Program-made: the position numbers and the translations under genes
Shown: positions 1 to 61,834 of the stretch, piece after piece
Layout of the letters: every line of letters starts with the position of its first letter
How positions within the stretch are numbered: position 1 is the stretch's first letter
Notes under the pieces: generated by a model
Told to the model about the DNA's origin: nothing
The model's input: only the letters and a program-made list of their open reading frames with translations
Database searches by the model: none
NCBI GenBank assembly: GCA_017938315.1
Contig: JAGBBV010000018.1
Coordinates: 1 to 61,834, forward strand
DNA from: Lachnospiraceae bacterium
GTDB taxonomy: Bacteria > Bacillota > Clostridia > Lachnospirales > Lachnospiraceae
Direction: 5' to 3'
DNA length: 61,834 bases

Positions 1-1
1 A

Positions 2-532
2 AATCATTTTATTCGATATGGATTTTATGGAACATCTACTAGAAAAATTGCAGAAGAAGCAGGAATAAGTTCAGGTTTGATGTTTCACTATTTTCCAAAT
101 AAATTAGCTCTTTATGAAACATTGGTAGAAATAGGATGTGAGAAACTAACGATTGACAGTGGAGATGGTGAGTCGCCATTGATATTCTTTGAAAGACAAG
201 TTGAATGGTTTTTATCCGTTGCAACACAAAATAATTTTGCAGCGAAAATGTTTGTTTTTATGGGGCTGGTAGCTATCAATGCAAAAGATGTGTCTGAACG
301 TGCAGCTCAAATGATACAGGAACATGATGTGGAGGCACTGAGCGTTCCCTACATAATCAAAGGTCAGGAAATGGGGATTATTAGACCAGGAGACCCACTG
401 ACACTCTCAGTCCTATTTTATAGTAGTATTCAGGGATTTGCAGAAGTTTTGGCTAATAGAGAAAATTTAGCAATTCCGAAAAAGGAATGGTTTCTGGCAA
501 TATTAAAAAATGATAATATGGAGGAACGATAG
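2..532 (+). CDS. TetR/AcrR-family transcriptional regulator (5' end cut by window)
   Basis: One-component repressor-type regulator. The open frame runs in from the window edge, so the first residues are missing. The visible N-terminus carries the TetR helix-turn-helix: a YGFYGTSTRKIAEEAGISSG stretch followed by MFHYFPNK, the usual recognition helix and YFxxK cap. The remaining ~150 residues are a mostly helical ligand-binding domain, which is variable in this family, so the inducer cannot be inferred. It ends three bases before the next gene, a small membrane protein with SD GGAGG inside the regulator's end. The two are therefore probably co-transcribed, and the regulator may control the membrane proteins downstream. 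Family call is firm; ligand and targets are unknown. Confidence 0.85.
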   Translation, partial: NHFIRYGFYGTSTRKIAEEAGISSGLMFHYFPNKLALYETLVEIGCEKLTIDSGDGESPLIFFERQVEWFLSVATQNNFAAKMFVFMGLVAINAKDVSERAAQMIQEHDVEALSVPYIIKGQEMGIIRPGDPLTLSVLFYSSIQGFAEVLANRENLAIPKKEWFLAILKNDNMEER

Positions 533-535
533 GAT

Positions 536-952
536 ATGTTAGATAAAATTAGAAAATTTGATTTAAAGAAGGCAGGCTATGCTGGATGTATAATAGGATT
601 GTTCAATATTATGGTTCATATGTTTGTGATATTTCAAATCATCCCATACACATGGGTAAATGGCGGACGGACGGAATCTTTGGTTGCGGCACAAGAAATT
701 TCTGTGTCGAGTATTGGTATGACGGTGATTAATATTTTAATTGCATTAGTGGCAACTCAGATTATACCTATAAAACTTAATCGAATTGCAGGAATTACAT
801 TATCGGCATTTCTCATTCTTACACTTCCGTTTAGTTTTATCGGAATTATTCAACAGTTTCTTGGGACAATGTTCGAAAAGATTGTGATGAGTGTAGTTAC
901 TATTATAGGATTTTGTTTCGAGATACGAGTTGCTTTTGAGAAAAGGTGGTAA
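536..952 (+). CDS. Small four-helix membrane protein, function unknown
   Basis: Protein of 138 residues with about four hydrophobic segments (roughly residues 15-37, 55-80, 83-105 and 110-130) and a charged N-terminus (MLDKIRKFDLKK). I do not recognise a family. The start ATG has GGAGG about ten bases upstream, inside the end of the TetR gene. The next membrane-protein gene starts 14 bases downstream. Such regulator plus small membrane protein pairs are often TetR-controlled stress or efflux-accessory genes, but nothing in the sequence proves that here. Confidence 0.7.
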   Translation: MLDKIRKFDLKKAGYAGCIIGLFNIMVHMFVIFQIIPYTWVNGGRTESLVAAQEISVSSIGMTVINILIALVATQIIPIKLNRIAGITLSAFLILTLPFSFIGIIQQFLGTMFEKIVMSVVTIIGFCFEIRVAFEKRW

Positions 953-966
953 TAGGAGGTAGACAA

Positions 967-1335
967 ATGATAGCGATTATTGGTGCAATTTTGATGTTAG
1001 TCGTAATTACAATAAGCATTCTCTTGCTTTGTGGATTGCCTTTAGGAGAACTGACGATGGGGGGACAATATAGAGTTTTTCCGAAAAAAATGAAAATGCT
1101 GTTAGTAACACAGCTTGTACTACAGATATTTTTTGTTATTATTATTTTGCAGATGGGCGGGTATATACCACTATGGTTTTCATATAACGTTACACAAATC
1201 ATTTGTATTATAATGGCAGTATATCTTTCGTTAAATACAGTTGTAAATTTTATTTCAAAAAGCAAAAAAGAGAAATATATAATAACACCGCTTTCGTTTG
1301 TAACTGCAATTTGTTTTTGGATAACTGCGTTATAA
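967..1335 (+). CDS. Small membrane protein, function unknown
   Basis: Protein of 122 residues. The start is the ATG at 967, chosen because AGGAGGT lies seven bases before it; an in-frame GTG at 946 has no such site. About four hydrophobic segments are visible (residues 2-24, 42-62, 66-88 and 102-120) separated by short basic loops (FPKKMK, SKSKKEK). The first helix contains a CGLPLGEL stretch. No family recognised. It is the last gene of the TetR-led unit and is followed by a terminator at 1408-1440. Confidence 0.65.
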   Translation: MIAIIGAILMLVVITISILLLCGLPLGELTMGGQYRVFPKKMKMLLVTQLVLQIFFVIIILQMGGYIPLWFSYNVTQIICIIMAVYLSLNTVVNFISKSKKEKYIITPLSFVTAICFWITAL

Positions 1336-1407
1336 ATATACGGAAATTTTTAAAAAATGAAAACAAAGGAAACTTTTAGTTTAACGCAGAATTATGTTTT
1401 AATTTAT

Positions 1408-1440
1408 AAAGATACTATGCTTAATGTGTAGTATCTTTTT
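1408..1440 (+). terminator. Intrinsic terminator, copy 1 of a repeated hairpin
   Basis: Perfect 10-bp stem AAAGATACTA / TAGTATCTTT with an 11-nt loop and a T-run. The same 33 bases occur again at 3830-3862. Confidence 0.8.
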
Positions 1441-1463
1441 CTCTGCCAGCTATATGTAACAAA

Positions 1464-1502
1464 AAAGAGCAGGGTATGTATTTTCTACATACGCTACTCT
1501 TT
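1464..1502 (-). terminator. Terminator of the minus-strand lipoprotein gene
   Basis: Inverted repeat of about 17 bp with two mismatches, five-base loop (ttttc), flanked on the minus strand by a T-run (complement of aacaaaaaa). It lies about 55 bases beyond the stop of the convergent lipoprotein gene and may work in both directions. Confidence 0.7.
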
Positions 1503-1526
1503 AAGTCATCTTATCTAAATGACATT

Positions 1527-1550
1527 GCCCCAAGGGGCTTTTTATTTTTT
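1527..1550 (+). terminator. Short GC-rich hairpin with T-run
   Basis: GCCCC-AA-GGGGC followed by TTTTTATTTTTT. It reads as a terminator only on the plus strand, and would be a second stop for transcription from the TetR unit facing the lipoprotein gene. Confidence 0.55.
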
Positions 1551-1556
1551 GACTGT

Positions 1557-2174
1557 TTAGTTGCCTAATCTTTCTGGATATAATCCTTTATGGTCAGCAC
1601 CTCCATAGGCAATGCTACCATCGCTTAGAACAGTGGGTCTGTCAGCGTAAACGACATCTGCACGAATGTAGTAAGTATCAACATAGAATGCATAAGTTCC
1701 CATATCGTGCCAGACGCGTCTTTCAACGGTGAATGGATTAGGAACACCCGCAGATGCATTTCCGCCACCACCACTGCCACCAGTGGTTTGCTGAACTTCT
1801 ACTTTTTCACCGTCGGTATTTGGCAGGTTTCTAACATTAACAGTCTGGGTTGCGTACATGGTAGCGGATATATCTGTATAGGTATATACTACCTGCGGTT
1901 CGGGTATAGGTTCTGCTGTTGGTTCAGAAGTTGCTTCTGGCACTTCAGCCTCGGGTGCAATTTCTTCACTTGGATCCTCTGCCTTTTCAGGTGTTGGCGA
2001 TTCTGTTTCCACTGGAGTTGCAGTCGCTTCAACGGACTGTTCTGGTGAGGTTTCTTCTGTTATAGTTGTCTGGGCGGCTTCGGTTTTTTCAGAGTTTGCA
2101 CTTTCTGCGCCACAACCGGCACATACAAAAATCAGCATAGCACAGAGTAAAAATCCCAAAAGTTTTTTCTTTAT
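1557..2174 (-). CDS. Secreted lipoprotein with Thr/Glu/Pro-rich linker and partial SH3-like segment; apparent ATA start
   Basis: Surface lipoprotein. The hydrophobic leader ends in a lipobox (FVCAGC), then comes a ~65-residue linker rich in Glu, Thr, Pro and Ala (EATATPVETESPTPEKAE) that would span the wall. After it the segment YATQTVNVRNLPNTDGEKV resembles the first strand of a bacterial SH3 domain, but it breaks off into a Gly/Ser run (TTGGSGGGG), followed by an unrecognised C-terminal domain of ~65 residues rich in Tyr. The start is a problem. The frame is closed upstream of any usable ATG; the SD AAGGAG (2184-2189) is followed after nine bases by ATA AAG AAA AAA CTT, which would give the typical leader MKKKLLGF. 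The nearest ATG (2177-2179) is in another frame and hits a stop after two codons. An in-frame TTG at 2157-2159 would remove all leader lysines. Either ATA is used or the ATG has been lost. Confidence 0.7.
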   Translation of the reverse strand: MKKKLLGFLLCAMLIFVCAGCGAESANSEKTEAAQTTITEETSPEQSVEATATPVETESPTPEKAEDPSEEIAPEAEVPEATSEPTAEPIPEPQVVYTYTDISATMYATQTVNVRNLPNTDGEKVEVQQTTGGSGGGGNASAGVPNPFTVERRVWHDMGTYAFYVDTYYIRADVVYADRPTVLSDGSIAYGGADHKGLYPERLGN

Positions 2175-2190
2175 GTCATTGTTCTCCTTC
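2172..2190 (-). promoter_or_regulatory. SD site followed by ATA in place of a start codon
   Basis: On the minus strand AAGGAG is followed by nine bases and then ATA AAG AAA. This position decides the start of the lipoprotein gene. See the finding on ATA starts. Confidence 0.5.
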
Positions 2191-2271
2191 GTATGGACTG
2201 TATCATAAGTTGTCTATGTAATCTTATCATATAAAGCGGTACAAGGTCAAAAATAGGAAAAATTTCATGAA

Positions 2272-2299
2272 TTGTAAAAGTACCGTTACTTGATATAAT
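2272..2299 (+). promoter_or_regulatory. Promoter of the esterase gene
   Basis: TTGTAA, 16-base spacer, TATAAT. Transcription would begin just before 2310, which argues for the ATG at 2340 (with SD) rather than the ATG at 2304 as the esterase start. Confidence 0.5.
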
Positions 2300-2339
2300 A
2301 GATATGGGAAAATTAGAAGTTTGCAAAGGAGCAATTTGG

Positions 2340-3254
2340 ATGAAGTATGCGTACGATAAGGGTTTTAAAAAATCTGCGGTCAATATACCGTTCTGCAGTT
2401 TGATTTGCAAATTGACGCATAAACCATTGGAAAAGATGCTGGAGAAAGTGAAAATTCCAAAGGAAGTTATTGTCAATCATATTCTGATAAAAGGCTACCG
2501 AGAGGAACAGATTAGTATAAAAGAAATTGTGCCGGAGAATCCCGGGGATAGTGCAATATTAGTGTTACATGGAGGCGGTTTTGGGTACAAAACAGCACCA
2601 AGCCAGTTACTACATGCATGTCATTATGCATCAAAATTGCAATGTCGTGCCTATCTTCCGGATTATCATTTGCTACCGGAATATCCTTTTCCGGCAGCCT
2701 ATGAAGACGCTATGGCTACCTATCAATATATAGTAACGCATGCTTCAGAACTTGCAATTAATCCGGAAAAAATCGTTGTGTTAGGAGATAGTGCCGGTGG
2801 GACACTCGCTGCAAATGTGTGTAATATGGCAGAGAAAAAAGGCTTGCCGATACCGTATTGTCAGGTATTAATTTATCCAGCAACCGATAACGCTATGACG
2901 AGTGAATCTATGAAACAATTCCCGGATACGCCCATGTGGAATGCAAAAAATAATAAAAAAATGTGGAATATGTATTTAAAAAATGCTACAGATGAAGAAA
3001 TAAGCGTTGCTGTTCCAATGAAAAATCCATTACCGGAAACACTTCCGCCTACCTACATTGAAACAGCAGAATTTGACTGCTTGCATGATGAGGCAATTGC
3101 TTATGTGAAACATATTCAAGGAATAGCAAAAAGAATAGAAGTAAATGAGACAAAAGGAACGGTTCATGGATATGATACAGTATTGAAGCATCCAATTACA
3201 CTGGAGAACATAGAGAAACGAATTAATTTTATGGAAAAGTGCCTAGATAATTAG
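2340..3254 (+). CDS. Alpha/beta-hydrolase, HSL-type carboxylesterase/lipase
   Basis: Cytoplasmic serine esterase of the hormone-sensitive-lipase group; likely cleaves short acyl esters such as acetylated sugars, though the substrate cannot be read. The signature parts are present in order: oxyanion motif HGGGF at residues 77-81, nucleophile elbow GDSAGG with Ser151, acid EFDCLHDE with Asp246, and VHGYD with His276. At 304 residues it has the family's normal length and no signal peptide. The start ATG at 2340 was chosen for the AAAGGAG eight bases upstream; the in-frame ATG at 2304 sits next to the promoter and lacks an SD. It lies divergent from the lipoprotein gene and ~110 bases before an XRE regulator. 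Confidence 0.88.
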   Translation: MKYAYDKGFKKSAVNIPFCSLICKLTHKPLEKMLEKVKIPKEVIVNHILIKGYREEQISIKEIVPENPGDSAILVLHGGGFGYKTAPSQLLHACHYASKLQCRAYLPDYHLLPEYPFPAAYEDAMATYQYIVTHASELAINPEKIVVLGDSAGGTLAANVCNMAEKKGLPIPYCQVLIYPATDNAMTSESMKQFPDTPMWNAKNNKKMWNMYLKNATDEEISVAVPMKNPLPETLPPTYIETAEFDCLHDEAIAYVKHIQGIAKRIEVNETKGTVHGYDTVLKHPITLENIEKRINFMEKCLDN

Positions 3255-3363
3255 GAAAAAACAAAGATGTAAAGTCCGGTTGCGGAATTGTAAAGTGTAT
3301 GTACTGGTGTTTCAAGATGAAATGCATAACAATAAAATCATCAAACCCAAGGGAGGATTTTAT

Positions 3364-3792
3364 ATGAAATTTGCAGACAAGATATTAATGCTTAGAAAAA
3401 GCAGGGGAATGTCCCAGGAAGAATTGGCAGAGAAACTAAATGTTTCAAGGCAGGCAATTTCACGCTGGGAAATGGGAACTGCACAGCCTGATGTGCAAAA
3501 TGTATTGCAGATCAGTAAATTGTTTGGAGTAACAGCAGATTATCTGATTAACGATGAGTATGAGAGTGATGAGGAGATTCCCTGTGTCAAAGAACTACGC
3601 ACTCATTTTAACGAAAAAATTACAAAGAGTGGGCGTGATTTCAGGGTTATTGGATGTCTATGGATGATAGCTGCATTTTGTTTCTTGATGGCATTTATCG
3701 AGGGAAATGATTATGCGATAATTTGTGTTTTTATAGATATAGTACTGGCATTTAAATGCTTTTATAATTATAGGAGGATGCATTCAAATTAA
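3364..3792 (+). CDS. XRE-family regulator with C-terminal membrane segment
   Basis: DNA-binding protein of 143 residues. Residues 5-60 form a Cro/CI-type helix-turn-helix (MLRKSRGMSQEELAEKLNVS then RQAISRWEMGTAQPD). The C-terminal half has two hydrophobic stretches (about 96-112 and 115-132) that may anchor it to the membrane, a common layout in Firmicutes. The start at 3364 is favoured by GGGAGGA five to eleven bases upstream; the upstream in-frame codons have no SD. It probably regulates itself or its neighbours; no operator was identified. Confidence 0.82.
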   Translation: MKFADKILMLRKSRGMSQEELAEKLNVSRQAISRWEMGTAQPDVQNVLQISKLFGVTADYLINDEYESDEEIPCVKELRTHFNEKITKSGRDFRVIGCLWMIAAFCFLMAFIEGNDYAIICVFIDIVLAFKCFYNYRRMHSN

Positions 3793-3829
3793 TGCGGTTG
3801 TAATTCAGTACGTATTTTTAGTAAAATCC

Positions 3830-3862
3830 AAAGATACTATGCTTAATGTGTAGTATCTTTTT
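3830..3862 (+). terminator. Intrinsic terminator, copy 2 of the repeated hairpin
   Basis: Identical over 33 bases to 1408-1440 (stem AAAGATACTA / TAGTATCTTT, T-run). It ends the XRE gene unit. Confidence 0.8.
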
Positions 3863-3961
3863 TGGTGGAAAAAATAAGGAGATTTGATATAATTAATTTT
3901 GAAAGTTTAATGTTACGGAAGAAAAAACATAAAAATTTTTTAAATGAATTAAGGGGATAAA

Positions 3962-6900
3962 ATGGACAAAGAATTAGTTTTTGAAGTATTAGGTATCAAA
4001 GCGACAAATAGTGAGGAAGAAATCAGAGGTGCTTATAGAGAACTGTTGAAACAGACAAACCCGGAGGACGATGCGGAAGGGTTTAAGCGTTTAAGACAGG
4101 CTTATGAAGAAGCACTCAAACTAATATCAGAAGGACAGCAGGAACGGGCGGAAGAGGATGATGCATTTAAGAATGAAGTAGATTTTTGGATTGATAAGGT
4201 AGACGGGCTTTATCAGGACGTATTGGAGCGTCGCAAGCCAAAGCTATGGCAGAAACTTCTGGAAGATCCGGTTTGTGAAGGACTTGATACATCTTTAGAG
4301 GCGCGGGAAAAGTTTTTGATATTTTTGATGGACCATATCCATTTACCTCATGAAATATGGAAAATAATAGAAGAAACCTTTGATATTAAAAAAGATTTAG
4401 AATCTTTGCAAGATAAGTTTCCGTCTAATTTCTTAAGTTATGTCCGATATTATATCGATAATCCTACATTTATTCCCTATGAAATGTTTGAATATAGGGA
4501 TTCATATAGAGAAATAGGTAATGGGGATGGATACATAGATAAATATTTGGAAATTAAGAAACAGCTTGACCGCGAAGAGGTAGAAGGCTGTATGCAGGCA
4601 CTTGAGGATTTGAAGGTATACTATATTTATCATCCTTTTGAAGATGTGGAAAAGCTTCGTGTTCTGGCGATGGAAGATACGTGCAGGGAAGGGGCTTCAT
4701 TAGCTACAAAGCTGTTAGGGAAGTATCCTGATTCTGATTATGTGATGTTGCATGCAGGCCGAATATTATGGGGAATTGGTGAAAAAGAGAAAGCCTACAG
4801 TTTGTGGAAAACTATTTTAGAAAAAGAGCCGGAGTATTATCTTGCAAAATATTTTTGTGTAATGCATTTGATGGAAAAGCAAAGTTATTATGAAGTACGG
4901 GAGTTGTTACTAGAGTTATTATCTGTCAATGGTAGAGATGAAGAGTTGCTGGGATGGATTAAAACCGTAAATAATGCTTTGATAGAAGAGTTTCGGGCGA
5001 TTTTGGCATCCGGAAAGGAGGATGTACGCCTTAGCAAAGAAGAAATGCAGTATAAGTTGGCTTGGTGTCTTTTTCAAAATGAAAGAATGGAAGAAGCGGA
5101 GAAACTACTTCCCACTTTGTCAAACGACGGAGAGAATGAATATCATTATTATCATTTTTACGGACAGTTATTATATAGGTTAGAACGTTATGAAGAAGCA
5201 ATTCCATATATAAAAAGATGGGCCGAAATGTGTACCGGACTTACTGATGATGGCACGAAGGAAACACAGAAGCGCATCAAGAGACAGGCTTTGGCACATG
5301 CAAAGTTGAGTTATTGCTATTATCAGATTGGAAAAAATGAAGAAGGTCAGGCAGAAGCACAGCTTGCAGTGGATATGGCAGCGGACAGAGAGGAGCTTTT
5401 GGAAAATTTGCATTATCAGGCAGGACAGTTGCTTGAGATTAAAGAATATGAAAAAGCAGTTGATGTGTGTGACCGTTTATTAGAAGAGGATGATGGATAT
5501 TATCCGGCTTATCTTACCAGACAGGAAGCCAGCTATCATATGCGAAGGGCACAGCAGGTAATTGACGATTATTATAATGCCATAAATATTTATCCCGGAT
5601 ATTATAAACCGTATTTGCTGGCGGCAGAGGTTTTCTTTATCTATGACCAGTATGAGGACGCAAAGGGTGTAATTGATCGTGCGAAGGAAAATCAGGTGGA
5701 ATTTTCCATGAAGATGAAGCTTTATGAAGCAAAAATTTTAAGGTCGTTAGCAACCTCGTCAGAAGAAAGAGCATACCCAAGAGAAATTCTGAAACAGTTA
5801 TCGGAAGAGTTGCATGAAGCAGAGCATGATATTGAAGATGTATCAGAAGTAGTATATGAACAAGGCCTTCTTTGCTGGGATGATGATAGAACGGACGAAG
5901 CAATTACATATATTAGACAGGCAATAGAGCAAAACCCTGAAAGAAAACAGTACAATCTTGTTTGTGGGCATATCTATTTGGAGGCGCAAAGGTATGAAGA
6001 GGCTTTGCAGGAATACAAGGAAGCAGAAATAGCTTATGAAGATCAACCCATCCTTTATTATAGCAGAGGATGCGTATACAATGGACTGGATAATGATGAA
6101 GCTTCAATTGATAATTTTAAAAAAGTATTAGAGCTGGATGAAACATACCGGGATACGAATGACAAATTATATAGTCTGTACAGAAAAATTTATAGGAGAT
6201 ACAATTCTAAGCAGGATTTTGCAACAGCACTTTATTATATTAATAAGGAAATTGAAATCAGAGAAAATGATGCAAATCTTTTTCACAGGGCGGTACTGTA
6301 TGACGATGCAATGAAAATGGAACTTGCAATAAAAGATTATGAGAAGTCATTGGAGTATGCCCCGGATGATCCGATAACATGGAGTAATATGGGATTTTCT
6401 TATCGTGCAGTGGGAAAATATAAAGAAGCAATTCGGTGCTTTCAAAAGTCAAAGGAACTTATGGACAGTGCAGACAGTGATGTCAGACCGTATTACCAGA
6501 TATCTAAATGCTATCTTTCATTAGGAAATTATGAAAGAGCGATAGAAGCATGTAAAGAAGGAATTGAAATATTCCCCAATGACAGCGATTTTTGGGAGCA
6601 GCTTGGGCTTATATACGAAAAGCAGGGAAAATACAAAGACGCTTTAAAGGCATATAAGAAAATGAAAGGTCTGAGTAACGACTACTATTCTGATATGGCG
6701 GATGTTTGGGAAGCCATGGGAGAACAGGAGAAGGCCGTTCAGATTATGGAAGAAGGTATTCGGGAGGTTGAAGATGATAAAAAAGCAGAATGTTATTCTC
6801 AGCTTGGAGACCTCTACAATGACAGATTGGAATATGGAAAAGCAGCACAGTACTATTTAAAATCAGCAACATTGCTATCAGAACCGATAGAGATTTTTGA

Positions 6901-7309
6901 AAAGAAAAGGTATGCTGCCAGATGCTATTACATGCTGGGTGAATATGAAAAGGCAAAGGAATGTGCGCGGGAAGCAATGGATTCTTTTCATCAGGCGGAA
7001 AGAGATGAAGAAAATTACTTGGCGTTTACGGCATATGCTCCTGCAAGATATGGTGTTATGGGTTGGATTCATTTATGTCTGGGAAACAGAGAAAAGGCAG
7101 AAGAATATTTTTGTGAAATGGAAAAGCTACAGCCATGTCGGTTCTGTGATTATAAAAAATGTCATGAAAGCACATTGTGGATGGCATTATTGTATGAAAG
7201 CGTAGGCGATTATGAAAAAGCCATTCAGTTGTATGAAGAAACATTACAAAGAAAACCGGATGACAACCATGCCAAGAATGCATTGAAAAATTTACGGAGG
7301 AAACTATGA
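3962..7309 (+). CDS. J-domain-like protein with a long TPR array
   Basis: Very large (1,115 residues), probably cytoplasmic co-chaperone or scaffold. Residues 1-55 read as a J-domain (VLGIKATNSEEEIRGAYREL then LKQTNPEDDAEGFKRLRQAY), but the His-Pro-Asp tripeptide that stimulates Hsp70 is replaced by Asn-Pro-Glu. From about residue 240 to the end it is tetratricopeptide repeats, with many copies of the A-Y/H-x-N-x-G...Y-x-x-A-I pattern (for example ITWSNMGFSYRAVGKYKEAI). Its stop overlaps the start of the Hsp70 gene (ATGA), so the two are translationally coupled and probably work together. The ATG at 3962 directly follows a GGGG SD. The array makes client or partner binding likely; the partner is unknown. 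Confidence 0.85.
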   Translation: MDKELVFEVLGIKATNSEEEIRGAYRELLKQTNPEDDAEGFKRLRQAYEEALKLISEGQQERAEEDDAFKNEVDFWIDKVDGLYQDVLERRKPKLWQKLLEDPVCEGLDTSLEAREKFLIFLMDHIHLPHEIWKIIEETFDIKKDLESLQDKFPSNFLSYVRYYIDNPTFIPYEMFEYRDSYREIGNGDGYIDKYLEIKKQLDREEVEGCMQALEDLKVYYIYHPFEDVEKLRVLAMEDTCREGASLATKLLGKYPDSDYVMLHAGRILWGIGEKEKAYSLWKTILEKEPEYYLAKYFCVMHLMEKQSYYEVRELLLELLSVNGRDEELLGWIKTVNNALIEEFRAILASGKEDVRLSKEEMQYKLAWCLFQNERMEEAEKLLPTLSNDGENEYHYYHFYGQLLYRLERYEEAIPYIKRWAEMCTGLTDDGTKETQKRIKRQALAHAKLSYCYYQIGKNEEGQAEAQLAVDMAADREELLENLHYQAGQLLEIKEYEKAVDVCDRLLEEDDGYYPAYLTRQEASYHMRRAQQVIDDYYNAINIYPGYYKPYLLAAEVFFIYDQYEDAKGVIDRAKENQVEFSMKMKLYEAKILRSLATSSEERAYPREILKQLSEELHEAEHDIEDVSEVVYEQGLLCWDDDRTDEAITYIRQAIEQNPERKQYNLVCGHIYLEAQRYEEALQEYKEAEIAYEDQPILYYSRGCVYNGLDNDEASIDNFKKVLELDETYRDTNDKLYSLYRKIYRRYNSKQDFATALYYINKEIEIRENDANLFHRAVLYDDAMKMELAIKDYEKSLEYAPDDPITWSNMGFSYRAVGKYKEAIRCFQKSKELMDSADSDVRPYYQISKCYLSLGNYERAIEACKEGIEIFPNDSDFWEQLGLIYEKQGKYKDALKAYKKMKGLSNDYYSDMADVWEAMGEQEKAVQIMEEGIREVEDDKKAECYSQLGDLYNDRLEYGKAAQYYLKSATLLSEPIEIFEKKRYAARCYYMLGEYEKAKECAREAMDSFHQAERDEENYLAFTAYAPARYGVMGWIHLCLGNREKAEEYFCEMEKLQPCRFCDYKKCHESTLWMALLYESVGDYEKAIQLYEETLQRKPDDNHAKNALKNLRRKL

Positions 7310-8997
7310 TTGTAGGAATTGACCTTGGGACCACAAACAGTCTGGTAGCCTATTATACCGAAGATGGTCCTCAAATTATACCGAATAGGTTAGGCAGGCG
7401 TCTGACCCCTTCGGTTGTTAGTATGGATGAGGATGAGCAGATTTACGTGGGGGATTTGGCCGTGGAGAGAAATCTGCTTTATCCCGGAAGTGGAGCAAGT
7501 GTTTTTAAAAGAGATATGGGTAGTCAGAAAAAATTTCAATTGCTTCACAAAACCTTTACGGCAGAGGAGTTATCTTCCTTTGTTCTTCGAGCACTTAAAG
7601 AGGATGCGGAGCATTACTTGGGAGAAGAAGTGACAGAGGCTGTTATCAGCGTACCGGCGTATTTTAATGATGCCAGAAGGCGTGCGACCAAAAGAGCCGG
7701 AGAGCTTGCGGGACTAAAGGTAGAGAGAATTATCAGTGAGCCTACGGCAGCAGCGATTGCTTATGGGCTTTATCAAAATAAAGAGCATTCACGTTTTTTG
7801 GTATTTGATTTAGGCGGCGGTACTTTTGATGTGTCCATTTTGGAGCATTTTGATACAATCCTCGAGGTTCGGGCTGTAGCGGGTGATAATTTCCTTGGCG
7901 GGGAAGATTTCACAGCGGTGATTGAAGATATGTTTTTTGAAAAATATCCGCAGTTTAATCCCGTAATAATAAATGAAAAAACTATGCGTCATATTCACAA
8001 GCAGGCCGAACTTTGTAAAATGGGATTTGCAGACAATAAAAAAAGTATTATGACCTGCAAAATAGGAGAAGAAGTTTTTTCGCTTACAGTAGAATTGTCA
8101 CAATATGAAGCGGCATGTGAGGATCTTCTGGATAAGATTCGTCAGCCTGTAAAGCGTAGTCTTTCAGACGCACATATCAGGCTATCAGATATTGATAAAG
8201 TAGTTTTGGTAGGTGGTGCTACCAAAAGTCCTGTAATTCGCAGATTTGTAAGCAAATTGTTCAGGGCTTTGCCTGATACTAATATTAATCCGGATGAAGC
8301 AGTTGCTATGGGTGCAGCAATTCAGGGGGCGATGAAAGAGCGAAAGGATTCTATAAAAGAAATTATTTTAACGGATGTTTGTCCTTTTACTCTCGGTACA
8401 GAAGTTGTAAAGGAATGGGAGCAGGGATATTTTGAAAATGGTGTTTTTTGTCCTATAATTGAGAGAAATACAGTAATCCCTGCCAGCAGGACGGAACGAT
8501 TATACACAGTTCATGACAATCAAACGAAAATCAGAGTAAATGTGCTTCAGGGAGAAAGTCGTTTTGCAGCTAATAACCTGCCACTGGGTGAACTAATGAT
8601 AGAAGTACCTGCTGCAAAGGCAGGAGAGGAAGCTGTGGATGTAACCTATACCTATGATATTAATTCTATTTTAGAGGTAGAGGTAAAGGTAGTGTCAACA
8701 CAGAAGAAAGAGAAGCAAATATTTTGCGGAAGTAATGTTGATATGACAGAGGAAGAAATTAAAGAACGTTTTGATACGTTGTCTTATTTAAAAATTCATC
8801 CAAGAGACAGAGAAGAAAATAAATATCTGCTTCTGAGAGGAGAAAGGATATACGAAGAAAGCCTGGGAGAAAAGCGTCAGTATTTGCAAACCGCATTGCA
8901 TAAATATGAGAAGGCATTGGATACTTATGATCCGGGAGTCATAGAGGAAGCAAAGAAAGAGTTTAAAGATTTTTTGGAGGAACTGGAGGACTTCTAG
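7306..8997 (+). CDS. Hsp70-family chaperone ATPase, short form (HscC-like)
   Basis: Hsp70 protein of 563 residues, shorter than DnaK (~610-640). The nucleotide-binding domain is complete: phosphate-1 motif GIDLGTTNS (residues 4-12), VPAYFNDARR, phosphate-2 FDLGGGTFDVS and adenosine motif VLVGGATKSPVIR. A substrate-binding beta-domain follows from about residue 350 (TIPAS-type linker region ERNTVIPASRTE). The C-terminal lid is reduced to a charged helix ending EEAKKEFKDFLEELEDF. It overlaps the J/TPR gene by four bases and its TAG shares a base with the next gene's GTG. A dedicated, non-housekeeping Hsp70 acting with that J/TPR protein is the likely role. Confidence 0.9.
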   Translation: MIVGIDLGTTNSLVAYYTEDGPQIIPNRLGRRLTPSVVSMDEDEQIYVGDLAVERNLLYPGSGASVFKRDMGSQKKFQLLHKTFTAEELSSFVLRALKEDAEHYLGEEVTEAVISVPAYFNDARRRATKRAGELAGLKVERIISEPTAAAIAYGLYQNKEHSRFLVFDLGGGTFDVSILEHFDTILEVRAVAGDNFLGGEDFTAVIEDMFFEKYPQFNPVIINEKTMRHIHKQAELCKMGFADNKKSIMTCKIGEEVFSLTVELSQYEAACEDLLDKIRQPVKRSLSDAHIRLSDIDKVVLVGGATKSPVIRRFVSKLFRALPDTNINPDEAVAMGAAIQGAMKERKDSIKEIILTDVCPFTLGTEVVKEWEQGYFENGVFCPIIERNTVIPASRTERLYTVHDNQTKIRVNVLQGESRFAANNLPLGELMIEVPAAKAGEEAVDVTYTYDINSILEVEVKVVSTQKKEKQIFCGSNVDMTEEEIKERFDTLSYLKIHPRDREENKYLLLRGERIYEESLGEKRQYLQTALHKYEKALDTYDPGVIEEAKKEFKDFLEELEDF

Positions 8998-9710
8998 TGC
9001 AGAAGAATATTGTATTTGAAGATGAACATATTATAGTGGCGTACAAGCCCGCAGGGATTGCCACGCAGACGGCACGCTTAGGACAGCAGGACATGGTAAG
9101 TGAGCTGAAGAATTATCTGGCACGCAAGCCGGAGAACAAAGGAAAAGGAGAACCCTACCTTGGCCTTGTACACAGATTAGACCAGCCTGTTGCCGGAATT
9201 TTAGCTTTTGCTAAAACGAAGCAGGCAGCAGCGTCCCTAAGTAAGCAGATTACAGAGGGGACATTTCATAAATACTATTATGCCATTGTATATGGAAGAT
9301 TGAAGAATGAGAATGGAACGTTAAACGATTATCTCTACAAGGACGGAAAAACCAATATGTCTTTGGTGGTAAAAAAAGATTTTCCCGAAGCCAAGGAAGC
9401 GAGGCTTTTCTATCAGCAAAAGCAAACACTAATGGTGCTTGAGGCACAGCAGGAAGCATCTCTTGTGGAAATTGAACTTTTTACGGGAAGACATCATCAG
9501 ATCCGTGTGCAGATGGCCAATGCAGATATGCCCCTTCTTGGTGACAGTAAATACGGGACTGAAGAAAGCAAAGAATTCAGTAGAGAGATTGGATGTAGAA
9601 ATGTAGCGCTTTGTGCATGTAAATTAGTTTTTAAACATCCTGCTACGAACAAAGAGGTTTGTTTTGAAAAACAGCCGGAAGAGGAAATTTTTAAGCCTTT
9701 TTTATCATAA
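8997..9710 (+). CDS. RluA-family pseudouridine synthase
   Basis: Isomerises uridine to pseudouridine in rRNA or tRNA. The catalytic motif is HRLDQPVAG (around residues 57-65, Asp as nucleophile), preceded by VAYKPAGIATQ and followed by the K-x-Y-x-A-x-V core (HKYYYAIVYGRL) and GRHHQIRVQMA. At 237 residues it lacks an N-terminal S4 domain, as in the TruC/RluC-like short members. The GTG start overlaps the Hsp70 stop by one base and has GGAGGA seven bases before it. Target position in RNA cannot be predicted. Confidence 0.9.
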   Translation: MQKNIVFEDEHIIVAYKPAGIATQTARLGQQDMVSELKNYLARKPENKGKGEPYLGLVHRLDQPVAGILAFAKTKQAAASLSKQITEGTFHKYYYAIVYGRLKNENGTLNDYLYKDGKTNMSLVVKKDFPEAKEARLFYQQKQTLMVLEAQQEASLVEIELFTGRHHQIRVQMANADMPLLGDSKYGTEESKEFSREIGCRNVALCACKLVFKHPATNKEVCFEKQPEEEIFKPFLS

Positions 9711-9717
9711 AAAAATG

Positions 9718-9765
9718 TAAATTACCCATACTACCTTTAAAAAGCGGTAGGATGGGTAATTTTTT
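9718..9765 (+). terminator. Strong intrinsic terminator
   Basis: AAATTACCCATACTACC pairs with GGTAGGATGGGTAATTT (one mismatch), followed by six T. The T-run touches the ATG of the next gene at 9766, so any transcript entering that gene from upstream would carry its start inside or next to the hairpin. Confidence 0.85.
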
Positions 9766-10812
9766 ATGGAAAAAAAGATGTTATCGGAAAATGGAAAAAA
9801 ATATTTAATGATTCTTGCCGTTATACTAGGTGTCTATTTATTCATGAAGTATATCTCTCCTGTGGTTTCCCCATTTATTATAGCCTTTTTCTTAGCCGGA
9901 TTTCTTAGCCGGTTGGCAGGTAAACTGCCGATGAAAGTAAAGAAGCCTTTTTTGGCAGGAACCATGCTGCTTTTATTTGTAATATTAATTTTTATTTTAA
10001 TCGGTAGTGTTTTTGTGGGGATTTGGAATAAAGGTGGTGAACTGGCAGGGCAGCTTACTATTTTACAAAATGATATGTACCTGCTATTGGGTGACTGTTG
10101 TGACCGATTGGAACAAAGCTTTGGTGTAGACGGAGAAGCTATAGAAGATTATGTGCTTCAGCAGATTAATCTTTTTGCAGAAAATATGGATGTCAATATA
10201 TTTCCGGTGGTTATGAATAAGTCAGTGGGATATATGAAAAACATTGTAGGAGTAGCGGCATACTTGGGAATCACTGTGGTTGCCGTGTTTTTACTTTTGA
10301 AGGACTACGAAAAAATCGTCCGTTGGATGATGGGAAATGAAGATTTAGACGGCATCTGGGAAATTGCCGATAAGGTGATCCAGTATATTAAAACCCATAT
10401 CAAAGCACAGGGAACAATTCTTCTTATTATCAGTATTTTATGTGCGGGGGTACTTAGCCTGCTTGGATTAAAAGGCAGTATTTTATATGGAATTCTTACC
10501 GGGATTATGGATTTACTGCCGTTTATCGGAACAGGAATTATGCTGATACCCCTCGCCCTGTTCCAATTGCTAAAGGCAAACTATATCCATGCGGCTGCCA
10601 TCTTCCTTTTGTACGGGGGATGTGTTTTGATCAGGGAGTTTTTAGAGCCGAAGCTGATTGGAAATAAAGTAGGAATCTGGCCGGTGGGAATTCTGTTTGC
10701 AGTATTTGTTGGAATACAGCTATTCGGGGTGTTTGGGATTATCAAAGGGCCTATTGGCTTTGTCATTATCTGCGAGACCTGCCGTTATTTATTTGAAAAA
10801 AAGGAGCCGTAA
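9766..10812 (+). CDS. AI-2E family / YtvI-like polytopic membrane protein
   Basis: Integral membrane protein of 348 residues with about eight helices in the arrangement of the AI-2E transporter (UPF0118) family: paired helices near residues 10-60, one near 65-90, a soluble loop of ~75 residues, then helices from 160 on, with the conserved late motif GILTGIMDLLPFIGTGIMLIP. Members include the B. subtilis sporulation protein YtvI and Na+/H+ antiporter-like proteins, so the substrate is open. The ATG abuts the terminator T-run; the only purine-rich SD candidate (GGATGGG, about ten bases upstream) lies in the hairpin stem. A second ATG at 9778 is possible. Confidence 0.8.
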   Translation: MEKKMLSENGKKYLMILAVILGVYLFMKYISPVVSPFIIAFFLAGFLSRLAGKLPMKVKKPFLAGTMLLLFVILIFILIGSVFVGIWNKGGELAGQLTILQNDMYLLLGDCCDRLEQSFGVDGEAIEDYVLQQINLFAENMDVNIFPVVMNKSVGYMKNIVGVAAYLGITVVAVFLLLKDYEKIVRWMMGNEDLDGIWEIADKVIQYIKTHIKAQGTILLIISILCAGVLSLLGLKGSILYGILTGIMDLLPFIGTGIMLIPLALFQLLKANYIHAAAIFLLYGGCVLIREFLEPKLIGNKVGIWPVGILFAVFVGIQLFGVFGIIKGPIGFVIICETCRYLFEKKEP

Positions 10813-10884
10813 TATTTACGGCAGGTTAAAAAATGATATAATGAACAAAGTAGAAAAGAATGCTGATATAAGGCAGGAAGACAG

Positions 10885-12429
10885 ATGAAAAAAAAGGCAG
10901 GGAGTATTTTTACAACTGCATATCTGGTGATTATGTTTTGTGTATATCCTTTTTATATAGAGAACGGGTATATCAACATAGGTGAGGCAAAAAATCATTT
11001 CTTTTTGTGCGTGACCATGGCGGCATGCGTTGTGTTTACAATTTTGTGTGTTGCAAGGTGCATAAGCGGGATTATGGACAAGCGAAGGAATGGGCAGCAC
11101 CTGATGATTGACTTTAACAAAGTATCCGGGATAGATTTGCTGGTGCTTCTTTTTGCAACGCAGATTTTCTTATCCTATGTTTCTTCAAATTATAAAGATA
11201 TAACGCTTTGGGGAGAAGAGGGATGGTATATGGGACTTGTACCCTTACTTCTTCTGTGTGGCATCTATTTTTTTATCTCCCGTTTATGGCAGGGTGATGT
11301 ACACTTGGCATACCTGATTATGGGAGCGTCAGCGGTGGTGTTTCTCCTGGGAATTTGTAACCGCTATTCCTTTTATCCAATCAGCCTTGCAGGTAGCCAG
11401 CCGGGATTTATCTCTACCTTGGGAAATATTAATTGGTTTTGCGGATTTTTATCCGTAGTGGCACCTATTGGGATAGGAATGTTTGTGATAGAGGACCATG
11501 TGTGGAAAAAGGCGGCAGCAGGTCTGTATGCTGTGATTACCTTTATGACCGGGTTTGTACAGGGAAGTGACAGTATATTTTTATGGTATTTTGCAGTTTT
11601 TTTCCTGCTACTTTGGATTGCTGTGGGAAAAAAAGAATATGTAAGAAACTTTTTTCTGCTCCTTACTTTATTTGGACTATCGGCACAGATGGTAAAAGTG
11701 CTTGGATTGTTTGCCGTGGATAATTATAACCATAGCGCGGAGGGACTTTGCGGATATTTTATGAGTAGCAGCATTTCCTTGTGGATAACCGGAATGGGTT
11801 TGGCAGGCTTTCTTCTTACGGGAAGAAACACAGAAGGAAAAAAAGAAATAGGACAGGGCGGAGCAAAGAAAGCAAAGGGCATTCTACTGGGAAGTGTGGT
11901 AGTAATTTTGCTAACATGGCTTATCATGTCAGTTATTCACACGAAGTCGGGAATTTCTTTTTTGCAGGGAAGAAGCCTGTTTATGTTAGATGGCAATTGG
12001 GGACATGGAAGAGGAACTGCCTTTTTAGCAGGAATAAAAACCTTTGTGGAATTACCCCCATTACAGAAGTTATTTGGGGTAGGACCGGATGGCTTTGCAT
12101 CTGCGGTCTACGGATTGCCGGAAATAGCGATTATGCTTCGTAGGGCTTTCGGCGAAGCAAGACTTACCAATGCACATAATGAAATCATAACGGGACTTAT
12201 CAATACAGGAATTTTTGGAGTTTTGCCATATGTAAGTTTGTTATTTACAGCAGTAAGCAAGTTTATAAAAAAGGGCAGAGAGCAGAGGGAGCTATATTTG
12301 CTTGCACTTTGTATCTTCGGCTATTTTATTCACAACATGGTAAGTTTCGCACAGGTACTTAATATTCCCTTCCTCTTTATGATTTTGGGAATGGGAGAAG
12401 CGATTTGCAGAAAGCAAAAAAACCTTTAA
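10885..12429 (+). CDS. O-antigen ligase/polymerase-like membrane protein
   Basis: Polytopic protein of 514 residues with about 12 hydrophobic segments. The late periplasmic loop followed by NAHNEIITGLINTGIFGVLP is the characteristic H/N-x-E motif region of the Wzy/WaaL O-antigen ligase superfamily, whose members polymerise or transfer surface glycans at the outer face of the membrane. In a Gram-positive cell the acceptor would be a wall or capsule polymer or a glycoprotein. The ATG overlaps a short upstream frame and has AGGCAGGAAG upstream. No glycosyltransferases lie beside it; the pseudaminic-type sugar genes are 13 kb away. Exact substrate unknown. Confidence 0.75.
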   Translation: MKKKAGSIFTTAYLVIMFCVYPFYIENGYINIGEAKNHFFLCVTMAACVVFTILCVARCISGIMDKRRNGQHLMIDFNKVSGIDLLVLLFATQIFLSYVSSNYKDITLWGEEGWYMGLVPLLLLCGIYFFISRLWQGDVHLAYLIMGASAVVFLLGICNRYSFYPISLAGSQPGFISTLGNINWFCGFLSVVAPIGIGMFVIEDHVWKKAAAGLYAVITFMTGFVQGSDSIFLWYFAVFFLLLWIAVGKKEYVRNFFLLLTLFGLSAQMVKVLGLFAVDNYNHSAEGLCGYFMSSSISLWITGMGLAGFLLTGRNTEGKKEIGQGGAKKAKGILLGSVVVILLTWLIMSVIHTKSGISFLQGRSLFMLDGNWGHGRGTAFLAGIKTFVELPPLQKLFGVGPDGFASAVYGLPEIAIMLRRAFGEARLTNAHNEIITGLINTGIFGVLPYVSLLFTAVSKFIKKGREQRELYLLALCIFGYFIHNMVSFAQVLNIPFLFMILGMGEAICRKQKNL

Positions 12430-12435
12430 AATCAG

Positions 12436-12464
12436 TTGACTTTATGAAATATTGCTTTTATAAT
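12436..12464 (+). promoter_or_regulatory. Promoter of the proS T-box transcript
   Basis: TTGACT, 17-base spacer, TATAAT: a near-consensus vegetative promoter placed just before the T-box leader. Confidence 0.75.
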
Positions 12465-12477
12465 CAGAGCATATTCA

Positions 12478-12740
12478 AATAGTGAGACGAAGCGAAGAAG
12501 AGGACTAGTACAGATAGGAACCTTCCAGAGAGAAAATCCCCTGTTTTATATAGGGAGCTGAAAGATTTTTAAGCGGAATATTTGGAACCTGCCTCGGAGC
12601 TCTGTATGTAAGGCGAAGCCGAAGTACAGCGTAGCACCGGCGATAACGGTAAGAAAAGAGAATGTGTATGCATTAATTAGGGTGGTACCGCCGGATTCCG
12701 GTCCCTTGTGGGGTGGAAGGCGAACCGCCCTTTTGTGATT
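12478..12740 (+). promoter_or_regulatory. T-box leader controlling proS (proline-responsive)
   Basis: A T-box RNA binds uncharged tRNA and chooses between antitermination and termination. The T-box core AGGGTGGTACCGCC is at 12679-12692, followed by a GGCGAACCGCCCTTTTG terminator arm ending near 12737. Stem I contains the usual AGTA and AGAGAG-like elements and GCTGAAAG; the trinucleotide after GGAA (CCT, 12588-12590) is the probable specifier codon and reads proline, matching the gene downstream. A second CCT at 12592 is an alternative. Confidence 0.9.
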
Positions 12741-12767
12741 ATTAGAGTTTGAAAAGGAGAGAGAAAA

Positions 12768-14198
12768 ATGGCTGACAAGAAATTAGTAGAAGCAATCACA
12801 TCCATGAACGAAGACTTTGCGCAGTGGTACACAGATGTGGTTAAAAAAGCAGAACTCATTGACTATTCCAACGTAAAAGGATGTATGGTAATTAAGCCTG
12901 CAGGATATGCTATTTGGGAAAATATCCAGAGACAGCTTGATGACAGATTCAAAGCAACAGGTGTTGAGAATGTATATATGCCCATGTTTATCCCTGAAAG
13001 TTTACTTCAGAAGGAAAAAGATCATGTAGAAGGATTTGCACCCGAAGTGGCATGGGTAACTCATGGCGGACTTAATCCCTTACAGGAGAGAATGTGTGTA
13101 AGACCTACGTCCGAAACACTTTTCTGTGATTTTTATAAGGGAGATATCCAGTCTTATCGTGACCTTCCCAAGGTTTACAACCAGTGGTGTAGCGTGGTTC
13201 GTTGGGAAAAAGAAACAAGACCATTTCTGCGTTCCAGAGAATTCCTTTGGCAGGAAGGACATACGGCTCATGCGACTGCAGAGGAAGCAGAGGCAAGAAC
13301 AGAGCAGATGTTAAACGTTTATGCTGATTTCTGCGAAGAAGTACTTGCTATCCCTGTCGTAAAGGGACGTAAAACAGACAAAGAAAAATTTGCAGGAGCA
13401 GAAGCTACTTATACCATCGAAGCACTGATGCATGATGGTAAAGCTCTTCAGTCCGGAACCAGCCATAACTTTGGCGACGGCTTTGCAAAAGCATTTGGAA
13501 TTCAGTTTACAGACAAAGATAATAAATTAAAATATGTACATCAGACATCATGGGGTATGTCTACCAGAATTATCGGTGCTATTATTATGGTGCATGGTGA
13601 TGATTCCGGTCTGGTACTTCCTCCTATGATTGCGCCTACTCAGGTGATGATTATTCCCATCCAGCAGAAGAAGGAAGGGGTACTTGACAAGGCCTATGAG
13701 CTTCGTGATAAACTTAGCAACTTCCGTGTAAAAGTAGATGATTCCGACAAGAGTCCCGGCTGGAAGTTCTCTGAGCAGGAAATGCGCGGAATTCCTATGC
13801 GTGTGGAAATCGGACCTAAGGATATTGAAGCAGGCAAGTGTGTAATTTGCCGCCGTGATAATGGCGAAAAGATTGAAGTTGCGTTAGATGAGTTAGAAGA
13901 AACCGTAGCAAAACTTCTTCCTCAGATTCAGGCAGATATGCTTGCAAAAGCAAAAGCCCACGTGGAAGAAAATACCTTTGTTGCAACCAATAAAGAAGAA
14001 TTTGTTAAGACCTTCGCTGAAAAATCCGGCTTTGTAAAAGCAATGTGGTGCGGCGAGAGAGAATGTGAAGAAAAGATTAAAGAAGATATGTCAGTAACAA
14101 GCCGTTGTATGCCTTTTACCCAGGAATGTTTATCCGAAAATTGTGTATACTGCGGAAAACCTGCAAAGAAAATGGTATATTGGGGCAGAGCTTACTAA
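12768..14198 (+). CDS. proS: Prolyl-tRNA synthetase, archaeal/eukaryotic-like (ProS type 3)
   Basis: Charges tRNA-Pro with proline in the cytoplasm. It has the class II core: motif 2 [20 protein letters not shown], preceded by VRPTSE, and motif 3 near [18 protein letters not shown], then an anticodon-binding domain and a zinc-type C-terminal domain ([19 protein letters not shown]) ending in the aromatic Tyr typical of this type (WGRAY). The length of 476 residues fits, and there is no bacterial editing insertion. Expression is controlled by the T-box leader directly upstream. An inverted repeat (GGCAGAGCTTA / TAAGCTCTGCC) spans its stop codon. Confidence 0.97.
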
Positions 14199-14255
14199 GC
14201 TCTGCCGCATAGGTGCACATAAGTGCGGGCATGGGAATATAAAGGATGATGAAAC

Positions 14256-15611
14256 ATGCACAGTACAACCGTAATACAATTACCCGAAAAGGTTAAATAC
14301 ATTATAGACACTATTATGGAGGCCGGCTACGAAGCATATGCTGTAGGCGGCTGTATTCGTGATTCTATTTTAGGCAGAATCCCTGACGATTGGGATATCA
14401 CTACCTCAGCATCGCCCTATCAGGTAAAGGAACTCTTTCCACGAACCTTGGATACCGGATTAAAACACGGCACCGTAACGGTCATGATGGATAAAGAAGG
14501 GTTTGAAGTAACTACCTACCGTATTGACGGAGAGTATGAAGACAGTCGGCATCCCAAGGAGGTTACGTTTACCTCCAATCTGGTAGAAGATTTAAAACGG
14601 CGTGACTTTACCATCAATGCCATGGCGTACAATGAAAAAGACGGACTGATAGATGTCTTTGAAGGCATGGAAGATATCCGGAGAAAGATGATTCGCTGTG
14701 TGGGAAGCCCCATGGAGCGCTTTACGGAAGATGCTCTTCGAATGATGCGTGCGGTACGCTTTTCGGCCCAGCTTGGCTATGCCATTGAAGAAGAAACTGC
14801 AAAAGCAATTAGTGTTCTTGCAGCCAATCTTAAGAAAATCAGTGCAGAGCGCATTCAGGTGGAATTGGTAAAGCTGGTAACTTCACCGAACCCCGATTTT
14901 TTGAGAATAGCTTATGAAACCGGTATTACAGCAGTCATTTTGCCGGAGTTTGATGCCTGTATGAAGACAGAACAAAATAATCCTCATCACTGCTACAGTG
15001 TAGGAGAACACACCTTAAAAGCAATGATGTCTGTGAAGGCAGATAAGGTACTTAGGCTTTCACTTTTGTTCCATGATATGGGAAAGCCCCAAAGACTTAC
15101 CATAGACGAAGCAGGTATTTCGCATTTTTACGGTCATCCGGTATTATCGGAAGAAATGGCGGGAAAAATACTGCACCGGCTCAAATTTGACAATGATACG
15201 ATTTACATGGTAAAGAAACTTGTTTTGTACCATGATTATGAGACCCAGGCTATGCCTGTGAAAGTGCGGCGTGCCATTATGAAAATCGGAGAAGATGTTT
15301 TTCCGTTATTATTTGATGTGAAACGTGCAGATATTGAAGCACAGAGTGATTATAAGAGAGAAGAAAAACTGCAAAAGCTATGTGCTGTCAAAGCAGTATA
15401 TGAGCAGGTATTAGAAGAAAAGCAGTGTGTTTCCTTAAAAACGCTTGCCGTTAGCGGAAGGGATTTAATGGAACAGGCAGGTATGTCTTCCGGAAAAGAA
15501 TTGGGAGAAATGCTAAAGATGCTTTTGGAAGTTGTAGTGGAAGATCCGTCTTTGAATAAAAAGGAAGTGCTGATTTCAAAGGCAAAAGAAATTTTGAAAA
15601 ATAGTAAGTAA
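14256..15611 (+). CDS. cca: CCA-adding tRNA nucleotidyltransferase with HD domain
   Basis: Adds or repairs the CCA end of tRNAs. Nucleotidyltransferase head: AYAVGGCIRDSILGR (about 27-41), DDWDITTSA with the two metal-binding Asp, and the RRDFTINAMA motif. It continues with the poly(A)-polymerase-like neck (RFTEDALRMMRAVRFSAQLG) and an HD domain (HHCYSVGEHTLKAM, LLFHDMGKP) as in long bacterial CCA enzymes. 451 residues. The separate tRNA genes at 30.6-30.8 kb lack an encoded CCA, so the activity is needed. ATG 14256 follows AAAGGATG. Confidence 0.95.
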   Translation: MHSTTVIQLPEKVKYIIDTIMEAGYEAYAVGGCIRDSILGRIPDDWDITTSASPYQVKELFPRTLDTGLKHGTVTVMMDKEGFEVTTYRIDGEYEDSRHPKEVTFTSNLVEDLKRRDFTINAMAYNEKDGLIDVFEGMEDIRRKMIRCVGSPMERFTEDALRMMRAVRFSAQLGYAIEEETAKAISVLAANLKKISAERIQVELVKLVTSPNPDFLRIAYETGITAVILPEFDACMKTEQNNPHHCYSVGEHTLKAMMSVKADKVLRLSLLFHDMGKPQRLTIDEAGISHFYGHPVLSEEMAGKILHRLKFDNDTIYMVKKLVLYHDYETQAMPVKVRRAIMKIGEDVFPLLFDVKRADIEAQSDYKREEKLQKLCAVKAVYEQVLEEKQCVSLKTLAVSGRDLMEQAGMSSGKELGEMLKMLLEVVVEDPSLNKKEVLISKAKEILKNSK

Positions 15612-15666
15612 TACTTTTGAAGACACCCTCATAAGATTAGATATGAATTGTATGGGGGTAACGAAT

Positions 15667-16650
15667 GTGAATGACAGATGTGTCAGCTTGCTTGAAAATT
15701 ATGAATTAGAATTGCTTCGCACCTCTAAGGGACGCGGAGCAATTCTTTGTGAAACGAATCAGGGAACCATGATTTTGAAGGAGTATATGGGTCACAAGGA
15801 AAAAAGTATTTTTCAAGATGAGGTCCTTTCCATGATCAGGGAGAATGGTTTCTTACAGATAGAGTCCATTATCAAGAATAAAGAGGGGGAGATTCTGACT
15901 ACAGATGTAGATGGCGCCTCTTATATAGTAAAGACATATTTTGAAGGAAGAGAATGTAATGTAAGGGATGGCAGGGAATGTCACCTTGCAATGGAAACCC
16001 TTGCCCGGTTTCATAAAGCATCAGTGGTAAACAAGGAATTACCTTTTGAAGGAAAATGCTTTACCATAGAGCAGGAATTTGAGAAACATAATAAAGAGCT
16101 TAAGAGAGCAAAAAAATTTTTAAAAGAAAAAAGTCAGAAGACAGATTTTGAGATATGCCTGCAAAAATGCTACGATTATTTTCTGGATATTGCCTTGTCG
16201 GTGGCGGAGGATTTTGAAAAGTATAAGGACGATGTGAAAAGCAAGGTGAAACTTATCTGCCACGGAGACTTCCAACATCATAATCTGCTACTGTCCGGAG
16301 ATAAGATGAATGTTATTAATTTGGAAAAGTGTATGCAGGACAGCCCGGCAAAAGATATCTGCCTGTTTTTGAGAAAACTGCTTGAAAAGAACAATTGGCA
16401 AAGGGAAAACGGCTTTACTCTTTTGGGTGCTTATGAAAAAGAAAATGCTCTTGCCAGGGAAGATTATTTGCAATTATATTACCGTTTGGCTTACCCCGAA
16501 AAGTTCTGGAAAATTGTCAATTTTTACTATAACTCCGGAAAAGCATGGATTCCCGGGAAAAATTATGAGAAATTATTAAAATTAAATGAACAGGAAGAGC
16601 AAAAAAATCTTTTTTTACAAGACTACAAGAAAAAATATGATATAATGTAA
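15667..16650 (+). CDS. CotS-family spore coat-associated protein (kinase-fold)
   Basis: Aminoglycoside-phosphotransferase-like protein of the CotS/YutH/YsxE group, which coats spores in bacilli and clostridia. N-terminal lobe: RGAILCETNQGTMILKEY. Catalytic-loop equivalent: LICHGDFQHHNLL (HGDxxxxN); the metal-binding Asp of the usual DFE/DFD motif appears as NLEKCMQDSP, so catalysis may be weak or lost. GTG at 15667 is preferred since GGGGG sits eight bases before it and the product then begins with the family-like VNDRCVSLLENYELE; ATG codons at 15643 and 15652 lack an SD. It stands alone between cca and a repeat-rich spacer. Confidence 0.8.
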   Translation: MNDRCVSLLENYELELLRTSKGRGAILCETNQGTMILKEYMGHKEKSIFQDEVLSMIRENGFLQIESIIKNKEGEILTTDVDGASYIVKTYFEGRECNVRDGRECHLAMETLARFHKASVVNKELPFEGKCFTIEQEFEKHNKELKRAKKFLKEKSQKTDFEICLQKCYDYFLDIALSVAEDFEKYKDDVKSKVKLICHGDFQHHNLLLSGDKMNVINLEKCMQDSPAKDICLFLRKLLEKNNWQRENGFTLLGAYEKENALAREDYLQLYYRLAYPEKFWKIVNFYYNSGKAWIPGKNYEKLLKLNEQEEQKNLFLQDYKKKYDIM

Positions 16651-16658
16651 TACAGGCA

Positions 16659-16811
16659 GAAGAAAAACAAGCGACGCGAAGCGGCATTTGTTTTTCCTGC
16701 CGTGTTAACGAGCATGCCGCCGCGCAAGCGGCAAATGAGCACGAAGTGCGTGCATGCGAGTTTAATGTTTGAAGAAAAACAAGCAGAGCGAGAGCACGAA
16801 GTGCGTGCATG
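16659..16811 (+). repeat. Block of short, GC-richer palindromic repeats (REP-like)
   Basis: Non-coding spacer between the CotS-like and PEGA genes. GCACGAAGTGCGTGCATG occurs at 16739-16756 and 16794-16811; GAAGAAAAACAAGC at 16659-16672 and 16771-16784; GACGCGAAGC at 16673 and 16814. Each unit contains small palindromes (GCAC-GAA-GTGC). The first half, AGGCAG...GAAAAACAA against TTGTTTTTC.CTGCC, can form a long hairpin that probably ends the CotS transcript. Base composition is richer in G and C than the surroundings. Confidence 0.65.
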
Positions 16812-16838
16812 TCGACGCGAAGCATTGAGGGTTTACAT

Positions 16839-18275
16839 ATGAAAAAGAGATGGAATTCTAAAAATAGCATAAAGCTTTTGATCATCAGCATGTGCCTCTT
16901 ATTGACAGGTTGCGGAACGATAGGTCTGGCAAGAGAGGCAACCTTTGAAAGTGCTTATGAAAATGTACCTGAAGAGGAACCGGTTAATATATTCACATCC
17001 GCTTCTTATGGAGTGATACAAGATGTAAATACTGAAGATTTTGCAGTAACGCTCTATCTGGTAGACAGAAAAGAAGAGAGAACGCTTTTTTATGACACAG
17101 CTACTACCGTGCAGGACAGATACGGAAGTTCACTCACTATGGAGCAGCTTGCACTGGGAGAAGTAGTGGATATTACTTACAATAGTGAACTGGAAAAACT
17201 GGGAAGTGTGATGCTTTCGCAGGACGGCTTTTCTTACGATGGAATTAGTAATTATAGCTTTGACGAAGAGAAAAGAACTGTACAAATTATTGGAGAGACT
17301 TTTGAACTTAGCAGTAATCCGATTGTTTTTTCCGGTGATCAAAAGGTAGAAATCAATCAGATTCTAAAAGGAGATATCATTTCCTTTAAAGGAATCGGCA
17401 GGGAAATTGTCAGCATAACTGTAAATAATGGTCATGGATATCTACATCTTACAAATCATGAGGCGTTGATAGGGGGATGGATTGAGATTGGCCAGACCAG
17501 TATTTACAGGATAGAAGAGAACATGCTTCTTACCGTGCCGGAAGGCGATTACAGAGTCCGTCTGACAGCAGATAATATGGAAGAGTATCGGGATATTACC
17601 ATTGAAAGAAATAAGGAAACAACCATAGATTTGGAAAGTATCGCCGTGGACAAGCCGGAGACGGGAATGGTGTCTTTTTCTGTATTTCCACGGGAAGCAC
17701 AGGTATTTATCAATGATGACGAGATAGATCCTTCTTATACGTTGCGCATGCCTTTGGGCATTTATAAAGTAACGGTAACCGCTGAAGACTATGATTCAAA
17801 ATCTGAATATTTTGAGGTGACAGAGGGAAAAACTACGGTAAAGATAAGTCTAAACGAAGCAGAGGAGATTAGCGTATCCGGTAATAAAGCCGAAGAAAAT
17901 GGAGCGACCATTACCATTCAAATGCCTGAGGGAGCTGAAGTATATCAAGATAACCTCTACATGGGTATAGCACCGCTCACATATGTAAAAACAGCGGGAA
18001 CACATAGCATCACATTAAGAAAGCCGGGATATGTGACCAGCAGTTACCAGATTGTGATAGCGGATGATGACAAAGATGTGTATTATTCATTCCCTAATTT
18101 AGAGCCTGAAAAAGAAAGCAGTACGGTAAGTGGAAACAGCACATCAGAGACATCCAAAAAAGCAAATGAGGCGGCTGCTACACCGTCACCCACCGTCAGC
18201 GGAAACAATGCTACATCTACCGGCTCACAGGAAACTGTCAGCGGCAACGGACAAACTGTCAGCGGAAACAACTAA
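16839..18275 (+). CDS. PEGA-domain lipoprotein with VSGN repeats
   Basis: Exported lipoprotein of 478 residues. Leader MKKRWNSKNSIKLLIISMCL ends in lipobox LLTGC. After an unrecognised domain of ~230 residues there are PEGA-like beta-sandwich units: one near residues 195-240 (GDYRVRLTADNMEEYRDITI), one starting GMVSFSVFPREAQVFINDDE, and one with ATITIQMPEGAEVYQDNLYM ending in KPGYVTSS. The tail is Ser/Thr-rich with four TVSGN repeats, and a further VSGN sits between the second and third units. PEGA domains are surface modules that probably bind wall or protein partners. The ATG at 16839 fits a leader start; an upstream in-frame ATG at 16809 lies in the repeat block and is rejected. Confidence 0.8.
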   Translation: MKKRWNSKNSIKLLIISMCLLLTGCGTIGLAREATFESAYENVPEEEPVNIFTSASYGVIQDVNTEDFAVTLYLVDRKEERTLFYDTATTVQDRYGSSLTMEQLALGEVVDITYNSELEKLGSVMLSQDGFSYDGISNYSFDEEKRTVQIIGETFELSSNPIVFSGDQKVEINQILKGDIISFKGIGREIVSITVNNGHGYLHLTNHEALIGGWIEIGQTSIYRIEENMLLTVPEGDYRVRLTADNMEEYRDITIERNKETTIDLESIAVDKPETGMVSFSVFPREAQVFINDDEIDPSYTLRMPLGIYKVTVTAEDYDSKSEYFEVTEGKTTVKISLNEAEEISVSGNKAEENGATITIQMPEGAEVYQDNLYMGIAPLTYVKTAGTHSITLRKPGYVTSSYQIVIADDDKDVYYSFPNLEPEKESSTVSGNSTSETSKKANEAAATPSPTVSGNNATSTGSQETVSGNGQTVSGNN

Positions 18276-18312
18276 AAACCTTGAAAATCCGCACAAAATA
18301 AGCAAAAACACC

Positions 18313-18341
18313 TTGACAAATATAGCCAAAAACGATATATA
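18313..18341 (+). promoter_or_regulatory. Promoter of the HU gene
   Basis: TTGACA, 17-base spacer, TATATA, about 75 bases before the HU start codon; the leader carries an AGAGGAGGAG SD. Confidence 0.75.
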
Positions 18342-18414
18342 TTAATATAGGCGTTTCAAATGAGACAACCAATATAAAAAATTTAACACTCAGAGATTAG
18401 AGGAGGAGTTCATC

Positions 18415-18690
18415 ATGAACAAAACAGAATTAGTAGCAGCTATGGCTGATCAGGCTGGATTATCTAAGAAAGATGCAGAAAAGGCTTTAAAGGCTTTCAC
18501 AGACGTTGTAGCAGAAGAATTAAAGAAAGACGGAAAGGTTCAGTTAGTTGGATTTGGTACTTTCGAAGTATCCAAGAGAGCAGCTAGAGAAGGAAGAAAC
18601 CCTCAGACAGGTAAGACAATGCCTATCGCAGCTTCCAAAGCTCCTAAATTCAAAGCTGGTAAAGCTTTAAAGGATATGCTTAACGCATAA
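18415..18690 (+). CDS. hup: HU-family DNA-binding protein
   Basis: Histone-like DNA-bending protein of 91 residues, the family's standard size. Begins MNKTELVAAMADQAGLSKKD and has the conserved arm region VQLVGFGTFEVSKRAAREGRN then PQTGKTMPI, ending in KAGKALKDMLN. Codon use is strongly biased, as in abundant proteins. It has its own near-consensus promoter and a very strong terminator after it, and leads the yabO-yabP-yabQ-divIC block as in related clostridia. Confidence 0.97.
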   Translation: MNKTELVAAMADQAGLSKKDAEKALKAFTDVVAEELKKDGKVQLVGFGTFEVSKRAAREGRNPQTGKTMPIAASKAPKFKAGKALKDMLNA

Positions 18691-18705
18691 GTAGATAATA
18701 TGGCG

Positions 18706-18734
18706 GGACCTGCATGTGATGCAGGTCCTTTTTT
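18706..18734 (+). terminator. Strong terminator after HU
   Basis: Perfect 10-bp stem GGACCTGCAT-gtg-ATGCAGGTCC followed by six T. Confidence 0.92.
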
Positions 18735-18756
18735 ACTGTATAGGAAGGCAGGAAAA

Positions 18757-18996
18757 ATGAGATTAGATAAATATTTAAAGGTTTCAAGATTGATTAAAAG
18801 AAGAACCGTGGCTAATGAAGCATGTGATGCAGGAAGAGTTATGATTAATGACAAGCCGGCCAAGGCTTCTGCAGAAGTAAAAACAGGAGATATTATTACC
18901 ATTGCCTTTGGTAATAAAGACGTGAAAGTAGAAGTACTTGATGTGCAGGAAACAGTAAGAAAAGAGGAAGCAAAAGAACTCTTTCGATATTTATAG
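18757..18996 (+). CDS. rqcP: S4-domain RNA-binding protein RqcP (YabO)
   Basis: Small (79 residues) S4 protein: MRLDKYLKVSRLIKRRTVAN then EACDAGRVMINDKPAKAS. The B. subtilis ortholog YabO/RqcP acts with RqcH on stalled 50S subunits during alanine tailing. The start at 18757 follows GGCAGGAAAA; the frame is open further upstream through the HU terminator, which cannot be coding. Position between hup and yabP matches the conserved cluster. Confidence 0.92.
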   Translation: MRLDKYLKVSRLIKRRTVANEACDAGRVMINDKPAKASAEVKTGDIITIAFGNKDVKVEVLDVQETVRKEEAKELFRYL

Positions 18997-19053
18997 AATA
19001 TATTCTTTTCTGTTTTAATATATTTTTCTAAGGAAAAATATTAGGAGAACAGG

Positions 19054-19344
19054 ATGGAAGAATTAAATAATGTGAATAAGCGTGCCCATAAGATGGTGTT
19101 GTCTAACAGAAGGACATGTAATTTGACAGGAGTAAATGATGTGCTTTCTTTTGACGTAAACGAAATTATTTTAGAAACAGATTTAGGCATGCTTATGATT
19201 AAAGGCAATGAACTCCATGTTAACCGCCTTACGTTAGATAAAGGTGAAGTGGACATAGAAGGCAGAGTAGACAGCTTTACCTATTCTGAGCAGATGAGTG
19301 CTGCAGCTAAGGGGGAATCCCTGTTAACGCGCCTGTTTCGGTAA
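19054..19344 (+). CDS. yabP: Sporulation protein YabP
   Basis: 96-residue YabP-family protein made in the mother cell and needed for normal spore formation in Bacillus, working with YabQ. Recognisable by RRTCNLTGVNDVLSFDVNEI and the LDKGEVDIEGRVDSFTYSE region. AGGAGAAC precedes the ATG. Its stop directly abuts the yabQ ATG. Confidence 0.9.
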   Translation: MEELNNVNKRAHKMVLSNRRTCNLTGVNDVLSFDVNEIILETDLGMLMIKGNELHVNRLTLDKGEVDIEGRVDSFTYSEQMSAAAKGESLLTRLFR

Positions 19345-19839
19345 ATGCTTATGAGTCAGGATATCGTAAAGGAGCTTGTATTTCTTTCCCACTCATTTTT
19401 GATGGGTGTTATTATTACATTGGTATATGACGGCTTTCTGATTATGCGAAACCTTATGAAACATAATATGTTTGCCATTTCCCTGGAGGATTTGCTGTTT
19501 TGGATTTTTTGTGCCATTAGTGTCTTTGGGATGCTGTATGAGGAAAATAACGGAACGCTTAGGTGGTTTGCAGTAGGAGGAGCTTTTCTGGGAATGCTGA
19601 TTTATAAAAAGACTGTCAGCAATCTGATAATCAATGTTATTTTGGGTATATTGGAGAAGATAAGTTCTGTTTTATCACGCATATTTCGTATTCTGGTAAA
19701 ACCGCTGAAACATTTGGCGGGACATGGGAAGAAAGGATGCGAAAAGGTTGCAGGAAAAAGGAATGAGCTTTCTAAATATGCCAAAAATAAGTTGACGTCA
19801 TGTAAGAAAATACTTAAAATAATATTATGTAAACGATAG
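19345..19839 (+). CDS. yabQ: Spore cortex biosynthesis protein YabQ
   Basis: 164 residues, with about four membrane segments (residues 13-30, 45-62, 70-88 and 92-112) followed by a basic tail. The VYDGFLIMRNLMKHN motif and FWIFCAISVFGMLYEENNGT are typical of YabQ, which is required for the spore cortex. It starts immediately after yabP (ATG 19345, or ATG 19351) and its stop overlaps the upstream frame of divIC. Confidence 0.88.
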   Translation: MLMSQDIVKELVFLSHSFLMGVIITLVYDGFLIMRNLMKHNMFAISLEDLLFWIFCAISVFGMLYEENNGTLRWFAVGGAFLGMLIYKKTVSNLIINVILGILEKISSVLSRIFRILVKPLKHLAGHGKKGCEKVAGKRNELSKYAKNKLTSCKKILKIILCKR

Positions 19840-19856
19840 TGCAAAAGGAGCGGACT

Positions 19857-20165
19857 ATGGCAAGAAAAGCAGCCTACCGTAAAAAGCGGCAGAACCGATT
19901 CGGTATGTTTCTCGTATCTATTGTTGTAATAATGCTTTTGGTTGTTGTTGCGGTAAAGAGTAATGAACTGAAAGAAAAAAAAGATTATTATGTGCAAAAG
20001 GAGCAACAATTGCAGGAGCAGATTGCAGAAGAAGAGAAGCGTGCAGAAGAAATAGCAGATTACGAAAAATATACACAGACTAAGAAATATATTGAAGATG
20101 TGGCGAAGGATAAACTTGGTCTGGTATACGAAGGGGAAATAGTATTAAAAGATGAAAATCACTGA
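19857..20165 (+). CDS. divIC: Septum formation initiator DivIC/FtsB-like
   Basis: 102-residue bitopic division protein. A basic cytoplasmic start (ARKAAYRKKRQNR) is followed by one membrane helix (about 19-36), then an extracellular coiled coil (KEKKDYYVQKEQQLQEQIAE) and the short conserved end (YIEDVAKDKLGLVYEGEIVL). Works with FtsL/DivIB at the septum. Start at ATG 19857 with AAAGGAG five to six bases before; the GTG at 19839 is rejected. Confidence 0.9.
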   Translation: MARKAAYRKKRQNRFGMFLVSIVVIMLLVVVAVKSNELKEKKDYYVQKEQQLQEQIAEEEKRAEEIADYEKYTQTKKYIEDVAKDKLGLVYEGEIVLKDENH

Positions 20166-20203
20166 CAGACATGATACGGATGGTATTGTGTCTGTTGTTT
20201 TTT
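20165..20203 (+). terminator. Terminator after divIC
   Basis: ACAGACATGATAC pairs with GTATTGTGTCTGT (one G-T pair and one mismatch possible), loop ggatg, followed by TGTTTTTTG. It separates divIC from the spoIIE promoter. Confidence 0.65.
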
Positions 20204-20235
20204 GTAGATAAATTACATGGGTTTGCTATGTGTTT

Positions 20236-20268
20236 TTGACAAATACTGTTTGTCTTTTTTTGTATAAT
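20236..20268 (+). promoter_or_regulatory. spoIIE promoter with 21-bp spacing, Spo0A-type
   Basis: Perfect TTGACA (20236-20241) and perfect TATAAT (20263-20268) are separated by 21 bases, too far for ordinary sigma-A action. The bases over the -35 read TTTGTCAAA on the minus strand (6 of 7 to the 0A box TGTCGAA), and a weaker TGTCTTT lies between the elements. B. subtilis spoIIE and spoIIG promoters have the same wide spacing and need Spo0A~P. Confidence 0.65.
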
Positions 20269-20323
20269 AGGCGATACCGTTTAGTAAGCGTAAGCAGATT
20301 ATAGAAGAAGGGGAAAAAATAGT

Positions 20324-21532
20324 ATGAAAAAAAACTCGTTAGGCAAAATGGATTCTTTTGATTGTATATTACCGGATTACGGCAGAAGAAAATTATTAAC
20401 TTATGCCGATTCCATTAAGGAACTTGCGGATACTTTCCGGGAAACAGAGCAGGGAGAAATAAAAGAAAATACGGCAAGGACGGAAGATAGAAAAGATTAT
20501 TTGTGGCAGCGAAAGCTTGCTGAAAACAGAAACCTCATGGCAGGACACTTGAACGACATGGCTCAGATTATGACGAAAGTAGCGAAGGAGTCAAGAAAAT
20601 GCGAGCCTATGAGTGCAAGGCGCTTTAAACAGATTGCACATGCCTTCAAAGAAGTTGGAATCCAGATAAAAAATCTTTACCTGATTGAAAATGAAAAAGA
20701 GAGAATGGAGGTTTGTGCATGCCTGAAAAGCATAAAAAAGGATACCCTTTCAGCGGAAGAAATTGGGGATTTATTATCAGTTCTTTTAAACATCAGACTG
20801 GAGAGCGTAAATGACAATCATTTTTTTGTGGGCCCACAGTGGCAAAGCTTTTATTATGTGCAGGAGTCAGAATATCATGTGCTGACAGGCGTAGCCAAGG
20901 CAGTAAAAGAAACGGAAACAATATCGGGTGATAACTACGCATGCTTTGAAACAAGGGACGGAAATTTGACAGCAGTAATATCCGACGGAATGGGTTCAGG
21001 GGAGAAAGCATGTAGGGACAGCTCTATGGTAGTAGATCTGACAGAAAAATTTTTAGAGGCAGGTTTTCAGGCAGAGACAGCTATTCAAATGATTAACAGT
21101 ACGTTGCTTTCAGGCGAAGAAAATGCAAATATGTCTACGCTGGATTTGTGTAGTATTGACTTATACAGTGGAGAATGCCGTTTTGTAAAGGTAGGAAGTG
21201 CATGCTCATATATTAAAAGACAGCACTTGGTTGACCGCATTTCGGCAGGCAATCTTCCTATGGGTATTTTTCAAAAGCCTGATATGGAAACCATAAGAAG
21301 AACCTTGGCAGACGGTGACTATATTATTATGTTTTCCGACGGAATAACGGATGCTTTGTCCCAGGGAATAGGGGAGGAGATTCTTGCAGAGGTTATCGGT
21401 GGCTGTAACCTGATGAACCCGGGTGAGATTGCCAACTACATTATGAACTTCTGCATTCATCAAAGCAAAGGGCATATACGGGATGATATGACAGTACTGG
21501 TAATCGGTATATGGAAAAAAGAAGAGGAATAA
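20324..21532 (+). CDS. spoIIE: SpoIIE-type PP2C phosphatase without membrane domain
   Basis: Serine phosphatase that dephosphorylates SpoIIAA and so frees sigma-F in the forespore. The C-terminal PP2C domain (from about residue 190) has the metal-binding Asp motifs VISDGMGSGEKA, MFSDGITDAL and RDDMTVLVIG. The ~180-residue N-terminal part is soluble and helical and resembles the linker region of SpoIIE; the ten-helix membrane domain of Bacillus SpoIIE (~820 residues) is absent, so the protein is 402 residues long. It sits at the conserved spoIIE position before tilS and has the Spo0A-type promoter. It could be a SpoIIE paralog, but gene order supports spoIIE itself. Confidence 0.88.
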   Translation: MKKNSLGKMDSFDCILPDYGRRKLLTYADSIKELADTFRETEQGEIKENTARTEDRKDYLWQRKLAENRNLMAGHLNDMAQIMTKVAKESRKCEPMSARRFKQIAHAFKEVGIQIKNLYLIENEKERMEVCACLKSIKKDTLSAEEIGDLLSVLLNIRLESVNDNHFFVGPQWQSFYYVQESEYHVLTGVAKAVKETETISGDNYACFETRDGNLTAVISDGMGSGEKACRDSSMVVDLTEKFLEAGFQAETAIQMINSTLLSGEENANMSTLDLCSIDLYSGECRFVKVGSACSYIKRQHLVDRISAGNLPMGIFQKPDMETIRRTLADGDYIIMFSDGITDALSQGIGEEILAEVIGGCNLMNPGEIANYIMNFCIHQSKGHIRDDMTVLVIGIWKKEEE

Positions 21533-21570
21533 GGCTTTATTTTTAAGGTACTTTGGGCTATAGTAATAGT

Positions 21571-23004
21571 ATGATTGAAAAAGTATTTCGCTATATCCAA
21601 AAGTATCAAATGATTAAAGAAGGAGATACCATAGTTGCCGGGATTTCAGGAGGCGCAGATTCTGTATGCCTCCTTTTTGTGCTGACAGAAATACGTAAAA
21701 GAATACCATTTCACCTTGCTGTTGTCCATGTAAACCATGGTATCCGCATGGAAGCAAAGGAAGATGCGGAATATGTGAGGCTACTTTGTGCAAAGCAGAA
21801 AATACCTTTTTATTTGAAAGAAGCAGATGTAAAGGTTTATGCAAAGGAGCAGGGATTATCCGAGGAAGAAGCAGGCAGAATCATACGTTATAGGGCATTT
21901 GAGGAAGTGCTTTTGAAAGAAAGGGATAACGAAGGCGGAAAGATTGCCGTTGCACATAACAGTAATGACTGCGCAGAAACTATGTTATTTAATCTTTTCA
22001 GGGGAACCGGTCTTAAGGGTCTTATAGGAATTAAACCGGTAAACGGAAATATTATCAGACCTATTCTTTGTCTGGAACGGAAAGAAATAGAAGAATATCT
22101 TGCAAATAGAAAATTGAAGTATTGTCATGATTATACCAATGATGGGGACGGTTATACCAGAAATAAAATCAGACACCATATTTTGCCCTATGCGGAGGAA
22201 GAGGTTTGCAGCCATGTGGTAGAACACATGACGCTGACAGCAACACATCTGGATGGTGCACAGGAATATATACAAAAGCAGACGTATCTTGCAAGAAAAC
22301 GGTGTTGCGAAGATGTCGGAGAAATCGCTATCAGGATAACTGATTTTATGAAGGAAGATGAATACTTGCAGGGGCAAATACTACTTTCTTTGCTTGAAGA
22401 AATCAGTCCCGGTAGAAAAGACATTACCGCCGCGCATATTTCACAAATAAAAGATTTGATTCATAAAGACGGAAGCAAAGAAATTGATTTGCCCTACGGC
22501 ATTAAGGTTTGTAAAGTCTATGATGTGGTAACAATAAAAAGAGAACCGCTGAAAAAGAACGGAGTGCCAGATGAGACCAAGATAGTACAGGAATATGTTT
22601 TGGAGGGACATGGAAAGCTGTCGGTACCGGGACTTGGAATGGTGGAATTTACAGTGTTTCCATATAATAAAAATGAAAATATTCCCCAAAAGACATATAC
22701 GAAATGGTTTGATTATGGTAAAATAAAGCAGTCTGTGTTGCTTCGAAAAAGGCAGCAGGGCGATTATCTGACGATAAACAATCAGATGAGTAAAAAGTCA
22801 CTTCAGGATTATTTGGTGAATGAGAAAGTTCCGAAGGCTGACAGAAATTATATTTATGTACTGGCAGATGCATCCCATATCATGTGGGTACCCGGGCATA
22901 GAATCAGTGAGTATTATAAAGTAACAGAAAATACGGAAAGAGTTTTGCAGGTAAAGATAGTGCAGAATTTGACACAGGAAGAAAGGAGTCATGAAAATGG
23001 CTGA
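21571..23004 (+). CDS. tilS: tRNA(Ile)-lysidine synthetase
   Basis: Modifies C34 of the AUA-reading tRNA-Ile to lysidine, using ATP. PP-loop motif GISGGADSVCLL near residues 24-35, then HVNHGIR and ARN-type loop NKIRHHILPY; the C-terminal TilS domain contains LLRKRQQGDYLTINNQMSKK then SLQDYLVNEKVPK. 477 residues from ATG 21571; a TTG six codons upstream is possible but has no SD. It overlaps hpt. The normal presence of this gene means AUA is decoded as isoleucine inside genes, relevant to the apparent ATA starts. Confidence 0.93.
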   Translation: MIEKVFRYIQKYQMIKEGDTIVAGISGGADSVCLLFVLTEIRKRIPFHLAVVHVNHGIRMEAKEDAEYVRLLCAKQKIPFYLKEADVKVYAKEQGLSEEEAGRIIRYRAFEEVLLKERDNEGGKIAVAHNSNDCAETMLFNLFRGTGLKGLIGIKPVNGNIIRPILCLERKEIEEYLANRKLKYCHDYTNDGDGYTRNKIRHHILPYAEEEVCSHVVEHMTLTATHLDGAQEYIQKQTYLARKRCCEDVGEIAIRITDFMKEDEYLQGQILLSLLEEISPGRKDITAAHISQIKDLIHKDGSKEIDLPYGIKVCKVYDVVTIKREPLKKNGVPDETKIVQEYVLEGHGKLSVPGLGMVEFTVFPYNKNENIPQKTYTKWFDYGKIKQSVLLRKRQQGDYLTINNQMSKKSLQDYLVNEKVPKADRNYIYVLADASHIMWVPGHRISEYYKVTENTERVLQVKIVQNLTQEERSHENG

Positions 23005-23521
23005 GAAAGTAAAAGTATTATTGACTGAAGAAGAAGTAGATGCAAAGATTCAGGCTATCGGAGAACAGATTAGTAAGGACTATGAAGGAAAACAGGTTCA
23101 CTTGGTATGTGTACTTAAGGGCGGTAGCTTCTTTATGTGCGAATTGGCTAAGAGAATTACTGTTCCGGTATCTATTGACTTTATGTCCGTATCCAGCTAC
23201 GGAAGCGAGACAAAGTCAAGTGGCGTTGTAAAGATTGTAAAGGATTTAGATGAACCTTTACTTGGTAAAGATGTCATTGTTATAGAAGATATTGTGGATT
23301 CCGGAAGAACATTGAGTTATCTGATGGAAATGTTAAAGGACAGAAAGCCTGCAAGCCTTCGTCTTTGTACATTGCTTGACAAGCCGGATAGAAGAGTGGT
23401 AGATGTAAATGTTGATTATCTGGGATTCCAGATTCCGGACGAGTTCGTAGTGGGATATGGTCTTGATTATGACCAGAAGTACAGAAATCTTCCTTATATC
23501 GGAATTGTAGAATTTGAATAG
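22997..23521 (+). CDS. hpt: Hypoxanthine phosphoribosyltransferase
   Basis: Purine salvage enzyme making IMP or GMP from hypoxanthine or guanine and PRPP. The PRPP-binding loop VIVIEDIVDSGRTLSYL is intact, as are the VCVLKGGSFFMCEL and DFMSVSSYG regions. 174 residues. Of two in-frame ATGs, the second (22997) has the better eight-base spacing from AAGGAG; the first (22991) is only two bases from it. Overlaps the end of tilS, as in many Firmicutes. Confidence 0.95.
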   Translation: MAEKVKVLLTEEEVDAKIQAIGEQISKDYEGKQVHLVCVLKGGSFFMCELAKRITVPVSIDFMSVSSYGSETKSSGVVKIVKDLDEPLLGKDVIVIEDIVDSGRTLSYLMEMLKDRKPASLRLCTLLDKPDRRVVDVNVDYLGFQIPDEFVVGYGLDYDQKYRNLPYIGIVEFE

Positions 23522-23546
23522 AAAAGAAAGGTTTGCGTAAATTTTT

Positions 23547-25352
23547 ATGAAAAATCGTGGTGTTAACTTGTATTTTATCCTCATTTTGGGGCTGCTTCTT
23601 ATGGTCATATGGACCAGTATGCTGAATGTAGGACAGATAGAGTATACCAAGGGCTTACTGTTATCTGACTTAGAGCAGGGAAATGTAACTACAGCATATA
23701 TCCAGCCTAACCGGGAAACGCCTACAGGCGAAGTGGAGGTCATACTTGAGGATGGAAGACATAAGACCCTGTATGTAACAGATGTAAACGAAGTAGAAAA
23801 TTTACTTGCATCTTATGATATCGACCCTCAGGTACAGAAGGTTGAAGAAGAAAACTGGTTTTTGACCAGCGTATTTCCTGTTCTCCTCGCCGTTATTGTC
23901 ATGGTATTTTTCTTTGTGATGATGAATAATCAAAATGCCGGCGGTAGCAGTAAAATGATGAACTTCGGTAAAAGCCGTGCCAAGCTTTCCATGGGTGAAG
24001 GAAAAGTGACGTTAAACGACGTGGCAGGTCTTCGCGAAGAAAAAGAAGAGCTGGAAGAAATTGTTGAATTTTTAAAAGAACCCGGTAAGTTTACAAAAGT
24101 GGGAGCAAGAATCCCCAAGGGCGTGCTTCTTGAAGGTGCACCCGGTACCGGTAAAACTTTGCTTGCAAAGGCAATCGCGGGAGAAGCAGGGGTTCCCTTC
24201 TTTAGCATTTCCGGTTCTGATTTCGTGGAAATGTTTGTCGGTGTAGGTGCTTCCCGTGTCAGGGATTTATTTGAAGAAGCAAAGAAGCATGCACCTTGTA
24301 TTGTTTTTATTGATGAGATTGATGCGGTGGCCAGACGTCGCGGTACCGGTATGGGCGGTGGCCATGATGAAAGAGAGCAGACGTTAAATCAGTTACTCGT
24401 AGAGATGGACGGTTTTGGTGTCAACGAAGGAATTATTGTGATGGCAGCTACCAACCGTGTAGATATTTTAGACCCTGCTATTATGCGTCCGGGACGTTTT
24501 GACAGAAAAATTAGCGTAAACAGACCTGATGTAGGTGGCAGAGAAGAAATTTTGAAAGTCCACGCCAAGAACAAGCCTTTGGCAGAAGATGTGGATTTAA
24601 AACAGATTGCACAGACAACTGCGGGATTTACAGGAGCAGATCTTGAAAACCTTTTAAATGAAGCATCTATCGGTGCAGCGAAGGATGACAGGGCATTTGT
24701 AAAACAGGAAGATATTAAAAAAGCATTCATTAAAGTGGGAATCGGTGCAGAAAAGAAGAGCCGTATTATCTCTGACAAGGAAAAGAAGATTACGGCTTAC
24801 CATGAAGCAGGCCATGCGATTTTATTCCATGTGCTTCCCGATGTGGGACCTGTATATACTGTTTCCATTATCCCTACAGGCCTTGGGGCAGCGGGATATA
24901 CCATGCCTCTTCCCGAAAAAGATGAGATGTTTATTACCAAGGGACAGATGCTTCAGGATATTATGGTTTCTTTAGGCGGACGTATTGCAGAGGAGATTAT
25001 TTTCGGTGATATCACTACGGGAGCATCCAGCGATATTAAAAAGGCCACCAAGGCAGCCAGAAACATGGTTACCAGATATGGAATGTCTGAAAATATCGGT
25101 GTGATTGACTACGGCAGTGACGATGATGAAGTGTTCATCGGAAGAGATTTGGCACATGCCAAAAATCATAGTGAATTAGTGGCAGGGGAAATTGATAAGG
25201 AAATTAAGAACATTATCGATGACTGCTATAAGAAAGCAAAAGATATTATTACGGAAAACATGGATATTCTTCATAAGTGTGCTGATCTTTTAATTGAAAA
25301 AGAGAAGATTGGACGCGAAGAATTTGAAGCGCTGTTTGAAAACGGCGAGTGA
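23547..25352 (+). CDS. ftsH: ATP-dependent zinc metalloprotease FtsH
   Basis: Membrane-anchored AAA+ protease for quality control. N-terminal helix (about 9-27), external loop, second helix (about 110-127), then the AAA domain with Walker A GAPGTGKT (197-204), Walker [11 protein letters not shown] and arginine-finger region RPGRFDRKI, and the protease domain with zinc motif HEAGH (419-423) and distal Asp in the [12 protein letters not shown] region. 601 residues, somewhat shorter than usual because the tail is short. GAAAGG precedes the ATG at 23547 at slightly long distance. Last gene of the conserved cluster. Confidence 0.97.
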
Positions 25353-25368
25353 AAGGAAGTCTTTTTTC

Positions 25369-26067
25369 ATGGCGAAAAGAGTAGCAATTATTACGGCCAG
25401 AGGCGGCAGTAAAAGAATTCCAAGAAAAAATGTAAAGGAATTTTTGGGGAAACCCATTTTACTATATTCCATTGAAGCGGCATTAGAGTCCGGGATGTTC
25501 GATGAGGTGATGGTTTCCACGGAAGATGCGGAAATAGCACAGCTGGCAGAAAAGGCAGGGGCAAAGGTTCCCTTCTTTAGAAGTGAAAATACAGCCGGTG
25601 ACTATGCCACTACGACGGATGTAATTGAGGAAGTACTTGCGGCGTATAAGGATAGAGGCATGGAATTTGAGTATGCCTGCTGTATCTATCCCACAGCACC
25701 CTTTGTCACGGCAGATTGCTTGTGTGAAGCCATGACCACCTTAGAAATTAGTGGTGCAGACAGTTTGATTCCGGTGGTCCGCTTCAGCTTCCCACCCCAG
25801 AGAGCAGTCATAATAAATGACGGAAAAATGCAGTTTAAATGGCCGGAGAATATGTTTGCAAGAAGTCAGGACTTAGAACCTTTTTATCATGACTGCGGAC
25901 AGTTTTACTGTATTAAGACAGAGAGTTTTTTACGGGAAAAGAAGTTATTTATGTCTGACACTTTGGCTTATGAAAGGCCGGAAAGTGAAGTGCAGGATAT
26001 TGACACCATGGAAGACTGGAAACTAGCAGAACTTAAGTATCGTATGCTGATGCAAAAGGATAGGTAG
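25369..26067 (+). CDS. pseF: CMP-nonulosonate cytidylyltransferase (PseF/NeuA family)
   Basis: Activates a nine-carbon nonulosonic acid with CTP. N-terminal nucleotide loop AIITARGGSKRIPRKNVKEF (residues 6-25), then GKPILLYSIEAAL and the YPTAPF motif of the acylneuraminate cytidylyltransferases. 232 residues, typical of PseF and short NeuA. Choice of PseF over NeuA rests on the PseI and PseG genes next to it. ATG 25369 has AAAGGAAG about eleven bases before; it begins 16 bases after ftsH. Confidence 0.85.
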   Translation: MAKRVAIITARGGSKRIPRKNVKEFLGKPILLYSIEAALESGMFDEVMVSTEDAEIAQLAEKAGAKVPFFRSENTAGDYATTTDVIEEVLAAYKDRGMEFEYACCIYPTAPFVTADCLCEAMTTLEISGADSLIPVVRFSFPPQRAVIINDGKMQFKWPENMFARSQDLEPFYHDCGQFYCIKTESFLREKKLFMSDTLAYERPESEVQDIDTMEDWKLAELKYRMLMQKDR

Positions 26068-26072
26068 AGCGG

Positions 26073-27119
26073 ATGAAGACAGTGAAGATTAATAACCGGA
26101 TTATAGGTGACGGACATCCGGCTTACATTATTGCAGAGATGTCCGGAAATCATGCAGGCAGTATAGAGAGAGCAAAAGAAATTATCCGTGCAGCAAAAGA
26201 AGCAGGTGCGGATTGTATTAAGATACAAACTTACACTCCTGATACCATTACCATAGATTGTAATAATGAATATTTCCACATTGAAAAGGGAACTTGGGAA
26301 GGGGAAAATCTTTACAGTCTTTACGGAAAAGCATATACCCCTTGGGAATGGCAGAAGGAACTTAAAGAAGAGGCAGATATAGTAGGTATTGATTTTTTGT
26401 CCACACCGTTTGATAATACGGCAGTTGATTTTTTGGAAGAAATGGGACTTTCCTTTTATAAAATTGCTTCTTTTGAAATGGTAGATATTCCGCTGATTGA
26501 GTATATAGCATCAAAAGGGAAACCGATTATTATGTCAACCGGAATGGCAAGTTTAGAAGAAATAAATGAGGCGGTAGAAGCTGTTTACAGAACCGGAAAC
26601 AAAGATTTGGTGTTGATGAAGTGTTCCAGTGCATACCCTGCTAATCCCGGTGATATGAATTTGAGCACCATTGCTGACTTGAAAGCGCGTTTTGATTTAC
26701 CTGTAGGGTTGTCTGATCATTCCATGGGTTCCATGAGCGCAACTTTAGCGATGGCGTTTGGTGCGAATGTGATAGAGAAGCATTTTTGTATCAGCAGGGA
26801 AATTGAAAATCCGGATTCTTCATTTTCTATGACCCCCAGGGAATTTAGAAGAATGGTAAACGCCGTTCGCCGGGCAGAGGCAGCGGTGGGAATTCCTACA
26901 TACGGCGTCAGCAAGCAGGAGGAGTCTAATGTTATCTTCCGACGCTCCTTATTTGTAGTAAAAGACATGCAGCCGGGAGAAGAATTTACCAAAGAGAATG
27001 TGCGCAGTATCCGTCCCGGATATGGTATCAAACCTAAATATATGAATGAAATTTTAGGAAAGAAATGTAACCAGGCGATTAAAAGAGGTACGCCTCTTTC
27101 TTTTGATATGATACAGTAG
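26073..27119 (+). CDS. pseI: Pseudaminic acid synthase-like enzyme
   Basis: Condenses a 6-deoxy di-N-acetylhexose with phosphoenolpyruvate to a nonulosonic acid. TIM-barrel of the NeuB family with IIAEMSGNHAG (18-28), IKIQTYTPDTIT, GTWEGENLYSLYGKAYTPWEW (a PseI-like stretch), LSTPFDNTAVDFLEEM and MSTGMA, and a C-terminal antifreeze-like SAF domain from about residue 290. 348 residues. It begins five bases after the cytidylyltransferase gene, with GGATAGGTAGAGCGG before the ATG. Confidence 0.9.
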   Translation: MKTVKINNRIIGDGHPAYIIAEMSGNHAGSIERAKEIIRAAKEAGADCIKIQTYTPDTITIDCNNEYFHIEKGTWEGENLYSLYGKAYTPWEWQKELKEEADIVGIDFLSTPFDNTAVDFLEEMGLSFYKIASFEMVDIPLIEYIASKGKPIIMSTGMASLEEINEAVEAVYRTGNKDLVLMKCSSAYPANPGDMNLSTIADLKARFDLPVGLSDHSMGSMSATLAMAFGANVIEKHFCISREIENPDSSFSMTPREFRRMVNAVRRAEAAVGIPTYGVSKQEESNVIFRRSLFVVKDMQPGEEFTKENVRSIRPGYGIKPKYMNEILGKKCNQAIKRGTPLSFDMIQ

Positions 27120-27157
27120 GCTTTAATCAGATGGCAGCCGGATAACAGGAGGCAGCA

Positions 27158-28162
27158 ATGATTTATGTAAGGGCTGACGGCAATAGCAAAATAGGCATGG
27201 GTCATGTCATGCGGTGTATTGCGATAAGTAATGAGATAAAAGAACTTGGCGGGGAAGTCGCTTTTATCCTTGCGGATGAGGAAGTGGAAGCGCAGCTTGC
27301 AGACCAGGGATTTCAGACAATCGTATTACATACAGATTATAGTGACATGGAGGCAGAACTTGGCAGGCTTTATGAGGTGTTACCAGAAGGCAGCAGTATC
27401 CTTGTAGACAGCTATTTCGTCACGGAAAATTATTTAGGGAAACTGAAAGAAAAAGCAACCGTTTTCTATTTGGATGACGTGAATGCATTTGATTATCCTG
27501 TAGATTGCATTATTAACGGAAATATTTATGGAAATGAAGTTACTTATGGGGCACCAAAAGTGCTGGCAGGTTGTAAATATGCCCCTCTTAGAAGGGAATA
27601 CCGTATGATGCGCGATAAATGCAATCCAGAATATTTGCTGATTACCACAGGAAGCAGTGACCCCTATTCCATAACAAAACAACTTATGGAAGCAGTGTTA
27701 CACGAGCCGGAGTTATGCAGGATGGAAATCCGTATAGTTTGCGGAAAGTACAACAAAGATTATGAAACCTTAAAGGCATTGGAGAAACAATATGCAAATA
27801 TAAAGGTATTGCAAAATGTTTCCGACATGTGGAATATCATGAGCGGTGCCATGGCAGCGGTAACGGCAGCCGGAAGCACCATGACAGAATTAAGTTGCTT
27901 AGGTGTTCCCACAATATGTTTTTCTTTTGTGGATAACCAAAAGCGTGTGGCGGCAACTTATGCACAAAAAGGATTTGTTCATTTTAGCGGAGATTATCAG
28001 GAGCAGGGAGAGGAAATGATTCTGCAGCTTTGCAAGGCACTTAAAGAGCTTGTCCGGGATGAAAAGCTTAGAAATCAATACTCTGAAAAGGTTCTTGATT
28101 TGGTGGATGGATTAGGAAGCTATCGCATTGCAAAAGAGATCATTGCAATGAATAATGACTGA
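27158..28162 (+). CDS. pseG: UDP-sugar hydrolase PseG-like
   Basis: Removes UDP from the pathway intermediate before PseI acts. GT-B fold resembling MurG: N-terminal MIYVRADGNSKIGMGHVMRC (the GMGHVMR motif with the catalytic His) and C-terminal TAAGSTMTELSCLGVPTI. 334 residues. SD GGAGG lies six bases before ATG 27158. With pseF and pseI it gives three of the six enzymes of pseudaminic acid synthesis; pseB, pseC and pseH are not in this window. Confidence 0.88.
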   Translation: MIYVRADGNSKIGMGHVMRCIAISNEIKELGGEVAFILADEEVEAQLADQGFQTIVLHTDYSDMEAELGRLYEVLPEGSSILVDSYFVTENYLGKLKEKATVFYLDDVNAFDYPVDCIINGNIYGNEVTYGAPKVLAGCKYAPLRREYRMMRDKCNPEYLLITTGSSDPYSITKQLMEAVLHEPELCRMEIRIVCGKYNKDYETLKALEKQYANIKVLQNVSDMWNIMSGAMAAVTAAGSTMTELSCLGVPTICFSFVDNQKRVAATYAQKGFVHFSGDYQEQGEEMILQLCKALKELVRDEKLRNQYSEKVLDLVDGLGSYRIAKEIIAMNND

Positions 28163-28321
28163 ATTTGGTGAAAATGCACAAAAACATACTTTGCAAATTG
28201 TAATATTTGTGAAAAGTAAGTATTTACGCATATAGTGGGTTATGATATTATACTACTTGTAACCCCCCCAATACATTATATAGTTTTTTGCTATACCCCA
28301 TAAGAAAGAAATACCTTCTCT

Positions 28322-28350
28322 AAAAAGAACAGTCACGTACTGTTCTTTTT
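28322..28350 (+). terminator. Terminator before the GH13 gene
   Basis: Perfect inverted repeat AAAAAGAACAGT-cacgt-ACTGTTCTTTTT. It lies only 32 bases before the amylase start. The rest of the 28163-28381 gap holds an AT-rich stretch with GATATTATAC and a TAACCCCCCC run, so it may act as an attenuator in the amylase leader as well as ending pseG transcription. Confidence 0.75.
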
Positions 28351-28381
28351 ACTTTGTAGAAATATAGATGGAGATAATGCA

Positions 28382-30547
28382 ATGTTTACACAGTTGGATC
28401 CAATTAACAGAACAGAGCGGGAGAGACAATATATTTCCGAGATGCGCCCTATCATTAAATTGAAAGCATTGTTTAGTGATACCACACAGGATTATGTAAC
28501 GCCGTGTGAGCCCAATCCGTATTCAGAGGTGACGATACGTTTTCGAAGTGCCATTAACAACATTGACAGGGTTTGTTTAATCAGTAACGGAACGAAGTAT
28601 TTGATGGCAAAAGAAAGCTGTGATGAAGAATTTGACTATTTTGCATGCAGTGTAGAACTGGAAAATCAAGAGTTTGCCTATTATTTTGAAGTACAGGTGG
28701 GTCAGGTTTCCTGCTTGTATGATACCAGAGGTGTGGTAAAGGAAGCCATGCCGGAATACCAATTCAGAATCATTCCCGGGTTTAAGACACCTGCATGGGC
28801 AAAGGGCGCGGTAATGTACCAGATTTATGTGGATCGTTTTTATAATGGTGACCCTTCTAACGATGTGCTTACGGGAGAATATCAATATATTAATGACAAA
28901 ACCGTCCGAGTAGAGGATTGGTATAAGTACCCTGCAGCAATGGGTGTCCGGGAATTTTACGGCGGAGACTTACAGGGAGTGCTCGACAAGATGGATTACC
29001 TGCAGGATTTGGGAATTGATGTTATTTATTTCAATCCTTTATTTGTATCTCCCTCCAACCATAAATACGATATTCAGGATTATGACTATATTGATCCTCA
29101 TTTTGGAAAATTTGTAAGTGATGAGGGTGAGCTTCTTGCTCCGGAGCAGAAGGAAAACCGGTTTGCCACCAGATATATTGACAGGGTAACCAATAAGGCA
29201 AATTTGGAGTCCGCAAATGAACTCTTTGCCAAGGTGGTGGAAGAAGCCCATAAGAGAGGAATACGCGTAATCTTAGATGGGGTGTTTAACCATTGCGGTT
29301 CCTTTAACAAGTGGATGGATAAAGAACGCATTTATGAAAATGCATCCGGTTACGAAAAGGGCGCTTTTGTGGCAAAGGAAAGTCCGTACCATGATTATTT
29401 TCAATTTTTCAATGAGAATGCTTGGCCTTATAACGGAAATTATGACGGTTGGTGGGGACATGATACCTTACCCAAGCTGAACTATGAAAAATCAAGAGAG
29501 CTTTATGAATATGTGCTTCGTATTGGCGCGAAGTGGGTTTCACCTCCGTACAATGCAGATGGGTGGAGACTGGATGTGGCTGCAGATTTAGGCCACAGTC
29601 CGGAATTTAATCATGCCTTTTGGCAGGATTTTAGAAGGGCAGTCAGAGAAGCCAATCCTGATGCCATTGTGCTGGCTGAGCATTATGGCAGTCCCAGAGC
29701 ATGGCTTAACGGCAAGGAATGGGATACCGTAATGAACTATGATGCCTTTATGGAGCCGGTAACATGGTTCCTTACAGGGATGCAAAAGCATAGTGACGAT
29801 TACAGAGGTGACATGTACGGCAATGCAGATAACTTTATCGGTGCCATGCGTCATCATATGGCAAACTTTACTACACCGTCCCTGCACATTGCCATGAATG
29901 AGCTGTCTAATCATGACCATTCCCGCTTCCTTACAAGAACTAACAAAAAGGTAGGACGTACCAACACCTTAGGCCCGGAAGCAGCAGATAGGGATGTAAA
30001 CAAAGCAGTGATGCGCGAGGCAGTTGTGATGCAGATGACATGGCCTGGTGCCCCCACGATTTATTACGGGGATGAAGCCGGTTTATGCGGATTTACTGAT
30101 CCCGATAACAGAAGGACTTATCCTTGGGGTAGAGAGGACCATGAACTGATTCGTTTCCACAAAGAAATGATCCGTATCCATAAGGAAAACAAAGAAATTC
30201 TTACAGGTTCTTTTAGATACCTACTGGGTGAATATAATATTCTTGCCTATGGACGTTTCAATAAGCAGGCGCAGACTATTGTTGTGATAAATAACAATGA
30301 GCATGAAGTAGAAAAGGAATTTTCAGTGTGGTATTTGGGCATTCCAAAGGAAGGCAAATTAGAGAGACTAATGCTGACACATAAGGATGGATTTACTACA
30401 GAGCCTTTTGAATATGAAATGAAAGCGGGTAAGGTAACTATAAAATTGCCACCTACTTCTGCCATTGTATTACACCATGGCGTCGCTGCTTTAAAAGAGG
30501 ATGGCGATGCAGGAAAACGACGAAAAAATTCCTTGCTTTTTAGATAG
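28382..30547 (+). CDS. Intracellular GH13 alpha-glucan hydrolase (cyclomaltodextrinase/neopullulanase-like)
   Basis: 721-residue amylase-family enzyme without a signal peptide, so it works on imported malto-oligosaccharides. An N-terminal beta-domain (about 1-135, CBM34-like position) precedes the barrel that opens AVMYQIYVDRFYNGD. Catalytic residues are readable: nucleophile Asp398 in GWRLDVA, acid/base Glu433 in LAEHYG, and transition-state Asp512 in LSNHDHSR. The WWGHDTLPKLNY stretch is common in neopullulanase-type enzymes. The exact product range cannot be told. SD GGAGA precedes the ATG. Confidence 0.92.
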   Translation: MFTQLDPINRTERERQYISEMRPIIKLKALFSDTTQDYVTPCEPNPYSEVTIRFRSAINNIDRVCLISNGTKYLMAKESCDEEFDYFACSVELENQEFAYYFEVQVGQVSCLYDTRGVVKEAMPEYQFRIIPGFKTPAWAKGAVMYQIYVDRFYNGDPSNDVLTGEYQYINDKTVRVEDWYKYPAAMGVREFYGGDLQGVLDKMDYLQDLGIDVIYFNPLFVSPSNHKYDIQDYDYIDPHFGKFVSDEGELLAPEQKENRFATRYIDRVTNKANLESANELFAKVVEEAHKRGIRVILDGVFNHCGSFNKWMDKERIYENASGYEKGAFVAKESPYHDYFQFFNENAWPYNGNYDGWWGHDTLPKLNYEKSRELYEYVLRIGAKWVSPPYNADGWRLDVAADLGHSPEFNHAFWQDFRRAVREANPDAIVLAEHYGSPRAWLNGKEWDTVMNYDAFMEPVTWFLTGMQKHSDDYRGDMYGNADNFIGAMRHHMANFTTPSLHIAMNELSNHDHSRFLTRTNKKVGRTNTLGPEAADRDVNKAVMREAVVMQMTWPGAPTIYYGDEAGLCGFTDPDNRRTYPWGREDHELIRFHKEMIRIHKENKEILTGSFRYLLGEYNILAYGRFNKQAQTIVVINNNEHEVEKEFSVWYLGIPKEGKLERLMLTHKDGFTTEPFEYEMKAGKVTIKLPPTSAIVLHHGVAALKEDGDAGKRRKNSLLFR

Positions 30548-30625
30548 TGGTATGATATATTCTTATAATGTGAGAAGCGGAAGCCTCTCACATTATTCAG
30601 GATAAGAAATTTCTTATTACTGTAT

Positions 30626-30707
30626 GGATGGATTCCCGAGTGGCCAAAGGGGACAGACTGTAAATCTGCTGCAAATTGCTTCGGTGGTTCGAATCCACCT
30701 CCATCCA
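30626..30707 (+). tRNA. tRNA-Tyr (GUA)
   Basis: Acceptor GGATGGA pairs with TCCATCC, T-arm GGTGGTTCGAATCCACC, anticodon loop CTGTAAA with anticodon GTA, and the long variable arm expected of bacterial tRNA-Tyr. Discriminator A, no encoded CCA. Confidence 0.96.
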
Positions 30708-30730
30708 TCGCTTCAATTTTATAAGCGTCC

Positions 30731-30814
30731 GCTGGTGTGGCGGAATAGGCAGACGCAAGGGACTTAAAATCCCTCGGGGGCAACCCCGTGCCGGTTCAAG
30801 TCCGGCCACCAGCA
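30731..30814 (+). tRNA. tRNA-Leu (UAA)
   Basis: Acceptor GCTGGTG pairs with CACCAGC; anticodon TAA in GACTTAAAATC; long variable arm (CGGGGGCAACCCCG); T-arm GCCGGTTCAAGTCCGGC. Class II tRNA without encoded CCA, 23 bases after tRNA-Tyr and probably co-transcribed. Confidence 0.96.
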
Positions 30815-30818
30815 TGAA

Positions 30819-30846
30819 AGGAATACGTGAATCGTATTCCTTTTTT
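30819..30846 (+). terminator. Terminator of the tRNA operon
   Basis: GGAATACG-tgaat-CGTATTCC followed by six T, directly after tRNA-Leu. Confidence 0.9.
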
Positions 30847-30953
30847 CGTGTTTAGAAATTTATAGCAAAACATTTTAAATTATAAGAAAAAAAGTTATAA
30901 TTTTAGTAGGGAAAAAGAAGATTTTCTGAAGATATTTCAGAACGGAGGTATTT

Positions 30954-32444
30954 ATGGAAAAAGAGAAGATGAAGTGGATCCGGGTACGGCTTGACGGTGA
31001 AGGTGGCAGAGCGATGGAAGCAGAGCAGTTAAAATCTATCTATGCAACTGATATGGAATTTGAGCCGGATGAAAGAAGGCAGCGCATTTTAGAAGATGGT
31101 GTGGTGGAGCTTGCAGTATCTAAGCTCCCTTATATGATACATGCCAAAATAAATCTGCCTCTTTACGGGAATATTTGGGTTATGGCACATAATGAAGGAA
31201 AGGGATATACAGAGGATTTTGTGGATTTTGTGACAGAGGCTATCCGCTCTTATCTGTATGATGCACACCGCTATGGCAAAGAAGTGGATCTTTCCGTGGA
31301 AACAAGAGCACATATATTAGCAGCAGAGGAATACATGCATCTTGCCAATCGCGGGAAAGACACGCCGGAAAACAGACTATATGCGCTTTCACATGCCATT
31401 TACGCAGCAGAAGGTGCTCTCTATGAGTCATCTGCTAAGAAGTTATCTGCAAATAAGCGGAAGGATTTGAAACTTGGTTGTAACTTCTTCGGGTATACAT
31501 CACCGAACAGCCGCTACGCAAAGTTCTTTAAAGAAATTTTCGACTTTGCTACGCTACCTTTTTATACCTACAAGACGGTGCCGGAAAAGGGAAAATATGA
31601 TTATGACTATATTGACCATGCGTTAGGATTTTTAAAAGAAAATAATATTACAGCCAAGGGACATCCCCTTTGGTTCGGACATAGAGAAGTAAATTCTGAT
31701 TGGCTAAAAAAGCTTTCCTATGAGGAATTAAAAGAACAGGCAAGAGATATTGCGCTACATCATGTTTCTTCTTATGCTGATAGTATTACAGTCTGGGATG
31801 CTATGAACGAAGCACACGACTGGGCCAATTGTTTTGAACTAAACCAGGAACAACTGATAGAGTTGACCCGTATTTGTTGTGATGCATTAAAGGAGGCAAA
31901 TCCCCATGCGGTTTCTATCGTAAATGTTTGTCTTCCTTTTGCAGAGTATGTAGCCGGCAGATATAATTGCTATGGCTCCTTGCCGGAGCACTTACGCTCT
32001 CCTTTGGCATATTTAAAAAAGCTTCTTGAAGAAGGAATTGAATTTGATGTTGTGGGAATCCAGCTATATTTCCCTGCCAGAGATATGGTGGCGGTTGACA
32101 GACTGCTAGATGCTTTTAAAGCACTTGGCAAACCGATACATATTACAGAAATGGGTGTAAACGGGGGCCTACGTGGACAGGGGGTAGGGAACGGACGAAA
32201 TAACTGGTCACAGCTTGACATGTCAGAAGGAACCTGGCATGGTGGATGGAATGAAAGAACTCAGGCAGAGTGGATGGAAACTTTTTACACCATAGCAGCT
32301 GCAAGAACTGAAATTCAGGCACTTACATGGTGGGATTTTAAAGAACCTTCTTTTTCGGGTAACGGTGCATTTTTATATGAAGATGATAACCCAAGAGAAA
32401 TCTTTTTTAGGCTAAAAGCGTGGAAGGAGAAATACAGTCTTTAA
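30954..32444 (+). CDS. Intracellular GH10 endo-1,4-beta-xylanase
   Basis: Hydrolyses xylo-oligosaccharides inside the cell; no signal peptide is present. The first ~165 residues form an unrecognised domain (tryptophan- and charge-rich start KMKWIRVRLDGEGGR) that may be a carbohydrate-binding module. The GH10 barrel follows (KLGCNFFGYTSPNS, KGHPLWFGH) with acid/base Glu286 in WDAMNEAHD and nucleophile Glu399 in IHITEMG. 496 residues. GGAGGT lies five to six bases before the ATG. It fits with the GH51 enzyme at 56 kb in pentosan use. Confidence 0.9.
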   Translation: MEKEKMKWIRVRLDGEGGRAMEAEQLKSIYATDMEFEPDERRQRILEDGVVELAVSKLPYMIHAKINLPLYGNIWVMAHNEGKGYTEDFVDFVTEAIRSYLYDAHRYGKEVDLSVETRAHILAAEEYMHLANRGKDTPENRLYALSHAIYAAEGALYESSAKKLSANKRKDLKLGCNFFGYTSPNSRYAKFFKEIFDFATLPFYTYKTVPEKGKYDYDYIDHALGFLKENNITAKGHPLWFGHREVNSDWLKKLSYEELKEQARDIALHHVSSYADSITVWDAMNEAHDWANCFELNQEQLIELTRICCDALKEANPHAVSIVNVCLPFAEYVAGRYNCYGSLPEHLRSPLAYLKKLLEEGIEFDVVGIQLYFPARDMVAVDRLLDAFKALGKPIHITEMGVNGGLRGQGVGNGRNNWSQLDMSEGTWHGGWNERTQAEWMETFYTIAAARTEIQALTWWDFKEPSFSGNGAFLYEDDNPREIFFRLKAWKEKYSL

Positions 32445-32462
32445 TTAAGACAATAGTTGATT

Positions 32463-32508
32463 AAAAATAATCGCCTAAAGTTTTCTGAGGACTGAGGCGA
32501 TTATTTTT
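32463..32508 (+). terminator. Terminator after GH10
   Basis: AAAATAATCGCCT pairs perfectly with AGGCGATTATTTT across an 18-base loop, followed by T and G. Confidence 0.8.
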
Positions 32509-32597
32509 GTGTTTCTCATAAGTTGACTATTAACATTTGATAGATTAGACTTATAGAAGAACTAATTACGAAGAACAAAAAGGAGATCAAGCAGGAA

Positions 32598-33905
32598 ATG
32601 AGGCAACAGGCAAAGGATATAAAACGGACAGCAGTAATTGTGGCACTGCTTTTGCTGTTAGGTGTCTGTGTAATGTTTTACGGGCAATGGCGGGGAACAT
32701 GGAAAGACACTTTGGATGTATGTGCAACTACACTATGGACATTGCCGGTATTTGCCGTTTTGATTGGTATGGCGCATCATGCAGCAGGCAAGGGCATGAG
32801 CGGTAAAGAATATGTAAGGCAGATGTTTTGCGGAAAGCCGGTATCAGGAAGCAGAAGCGCCTATTTGGATTATACCCGCATATTTGCCGCAGCAATGGTA
32901 ATTCTCACCCATGCCTGCTCCATGCAGACGGGGGAGGACGTGGCAGCGTGGAGAACGAATCTGCTGCTTACTTGCGAAGGGATTGGACTGGTATGTAATC
33001 CCCTTTATGTAATGATTTCCGGTGCACTTTTATTATCAGCAGAAAAAGAGGAAGGCTTCGGAGAATTCTACTTTAGAAGATTTGTGAAAGTAGCACTTCC
33101 TATGGTGGTTTATTATGTAATCTTCATGTGTATGGCAGGCGAGATGAGCCTGATACCGCCCAAAAATATTGGAAAGGGAGCATTACAGATTTTAGCGGGA
33201 GAATCCGGGATTGTACCCCATTACTGGCTTATTTACACTCTACTCTCACTCTATATCCTGGCACCCTTTGCACGGATTATGGTAAAGAATTTGCAGGATA
33301 AAGGAATTACGGTTTTGTTTTTCCTGATAATACTGGAAGAAATACTAGTGACATATTTGCCGTTGGCAGGTGTGGAAATTGGATTTGCGATGACATTTGC
33401 CGGTTGGGAAGGTGTTTTCCTGTTAGGATATATTCTTACAACGCGCAGGACAAAATGGATGGAATATGTTGTATTAATTGGTGGCGCGGTGTCTGCTGTT
33501 GCGATTCCGGTAGCCCTGATTTTAGATTATTCTTTAAAGAATTATGTATGTAATACGGCACCGACCATGGTTCTTTTAGCGGCGGCGATTTTGGTGGGTG
33601 CATCAAAGATGGAATCTGTATTAAAGAATAAGCTTTCTTCTGTAGTGCTGACCTTATCCAAATACAGTTATTCTATTATATTAGTGCACTGGTATGGCTT
33701 GTTTGTAGTGACCTGGGGAAAAATCGGTATACAGCCATTGCGCTTTGGATGCGTAGGAGGAATCGTACTGACAGTACTGACCGGAGTAACCGTTTGCTTT
33801 ATCATGGGATTTTTGGCAGACAATACCATTGTTTTGGTGGTGCAATATATCGCTAACGCGATAGGAAAGATTGTGCGTAGGGATAAGAGAGATGAAAATT
33901 ATTGA
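32598..33905 (+). CDS. Acyltransferase family 3 membrane protein (OafA-like)
   Basis: 435-residue polytopic protein, probably O-acetylating a surface glycan or lipid carrier. Two hydrophobic segments (about 11-28 and 45-62) precede the family core, which opens SAYLDYTRIFAAAMVILTHA with the conserved His in THACS. Eight to ten further helices follow, including HYWLIYTLLSLYILAPFA. SD AAAAAGGAG lies in the leader about 15 bases before the ATG. Its end overlaps the zinc-ribbon gene by 14 bases. Confidence 0.82.
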   Translation: MRQQAKDIKRTAVIVALLLLLGVCVMFYGQWRGTWKDTLDVCATTLWTLPVFAVLIGMAHHAAGKGMSGKEYVRQMFCGKPVSGSRSAYLDYTRIFAAAMVILTHACSMQTGEDVAAWRTNLLLTCEGIGLVCNPLYVMISGALLLSAEKEEGFGEFYFRRFVKVALPMVVYYVIFMCMAGEMSLIPPKNIGKGALQILAGESGIVPHYWLIYTLLSLYILAPFARIMVKNLQDKGITVLFFLIILEEILVTYLPLAGVEIGFAMTFAGWEGVFLLGYILTTRRTKWMEYVVLIGGAVSAVAIPVALILDYSLKNYVCNTAPTMVLLAAAILVGASKMESVLKNKLSSVVLTLSKYSYSIILVHWYGLFVVTWGKIGIQPLRFGCVGGIVLTVLTGVTVCFIMGFLADNTIVLVVQYIANAIGKIVRRDKRDENY

Positions 33906-34809
33906 TATGACATGTCCCAGATGTGGGGCATCCATGAAGCCCGGTGCAGATAAGAAAAGCGCAGCCTGTGAATACTGCGGATATCATATGATAATTGTGC
34001 AGGAAAAGACTGCAAAAGAAACACATACACGGACTGAAACTGTAAAAAAGAAAAAACTAAGTGGCGGTAAAATTGCCCTGATCGTAATTGGGATAATTGT
34101 ATTGATCCAAGTGGCAGCAGCGATGGCAGGAAACCTGGTGAAACCACAAGTAAATCCCTTTGATTGTATTGATGTATCCTTCCGCGGAAGTGACGGAAAA
34201 GGTGAAATTGTAATAGATTTAAAAAGTGCTCCGGGAATTGATCTAAACAGAATAGACTTTGACATTTCAAAAGAAGACCGTTTGTACCAAGGTGAAACCA
34301 TAAGCATTTACGCTACAAGCGAAGACTATCGTTTGTCAGAAAAGGAAAAGAACTACATAGTGGAAGGGCTGGATGAATACCTAAAGAATCTGGAGGATAT
34401 TCCGGAGGAGATTTTGGAAATTATTCATGTAAAAGCAGAGTCAGGCCTTGACTTAAATCTCGACAGAAGCAAAAAAATGGGTGTATTTCAAAGTTTAAAG
34501 CCGGTAAAACTTTTTTTGCAAACAGATGGTAAGCAAACGAATCATTTATATGATGTGTTTGAAGCGACCTTTATGACATCCGGTGGAGAAAAAATATGTT
34601 ATGTCATGGTTTGCTTTAATGATGTCATTATGGGAAAAGGTGAAAAAACATATATAAATATGTCGGGAGGAATGTTTCAAGGAAAAATCACACAGGTCGA
34701 GGGTAGTCTGTGGATTACGGCATATGATTCTTTGGAAGAAATTCGCGCGGAGCTACTTTCAAATAGGGAAAGTTACATGGATCTTAAAGAATTGGATTTA
34801 AATTTATAG
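33892..34809 (+). CDS. Zinc-ribbon, single-pass membrane protein of unknown function
   Basis: 305 residues. A cytoplasmic zinc ribbon at the N-terminus (CPRCGASMKPG and CEYCGYHM), a short basic stretch (KKKKLSGGK), one membrane helix (about 60-82, IALIVIGIIVLIQVAAAMAG) and an extracellular domain of ~220 residues that I do not recognise (starting FDCIDVSFRGSDGKGEIVID). The start at ATG 33892 lies inside the end of the acyltransferase gene; a GTG at 33871 is an alternative. Similar zinc-ribbon membrane proteins are common in Clostridia without a known job. Confidence 0.7.
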   Translation: MKIIDMTCPRCGASMKPGADKKSAACEYCGYHMIIVQEKTAKETHTRTETVKKKKLSGGKIALIVIGIIVLIQVAAAMAGNLVKPQVNPFDCIDVSFRGSDGKGEIVIDLKSAPGIDLNRIDFDISKEDRLYQGETISIYATSEDYRLSEKEKNYIVEGLDEYLKNLEDIPEEILEIIHVKAESGLDLNLDRSKKMGVFQSLKPVKLFLQTDGKQTNHLYDVFEATFMTSGGEKICYVMVCFNDVIMGKGEKTYINMSGGMFQGKITQVEGSLWITAYDSLEEIRAELLSNRESYMDLKELDLNL

Positions 34810-34810
34810 A

Positions 34811-34847
34811 AAAAAGGGAAATGCTGATAAACTGCATTTCCCTTTTT
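34811..34847. terminator. Bidirectional terminator
   Basis: AAAAAGGGAAATGC-tgataaact-GCATTTCCCTTTTT lies between the converging zinc-ribbon gene and GH4 gene, with T-runs on both strands. Confidence 0.9.
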
Positions 34848-34857
34848 GGTATTTCTG

Positions 34858-36270
34858 TTATTTCATGGAACTTAAATCATACATATCCAAATATTCTTTC
34901 GTATTTTCACACATTTCCACAAATAATTTGCGGGCATCCTCTTCGCTGCAGGTAACCAGAGGATCATTTGCAAAGGCACAGAAAATTTTGTTTAAATCCC
35001 TTTCGGCAATTCCCTCAGAAACAAGTTCCTGTTCCTTGCAGATACGGGATACCAGAGGATAAATCTCACTTGGTATAGGACCGGCATGCACAGGAGTTAA
35101 ACTGTTTGCCCTAAATACTGCATTGGTTTCTACCACAGCACCTATGGGAAGATTGGGAATCTGTCCCTGATTAGGTATGTTTACATTGGTAACAAGTTCG
35201 CAAAGACCGAGAAGTGCGCGGATTTGGGAAACGCCCTCTTCGCCGGTTAAGTCAATAGAAATCTCCTCTTCGCCGGAACGTAGGCGGGCACTTTTTTCAA
35301 GACGCTTTTTTAAATCTTCCTTACGCCAGTCTACGGTAGTAAGCCCGAAACACATTTCTTTTACGCGGTCCGGGTTTTCTAAGTACCAGCTGCCTTCACA
35401 AAATTCTGCCAGATGTCTGTCACCGGCAGCAGCGATATACCCGAATTTAAGGAAAAGATCCATTTTTACTTTATCTGCACTGGCAAAGCTGTTATTCATC
35501 CAGTTATTATCCACGTTGGCATCGCCGCTTATATATCCGGTTTCAACGTATTTTTCACAAAACTTTTTATAGTAGGGAAATAAATCGATATTGCGGTAAG
35601 TAGCTGCGGTAAGCCATGTAAAATGGTTGACCGCCACAGGATTTACCTTTATTTCCTGTCGTTCTACCCCTTTGACATCAAACATTTCTTCCACCATGCG
35701 GACCAAAAACTTCTGGGTACCGAATACTTCATGGCAGCATCCAAAAGCTCTGATTTTAGGGAAAACCCGGTAAAGTGTTTTGACACATAAGGTCATGGGG
35801 TTGGTGTAGTTAATTACCCATGCCTTTGGACAAAGCTCTTTAATTTTCCTTCCGAAAAATTCATACATGGGAACCGTACGCATGGCACGCAGAATACCAC
35901 CGGGACCGGAGGTGTCTCCAACAGATTGATAAATGCCGTATTTTTCGGGAGCATGGACATCTGACTGCATTTCGTCAAAGGTGCCGGGAAGAATGGAAAG
36001 TACCACAAAGTCGGCACCAGAAAGGGCATCGTCAATAGTTTCTACTGCATGATAGTGCCAAACAGATTTGGCACCTTTGGCAGAGTTATATTTATTTCCG
36101 ATGATTTCATTGTGCTGTGCGGCTTCTAAGTCAATATCATAAAGATAAACATCACCGTTTATGTCGTCACAGGAAACTAAATCGCTCATAAGTCCCCATG
36201 CCCATCCCCGGGAACCGCCGCCGATATATGCTATTTTTATTTCAGAAACCTTGTTGTTTTCGTAAAGCAT
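34858..36270 (-). CDS. GH4 NAD-dependent alpha-glycosidase (alpha-glucosidase or alpha-galacturonidase type)
   Basis: Family 4 glycosidases open the bond by an oxidation-elimination route with NAD+ and a divalent metal. N-terminal Rossmann motif KIAYIGGGSRGWAWGL (residues 11-26), NYTNPMTL, metal-site cysteine in FGCCHEVFG, and AVNHFTWL. The CHEV sequence at the metal site points to unphosphorylated alpha-glycosides (AglA/LplD-like) rather than phospho-sugars. 470 residues. It probably forms a unit with the DegV gene upstream, 23 bases apart, both on the minus strand. AAGGAG precedes the ATG. Confidence 0.85.
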   Translation of the reverse strand: MLYENNKVSEIKIAYIGGGSRGWAWGLMSDLVSCDDINGDVYLYDIDLEAAQHNEIIGNKYNSAKGAKSVWHYHAVETIDDALSGADFVVLSILPGTFDEMQSDVHAPEKYGIYQSVGDTSGPGGILRAMRTVPMYEFFGRKIKELCPKAWVINYTNPMTLCVKTLYRVFPKIRAFGCCHEVFGTQKFLVRMVEEMFDVKGVERQEIKVNPVAVNHFTWLTAATYRNIDLFPYYKKFCEKYVETGYISGDANVDNNWMNNSFASADKVKMDLFLKFGYIAAAGDRHLAEFCEGSWYLENPDRVKEMCFGLTTVDWRKEDLKKRLEKSARLRSGEEEISIDLTGEEGVSQIRALLGLCELVTNVNIPNQGQIPNLPIGAVVETNAVFRANSLTPVHAGPIPSEIYPLVSRICKEQELVSEGIAERDLNKIFCAFANDPLVTCSEEDARKLFVEMCENTKEYLDMYDLSSMK

Positions 36271-36293
36271 ACAATACTCCTTAAATGGCTTGG

Positions 36294-37184
36294 TTATTTA
36301 CTTTCTTTTGCAGGCTGCTTGGGCTGTCCGTAATAAATAATACCCATAGCACCGGGACCTGAGTGTGTACCGATGCTGGGGCTGATATCATTAATAATAA
36401 TGTTGGTAAAAGGAGTTTCTTCTTTTACCATTTGGGCAACAGAGAGAGCCTCTTCATAGCAATTTCCGTGTACAATGCCTACCGGCAAAGTGTAATCGGT
36501 ATTTTCGCTCATAGTGGCCTTCATACGTTCAATCAATGTGCGGAGAGATTTCTTTCTGCCACGTGCAGTACCGTCAGAGGAAAGTGCACCTGCATCATTG
36601 ACATAGAGAAAAGGCTTTAAGTTTAATGCACTGCCAATTACAGCAGTGGCTTTGCCTACACGGCCTCCTCGTTGAAGGTGAAATAAATCATCTACTGTAA
36701 ACTGTACATTAATATGATTTTTAAATTCTTCAAGTGCAGAAACAACATCATCGTAAGATTTACCGTTATCTTTTAATGTATTGGCATAGATTACCATAAT
36801 AGATTCTCCCAAGGAAACATTTAAGGAATCTATCACAGTAATTTTTGCATCGGGATATTCTTCGGCTAACTCATTTGCTACCATACAAACATTATTGTAA
36901 CTGCCGCTTAAAGCGGACGAAAATGCAATGTGGATGATATCGGATCCACTGTTCAAAATAGCGCGGAACTTGTCTTCAATAACAGCAGGATTGTTGGCCT
37001 GTGACTGAGGAAGCTCCCCGTTTTTCATGCGCTCATAAAATTCTGCAGGCGGCATATGTAGTTCGTCGCCGTAAACCGTATCACCAAAAGAATAATATTG
37101 AGGGATAATGGTTGTATTAAATATTTCAATGTATTCCTTGGGCAAATCAGAATTGGAATCTGTAGTAATGCAATAATTTCTCAT
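36294..37184 (-). CDS. DegV-family fatty-acid-binding protein
   Basis: Homolog of FakB, which presents fatty acids to the kinase FakA. Signature pieces: ITTDSNSDLP at the start, FSSALSGSYNN, the FHLQRGGRVGKATAVIGSAL motif and the late GTHSGPGAMGIIY. 296 residues. Possible -35/-10 elements lie in the intergenic region upstream (TTGACA near 37224 on the minus strand). A second DegV protein is encoded at 47608-48495. Confidence 0.9.
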   Translation of the reverse strand: MRNYCITTDSNSDLPKEYIEIFNTTIIPQYYSFGDTVYGDELHMPPAEFYERMKNGELPQSQANNPAVIEDKFRAILNSGSDIIHIAFSSALSGSYNNVCMVANELAEEYPDAKITVIDSLNVSLGESIMVIYANTLKDNGKSYDDVVSALEEFKNHINVQFTVDDLFHLQRGGRVGKATAVIGSALNLKPFLYVNDAGALSSDGTARGRKKSLRTLIERMKATMSENTDYTLPVGIVHGNCYEEALSVAQMVKEETPFTNIIINDISPSIGTHSGPGAMGIIYYGQPKQPAKESK

Positions 37185-37351
37185 AAGAATAACCTTTCTT
37201 TTGTAAAATAAAATATTTTGATTGTCAAACTATTTTAGATTATATCACGATATATGCATCAGTGCAACGAATTAAACAGTGGAAATTTCATTGCGATAAT
37301 GATATAGTTTGGGAGTATAGACACAAATTAAAAAGGGCATGCGCAAAGAAT

Positions 37352-38116
37352 ATGAAAACAGGAAAATCACATAAAAAATTTTCTAAAACAATGATGCTTC
37401 ATTATATAAAATTAGGTTACCGGTCCGCATTATTTCTTGTGGCGCTGATTTTCTATATCATAAACAGGATAAACCGCACCGGTTCTTTGTTTGGCGGAAT
37501 GGAACACAATCATGTGATTCTCAGCATTATCTGGTGTGTATTTGCAGTGGAAATGCTATTGCGCTTTTTCCCCTCTAAGTTAGAAAGTATGGGATGCCAA
37601 AAACAGTTTGCCCGCAATTATAAATCCACAAACGCTACAGTTTCAGAGGCAGAATTATTATCGCCGGCAAAAACAGCGCTTGTTGCCGGAGCATGGCTTG
37701 TGCTGAACGGTTTAATAGGAGTATTGTATTTTTTCCATATTATTGATGCCGGAATTTTATTGTTAATTAGTCTTGCATACTCCGTGTGTGACATGATTTG
37801 TATTTTGTTTTTCTGCCCGTTCCAGACATGGTTTATGAAGAACAGGTGCTGCACCACCTGCCGCATTTATAATTGGGACTTTGCCATGATGTTTACACCC
37901 CTTATTTTTGTGAAAAATATGTATGCGTGGAGCCTTGTAGCATTATCCCTTGCACTGCTTATTAAGTGGGAAGTGCTGCTTCATTGTCATCCGGAGCGTT
38001 TTGCAGAGAATACCAATTGCAGTTTATCCTGTGCGAATTGTCAGGAAAAGTTGTGTCATCATAAAACACAGCTTCAGAAGTTCATTAGAAAGAATGTAGA
38101 TTTGTTGAAAAAGTAA
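37352..38116 (+). CDS. Cysteine-rich membrane protein of unknown function
   Basis: About 255 residues, with five or six hydrophobic segments and an unusual set of cysteines at the cytoplasmic or C-terminal face: NRCCTTCRIYNWD and then CSLSCANCQEKLCHHK, which together could bind metal. I do not recognise the family. Start is unsure: ATG 37352 is used; a GTG at 37262 extends the frame through AT-rich DNA that more likely holds the promoter (TTGTCA...TATATC) for this gene. Divergent from the DegV gene. Confidence 0.65.
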   Translation: MKTGKSHKKFSKTMMLHYIKLGYRSALFLVALIFYIINRINRTGSLFGGMEHNHVILSIIWCVFAVEMLLRFFPSKLESMGCQKQFARNYKSTNATVSEAELLSPAKTALVAGAWLVLNGLIGVLYFFHIIDAGILLLISLAYSVCDMICILFFCPFQTWFMKNRCCTTCRIYNWDFAMMFTPLIFVKNMYAWSLVALSLALLIKWEVLLHCHPERFAENTNCSLSCANCQEKLCHHKTQLQKFIRKNVDLLKK

Positions 38117-38166
38117 TATAAAATCAGTATAGTAATAGTAGTAATACTTTGAGGTTTTGAGGAAAC

Positions 38167-39207
38167 ATGAAAGATAAAAAACAAAAGAACAGCAGTATTA
38201 TATGGATATTGCTGTCAACTATTCTACTAATTATCATAACGGCAATAACAGGTATCAGCCTCTTTCGGGTATATATGGGAAACTTTACGGAAGTGGAAGA
38301 TGTTAAGTCATATGATAAATATTATGTCATGATCACAGAGGATAGAAAGTCCTCATTTTGGCAATCTGTTTATGCAGGAGCGTACGAAGCGGGATTGTCA
38401 GAAAATACATATGTGGATATGCTTGGAGACAATCTTACCAGTGATTACAGCAGGGAAGATCTAATGAATATTGCCATTTCTTCCGAGGTAGACGGAATCA
38501 TTGTAGCTGCCGATGAGAGTGAACAGATGTCTGCACTGATTGATGAAGCTGCTATTAAGGGGATTCCGGTTGTTACCTTGGTTGGAGATAATACCCATAG
38601 TAACAGATGTAGTTTTGTGGGTGTAGGCGGCTATAATGTGGGAACGGAGTATGGTCAGCAGGTTCTACAGATTATCAAAGAAAGCGAAGCAAAGCCCAAG
38701 ACAAAGGTTTCAGTCCTGGTAAATGCAAATGCCCTGGATTCCGGACAGAATATTATTTGCTCCGGTATACAGGATACCCTTGACCGGGCAAAGGAAGAGG
38801 GAAAAGAAATAGAGATGACGTTGGTGTCTGTTGACAATACCAACGCTTTTTCTGTAGAAGAATCCATCCGTGATATTTTCATGGAAGAAGATATACCGGA
38901 TATCATTATATGTTTGAATGAACTGAATACTACCTGTGTTTATCAGGCAGTTGTAGATTACAATAAAGTAGGAGAAGTATCGATACTCGGATACTATGAT
39001 TCAGAAACAATTATCAAGGCAATTGACAGAAACGTTATATACGCAACGGTTTCCATTGATACAAAACAGATGGGTGAATTTTGTGTCAATGCTTTGAGCG
39101 AATATCATGAACTTGGTTATACCAGTCAGTATTTCACTGCGGACATTGAACTGATTAAAAAAGCCAATGTTCATAAATATCTGGAAGGCGGTGAGGACAA
39201 TGAGTAA
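38167..39207 (+). CDS. Membrane-anchored sugar-binding sensor protein (XylFII-like)
   Basis: Periplasmic-binding-protein fold (RbsB/XylF type) with an uncleaved-looking N-terminal anchor (about 12-35) and no lipobox. Core features: DGIIVAADESEQMSALIDEA, GIPVVTLVGDN and the ribose-family stretch SFVGVGGYNVGTEYGQQV. 346 residues. Its last eight bases overlap the start of the histidine kinase gene. This arrangement matches three-component sugar sensors in which an anchored binding protein talks to a LytS/YesM kinase (described for XylFII-LytS of Clostridium). The sugar cannot be read. Confidence 0.82.
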   Translation: MKDKKQKNSSIIWILLSTILLIIITAITGISLFRVYMGNFTEVEDVKSYDKYYVMITEDRKSSFWQSVYAGAYEAGLSENTYVDMLGDNLTSDYSREDLMNIAISSEVDGIIVAADESEQMSALIDEAAIKGIPVVTLVGDNTHSNRCSFVGVGGYNVGTEYGQQVLQIIKESEAKPKTKVSVLVNANALDSGQNIICSGIQDTLDRAKEEGKEIEMTLVSVDNTNAFSVEESIRDIFMEEDIPDIIICLNELNTTCVYQAVVDYNKVGEVSILGYYDSETIIKAIDRNVIYATVSIDTKQMGEFCVNALSEYHELGYTSQYFTADIELIKKANVHKYLEGGEDNE

Positions 39208-40690
39208 GTTTAAAAGCCTTCCCCTTCAAGGAAAAATCAGTATTATTTACATATTTGCCAATTTGTTGGTACTGATAGTCAATGTACTGCTCCTTGTGGG
39301 TATAAACAGTATGTCTCATGAAATGGATATGGTTTATCAGGACAACCTTCACCTGAACGAGATGGTACTTGCATTAGAGGACGTACAGGACAGTATGACA
39401 GATTATCTGAATGCGAAAACCAGTGACTCCTTGGAGAACTATTACAGAAGTGAGCAGAACTACCGGGATATGATTCAGGAATTAAATGATGAAGTGACCG
39501 GGCTTAGCTTTTCCCGAATGGAACGGAACATTAAAAACATGTCTGAAAACTATCTGGAGACAGTGTCACAAACAGTAGAAGCAAAGCGTGGCCGCAATGT
39601 GGAGAAGTATAGAATCAGATACGAAAATGCAACGCAGCTTTATGAGTATATCAATACTTATATAGGAAGTCTGAATAATGAGCAATTTATGCATAACTCA
39701 GAAAACTATAACAAACTTTCAGAAGCCTTCCGCTTTTTTGAAACCGTCAGCGTGATTGTAATTTGTGTGGTTATGTTGGCAAATGTAAGTATTATTATCC
39801 GGCTTGCAGGGGAGATTATCAGTCCCCTTAAAAAGCTTTCCGGATTGGCGGATGAGGTGGCAAAGGGCAATTTTGACATAGAACTTTTAGAAGTACAGTC
39901 CCAAGATGAAATCGGTGTCGTAACAGGTGCTTTTAACCAGATGGTAATCAGTATAAGAAGATATATTGAGAGGATCCGGGAAAGTATGGAAGTGGAAAGA
40001 GCCTTAAAGGAGAAGGAACTCTTAATGGAAACCCACTTAAAGGATGCCCAGCTTAAATACCTGCAGGCCCAGATTAATCCCCATTTTCTTTTTAATACGC
40101 TAAATGCCGGTGCCCAGCTTGCCATGATGGAAGGTGCAGACCGGACCTACGAATATGTACAGAATATGGCGGAGTTCTTTCGTTATAATGTTAAAAAAGG
40201 TGACGAAACGGTTACGATTCGGGATGAGATAGAGTTGGTAGATAATTATATCTACATTTTAAACGTAAGGTTTTCCGGAGACATACACTATGAAAAAGAA
40301 ATAGATGAATCTTTGCTGAATGTGTATATGCCCAGTATGATGTTACAGCCTATTGTGGAAAACTGTGTCAATCACGGAATCCGTGAAATGGGAGGGGACG
40401 GTAAAATTTGGCTTTCCGTATATCGCATAGATGATACGGCCTGTATCAGTGTCCGCGACAACGGAAAAGGTGTAAGTAAAGAGACTATTCAAAAGATTTT
40501 AAGCGGTACTTACAGGGACGAAGAACTGGCAGCAGGTTCCAACGGAATCGGTATGGATAATGTAATTGCAAGACTGAAGCTTTTTACGGGAACCGATGAT
40601 GTAATCAGTATTATCAGTGAAGGAAAGGACCTGGGAACGGAAGTAATTCTTTATCTGCAGATAAAGGAACGGGAGGAAGAACATGTATAA
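39200..40690 (+). CDS. Sensor histidine kinase, YesM/LytS type
   Basis: Membrane kinase of 496 residues. First helix about 16-38, an external four-helix-like domain (about 40-180), second helix about 183-205, HAMP domain (GEIISPLKKLSGLADEVAKG), then the His_kinase motif QAQINPHFLFNTLNAGAQLA with the phosphorylated His, and an HATPase domain (IVENCVNHGI, SVRDNGKG). ATG 39200 overlaps the sensor gene's stop (ATGAGTAA); its own end overlaps the regulator gene. The external domain probably contacts the anchored binding protein. Confidence 0.93.
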   Translation: MSKFKSLPLQGKISIIYIFANLLVLIVNVLLLVGINSMSHEMDMVYQDNLHLNEMVLALEDVQDSMTDYLNAKTSDSLENYYRSEQNYRDMIQELNDEVTGLSFSRMERNIKNMSENYLETVSQTVEAKRGRNVEKYRIRYENATQLYEYINTYIGSLNNEQFMHNSENYNKLSEAFRFFETVSVIVICVVMLANVSIIIRLAGEIISPLKKLSGLADEVAKGNFDIELLEVQSQDEIGVVTGAFNQMVISIRRYIERIRESMEVERALKEKELLMETHLKDAQLKYLQAQINPHFLFNTLNAGAQLAMMEGADRTYEYVQNMAEFFRYNVKKGDETVTIRDEIELVDNYIYILNVRFSGDIHYEKEIDESLLNVYMPSMMLQPIVENCVNHGIREMGGDGKIWLSVYRIDDTACISVRDNGKGVSKETIQKILSGTYRDEELAAGSNGIGMDNVIARLKLFTGTDDVISIISEGKDLGTEVILYLQIKEREEEHV

Positions 40691-42284
40691 GGTTATGCTC
40701 GCAGATGACGAGGGAATTGTGATTGATTCCATGAAGTTTATTATAGAAAAAGAATTCGGTGATGAATGTGTGATTGAGTATGCCAAAACCGGAAGAAGCG
40801 TGATAGAACTTGCGGAAAAGTTCCGCCCTGATATTGCCATCATGGATATTCAGATGCCGGGAATCAACGGAATCGAAGCCATGAAAGAAATCAGACAAAG
40901 CAACAGCAACGTAATTTTCATTGTAATATCTGCGTATGATAAGTTTGATTATGCCACAGAAGCAATCAGGCTCGGTGTACTTGAGTACTTAACAAAACCT
41001 ATGGAGAGAACCAAACTGGTCACAGTTCTTCGAAAGGCAATGGACATTGTTGAAAAAGAGCGTGTCAGAAGAAGCAATGATTTAATGATAAAAGAAAAAT
41101 TGGAAACCGTGGTTCCTATTATAGAGAGCGGTTTGATTTATAATATCTTGCTTCGGGAGCATTTTGAAGAAGACATTGAAAACTATAAAACAATGCTTGG
41201 AATAGAGCAGGATTATGCCTATATGATAGCAGTAGTATGCGGGGATGAGCAGGAAGGTAATCATATGACCAATGCAGTGGGAAGCAGTGTCCGGATGCAA
41301 AAGCACTATCAGGAAGTAAGGGAATCCTTAAAAGAATATTTCCAGTGTATTGTAGGAACTGTTATGGCAAATAAACTGGCTGTTTTGGTGCCCTGCGGGG
41401 AAGGACACCTGGAATACAATGAAAGAATTGAACTGATAGAAAAAGCAAGGGAACTGGTAAGAAAACTGCGTAGGAAAACAGACATCAGTTTCCGGATTGG
41501 TATTGGTAAAGCACGGGAGCTGCAGAATCTCTCTGAATCTTATAGTGAAGCTTTAAATTCTTTGCTAATTACAACAGGAAGTGTAGCCCATGCAGATGAC
41601 TTGCCGATAGGATGTGATTACGAAGAAGACTACCCTGTTCATTTGGAAAAAAAGTTGTTTGAAGAGGTAGAAAAAGGTGATGTAAACAATGCATTAATAT
41701 CAGCCGGTTCCTTTTTTGACTGGATGGCAGAGACAAGTCCAAGCAGCCTCATGGAAATTAGGACGAAGGTGCTTGAATTTGTTTTGTGGGCAGAGCATTT
41801 GGCATATGATAAAGGCGGCATGACTTACCAGTTTCATTCCAGGCAGGATTATTTGCCAGCCCTTATGGGGATGACGCAGCTCTCTCAGATGAAAGTTTGG
41901 TTTATCGATAAAATTATGGAATCCTGTCGTAATGTACTGAGTAAACGTGCCGAAAAATCAAATAGTGTGATTGAGACGGCGAAAGAATATATCAAAAATA
42001 ACTTTAATAAAGATATCTCATTGGATGATGTATCCCGTGTGGTAGACATCAGCCCCTACTACTTTAGTAAAATCTTTAAAGAAGATACCGGAGAAAATTT
42101 TATTGAATATTTAACGGCAATCAGAATGCAGAAAGCAAAGGAACTACTTGGAACAACAGAGTATTCCATGAAGGAAATCTGTTCCATGGTAGGATATTCA
42201 GACCCAAATTATTTCAGCAGATCCTTTAAGAAAAATGTGGGCGTTACACCTACGGAGTACAAGGAAGGTAAGGGAGAAGAATGA
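40683..42284 (+). CDS. Response regulator with AraC output domain, YesN type
   Basis: 533 residues. Receiver domain 1-120 with acidic pocket MLADDEG and phospho-acceptor Asp55 in IAIMDIQMPG; a long middle region (120-420) often called the YesN linker; and an AraC/XylS double helix-turn-helix at the end (AKEYIKNNFNKDISLDDVSR and MKEICSMVGYSDPNYFSRSF). Overlaps the kinase gene by eight bases and the next gene by four. Probable target is the ChvE-type transporter promoter at about 43.48 kb, which has a clear -10 but no good -35. Confidence 0.93.
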   Translation: MYKVMLADDEGIVIDSMKFIIEKEFGDECVIEYAKTGRSVIELAEKFRPDIAIMDIQMPGINGIEAMKEIRQSNSNVIFIVISAYDKFDYATEAIRLGVLEYLTKPMERTKLVTVLRKAMDIVEKERVRRSNDLMIKEKLETVVPIIESGLIYNILLREHFEEDIENYKTMLGIEQDYAYMIAVVCGDEQEGNHMTNAVGSSVRMQKHYQEVRESLKEYFQCIVGTVMANKLAVLVPCGEGHLEYNERIELIEKARELVRKLRRKTDISFRIGIGKARELQNLSESYSEALNSLLITTGSVAHADDLPIGCDYEEDYPVHLEKKLFEEVEKGDVNNALISAGSFFDWMAETSPSSLMEIRTKVLEFVLWAEHLAYDKGGMTYQFHSRQDYLPALMGMTQLSQMKVWFIDKIMESCRNVLSKRAEKSNSVIETAKEYIKNNFNKDISLDDVSRVVDISPYYFSKIFKEDTGENFIEYLTAIRMQKAKELLGTTEYSMKEICSMVGYSDPNYFSRSFKKNVGVTPTEYKEGKGEE

Positions 42285-43333
42285 GAGGGAAAGGAATACT
42301 GTTAAGCCTGTTGTTATGCTTTTCCATGCTTGCGGTTTCTTGTAAACCTGTAGAAACCATTGGAGAGGAAAGCAGTGCAAGAGAGGAAGGAAAAATCCAA
42401 ATTGGAATGAGCTTTGACTCTTTTGTTATTGAGAGATGGCAAAGAGACAGGGACGTATTTGTATCTACGGCGAAAGAAAAGGGCGCGGAAGTAAATGTGC
42501 AGAACGCTAACGGCGACGTAGAAGAGCAAAAAAAACAAATAGAATATTTTATCCAAAAAGGGATGGATGTCATTGTCATTATCTGTGTAGATTCCCAGGA
42601 ATTGAATGAATCTGTAAAGAAAGCAAAAGAAAAGGGCATCAAGGTTATTGCTTATGACAGATTAATCACAGATGCAGATGTAGACCTTTACATTTCCTTT
42701 GACAATGAAATGGTAGGAACCATGATGGGCGAAGCCTTTGTGGAAAACGGACTGGCAGGAGGAAATGTGCTAATGCTTGGCGGTCCTTTGGCAGATAACA
42801 ATGTATCCCTTGTAGAAAATGGATTTAAGGCTGTTATGGAAGAAAATGAAGTTACCATTCTTGATTCCTTTCATGCGGAAGGCTGGCGGGCAGAGCTTGC
42901 GGCGGAATATATCTATAATAATGTAGATACAGTGGCACTGGCAGATGCCATTATGTGTGGAAATGATGATGTGGCCAGCAAAGTAGTACATGCTCTTTCC
43001 GAAAAGAGACTGGCCGGAGATGTCCCGGTTGTAGGACAGGATGCGGACCTGGAGGCCTGCCAGAGAATTGTGGAAGAAACACAGGTTATGACAGTGTATA
43101 AACCGGTAGAAAAGCTGGCAAAACGCGCAGCTGAGTGTGCGGTACTACTTGCGAAAGGTGAGGAAATTTCCGGTGAGGACGTAACCATGATAGACAATGG
43201 GGAGTACAGGGTTCCCTATGTAGGACTTGAGCCTATCAGCGTTACGAAGGAGAATATTAATGAAGTCATTATTAACAGTGGCTTTCATTTGAAAGAAGAT
43301 GTTTATCTGAATGTGCCGGACAAAATGCCTTAA
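42281..43333 (+). CDS. Sugar-binding lipoprotein, XylF-like
   Basis: Second periplasmic-binding protein of the locus, with a cleavable lipoprotein leader (lipobox LAVSC at about residues 18-22). Mature part: IQIGMSFDSFVIERWQRDRD, GVKVIAYDR-type KGIKVIAYDRLITDADVDLY and VVGQDADLEACQRIV, all typical of the xylose/ChvE group. 350 residues. It overlaps the regulator gene by four bases, so it is made with the sensor genes, not with the ABC transporter, from which a strong terminator separates it. It may be a further sensor ligand protein or serve the transporter. Confidence 0.87.
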   Translation: MRGKGILLSLLLCFSMLAVSCKPVETIGEESSAREEGKIQIGMSFDSFVIERWQRDRDVFVSTAKEKGAEVNVQNANGDVEEQKKQIEYFIQKGMDVIVIICVDSQELNESVKKAKEKGIKVIAYDRLITDADVDLYISFDNEMVGTMMGEAFVENGLAGGNVLMLGGPLADNNVSLVENGFKAVMEENEVTILDSFHAEGWRAELAAEYIYNNVDTVALADAIMCGNDDVASKVVHALSEKRLAGDVPVVGQDADLEACQRIVEETQVMTVYKPVEKLAKRAAECAVLLAKGEEISGEDVTMIDNGEYRVPYVGLEPISVTKENINEVIINSGFHLKEDVYLNVPDKMP

Positions 43334-43372
43334 ACAGCATGTTATTAAATAGAATAGGAAAAAATTGTGACA

Positions 43373-43418
43373 GGAATCGTGTTTTTGCGCAAAAATGTGC
43401 TAACACGATTCCGTTTTT
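43373..43418 (+). terminator. Terminator after the sensor operon
   Basis: GGAATCGTGTT and AACACGATTCC pair perfectly around an 18-base loop, then GTTTTT. It insulates the transporter genes from the sensor operon. Confidence 0.88.
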
Positions 43419-43477
43419 ATGTTTACCAAAGATAAAAATTTGAAGAAGGTCGTAAATTATTCCTATAGAATTCGTGT

Positions 43478-43483
43478 TATGAT
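43478..43483 (+). promoter_or_regulatory. -10 box of the transporter promoter
   Basis: TATGAT at 43478-43483, about 48 bases before chvE, inside GTGTTATGATGCC. No TTGACA-like -35 sits 17 bases upstream, which suits an activator-dependent promoter; the YesN-type regulator is the obvious candidate. Confidence 0.5.
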
Positions 43484-43530
43484 GCCATTGTAAACAAAAT
43501 CAATCAGTATTCAGGGAGGTAAATAAGAAA

Positions 43531-44589
43531 ATGAAGAAAAAATTACTGAGTATGATTCTTGCAGTTGCTATGGTAGCAACCATGTTAGTAGGATGCGGTG
43601 GCGCTTCTTCTTCTAACAAAGTAGGTGTGGCAATGCCTACAAAGGATTTACAGAGATGGAACCAGGACGGTGCCAACATGAAAAAAGAATTAGAAGCAGC
43701 TGGTTACGAAGTTGACCTTCAGTATGCATCTAATGACATCGCTACACAGGTTTCCCAGATTGAAAACATGATTAACTCCGGTTGTAAAGTATTAGTTATT
43801 GCTTCTATCGATGGTGATTCTCTCGGAACAGTATTAGAGCAGGCTAAAGAAAAAGGTATTCCTGTTATCGCATATGACCGTTTGATTATGAACTCTGATG
43901 CAGTTTCTTACTATGCTACATTTGATAACTACATGGTAGGTTCTATCCAGGGTCAGTACATCAAAGATCAGTTAGATCTTGACAATGCAGCAGGTCCTTT
44001 CAATATCGAATTAACAACTGGTGACCCCGGTGACAACAACGCTAAATTCTTCTTCAACGGTGCTATGGACGTTCTTAATCCTTACATCGAATCAGGTAAG
44101 TTAGTAGTTAAATCCGGTCAGGTTGATTTCGCAGAAGTAGCTACAGCTAACTGGGCAACAGATGCAGCTCAGTCCAGAATGGAAGCTATCATCGCTGCTA
44201 ACTATGCAGACGGAACAACTCTTGATGCTTGTATGTGTTCTAACGACTCTACAGCACTTGGTGTTGCTAACGCTCTTGAAGCTAACTACACAGGCGAATG
44301 GCCTATCATCACAGGTCAGGACTGTGATATCGCAAGCGTTAAGAATATCCTTGCCGGAAAACAGTCTATGTCTATCTTCAAAGATACACGTACATTAGCT
44401 TCTCAGGTAGTTAAAATGGTTGACGCTATCATGAAGGGTACAGAGGCACCTGTTAATGATAAAGAAACATATAACAATGGAACAGGTATCATTCCTTCCT
44501 TCCTTTGCGAACCTGTATTTGCTGATATTAACAATTACAAGACTCTGTTAATCGATTCCGGTTACTATACAGAAGATCAGCTTAAATAA
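43531..44589 (+). CDS. chvE: ChvE-type multiple-monosaccharide-binding lipoprotein
   Basis: High-affinity binding protein of the ABC importer encoded downstream. Lipobox LVGCG after a 20-residue leader. The mature sequence opens VGVAMPTKDLQRWNQDGANM and continues DLQYASNDIATQVSQIENMI, VIASIDG, VIAYDRLIMNSDAVSYYATF and ITGQDCDIASVKNI, closely following ChvE of Agrobacterium, which binds several aldoses. 352 residues. Codon use is unusually biased (many gct, ctt, ttc), as expected of a very abundant protein. SD GGGAGGT precedes ATG 43531. Confidence 0.93.
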   Translation: MKKKLLSMILAVAMVATMLVGCGGASSSNKVGVAMPTKDLQRWNQDGANMKKELEAAGYEVDLQYASNDIATQVSQIENMINSGCKVLVIASIDGDSLGTVLEQAKEKGIPVIAYDRLIMNSDAVSYYATFDNYMVGSIQGQYIKDQLDLDNAAGPFNIELTTGDPGDNNAKFFFNGAMDVLNPYIESGKLVVKSGQVDFAEVATANWATDAAQSRMEAIIAANYADGTTLDACMCSNDSTALGVANALEANYTGEWPIITGQDCDIASVKNILAGKQSMSIFKDTRTLASQVVKMVDAIMKGTEAPVNDKETYNNGTGIIPSFLCEPVFADINNYKTLLIDSGYYTEDQLK

Positions 44590-44618
44590 GCAGAAAAACA
44601 AATAAAATATAATGATGT

Positions 44619-44642
44619 GCAGGCGGGACAAAACCCGCCTGC
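44619..44642 (+). promoter_or_regulatory. Intergenic hairpin without T-run
   Basis: GCAGGCGGG-acaaaa-CCCGCCTGC, a perfect 9-bp GC-rich stem, is followed by TATATCG rather than a T-run. Placed between binding-protein and ATPase genes it probably protects the chvE mRNA 3' end and sets the high ratio of binding protein to transporter. Confidence 0.7.
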
Positions 44643-44721
44643 TATATCGTAAAGAAAATGAAAGATTATGAAAAAATTTATTGGTTAAATGTTGCAGAAT
44701 AGTTGATAGGGAGGGATACAC

Positions 44722-46266
44722 TTGGCGAAGATATTACTGGAAATGAAAAATATAACCAAAACATTCCCCGGCGTTAAGGCACTTGACAATGTAAATTTGC
44801 AGGTAGAAGAAGGAGAAATTCATGCTCTTGTTGGTGAAAACGGTGCAGGCAAATCTACATTGATGAATGTTCTGAGCGGAATATATCCATATGGTACCTA
44901 TGAAGGTGATATTGTTTATGATGGTGAAATATGTCAATTTAATACCATTAAAGACAGTGAAGAAAAGGGTATCGTTATTATTCATCAGGAATTAGCACTC
45001 ATTCCTTACATGACGATTGGTGAAAATATGTTCCTCGGAAATGAAAGAGGAAGTAAGTTTAAAATTAATTGGAACGAAACTAATGACCTTGCAGCAGAGT
45101 ATTTAAAGACCGTAGGTCTTAAGGAGATGCCGCAGGTTTTGATTAAAGATATAGGTGTAGGTAAACAACAGCTTGTTGAAATTGCAAAGGCACTTGCAAA
45201 GAAGGCAAAACTGCTCATTCTGGATGAGCCTACCGCATCCTTAAATGAAGATGATTCCAAGGCTTTACTGGAATTGCTTCTTAAATTAAAAAAAGAAGGA
45301 TTAACATCCATTATTATTTCTCATAAGTTAAACGAAATTTCTTATGTGGCAGATAAAATTACCGTTATCCGTGACGGCTCTACAATTGAAACACTTGATA
45401 AGATGACCGATGATATTTCAGAAGGACGTATTATCAAGGGCATGGTAGGTAGAGAATTGTCTGACCGGTTCCCGAAAAGGGAAAAGAAATGCTTGACCGA
45501 TGAGGTAATGATGGAGGTTAAGAACTGGAGCGTATATCATCCGCTTTACATGGAGAGAAAGGTAGTTGACGACGTCAGCATACATGTAAAGAAAGGTGAA
45601 GTGCTTGGCATTTCCGGACTTATGGGAGCCGGACGTACAGAACTTGCAATGAGTCTTTTTGGAAAAAGTTATGGCCGTGATATTAGCGGAGAGATTGTTA
45701 TCAAGGGCCAGAAAGTAGAGCTGAACTCTGTTCAGGATGCCATCAAACATAAGCTGGCTTATGTAACTGAAGACAGAAAAGGAAACGGACTTATTTTAAG
45801 TAATCCCATTAAGATTAATACCACGTTAGCAAATCTGGGTGCTGTCAGCAATCATTCTATTATAGATAAGGATAAAGAGTATGCGGCAGCAGTAGAATAC
45901 AAAGAAAAGCTGAAAACAAAATGTCCTACCGTAGAACAGAATGTAGGAAATTTAAGTGGTGGAAACCAGCAAAAGGTTCTGCTTGCAAAATGGATGTTTG
46001 CTGAGCCGGACATCTTGATTTTGGATGAACCTACCAGAGGTATTGATGTAGGTGCAAAATACGAAATTTATTGTATTATCAATCAGTTGGTAGCAGAGGG
46101 TAAATCTGTTATCATGATTTCATCTGAAATGCCGGAAATCCTTGGTATGTGTGACAGAATTTATGTCATGAACGAAGGAAAAATGGTGGGAGAACTTTCC
46201 GGTGAGGAAGCTACCCAAGAAATTATCATGTCACATATTTTAAAAGCTGACAGTAAAGGAGAATAG
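44722..46266 (+). CDS. mmsA: Sugar ABC transporter ATPase, MmsA/GguA type
   Basis: Double ATPase of 514 residues. First domain: Walker [10 protein letters not shown] (about 38-46), signature [13 protein letters not shown] and Walker [11 protein letters not shown]. Second domain: [12 protein letters not shown] in place of Walker A, signature [14 protein letters not shown] and Walker [11 protein letters not shown], as in RbsA/XylG/GguA. The start is a TTG at 44722 with GGGAGGG six bases before it. Three bases separate it from the permease gene. Confidence 0.94.
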
Positions 46267-46268
46267 GT

Positions 46269-47459
46269 ATGAATAAAGCAAAATCCTTAGAATTTATTAA
46301 AAAGTATACCATGATTATTGTGTTGATTGTGGTTACGGTATTTTTCGCATGGCAGACAAACGGTAATATTCTGTTACCCATGAGTATTAGTAGTTTGATT
46401 TCTCAGAATGCATATGTGTTTATTCTTGCAACCGGTATGTTACTCTGTATATTGACAGGTGGTAACATTGACCTTTCCGTAGGTTCTGTAGTTTGCTTCG
46501 TCGGTGCAATCGGTGCAGTGCTTATGGTTGAAATGAACGTAAATATGTGGGTTGCCATTCTTGTAATGATTTTAGTGGGTACTCTGATTGGTGCTTTTCA
46601 GGGATTTTGGATTGCGTTTGTAAGAATCCCGCCTTTTATTGTTACATTGGCAGGCATGCTTGCATTTAGAGGATTAAGTAACGTAGTATTGGATGGTATG
46701 ACAGTTTCCATTAAAGAATGTACAGCGTTTGTTAATCTCTTTGGTGGTGGTGCAGACTGTTATATTCCTGATTTCTTTGGAAATGGTCCTATAAATATAA
46801 CTTGTATTCTTGCAGGTGTTGTGGCTGCAGTGATTTATGTATTAATGCAGTTTAAAGGTAGAGCGACTAAAGTGAAAAAAGGTTATGAGGTAGAAAAATT
46901 TGGCGTAATGATAGCCAGAGTAATTGTGATAGTTGCAGTAATTATAGCATTATCCATCAGCCTTGCAATGCATAAGGGTATTCCCAGTGTACTAATTTGG
47001 GTATTGGTAGTAATCATGGTTTACGGATATATTACATCTAACACAACAGTAGGACGCTACTTCTATGCAGTAGGTGGAAACGAGAAAGCGACAAGACTTT
47101 CCGGTATCAATACAGATAAAGTATATTTCTTAGCATATACTAACATGGGATTTTTAGCAGCTCTTGCAGGTATGGTAACAATTGCACGTTTGACTTCTGC
47201 ACAGCCTACCTACGGACAGAACTATGAAATGGATGCTATCGGATCCTGCTTCATTGGTGGTGCTTCTGCATACGGTGGTATTGGTACAGTTCCCGGTGTT
47301 ATCATTGGTGCAGTACTCATGGGTATCATTAACCTTGGTATGTCTCTTATGGGAGTAGACCAGAACTGGCAGAAGGTAGTTAAAGGACTTGTTCTGTTAG
47401 CAGCAGTTATCTTCGACGTAGTTTCTAAACGTGGTGGAAAATTAATGGCGAAAAATTAA
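46269..47459 (+). CDS. mmsB: Sugar ABC transporter permease, MmsB/GguB type
   Basis: Permease of 396 residues with about ten helices. Family motifs GGNIDLSVGSVVCFVGAIGA, RIPPFIVTLAGMLAFRGLSN and FIGGASAYGGIGTVPGVIIG. The mid-protein insertion (about 150-235) containing CTAFVNLFGGGADCYIPDFF is typical of the GguB/XylH group rather than RbsC. Together with chvE and mmsA it forms a complete importer for pentoses or hexoses. Confidence 0.94.
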   Translation: MNKAKSLEFIKKYTMIIVLIVVTVFFAWQTNGNILLPMSISSLISQNAYVFILATGMLLCILTGGNIDLSVGSVVCFVGAIGAVLMVEMNVNMWVAILVMILVGTLIGAFQGFWIAFVRIPPFIVTLAGMLAFRGLSNVVLDGMTVSIKECTAFVNLFGGGADCYIPDFFGNGPINITCILAGVVAAVIYVLMQFKGRATKVKKGYEVEKFGVMIARVIVIVAVIIALSISLAMHKGIPSVLIWVLVVIMVYGYITSNTTVGRYFYAVGGNEKATRLSGINTDKVYFLAYTNMGFLAALAGMVTIARLTSAQPTYGQNYEMDAIGSCFIGGASAYGGIGTVPGVIIGAVLMGIINLGMSLMGVDQNWQKVVKGLVLLAAVIFDVVSKRGGKLMAKN

Positions 47460-47481
47460 TTTCTATATATCAAGTCAAGAG

Positions 47482-47516
47482 AAGGACCCGGAGTTTTCCG
47501 GGTTCTTTTTTTAATG
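47482..47516 (+). terminator. Terminator of the transporter operon
   Basis: GGACCCGG-agtttt-CCGGGTTC followed by seven T. Confidence 0.88.
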
Positions 47517-47607
47517 ATAAGTTTTATGCATTTTTAAGGTGCATAAATCTGTGAAATGTAGTATAGTTAAATAGATTTGAGGGTATTTTTACACAAGGAG
47601 GATGGAT

Positions 47608-48495
47608 ATGGCATTTGTGATTATTACAGACTCAGCGTCTGATGTATCGGAAAGCTTGATTAAAGAATATAATTTACATGTGATTCCTACACCGGTTACC
47701 ATAGACGGAAAGGATTACTTTGACGGAGTGACTGTTTTTCCGGATAAGTTCTATGAACTTCAAGCAGAGGGCAGTCATGAAATAAAAACATACCACATTA
47801 ATCAATTTATGTTTCATCAGAACTTTCTCCCTTATGCGGAACGCGGTGATGAAGTTTTATATATTTGTTTTTCCACAGGAATTGCGGGTACTTTTAATGC
47901 GGCTACCCTTGCCTATGAGCAGGTGCAGGAAGAATATCCGGATTTCAAAATGACGATTTTGGACACAAAGTGTGCATCTGTGGGATACGGTCTTGTGGTT
48001 GCAAAACTTCTTAAAATGCAAAAAGAGGGCGCATCAAAAGAACTGTTACTTGAGGCGGCACAGTATTTCTGTGAACATATGGAACATGCGGTTACGGTTG
48101 TGGAACTTGACTATTTGTTTAAGGGTGGAAGACTCAGTAAGACTTCTTTCCTTGCAGGAACTGTTTTGGATATTAAACCAATCATTATTGTGGATGAAAA
48201 CGGTTCATTAAAGGCTGTGGAAAAAGTGCGTGGATGGAAAAAAGCACAGAAGAGAATTCTCGACATGGTAGGAGAGAAGGGCAAGAATTTAAGTGAGCAG
48301 ATGGTAGGAATCTGTTATGGAACGGATAAAGAGTCTTATGACTATATAAAAGAGCAGCTGACAGAGCGTTACGGAATTACAAAATTTGTGGAAGAGAGAG
48401 TTGGCTGTGCTATCGGAGCCCATACCGGCCCCGGCATTTTGGGGATTACGTTCTTAAATGAAACGGATGAAAAATACGAGAAGTATTTGAAATAG
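47608..48495 (+). CDS. DegV-family fatty-acid-binding protein
   Basis: Second DegV/FakB-like protein: FVIITDSASDVSESLIKEYN, FSTGIAGTFNAATLAYEQV, DYLFKGGRLSKTSFLAGTVL and GAHTGPGILGITFL. 295 residues. Two ATGs lie close together; 47608 is used because it is six bases from AAGGAGG while 47602 touches it. It is followed ten bases later by the SufC-like gene, so the three may be one transcript. It is only moderately similar to the protein at 36294-37184, so the two may bind different fatty acids. Confidence 0.9.
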   Translation: MAFVIITDSASDVSESLIKEYNLHVIPTPVTIDGKDYFDGVTVFPDKFYELQAEGSHEIKTYHINQFMFHQNFLPYAERGDEVLYICFSTGIAGTFNAATLAYEQVQEEYPDFKMTILDTKCASVGYGLVVAKLLKMQKEGASKELLLEAAQYFCEHMEHAVTVVELDYLFKGGRLSKTSFLAGTVLDIKPIIIVDENGSLKAVEKVRGWKKAQKRILDMVGEKGKNLSEQMVGICYGTDKESYDYIKEQLTERYGITKFVEERVGCAIGAHTGPGILGITFLNETDEKYEKYLK

Positions 48496-48504
48496 GAGAG
48501 TATT

Positions 48505-49233
48505 ATGCTTGAAGTAAAGAACCTGGTTTTTCGCCCCATAGATAATGGTGTGGAGAAAAGTATTATTGACGATATCAGTTTTACGGTGGCAGACGGTGAA
48601 ATGATTGTAATTACCGGTCCCAACGGCGGAGGAAAGTCTACCATGGCAAAACTCCTTATGGGAATTGAAAAACCTGACAGTGGCCAGATTTTATTAGACG
48701 GTGTGGACATCACAAAACTTACCATTGCAGAGCGCGCTAATGCAGGAATCGGGTTTGCCTTCCAACAGCCGCCACGCTTTAAAGGGATGACAGTAGAGAG
48801 GCTGTTGTCATTAGCAGCAGGATGTGAACTTCCTGAAAAGAAATGTTGTGATTTATTAAGCAACGTAGGGCTTTGTGCCAGAGAGTATTTAAAAAGGGAA
48901 GTAGACAATACGCTATCCGGCGGCGAGATGAAGCGATTGGAAATAGCTTCCGTACTGGCAAAAGAGCATAACCTTTTTATTTTTGATGAGCCGGAAGCGG
49001 GCATTGATTTGTGGAGTTTTTCTATGTTGGTGAAACAGTTCGAACAGCTTCACAGTAACCATAAGGAGAGTCTTATTTTGATTTCTCATCAGGAAAGAAT
49101 TATTCAGATGGCAGACCGCATTATGGTGATTAAAGACGGAAAGATTGCCAAAATGGGAGCAAAGGAGCAAGTGTTCCCGGGGCTTATGCATCATGAGGGT
49201 GGATGCCGTTGTCAGGGACCACCTTGTGTATAA
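48505..49233 (+). CDS. SufC-like ATPase of a minimal Fe-S assembly pair
   Basis: ABC ATPase of 242 residues without membrane parts. Walker A TGPNGGGKSTM (about 36-46), Q-loop GFAFQQPPRFKGM, signature NTLSGGEMKRLEIASVL and Walker B LFIFDEPEAGID, in the SufC style. The tail is Cys-rich (GGCRCQGPPC), which is unusual and might hold an iron-sulfur cluster. It is directly followed by a SufB/D-like gene but no sufS, sufU or sufD, as in the two-gene SMS systems. GGAG lies six bases before the ATG. Confidence 0.85.
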   Translation: MLEVKNLVFRPIDNGVEKSIIDDISFTVADGEMIVITGPNGGGKSTMAKLLMGIEKPDSGQILLDGVDITKLTIAERANAGIGFAFQQPPRFKGMTVERLLSLAAGCELPEKKCCDLLSNVGLCAREYLKREVDNTLSGGEMKRLEIASVLAKEHNLFIFDEPEAGIDLWSFSMLVKQFEQLHSNHKESLILISHQERIIQMADRIMVIKDGKIAKMGAKEQVFPGLMHHEGGCRCQGPPCV

Positions 49234-49257
49234 TTTATGACAGAAAGGGAAATAAAA

Positions 49258-50184
49258 GTGGCAGAAATCGATCAGGTAACACAATCCATTTTAGAAAAAA
49301 TAGACGATGCCGGATTTGGAAAAGAAGGCGCATATAATTTAAGATATAACGGATATTCCCTGTGTCACGGAAATACCAAAAATATTACGATTAAAAGAAA
49401 AGAAGACGGAAAAGGTATGGAAGTGCATATCAGCGGGGAGACAAAGGGCGAGCAGGTACATATTCCTGTTGTTGTGGCAACTTCCGGTATTACAGATGAG
49501 GTATATAATGATTTTTACATTGAAGATGGTGCAGATGTAACCATTGTGGCAGGCTGTGGTATTCATAACAGTGGATGCAATGATTCCAGACACGATGGCA
49601 TCCATACTTTTCATGTGGGACGAGGTGCCAATGTAAGATACGAAGAGAAGCATTATGGGGAAGGAGAAGGAACCGGAGCCAGAATTTTAAATCCGAAAAC
49701 AAAGATAATTTTGGCTGAGGAAGCTGTATTTACTTTGGATTCTGTTCAAATAGAAGGCGTTGATTCCACCAAACGGGAAACAGAAGTTATTTTAGGTGCA
49801 GGCAGTAAGCTGTTTGTCATGGAAAAACTGATGACTCATGATGAGCAGGTGGCTGTTTCTGACATGGAAGTCCGGATGGAGGGCGAGGAATCGTCAGCAC
49901 AGATTATTTCCAGATCGGTTGCAAAAGGAAAATCCGTGCAAAAGTTCCATCCCAAAGCAATCGGATGTGCACCATGCCATGCTCACATCCAGTGCGATTC
50001 CATTATTATGGACAATGCACAGGTTTGTTCCATTCCGGAAATTGATGCAAAGCATATTGATGCGGCAATTATTCACGAAGCGGCAATCGGAAGAATCAAT
50101 AACGAACAAATGATTAAACTGAACACATTTGGGCTTGATGATGAAGCGGCGGAAGCGGTGATTATTGAAAATTTCCTGAATTAA
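49258..50184 (+). CDS. SufB/SufD-like scaffold protein, short form
   Basis: 308 residues, much shorter than SufB (~465). It is mostly the beta-helix core (VVVATSGITDEVYNDFYIED then GADVTIVAGCGIHNSGCND) and the C-terminal EAAIGRINNEQMIKLNTFGL stretch. Cysteines are clustered (AGCGIHNSGC and IGCAPCHAHIQC), giving candidate cluster ligands. GTG 49258 is preferred: AAAGGG lies at good distance, while the ATG at 49237 has no SD. Family knowledge: SmsB-type proteins are of this length and pair with SmsC. Confidence 0.82.
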   Translation: MAEIDQVTQSILEKIDDAGFGKEGAYNLRYNGYSLCHGNTKNITIKRKEDGKGMEVHISGETKGEQVHIPVVVATSGITDEVYNDFYIEDGADVTIVAGCGIHNSGCNDSRHDGIHTFHVGRGANVRYEEKHYGEGEGTGARILNPKTKIILAEEAVFTLDSVQIEGVDSTKRETEVILGAGSKLFVMEKLMTHDEQVAVSDMEVRMEGEESSAQIISRSVAKGKSVQKFHPKAIGCAPCHAHIQCDSIIMDNAQVCSIPEIDAKHIDAAIIHEAAIGRINNEQMIKLNTFGLDDEAAEAVIIENFLN

Positions 50185-50197
50185 AGGATAAAAGTTT

Positions 50198-51925
50198 ATG
50201 AAGAAATTATTGGTTTATTTAAAAGAATATAAAAAAGAAACTGTACTGGGGCCTCTGTTTAAATTACTGGAGGCTTCTTTTGAACTTATCGTGCCTCTTG
50301 TGGTAGCGTCTATGATTGACATAGGAATTGCAAATGAGGATAAGGGATATATTTTAAAAATGTGTCTGATATTAGCACTCCTTGGCTTTGTTGGTCTGGT
50401 GTGTGCAGTGACGGCACAGTTTTTTGCGGCAAAAGCAGCGGTAGGGTTTGCTACAAAACTTAGGTACGGTTTGTTTGCACATATTCAGACACTCTCCTTT
50501 TCTAAGATGGATAGAGAAGGAACATCTACACTTATTACAAGGCTAACCAGTGATATTAATCAAGTACAGAATGGGGTTAATTTAGTGCTCCGGCTATTTT
50601 TGCGTTCGCCCTTTATTGTATTTGGTGCAATGATCATGGCCTTTACCGTAGATGTGAAAGCAGCAGTTGTTTTTGTGGTAGTTATTCCGCTTTTGTCTGC
50701 TGTTGTCTTCGGTATCATGCTACTTAGCATTCCCTTGTTTAAAAAGGTACAGGAAAACCTGGATAAAGTGCTTGGAATTACAAGAGAAAATCTTACCGGC
50801 GTAAGGGTAATCCGTGCATTTGGACAGGAAACCGGGGAAATTAAAAAGTTTGACGAACAAACGGATGAGTTGAAAAGGATACAGGAACTTTCCGGGAAAG
50901 TTTCTGCCCTTATGAATCCCCTTACCTATGTCATAGTAAATGGGGGATTAATGGTTCTTATTTATATTGGTGCAATCCGGGTGGAAGCAGGAGTGCTCAG
51001 CCAAGGACAGGTGGTTGCCCTTATCAATTATATGTCCCAGATATTGGTCGAACTTGTAAAGTTGGCGAATCTGATTATTACCGTAACCAAAGCGGTGGCT
51101 TGTGGAAACCGCATACAAAGTATTTTGGAAATACAGGAGGGAATGGAGCAGAAAGAAACGGTGGATACCAAGGATGGGGAAAAGGCAGACAATAAAGTGG
51201 AGTTTGAACATGTGAGTCTGGGATACCATGAAGGCGGTGAAGAGGCGCTTACGGATATTCACTTTATGGCAAAAAAAGGAGAAACAATCGGAATCATCGG
51301 AGGTACCGGCAGCGGAAAATCCTCATTGGTAAATCTCATTCCCCGCTTTTATGATGTGACAGCGGGAGCTGTAAAAATAGATGGCAAGGATGTGAGAGAC
51401 TATAATCTTACAGAGCTTCGCGATAAAATCGGTGTGGTAATGCAAAAAGCAGTATTATTTAAAGGAACCATTCGGGATAATCTGCTTTGGGGAAATGAAA
51501 ATGCTACAGATGAAGAACTTTGGGAAGCCCTTTCCATTGCTCAGGCGAAAGAGTTTGTGGAAAAGAAAGAGAACATGCTTGATGAGATGATAACCCAGGA
51601 AGGAAGAAATCTGTCCGGCGGACAAAAACAGCGGCTATCCATTGCGAGAGCCCTGGTAAAAAAACCGGAAATTTTAATATTAGATGATAGTGCATCTGCG
51701 TTAGATTATGCAACAGATGCAGCCCTTCGGAAGACACTGAAAGAAATGCCCGGAGATACAACGGTATTTATTGTGGCACAGAGAGCATCTTCCCTTATGC
51801 ATGCAGATAAAATTATTGTTTTGGATGATGGAGAAGTACAAGAGATAGGAACACATGAGGAGCTTTTAAAAAACTGCGAGGTATATCAGGAAATCTATTA
51901 CAGTCAGTTTGGTGATGGAAAGTAA
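50198..51925 (+). CDS. ABC exporter half-transporter, degenerate-site partner
   Basis: 575 residues: six membrane helices (1-310) and an ATPase domain. Walker A GGTGSGKSS and signature LSGGQKQRLSIARAL are canonical, but Walker B reads ILILDDSAS (Asp where the catalytic Glu should be) and the H-loop reads VAQRAS (Gln for His). Such changes mark the degenerate half of heterodimeric exporters. The next gene, 15 bases on, encodes the other half. Substrate could be drugs, lipids or peptides. AGGATAAAAG precedes the ATG. Confidence 0.92.
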   Translation: MKKLLVYLKEYKKETVLGPLFKLLEASFELIVPLVVASMIDIGIANEDKGYILKMCLILALLGFVGLVCAVTAQFFAAKAAVGFATKLRYGLFAHIQTLSFSKMDREGTSTLITRLTSDINQVQNGVNLVLRLFLRSPFIVFGAMIMAFTVDVKAAVVFVVVIPLLSAVVFGIMLLSIPLFKKVQENLDKVLGITRENLTGVRVIRAFGQETGEIKKFDEQTDELKRIQELSGKVSALMNPLTYVIVNGGLMVLIYIGAIRVEAGVLSQGQVVALINYMSQILVELVKLANLIITVTKAVACGNRIQSILEIQEGMEQKETVDTKDGEKADNKVEFEHVSLGYHEGGEEALTDIHFMAKKGETIGIIGGTGSGKSSLVNLIPRFYDVTAGAVKIDGKDVRDYNLTELRDKIGVVMQKAVLFKGTIRDNLLWGNENATDEELWEALSIAQAKEFVEKKENMLDEMITQEGRNLSGGQKQRLSIARALVKKPEILILDDSASALDYATDAALRKTLKEMPGDTTVFIVAQRASSLMHADKIIVLDDGEVQEIGTHEELLKNCEVYQEIYYSQFGDGK

Positions 51926-51940
51926 AGTTTGAGGTAGAAA

Positions 51941-53719
51941 ATGAAAACGCAGACAACTAAAATAAATCAAAAAGAAACACTGGGAAAGGTGCTTACTTAT
52001 ATCAGACCTCATGGCTTCTTGCTAATTTTAACCATAGTGATGGCGCTTCTTAGCGTTCTTTTGACCTTGTATTTACCGATTCTTACTGGGGATGCGGTTG
52101 ATATCATTGCAGAATTTGTAACAGGAGAAGCAGATAATTCCTTTTTGTGGGGAGAAATCAGGCATATTTTGGCCGCCATGGCAGTGATAATTGCAGCAAC
52201 TGCTGCCACCCAGTGGATTATGAACATTTGTAACAATAAAATTGTGTATAACATCACGCAGGATGTAAGAAAAAAAGCCTTCCGGAAAATAGAGGCGCTA
52301 CCGCTTAAATATTTGGATGTGCATTCCCACGGGGATATTGTGAGCAGAGTGGTGGCAGACGTGGATCAGTTTGCAGACGGCTTGCTGATAGGGTTTACAC
52401 AGTTGTTTACAGGGGTTGTTACTATTTTGGGAACGCTCATCTTTATGCTCTCTGTGGATATAAAAATTACGGCAGTAGTGGTGATTATTACGCCGGTTTC
52501 TTTGTTTGTTGCAAGTTTTATTGCAAAGAAAACCTTCAGTATGTTTAAACTCCAGTCAGAAACAAGGGGAGAACAGACGGCGCTGATTAATGAAATGATT
52601 GGAAATCAAAAGGTTGTACAGGCCTTTAACCGGGAAGATGAGGTACTTAAGACCTTCGAAGAAATCAATGAACGGTTAGAAAAATGTTCTCTGCGGGCAA
52701 TCTTCTTTTCCTCACTTACAAATCCATGCACAAGGTTTGTAAATAGTCTTGTGTATATGGGCGTAGGACTCACAGGTGCTTTTTCCGTGCTGGGCGGTGG
52801 GTTGTCAGTAGGACAACTTACGGTTTTTTTGTCCTATGCAAATCAATATACAAAACCGTTTAATGAAATATCCGGTGTTATTACAGAACTGCAAAATGCC
52901 CTTGCCTGTGCGGACCGTATTTTTGAATTGATTGATGAAAAAGTTGTGGAGGCAGATGAAGCTGACGCTGTTGAGCTGAAAGATATTGAAGGAAGAGTGA
53001 AACTGGAAAATGTCGCCTTCTCTTATGTGCCGGAGAAAAAATTAATCGAAAATTTGAATTTACAGGTAAACCCGGGGCAGAGAATTGCAATTGTAGGTCC
53101 CACCGGTTGCGGTAAGACGACGATTATTAATCTGCTTATGCGGTTTTATGATGTGAACAAAGGAAGCATATCTGTAGATGGCAAAGACATACGTGACATT
53201 ACAAGAAAGTCTCTTAGGGGCTCTTACGGGATGGTTTTGCAGGATACTTGGCTGAAAAGAGGAACCGTTAAGGACAATATAGTAGTCGGCAAACCCGATG
53301 CAACAGAGGAAGAAGTGATTGCAGCAGCAAAAGCATCACATGCACATAGCTTTATAAAAAGATTGCCTGATGGATATAACACGGTAATCGGAGAGGACGG
53401 AGGCAGCTTATCGGGCGGGCAAAAACAGTTGTTATGTATAACGCGCGTTATGCTAAGCCTTCCGCCCATGTTGATTCTTGATGAGGCAACGTCTTCCATT
53501 GACACGCGTACGGAAATAAAAATACAGCAGGCGTTTGCTGCAATGATGGAGGGAAGAACCAGCTTTATCGTGGCACACAGATTGTCCACCATTAAAAGTG
53601 CAGATGTTATTTTGGTTATGAAGGACGGAAATATCATCGAGCAGGGAAATCACGTGCAGTTATTGGAAAAGGGAGGCTTTTATGCACAGCTATATAATAG
53701 TCAGTTTGCAGTGACATAA
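51941..53719 (+). CDS. ABC exporter half-transporter, catalytic partner
   Basis: 592 residues, six helices plus ATPase. Walker A GPTGCGKTT, Walker B MLILDEATSS with the catalytic Glu, and H-loop VAHRLST are all intact. Its own signature is altered (LSGGQKQLLCITRVM), fitting one consensus and one degenerate site in the heterodimer. Short start MKTQTTKINQKETLGKVLTY. GAGGTAG precedes the ATG. The stop is followed by ~75 AT-rich bases containing a possible terminator (AAAAAGCTCCTTTTT). Confidence 0.92.
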   Translation: MKTQTTKINQKETLGKVLTYIRPHGFLLILTIVMALLSVLLTLYLPILTGDAVDIIAEFVTGEADNSFLWGEIRHILAAMAVIIAATAATQWIMNICNNKIVYNITQDVRKKAFRKIEALPLKYLDVHSHGDIVSRVVADVDQFADGLLIGFTQLFTGVVTILGTLIFMLSVDIKITAVVVIITPVSLFVASFIAKKTFSMFKLQSETRGEQTALINEMIGNQKVVQAFNREDEVLKTFEEINERLEKCSLRAIFFSSLTNPCTRFVNSLVYMGVGLTGAFSVLGGGLSVGQLTVFLSYANQYTKPFNEISGVITELQNALACADRIFELIDEKVVEADEADAVELKDIEGRVKLENVAFSYVPEKKLIENLNLQVNPGQRIAIVGPTGCGKTTIINLLMRFYDVNKGSISVDGKDIRDITRKSLRGSYGMVLQDTWLKRGTVKDNIVVGKPDATEEEVIAAAKASHAHSFIKRLPDGYNTVIGEDGGSLSGGQKQLLCITRVMLSLPPMLILDEATSSIDTRTEIKIQQAFAAMMEGRTSFIVAHRLSTIKSADVILVMKDGNIIEQGNHVQLLEKGGFYAQLYNSQFAVT

Positions 53720-53816
53720 ACAAAGAAATAAAAAAATAGTAATTTCGTACAATAATATGGTAAAAAGCTCCTTTTTATGGTAAAATAAAAGCGTTTTGAA
53801 AAAGGAGAATGTGGAA

Positions 53817-55940
53817 TTGAAAACATATAGGAAAACAAGGGAATTAATTGGGAAAAAATTACTAATTATAACAGACTGGCTGGAGCATACGTCTGCTTTT
53901 TTGGCGATTCGCCAGGGAATGATTATGCTGTTGCCTTTGCTCATTATCAGTACGCTGGATCTGCTGTTTATGAAAGCACCGATTCCAATCTGGCAGAAGT
54001 TTATCACAGAAGCCTTCGGCGGAAGAATTATTGAACTTTTTGAGTTTACATATCATGCCATAACAGGAAACTTTGCAATTCTTTTTGCGACGTCAACGAG
54101 TATTAGTTATGCGCTTTTGAAGCGGAAGGAAATGAAAAAAAAGACAAGCTATATCGATGCTTTGTTTGTTACGCTCATTACATTGACTTCCCTGTGTATT
54201 CATTTTGAGTTTCATAAGGACTTACTCTATCTGGATCAGTTCAGCAATAAAAATATGCTTACGGCTCTTTTGGTTTCTCTGATTTCCGGAAAGTTTTATT
54301 TTCTGATTAAGGAACAGATGAATGCCCATTTATATAAGCGTACGGTGAAAGAAGACAATTTCTTTATTGATATGTTGGAAGGAATTACAACGTCCGGCTT
54401 GATTATTGTATTCTTTTTTATAGTTGATTGTTTTATGGAGACATTTTTAGGAATTGCCAACATACAGGAACTGGTAAATATTATTGTTTCAAAAATAATT
54501 TTTATGTCGGACATTCCATGGCTTCAGGGTGTAGGAGTGTTATTCTTCACACAAATTATGTGGTTTTTCGGAATCCATGGCACATATGCGATGGAAAATG
54601 TAGTGCTGGAAAACTTTTCAGGAATTGGTTCCGAGATCTACAACGAAACATTTCAGAATGTATTTTTAAATATCGGAGGAAGTGGCTCAGGCTTATGTCT
54701 GGCTATTGCAATTATTATATTTTCCAAAAAGAAAAACATAAGAAATGTTGCTATGTTGGCAACACCCAGCCTTATGTTTAATGTAAGTGAAATTATGCTA
54801 TTCGGACTTCCGGTTATTTTCAATCCAATTTTTTTAATTCCGTTTTTACTTGTACCGCTTATTCATTATTTTATTTCTTATATTGCTATTTATGCCGGAA
54901 TTGTACCGCAGGTAACACAGCAGGTAGATTGGGTGACTCCCCTTTTTGTGAACAGCTACAGGGCTTGTGATTCCTATAAGGGAATTATTCTACAGCTTTT
55001 TTGTATTGCTGTGGGGGTGTGTATCTATAAGCCCTTTGTGGAACTGTTTGGAGTCCAGCAGGAAAAATATATTAAATTTAAAATACAAGAACTTACTTTT
55101 GAATATAAAAAGCAGGAAGAAGTAACAGCATTTACATGCTTAACGGAAAGAGAAGACGAAATCGGAAGCACGGCAAGAGCTTTGGCGGCAGATCTTGAGA
55201 AAGCGATTAAAAACAGAGAACTGTATATGCTATATCAGCCGCAAATAGATTGCTCAGATGTCTGTACCGGTGCAGAAGCGCTTCTCAGGTGGGAGCATCC
55301 TATCGCAGGATTTATCTATCCGCCGCTCATCATACAGTTGGCAAAGGAAAAATGTCTTCTCAGCAAATTGGAAGAATACATTTTTGATACCGTGGCAGGT
55401 GCCATTAAAGAAATTGAAAAGGATGTTGATTCCGAATTTAAGGTGACAGTGAATATTACCGGAAAATCGCTGGAATGGGACGGATTTGAAGAATGTCTGC
55501 AAAATTGCGTAGAGAGACATGGCATTTCTACAAATCAGATGTGGCTGGAAATAACGGAAAGTGATGCACTTTCTTCATCCAATGATATTCTTGAAAAGTT
55601 AAAGAAATTAAAAGATAAGGGGTTCAAATTCCTAATTGATGATTTTGGGATGGGACATACCTCCATGCTTTATCTGCAAACAAGTTATTTTGACGTAGTA
55701 AAACTGGATGGCTCTCTGACCAGAGATGTATTAGAAAACGAAAGAAACATGGAAATTATTGCATCAATTGTCCACTTGGGACGTTCCTTACATTTTGCAA
55801 CAGTTGCAGAGTATGTTGAAACCCGTGAACAGAGAGGAAAGCTGGAAGTAATCGGGTGTGATGCTTTCCAGGGCTATTTGTACAGTGAGCCTATTCATTT
55901 AAATGCATTGATTAACTGGATGCAGGTTCATAACGCATAA
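53817..55940 (+). CDS. PTS EIIC domain fused to EAL c-di-GMP phosphodiesterase
   Basis: 707-residue membrane protein joining a sugar-permease fold to a c-di-GMP-degrading enzyme. Residues 1 to about 430 are an EIIC domain of the lactose/cellobiose type with ~10 helices; the sugar-site motifs [14 protein letters not shown] (His254) and [20 protein letters not shown] (Glu325, at the NEP position) are kept. A charged linker ([15 protein letters not shown]) leads to an EAL domain (about 455-707) with all catalytic pieces: [10 protein letters not shown] (EAL 487-489), [27 protein letters not shown] (Asp608-609), [17 protein letters not shown] and DAFQGY. No EIIA or EIIB is encoded nearby, so the EIIC part more likely senses than transports. 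Start TTG 53817 lies nine bases after AAAGGAG; GTG 53811 is too close. Eight bases separate the stop from the unit containing GH51. Confidence 0.9.
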
Positions 55941-55971
55941 AAGAATAATGCCATATAAGGAGGACTGTACC

Positions 55972-57480
55972 ATGGCAAAATTATACATTAATGAACATGT
56001 AAAAAAAGGACACATTAATCCGGAGATTTACGGCCATTTTGCAGAGCATTTGGGAAGATGTATTTACGAAGGCTTGTATGTTGGAGAAGATTCCAAAATC
56101 CCTAATGTAAACGGGATGCGTAAGGACGTTGTGGAAGCCCTGAAAGAAATGGGTGTATCGGTTCTCCGTTGGCCCGGAGGATGCTTTGCGGATGAATATC
56201 ATTGGAAAGATGGTATTGGACCTAAAAAAGACAGAAAGAAAATGGTCAATACAAACTGGGGCGGTGTGACAGAAGATAACAGTTTCGGTACCCATGAATT
56301 TTTTGAACTTTGTAAGCAGCTTGGATGTAAAACATATGTGAACGGTAACGTGGGAAGCGGAAGCGTTCAGGAAATGTCAGAGTGGATAGAATATATCACT
56401 TTTGACGGTGTTTCACCTATGGCAGATTTGCGAAAAGCAAATGGTCATGAGGAGGCATGGAAGCTTGACTATTTTGGTGTCGGTAATGAAAACTGGGGTT
56501 GTGGCGGAAATATGACACCGGAATACTATGGCAATGAGTATCGCAGATATCAGACCTATGTGCGCCAATATAAAAAGGATGCACCGGTTAGGAAGATTTG
56601 CTGCGGTGCAAATTCTGCAGACTATGAGTGGACCGAGACGGTGCTTAAGACCTGCTTTGCATTCCCGCATCATGAAACGGGATTCATGGATGGACTTTCC
56701 CTTCATTATTACACTGTGCCGGGAGATACATGGGAGAATAAGGGAAGCGCTACAGATTTTACAGATAAGGAATGGTATAAGACCCTTGCGAAAGCAAAAA
56801 AAATAGAAGAACTCATTGAGCGCCATGGGGCAATTATGGATACTTTTGATCCCGAAAAGAAAATCGGTATGATGGTAGACGAATGGGGTTGCTGGTTTGA
56901 TGTAGAGCCGGGTACCAATCCGGGATTTTTGTATCAGCAAAATACCATGAGGGATGCTTTAGTTGCAGGCTTAAGCCTGAATATTTTCAATAAGCATTGT
57001 GACCGTGTAAAAATGGCGTGTATTGCACAGATGGTAAATGTTCTTCAGGCAGTTGCCCTTACAGAAGGTGCGAAGATGATTCTGACACCTACCTACCATG
57101 TGTTCCATATGTATAAGGCGCATCAGGACGGTGAACTGCTTCAAAGCGAATTATCAGATAATGCATTAATCGGTATAGAGGAAGACTATCAGGTTCCGAT
57201 GCTTAGTGAATCCGTATCTGTGAATGAGGACGGAACAATTACAGTGACATTAAATAATCTTTCTTTGGATAGAGGCGAAGATGTAGAGATTTCTTTCAGG
57301 GATTTAATCCCTGCATCAATAGAAGGCGTTATTTTGAAAGGCGACATGCACGATTATAACAGCTTCGAAGAACCATCTAAGGTAAAAGAAGAAAGCTTTG
57401 AGGCCTATGAGATAAACGGTCATAGTGTAACAGTGAATGTTCCGGCATGTAGTGTGCTTAGTCTTAAAATCAAAGGATAA
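55972..57480 (+). CDS. abfA: GH51 alpha-L-arabinofuranosidase
   Basis: Releases arabinose from arabinan or arabinoxylan oligosaccharides in the cytoplasm (no signal peptide). GH51 barrel begins [20 protein letters not shown]; acid/base Glu173 in VGNENWG and nucleophile Glu304 in VDEWGCW, at positions close to those of Geobacillus AbfA; the jelly-roll domain forms the last ~110 residues. 502 residues. ATG 55972 follows AAGGAGG by eight bases. It begins 31 bases after the EIIC-EAL gene and is followed four bases later by a small zinc protein, suggesting one operon. Confidence 0.95.
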
Positions 57481-57483
57481 AAA

Positions 57484-57759
57484 ATGGATTCAAAAAATTT
57501 CAGAGTATGTAAAAGATGCCTGACGAGAGACATGATAGGTCAGGAAGCATATTTCCAGAATATGTATGATTACATAGAAAATTTAGATGAAATTGTAAAA
57601 GTAAATCAGCCGCTTTATGAAAAGCGGCTGATGGTTTGTAAAGATTGTGATTTGCTGACAGACGGTATGTGTAAGGCATGCGGATGCTATGTGGAAATGC
57701 GTGCCGCCATGAAGAAAAATGCCTGTCCTTATGAAAAATGGCTTGCCTATAACGAATAA
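57484..57759 (+). CDS. Small zinc-ribbon protein (DUF6171-like)
   Basis: 91 residues with four cysteine pairs: CKRCLTRDM at the start, then CKDCDLLTDGMCKACGCYVE and a final conserved CPYEKW. The pattern fits two small zinc sites and recalls the DUF6171 family of Clostridia, whose role is unknown. Only three bases separate it from the GH51 stop; the SD is weak (AAAGG in the abfA end). An inverted repeat (CAGCCGCTTT, AAAGCGGCTG) lies within the coding region at 57608-57629. Confidence 0.8.
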   Translation: MDSKNFRVCKRCLTRDMIGQEAYFQNMYDYIENLDEIVKVNQPLYEKRLMVCKDCDLLTDGMCKACGCYVEMRAAMKKNACPYEKWLAYNE

Positions 57760-57774
57760 ACGGGCAGCAAAAAA

Positions 57775-57924
57775 GCGGGTGATGGGAATCGAACTCAGTA
57801 CTTAAAAATAACTTTTTATGGATTCTCAACACTTCCGCTAAAAATCAATGATTTTTCATTATATCAAATTCAGAAAGGAGCGTCTTTGCACTTCATTTTG
57901 AATTTGGTATCAACTTTGGTATCA
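57775..57924 (-). other. Probable attachment-site remnant: tRNA 3' end plus arm-type repeats
   Basis: On the minus strand 57775-57796 reads GAGTTCGATTCCCATCACCC plus GC, which looks like the T-loop and acceptor end of a tRNA, but no 5' half follows. About 110 bases further the 10-mer TTTGGTATCA occurs twice, at 57903-57912 and 57915-57924, a 12-base period like integrase arm sites. An inverted repeat (CAAATTCA / TGAATTTG) lies between. No integrase gene adjoins it. The rest of 57797-57902 is AT-rich with no gene. Confidence 0.55.
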
Positions 57925-57945
57925 CTTTTGAAGTAGTACCTCTCA

Positions 57946-57975
57946 TTGACAGTGGATATTATATAAATATATAAT
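57946..57975 (+). promoter_or_regulatory. Promoter of the right-hand lipoprotein gene
   Basis: TTGACA, 18-base spacer, TATAAT, about 40 bases before the ATG at 58016. Confidence 0.7.
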
Positions 57976-58015
57976 GATAAAGTCAAGAACAAATTTTACT
58001 TATGAGGAAAATGCT

Positions 58016-59110
58016 ATGAAGAAACTACTACTAATCAGCATATTTTCTTTGACAATATGCTTAACAGCTTGTGGAAATAATGCTGTTGTCGAAGAGACTA
58101 CAACCGTTGAAACTACTGAATCTGTTGCAGAAACTTTGGAAGAAACCAAAGAACCCGAATCAACTGTTGAACCAACCTTCGAAGCAACTACTGAACCAAC
58201 AGCAGAACCTACAACAGAACCTATTGAAGAAGAAACTATTATTGAAGAATCTACAACAACAGTACCAGAAACAGTTATTGAAACTCCAAATTCAGAATCA
58301 GAAGCAACTGATACTTCTAAAAGCATTCCTGATACAAGTAATATAAATTATGAGTTACCTTACATTGTTAATGGTATTGATATTAGAAGTGGTGACAATG
58401 ATGGGGATGGAATAACAGATAATCACGGAAATACTTGGTACGATGGTCAGGTATTCACGGCATCGAACGGAACTAAGGTCCGAATTGCTGATGGATTTGA
58501 TGTAAATGCTTTAGTTCCTCATTGGGATGCTATCTTTGTTGATGGAACAGAAAATGCTGAACCAGGTAGTCCTTATATGGTTGCTATCAATGAATATCTA
58601 GGTACAGCTGATAAATCTGCTATTAGCCCAAGTGATTTACCACAGGTAAATACTCCTTCTTCTGTGCAGACTACATTTAATAAAGACGATGCTTCTTTCC
58701 AAGCATATAAAGCTTCTTTTGACCCATTATGGCAAATTCAAAATACAGGTAGCGTGGGTGGTTTAAGTATGTTACAAGCCTTTGATAATAATCATGATGG
58801 TGTAGCTGATGGAGTTGGTCTTTTAGATGCGAAAGCTTCATTAGGATATATGTGGCAGATGAATTATGATGCTTCAAATGGTTACTGGAAATTAGAAATT
58901 TATTCTAATTATACTGCTCTTATTTGGAATAGTATTCATAATTCCATTAGAATGATTACACCAGATGCTGATGCTATTTATGATGCTATTTATCAATCTT
59001 ATTATAATGATAATCAAGTTTCCGACAATCCTGATACTTGGTTTAATTATGGAAGTACTTCACTAAAAGGGTATGTAGAAGGTAATGTTGTGTACTATTG
59101 CATTAAGTAA
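58016..59110 (+). CDS. Secreted lipoprotein with Thr/Glu-rich linker, function unknown
   Basis: 364 residues. Leader MKKLLLISIFSLTICLTAC ends in a lipobox; then ~85 residues dominated by Glu, Thr and Pro (EATTEPTAEPTTEP), similar in style to the lipoprotein at 1557-2174. The folded part has two Asp-rich loops, SGDNDGDGITDNHG and DNNHDGVADGVG, resembling EF-hand or dockerin-type calcium loops, and many Tyr, Trp and Asn. No family recognised. Codons are AT-richer than in the neighbouring chromosome, in keeping with acquired DNA. ATG 58016 follows TGAGGAAA; earlier in-frame codons fall within the promoter leader. Confidence 0.75.
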   Translation: MKKLLLISIFSLTICLTACGNNAVVEETTTVETTESVAETLEETKEPESTVEPTFEATTEPTAEPTTEPIEEETIIEESTTTVPETVIETPNSESEATDTSKSIPDTSNINYELPYIVNGIDIRSGDNDGDGITDNHGNTWYDGQVFTASNGTKVRIADGFDVNALVPHWDAIFVDGTENAEPGSPYMVAINEYLGTADKSAISPSDLPQVNTPSSVQTTFNKDDASFQAYKASFDPLWQIQNTGSVGGLSMLQAFDNNHDGVADGVGLLDAKASLGYMWQMNYDASNGYWKLEIYSNYTALIWNSIHNSIRMITPDADAIYDAIYQSYYNDNQVSDNPDTWFNYGSTSLKGYVEGNVVYYCIK

Positions 59111-59116
59111 AGAAAG

Positions 59117-59151
59117 AGAAGTTAGCAGAAATGCTAGCTTCTTTTCTTTTT
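59117..59151 (+). terminator. Terminator after the lipoprotein
   Basis: AGAAGTTAGCA-gaaa-TGCTAGCTTCT (one G-T pair), then TTTCTTTTT. Confidence 0.88.
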
Positions 59152-59205
59152 ATAGATATTCTTTTCTTTCCATATAATATTATATCCAACGAAAAGGGGG
59201 CATTT

Positions 59206-59310
59206 ATGAAAAGTCTAAATGAACAATATCTTGAATTAGAAAAGTGGTACAAGAGACAGGAAAGAAAGACCTTCCTAAAATACTACATAATCAACCTATT
59301 CAAGAAATAG
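59206..59310 (+). CDS. Very small hypothetical protein
   Basis: 34 codons, MKSLNEQYLELEKWYKRQER then KTFLKYYIINLFKK. GGGGG lies five bases before the ATG, a TATAAT is at 59173-59178 and a strong terminator follows at 59321, so it looks like a complete, separate transcription unit. The product would be a short basic, mostly helical peptide with an aromatic, hydrophobic end. No homology recognised. Confidence 0.45.
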   Translation: MKSLNEQYLELEKWYKRQERKTFLKYYIINLFKK

Positions 59311-59320
59311 AACTTAGTAG

Positions 59321-59364
59321 AACGTCAAAGGTAGTTGCTCGAACACCTTTGACGTTGTTTTTTT
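59321..59364 (+). terminator. Strong terminator after the small gene
   Basis: AACGTCAAAGGT and ACCTTTGACGTT pair perfectly over 12 bp around an 11- to 12-base loop, then GTTTTTTTT. Confidence 0.92.
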
Positions 59365-59370
59365 GTGTGG

Positions 59371-59762
59371 AGATTGTACTATACAAACATAACTACATAT
59401 TGAAAGAGTGAAGATAATAGTTAATAGGCTCTATAAATACTATCTATGGTCTGGCAAGCCTAAATAGAAAATCAGCTCGGGGCATATGAATTTCCGCTTA
59501 TAGTATGTCTCGTCATTGGGGTGGATTACGCAAACCCAAATAAAAAAATCTCGGTAAGGTGGCAAGGACGATTGTGGAGTGCAGTAAAGTGTTGGTAAGT
59601 TATGGCACGCTTTATTCTTACTGCAACCATTCCTTTATGAATGGAAATTCAAGCGGTTCTCCGAATACTCAGACTAACTGTGACGGATAGAACAGGTAAA
59701 AACCTGTTCAACCTCTTAAAAGTTTTGTTCATAGTATTCCATTGAGTAGGGTTTTTCCGTTT
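59371..59762 (+). other. Non-coding stretch with several hairpins, possible structured RNA
   Basis: No frame with an SD is visible in these ~390 bases. Several local stems can be drawn: CCATTC-ctttat-GAATGG near 59628-59645, GAACAGGT-aaaa-ACCTGTTC near 59690-59710, and GCAGTAA with TTACTGC near 59580-59624. GC content is higher than in the flanks. It could be a leader RNA, an intron remnant or an element-encoded RNA; no known class could be assigned. Confidence 0.35.
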
Positions 59763-59833
59763 TTTATGCAGTGGGAAAACTCTGCCCAAAGCCTAAATCT
59801 TCAGCTCTGGATAGTGCATTGGAGGTGAGTGTC

Positions 59834-59974
59834 ATAAACAGAGAAAAATATAAACAAAAGTTTGGAACAACTAAACCAGATGGCAAGACCTTAAATAAAA
59901 CCTGTTGGTACAGGGATTGCGGTTACTGTCACAAGTACAAAACCAAATGCTTTGGTTGTCACACGAATGATTGA
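59834..59974 (+). CDS. Small Cys-rich protein with apparent ATA start
   Basis: 46 codons if read from ATA 59834: (I/M)NREKYKQKFGTTKPDGKTLN then KTCWYRDCGYCHKYKTKCFG and CHTND. Six cysteines and two histidines in CWYRDCGYCHKYK and CFGCH suggest a compact metal-binding fold. The SD GGAGGTGAG at 59821-59829 is nearly a full match to the 16S rRNA end, and eight bases after GGAGG comes ATA AAC AGA. In-frame ATG is absent; a GTG overlaps the SD and the GTG at 59771 is upstream of it. No family recognised. Confidence 0.5.
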   Translation: MNREKYKQKFGTTKPDGKTLNKTCWYRDCGYCHKYKTKCFGCHTND

Positions 59975-60137
59975 ACCAGATAAAATTATAACCTGTTATC
60001 CATAACCTTATAATAAAGTATATCAACAGTTTGTATTGATACTGCGTTGAGCCTTTACAAACTTTAACATAAATACAAAGGGAAGGAACACTCAAAAGGG
60101 GGAATTGAGACAGGAGCTTTTTTTAAAGCAAAATGTG

Positions 60138-60180
60138 GGGAATAAACAGAAACAGGCTTGTCCTGTTGCTGGTTATTCCC
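60138..60180 (+). other. Long imperfect hairpin
   Basis: GGGAATAAACAGAAACAGG and CCTGTTGCTGGTTATTCCC form a 19-bp stem with two A-G mismatches and a five-base loop (cttgt). No T-run follows. It lies about 100 bases before the SD of the next small gene; it might be a replication or transfer origin structure or a regulatory RNA. Confidence 0.55.
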
Positions 60181-60278
60181 AAAGAGAAACAAATTGGTTT
60201 AGCTACTCTTTCCAGAAGCAAAAAGGTGGTGTAGAAATCTGCTTATGCAGACTGAACCAAAGCAAAGGAGTGATATTT

Positions 60279-60464
60279 ATAAATATAAAACAGGAAATCA
60301 ATGAAAGTAAGCAAAGAGTCCAGAAGCTACAAAACCAAATATCTAACTGCTTCGACTTAGAGCTAAAAAGACATCTGGAATATGAACTTAAACAGGAATC
60401 ACTGAAACTTGAAAGTTACATACTGCTTTTGGAGCTTGCACACAAGGCAGGTAGTTCTGTATGA
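60279..60464 (+). CDS. Small coiled-coil protein with apparent ATA start
   Basis: 61 codons from ATA 60279: (I/M)NIKQEINESKQRVQKLQNQI then SNCFDLELKRHLEYELKQES, a heptad-rich helical protein. AAAGGAG at 60264-60270 is followed after exactly eight bases by ATA AAT ATA. An in-frame GTG at 60270 overlaps the SD, and no ATG is available in this part of the frame. The stop overlaps the ATG of the recombinase gene (ATGA), so the pair is coupled; it may be an accessory to the recombinase. Confidence 0.55.
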   Translation: MNIKQEINESKQRVQKLQNQISNCFDLELKRHLEYELKQESLKLESYILLLELAHKAGSSV

Positions 60465-61399
60465 GCAGAAAGACCTCATTCAAAGAGCAGATGTTTCGAG
60501 CCTTAAATGCTTTAAACTGTTACGGACAATCAAAATATCAAGCTAAACAGGAAAGCTACAAGCAAGGAAACAAAGGCAGGGTTAAAGGCATATATAGCAA
60601 AAAGACAATGCAGGACTATAAACAGGTTGCGGAACAGTTCCAGAGTTGGAGCAAAATCAAAGGCTACAACTTCAAGAGCCTTGCAGATGTGTCTGATAGT
60701 CATATCCTGCAATACCTGACAGAGAGACAGGCACAGGGTAAATCCTCTTGGACAATCAGTAGAGACCTTTCTGCTTTAAACAAAATATTTAACAAGAGTA
60801 TCACTAAAAAGGATTCTGGTCTTAGAAGCAGAAAGAACTCTGACATTAAGAACAACAGAGGTTTCGGAAATAACTACCGTTCTTCTATTTATAAGAAGAA
60901 TAAGGAACTGATAGACTTTATATCTTCTACTGGTATCAGAAGGCAAAGTATTACTGTTATCAATCCTTCTAATGCAATTAGAGATAAAGAAGGTACGGTA
61001 ATCGGTTTTTCGGTTATTGAAAAAGGTGGTAAGCATAGGAACTGTTATGTTATTAAAAGTAAACAGGACGCTGTTACTTCCTTTGTAAATAAGCACCAAT
61101 CCCAGAAGGGAAACCAACCATTCTGGACTAAGGTAGATAAAAACCTTAATACCCATTGGTATCGTGCAGAATATGCAAAAACCCTATACAATGACCTGAT
61201 AACTGCAAACAATCACAGACAGGACTATTTTGAGGGTTACAGAGATACCTTCGTCAATTCCCAAAGATTAGAACAGGCAACAGACGGACACGGACAGACA
61301 ACAAAGGGATATGATACAGAAGCCTTAGCTGTTGTTAGTCAGAACTTGGGGCATAACAGGATTGATGTGGTGTATTCTAACTACTTGAGCAGATTTTAA
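60461..61399 (+). CDS. Tyrosine recombinase (integrase-like)
   Basis: 312 residues. A SAM-like N-terminal DNA-binding part (about 45-115: KTMQDYKQVAEQFQSWSKIK, WTISRDLSALNKIFNKS) is followed by a catalytic domain. Probable active-site residues: Arg in SSTGIRRQSITV, HWYRAEYAKTLY for the H-x-x-R box, LGHNRIDVV for the second His/Arg, and Tyr in VYSNYLSRF near the C-terminus. The order fits the family although the sequence is divergent. It would move or resolve the element that occupies the right end of the window. ATG 60461 overlaps the stop of the small upstream gene. Confidence 0.72.
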   Translation: MSRKTSFKEQMFRALNALNCYGQSKYQAKQESYKQGNKGRVKGIYSKKTMQDYKQVAEQFQSWSKIKGYNFKSLADVSDSHILQYLTERQAQGKSSWTISRDLSALNKIFNKSITKKDSGLRSRKNSDIKNNRGFGNNYRSSIYKKNKELIDFISSTGIRRQSITVINPSNAIRDKEGTVIGFSVIEKGGKHRNCYVIKSKQDAVTSFVNKHQSQKGNQPFWTKVDKNLNTHWYRAEYAKTLYNDLITANNHRQDYFEGYRDTFVNSQRLEQATDGHGQTTKGYDTEALAVVSQNLGHNRIDVVYSNYLSRF

Positions 61400-61572
61400 T
61401 GTTAGACCAAAGGAAGCAGGCATACACGAAGTGGATGAGCATCTTTTTTGCGTACCTGCTGACTGCGGTAGGGTCGTAAGACCAAAATAAGTAATAAACA
61501 GGGGAAAACTGTCTATTATATAATATCAATAGACAAACGCCGTACAAGTTCGGCAGAGAAGGAATAAGTATA

Positions 61573-61613
61573 AAAGCCCCTGAACATTCACAGTGATGTT
61601 CGGGGACTTTTTG
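61573..61613 (+). terminator. Terminator downstream of the recombinase
   Basis: CCCCTGAACAT-tcacagtg-ATGTTCGGGG with flanking AAAG and CTTTTT (one G-T pair). The spacer 61400-61572 between the recombinase and this hairpin has no gene; it holds a possible pairing of AGCAGG (61420s) with CCTGCT (61450s) and GCCG...CGGC near 61540-61556. Confidence 0.82.
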
Positions 61614-61742
61614 GTTTATCATATTTTTTTTGAAATTGCAAGTAATCTCATATAAAATATTTCACAAAAATCTTCTTGTTGGTTTACATAATGTTTGTGC
61701 AATATTTTTCTTCCGTTTTATGGTAAAAAAATATTGATATGA

Positions 61743-61776
61743 TATAATAATAATATAAGGAAATTCAACCTTATAT
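61743..61776 (+). promoter_or_regulatory. -10-like box and small inverted repeat near the window end
   Basis: TATAAT at 61743-61748 within an extended GATATGATATAAT stretch, followed by the perfect repeat ATATAAGG-aaattcaa-CCTTATAT. This could be a promoter with operator for a gene beyond the window. The remainder of 61617-61834 is AT-rich and shows no gene. Confidence 0.4.
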
Positions 61777-61834
61777 CTAATATTGGGAATTAAGGATAAT
61801 TCTCAGAACATTTCTAGCGTAACGAACCTAACTT

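Follow-up and report, generated by a model that had tools for sequence, protein, structure and literature searches.

The gene studied here lies on the forward strand at positions 53817-55940 of a contig from a Lachnospiraceae bacterium, of which we analysed a window of 61,834 nucleotides, and encodes a fusion protein of 707 amino acids. A likely ribosome-binding site (AAGGAG, 53802-53807, +) is found nine bases 5' of the TTG codon at 53817, making this a good start (alternatives are TTG at 53796 and GTG at 53811), and the frame is uninterrupted up to the stop codon at 55938-55940. An earlier note, made from the sequence alone, had described a single frame that joins a lactose/cellobiose-type EIIC sugar permease to an EAL domain, and this was confirmed with both domains above their Pfam cut-offs: PTS_EIIC at residues 32-347 with 67.3 bits (cut-off 30.7) and EAL at residues 458-692 (55188-55892, +) with 202.3 bits (cut-off 31.3). 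The lactose/cellobiose EIIC models of NCBIfam match residues 27-415 at 154.2 bits, which is under their curated cut-offs (434.45 for TIGR00359 and 236 for TIGR00410), and with the Pfam match they place the EIIC domain at 53895-55061 (+). Using a profile built from the EIIC parts of 25 fusions, we matched one sequence in the PDB, the diacetylchitobiose EIIC (ChbC) of entry 3qnq (307 bits, at E<=0.001). The next gene (55972-57480, +) starts 31 bases downstream and does encode an alpha-L-arabinofuranosidase, as the same note had read it, and is a possible operon partner. Elsewhere in the window, a protein with a phage-integrase N-terminal SAM-like domain is encoded at 60461-61399, close to the contig end. 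A c-di-GMP riboswitch near the fusion gene was considered and rejected, as the only Rfam matches of the window at gathering cut-offs are two tRNA genes (30626-30814).

Searches of related genomes showed that this architecture recurs. The EIIC query matched 47 of 200 genomes of the same family, among them 25 with intact EIIC-EAL frames, one with an in-frame TGA (L014) and one with an EIIC-histidine kinase (L036), the remaining matches being of ordinary length or weak. A sample of 391 genomes of the class yielded 15 intact fusions, one fusion cut by a contig end and a second EIIC-kinase (L194), and 398 genomes of the phylum yielded six intact fusions and one split by a frame change (L154); each of the three samples includes the source genome, and one relative is common to the class and phylum samples. 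A wider scan for relatives yielded at least 80 loci, and among those listed 34 have both domains. The fusion family spans four named phyla and one Synergistales record, and named carriers among the matches listed are Kineothrix, Eisenbergiella tayi, Lactonifactor, Sporomusa ovata, Treponema porcinum, Desulfovibrio, Azoarcus, Duganella and Nisaea, as well as a Clostridioides difficile record. In a plasmid collection, 4180 records matched the query and two of these covered at least 80% of it. All 25 members of our alignment A1, the source protein included, have both Pfam domains. The fusions are 28-47% identical to the source protein, and identity between its EIIC part and those of 24 relatives is 24-39%.

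Some of these loci have features of their own. Duganella radicis (L076) carries two EIIC-EAL frames, at 4389-6626 and 9951-12491, about 3.3 kb apart. The C. difficile fusion (L124, NZ_CP149720.1:39180-53234) is annotated only as an EAL domain-containing protein and adjoins rlmH; its record is called a plasmid, yet holds housekeeping genes such as that for adenylosuccinate synthase. In Treponema porcinum (L045:3383-10779) the fusion lies between apparent rpoC and rpsL genes, as read from their translations, an odd site for a sensor gene. The interruptions of L014 (in-frame TGA) and L154 (frame change) occur at similar positions, towards the end of the EIIC domain (about 375-385 in the profile).

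Active EAL domains share a catalytic set made up of the Glu of the EAL motif, Asn, Glu, an Asp-Asp pair, Lys, Glu and Gln. All eight residues are present in the source protein (E487, N546, E578, D608, D609, K629, E665, and Q685), in agreement with the claim that every catalytic motif is intact, and they are kept in 67/67 fusions. Judged by these residues, the EAL domain keeps the catalytic set of active c-di-GMP phosphodiesterases. The spacing of the two domains is also nearly fixed. Counted from a conserved Pro-Phe at the end of the EIIC to the catalytic Glu, the distance is exactly 80 residues in 40/67 fusions and lies between 77 and 83 in 61/67, with outliers at 91 (four fusions), 93 (one) and 86 (one). 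Five loci (L056, L060, L061, L062, and L064), which form one clade of mostly rumen Lachnospiraceae, have linkers 11 to 13 residues beyond the usual 80, and an addition of 11 residues would fit a coiled-coil repeat. That the linker length is nearly fixed among proteins of 28-47% identity argues for mechanical coupling of the domains. An AlphaFold2 model from the 25-row alignment (mean pLDDT 85.5, pTM 0.76) predicts residues 387-436 (54975-55124, +) as one helix, in which the last membrane helix continues into the linker. Confidence is low, at about 59, in the loop of residues 171-180; and the orientation of the domains in the model is not to be trusted, because a structure comparison with VIA-align returned a list filled by EAL chains, with the 3qnq row at an rmsd of 9.5. 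In EIIC permeases the last helices are part of the mobile transport domain, and both EIIC and EAL domains act as dimers, which would make a switch driven by sugar simple to envisage.

To gain insight into possible transport partners, we searched for two families, the lactose/cellobiose-type EIIB (PF02302) and EIIA (PF02255). The source genome (G000; 2.63 Mb, 97.2% complete) has no match to either, so that the absence of EIIA and EIIB genes already noted for the window holds genome-wide for these two types. The fusion is the only PF02378 match of this genome and one of its eight EAL domain matches. Enzyme I and HPr are encoded, and some PTS phosphorylation is therefore possible. The earlier note had named an EIIB partner as the mark of an ordinary transporter; PF02302 was found within 5 kb of 0/27 fused EIIC genes compared with 29/32 ordinary ones, contig ends limiting the range for some, and the closest match on the same contig as a fused EIIC is 188 kb away. 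The 32 ordinary genes are those counted out of 34 in the searched genomes (G148:C12:305952 and G183:C63:5038 were left out), and five more ordinary matches sat in genomes outside the EIIB search. Anywhere in the genome, PF02302 is present in 16 of 26 genomes with an EAL fusion and missing from 10, three of which are less than 90% complete. PF02255 occurs in 4 of these 26 genomes, as opposed to 14 of the 15 with an ordinary EIIC only, and in all four there is also an ordinary EIIC whose EIIA and EIIB genes lie no more than 5 kb away.

Phylogenetic analysis separated the fused from the ordinary EIICs by a single branch in each of three unrooted trees that share most of their rows. Support for this branch was 100/99 in a tree of 81 rows, 100 in a quick tree of 102 rows, and 100/98 in a tree of 65 rows that includes five annotated permeases, one of them E. 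coli ChbC, where the split appeared in all 200 bootstrap trees. E. coli ChbC falls on the ordinary side and the source EIIC on the fused side. The 65-row tree is a chosen subset of 38 EAL fusions, two kinase fusions and 25 ordinary EIICs; the 102-row tree and the residue counts below omit split or truncated loci (L014, L072, L134, L144, L154, and L168), duplicates (L001, L008, L044, L059, and L148) and near-duplicates (L050, L057, L062, L064, L074, L157, and L165). Two EIICs of the fused branch carry HisKA and HATPase_c domains, namely L036 (G104), which has a receiver domain too, and L194 (G926). They are sisters in the 65-row tree (100/99), are placed among the fused EIICs, and are putative permease-type sensors of histidine kinases.

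The two sides of the tree also differ in a short motif, PxxVP, that is common to most ordinary EIICs. In the numbering of the source protein, P176, V179 and P180 are found in 39, 38 and 39 of 42 ordinary EIICs versus 4, 0 and 0 of 60 fused ones (59 with EAL and one with a kinase). Position 180 is mostly Asp in the fused group (37), and the source protein, which lacks the motif, has T, E and D at 176, 179 and 180. Loci added later gave the same picture, with each residue in 13/13 ordinary EIICs versus 2, 0 and 0 of 13 EAL fusions (near-copies L202 and L203 included), and none in the second kinase EIIC or in the fusion cut by a contig end. The motif is present in 5/5 annotated permeases (E. coli ChbC and the four others) and in 3qnq. 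Its site is the loop of residues 173-180 (54333-54356, +), between predicted helices 144-172 and 181-211, and we infer from the positive charges of this loop (three K/R) that it faces the cytoplasm; the pattern suggests that the loop may be tied to EIIB docking. There are exceptions on the ordinary side. L152 and L153 lie beside EIIB-/EIIA-like genes, as read from translations, and lack PxxVP, and L155, an ordinary EIIC with similar neighbours, is likely the third exception among the 42, as the P180 counts leave three. The motif thus cannot be essential for the use of EIIB, and these cases lower our confidence in both the receptor reading and its extension to the whole branch, given below. The three loci also adjoin an apparent sugar-binding protein of an ABC transporter, again read from translations. 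The columns of P326, P371 and P227 separate fused from ordinary EIICs as well, and 3qnq has no prolines at 326 and 371.

His254 (codon 54576-54578, +) and Glu325 (codon 54789-54791, +) are both found where the earlier note had put them, and by comparison with ChbC we take them to be the sugar site of the EIIC. The His is present in 56/60 fused and 34/42 ordinary EIICs, leaving four fused ones without it, and the Glu in 58/60 and 41/42. One fusion, L039:1495-3585, has no sugar-site His and an Asp in place of the Glu together with a complete EAL site, and its ligand is possibly different or lost.

The neighbouring arabinofuranosidase might be taken to indicate the ligand, but we rejected arabinan-specific sensing as a reading of this context. 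No homologue of the enzyme was found in the loci of 36 named relatives (E up to 1e-10; flanks of at most 8 kb, many of them shorter), and the neighbours of the fusion in the 13 relatives listed are mixed. The arabinofuranosidase is therefore no conserved companion of the fusion and offers no guide to the ligand.

With a permease that seemingly lacks its transport partners and is joined to EAL by a near-fixed link, the protein is probably a sugar receptor and not a transporter. We consider it reasonably probable that the fusion is a membrane sugar receptor derived from a PTS permease, in which sugar is not passed to EIIB and the last helix switches the EAL domain. In such a mechanism, an EIIC dimer would bind a disaccharide through the kept His/Glu site, and handing the bound sugar on to EIIB would be prevented by the absence of this partner and by the change in the loop that most ordinary EIICs have in common. 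The sugar-driven movement of the transport domain would be carried by the last membrane helix, extending as a signalling helix of near-fixed length that may alter the dimer state of the EAL domain and hence the hydrolysis of c-di-GMP. This develops the suggestion of the earlier note that the permease fold acts as a receptor driving c-di-GMP breakdown, which is strengthened by the separate branch, the missing EIIB and EIIA, the changed loop, the mostly kept sugar site, the linker, the kept catalytic residues and the kinase versions, while the hint at arabino-oligosaccharides is weak. For the family as a whole, we lean slightly towards a scenario in which one branch of the lactose/cellobiose permeases gave up transport and turned into a modular receptor domain for sugars, found in several phyla, coupled through a near-fixed helix to c-di-GMP phosphodiesterases and, in one sub-branch, to histidine kinases, and sensing outside the PTS phosphorylation chain.

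The EIIC could instead still move sugar, by facilitated diffusion or by PTS transport that uses an EIIB from a different family, with the EAL domain reading the transport flux. The kept fold and His/Glu site, the encoded EI and HPr, and the three PxxVP-less ordinary EIICs beside EIIB-like genes would all be compatible with this, whereas the source genome has neither PF02302 nor PF02255, EIIB is near none of the 27 fused genes and the fused EIICs form a separate branch, and we regard it as unlikely. A different proposal is that the EIIC is a phosphoreceiver and that PTS phosphorylation sets the activity of the EAL domain. To our knowledge, EIIC itself is not phosphorylated, and this general consideration, like the absence of PF02255 and PF02302 from the source genome, speaks against it. 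Passages of a 2022 review in J Bacteriol (PMC8846402) do describe EIIC as a phosphoreceiver, and the control of PdeS by EIIA-Glc in Vibrio cholerae (Heo et al. 2019, PMC6877527) is a precedent; in the case of PdeS, however, the EIIA is a protein of its own, and EIIC is not named in the main text of the latter paper, so that we give phosphorylation sensing a very low probability.

It might also be that the EIIC has no ligand and serves only as an inert membrane anchor that dimerises the EAL domain, as L039 with its altered sugar site and full EAL site could suggest. Such an anchor would not need to keep the His (56/60 fused EIICs) and the Glu (58/60) at the divergence seen among the EIIC parts of the 24 relatives, which weakens this explanation and makes it highly improbable. 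The interrupted frames of L014 and L154 could be taken as signs of an assembly chimera or a broken gene, but with 25 intact fusions in the family sample, 15 in the class sample and relatives in other genera and phyla, the architecture is no local chimera, and we assign this possibility almost no weight.

Transporter domains serve as the sensor part of known regulators such as the histidine kinases CbrA and CrbS, which have a sodium-solute symporter fold. The fusion resembles them in using a transporter fold as the sensor part, but differs in that this is a PTS permease. Compared with the transporters ChbC, CelB and 3qnq, it has no PF02302 or PF02255 partner in its genome, has no PxxVP, lies on the other side of the tree and has an added EAL domain. 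With PdeS and EIIA-Glc (PMC6877527) it shares the link from sugar status to c-di-GMP breakdown, although the permease is here part of the enzyme itself. The caution that such fusions may already be known proved right, as PTS_EIIC is catalogued as a rare domain of c-di-GMP proteins in PMC8846402; its proteins have the same Pfam domain classes, and its passages on them say nothing of a separate branch, of lost partners or of a rule for linker length. Passages of PMC2453333, PMC6200980, PMC10333796 and PMC1183210 do not mention an EIIC-EAL fusion. We found no functional study of an EIIC-EAL protein in the open-access PMC literature, a scope that leaves out most subscription papers. The architecture is therefore already catalogued, and what is added here is its reading as a receptor family without EIIB and with a signature of its own.

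We know of no established input for most c-di-GMP enzymes. Because a solved template (3qnq) exists and the binding site is mostly kept, the input of these proteins can be guessed and could be tested in Lachnospiraceae, Treponema and the Clostridioides difficile record. If the receptor reading is true, the description of EIIC in the literature as a phosphoreceiver would need correcting for this group of proteins. Sugar supply would then be tied directly to c-di-GMP and hence perhaps to motility or attachment, the source genome having three flagellin-N domain matches.
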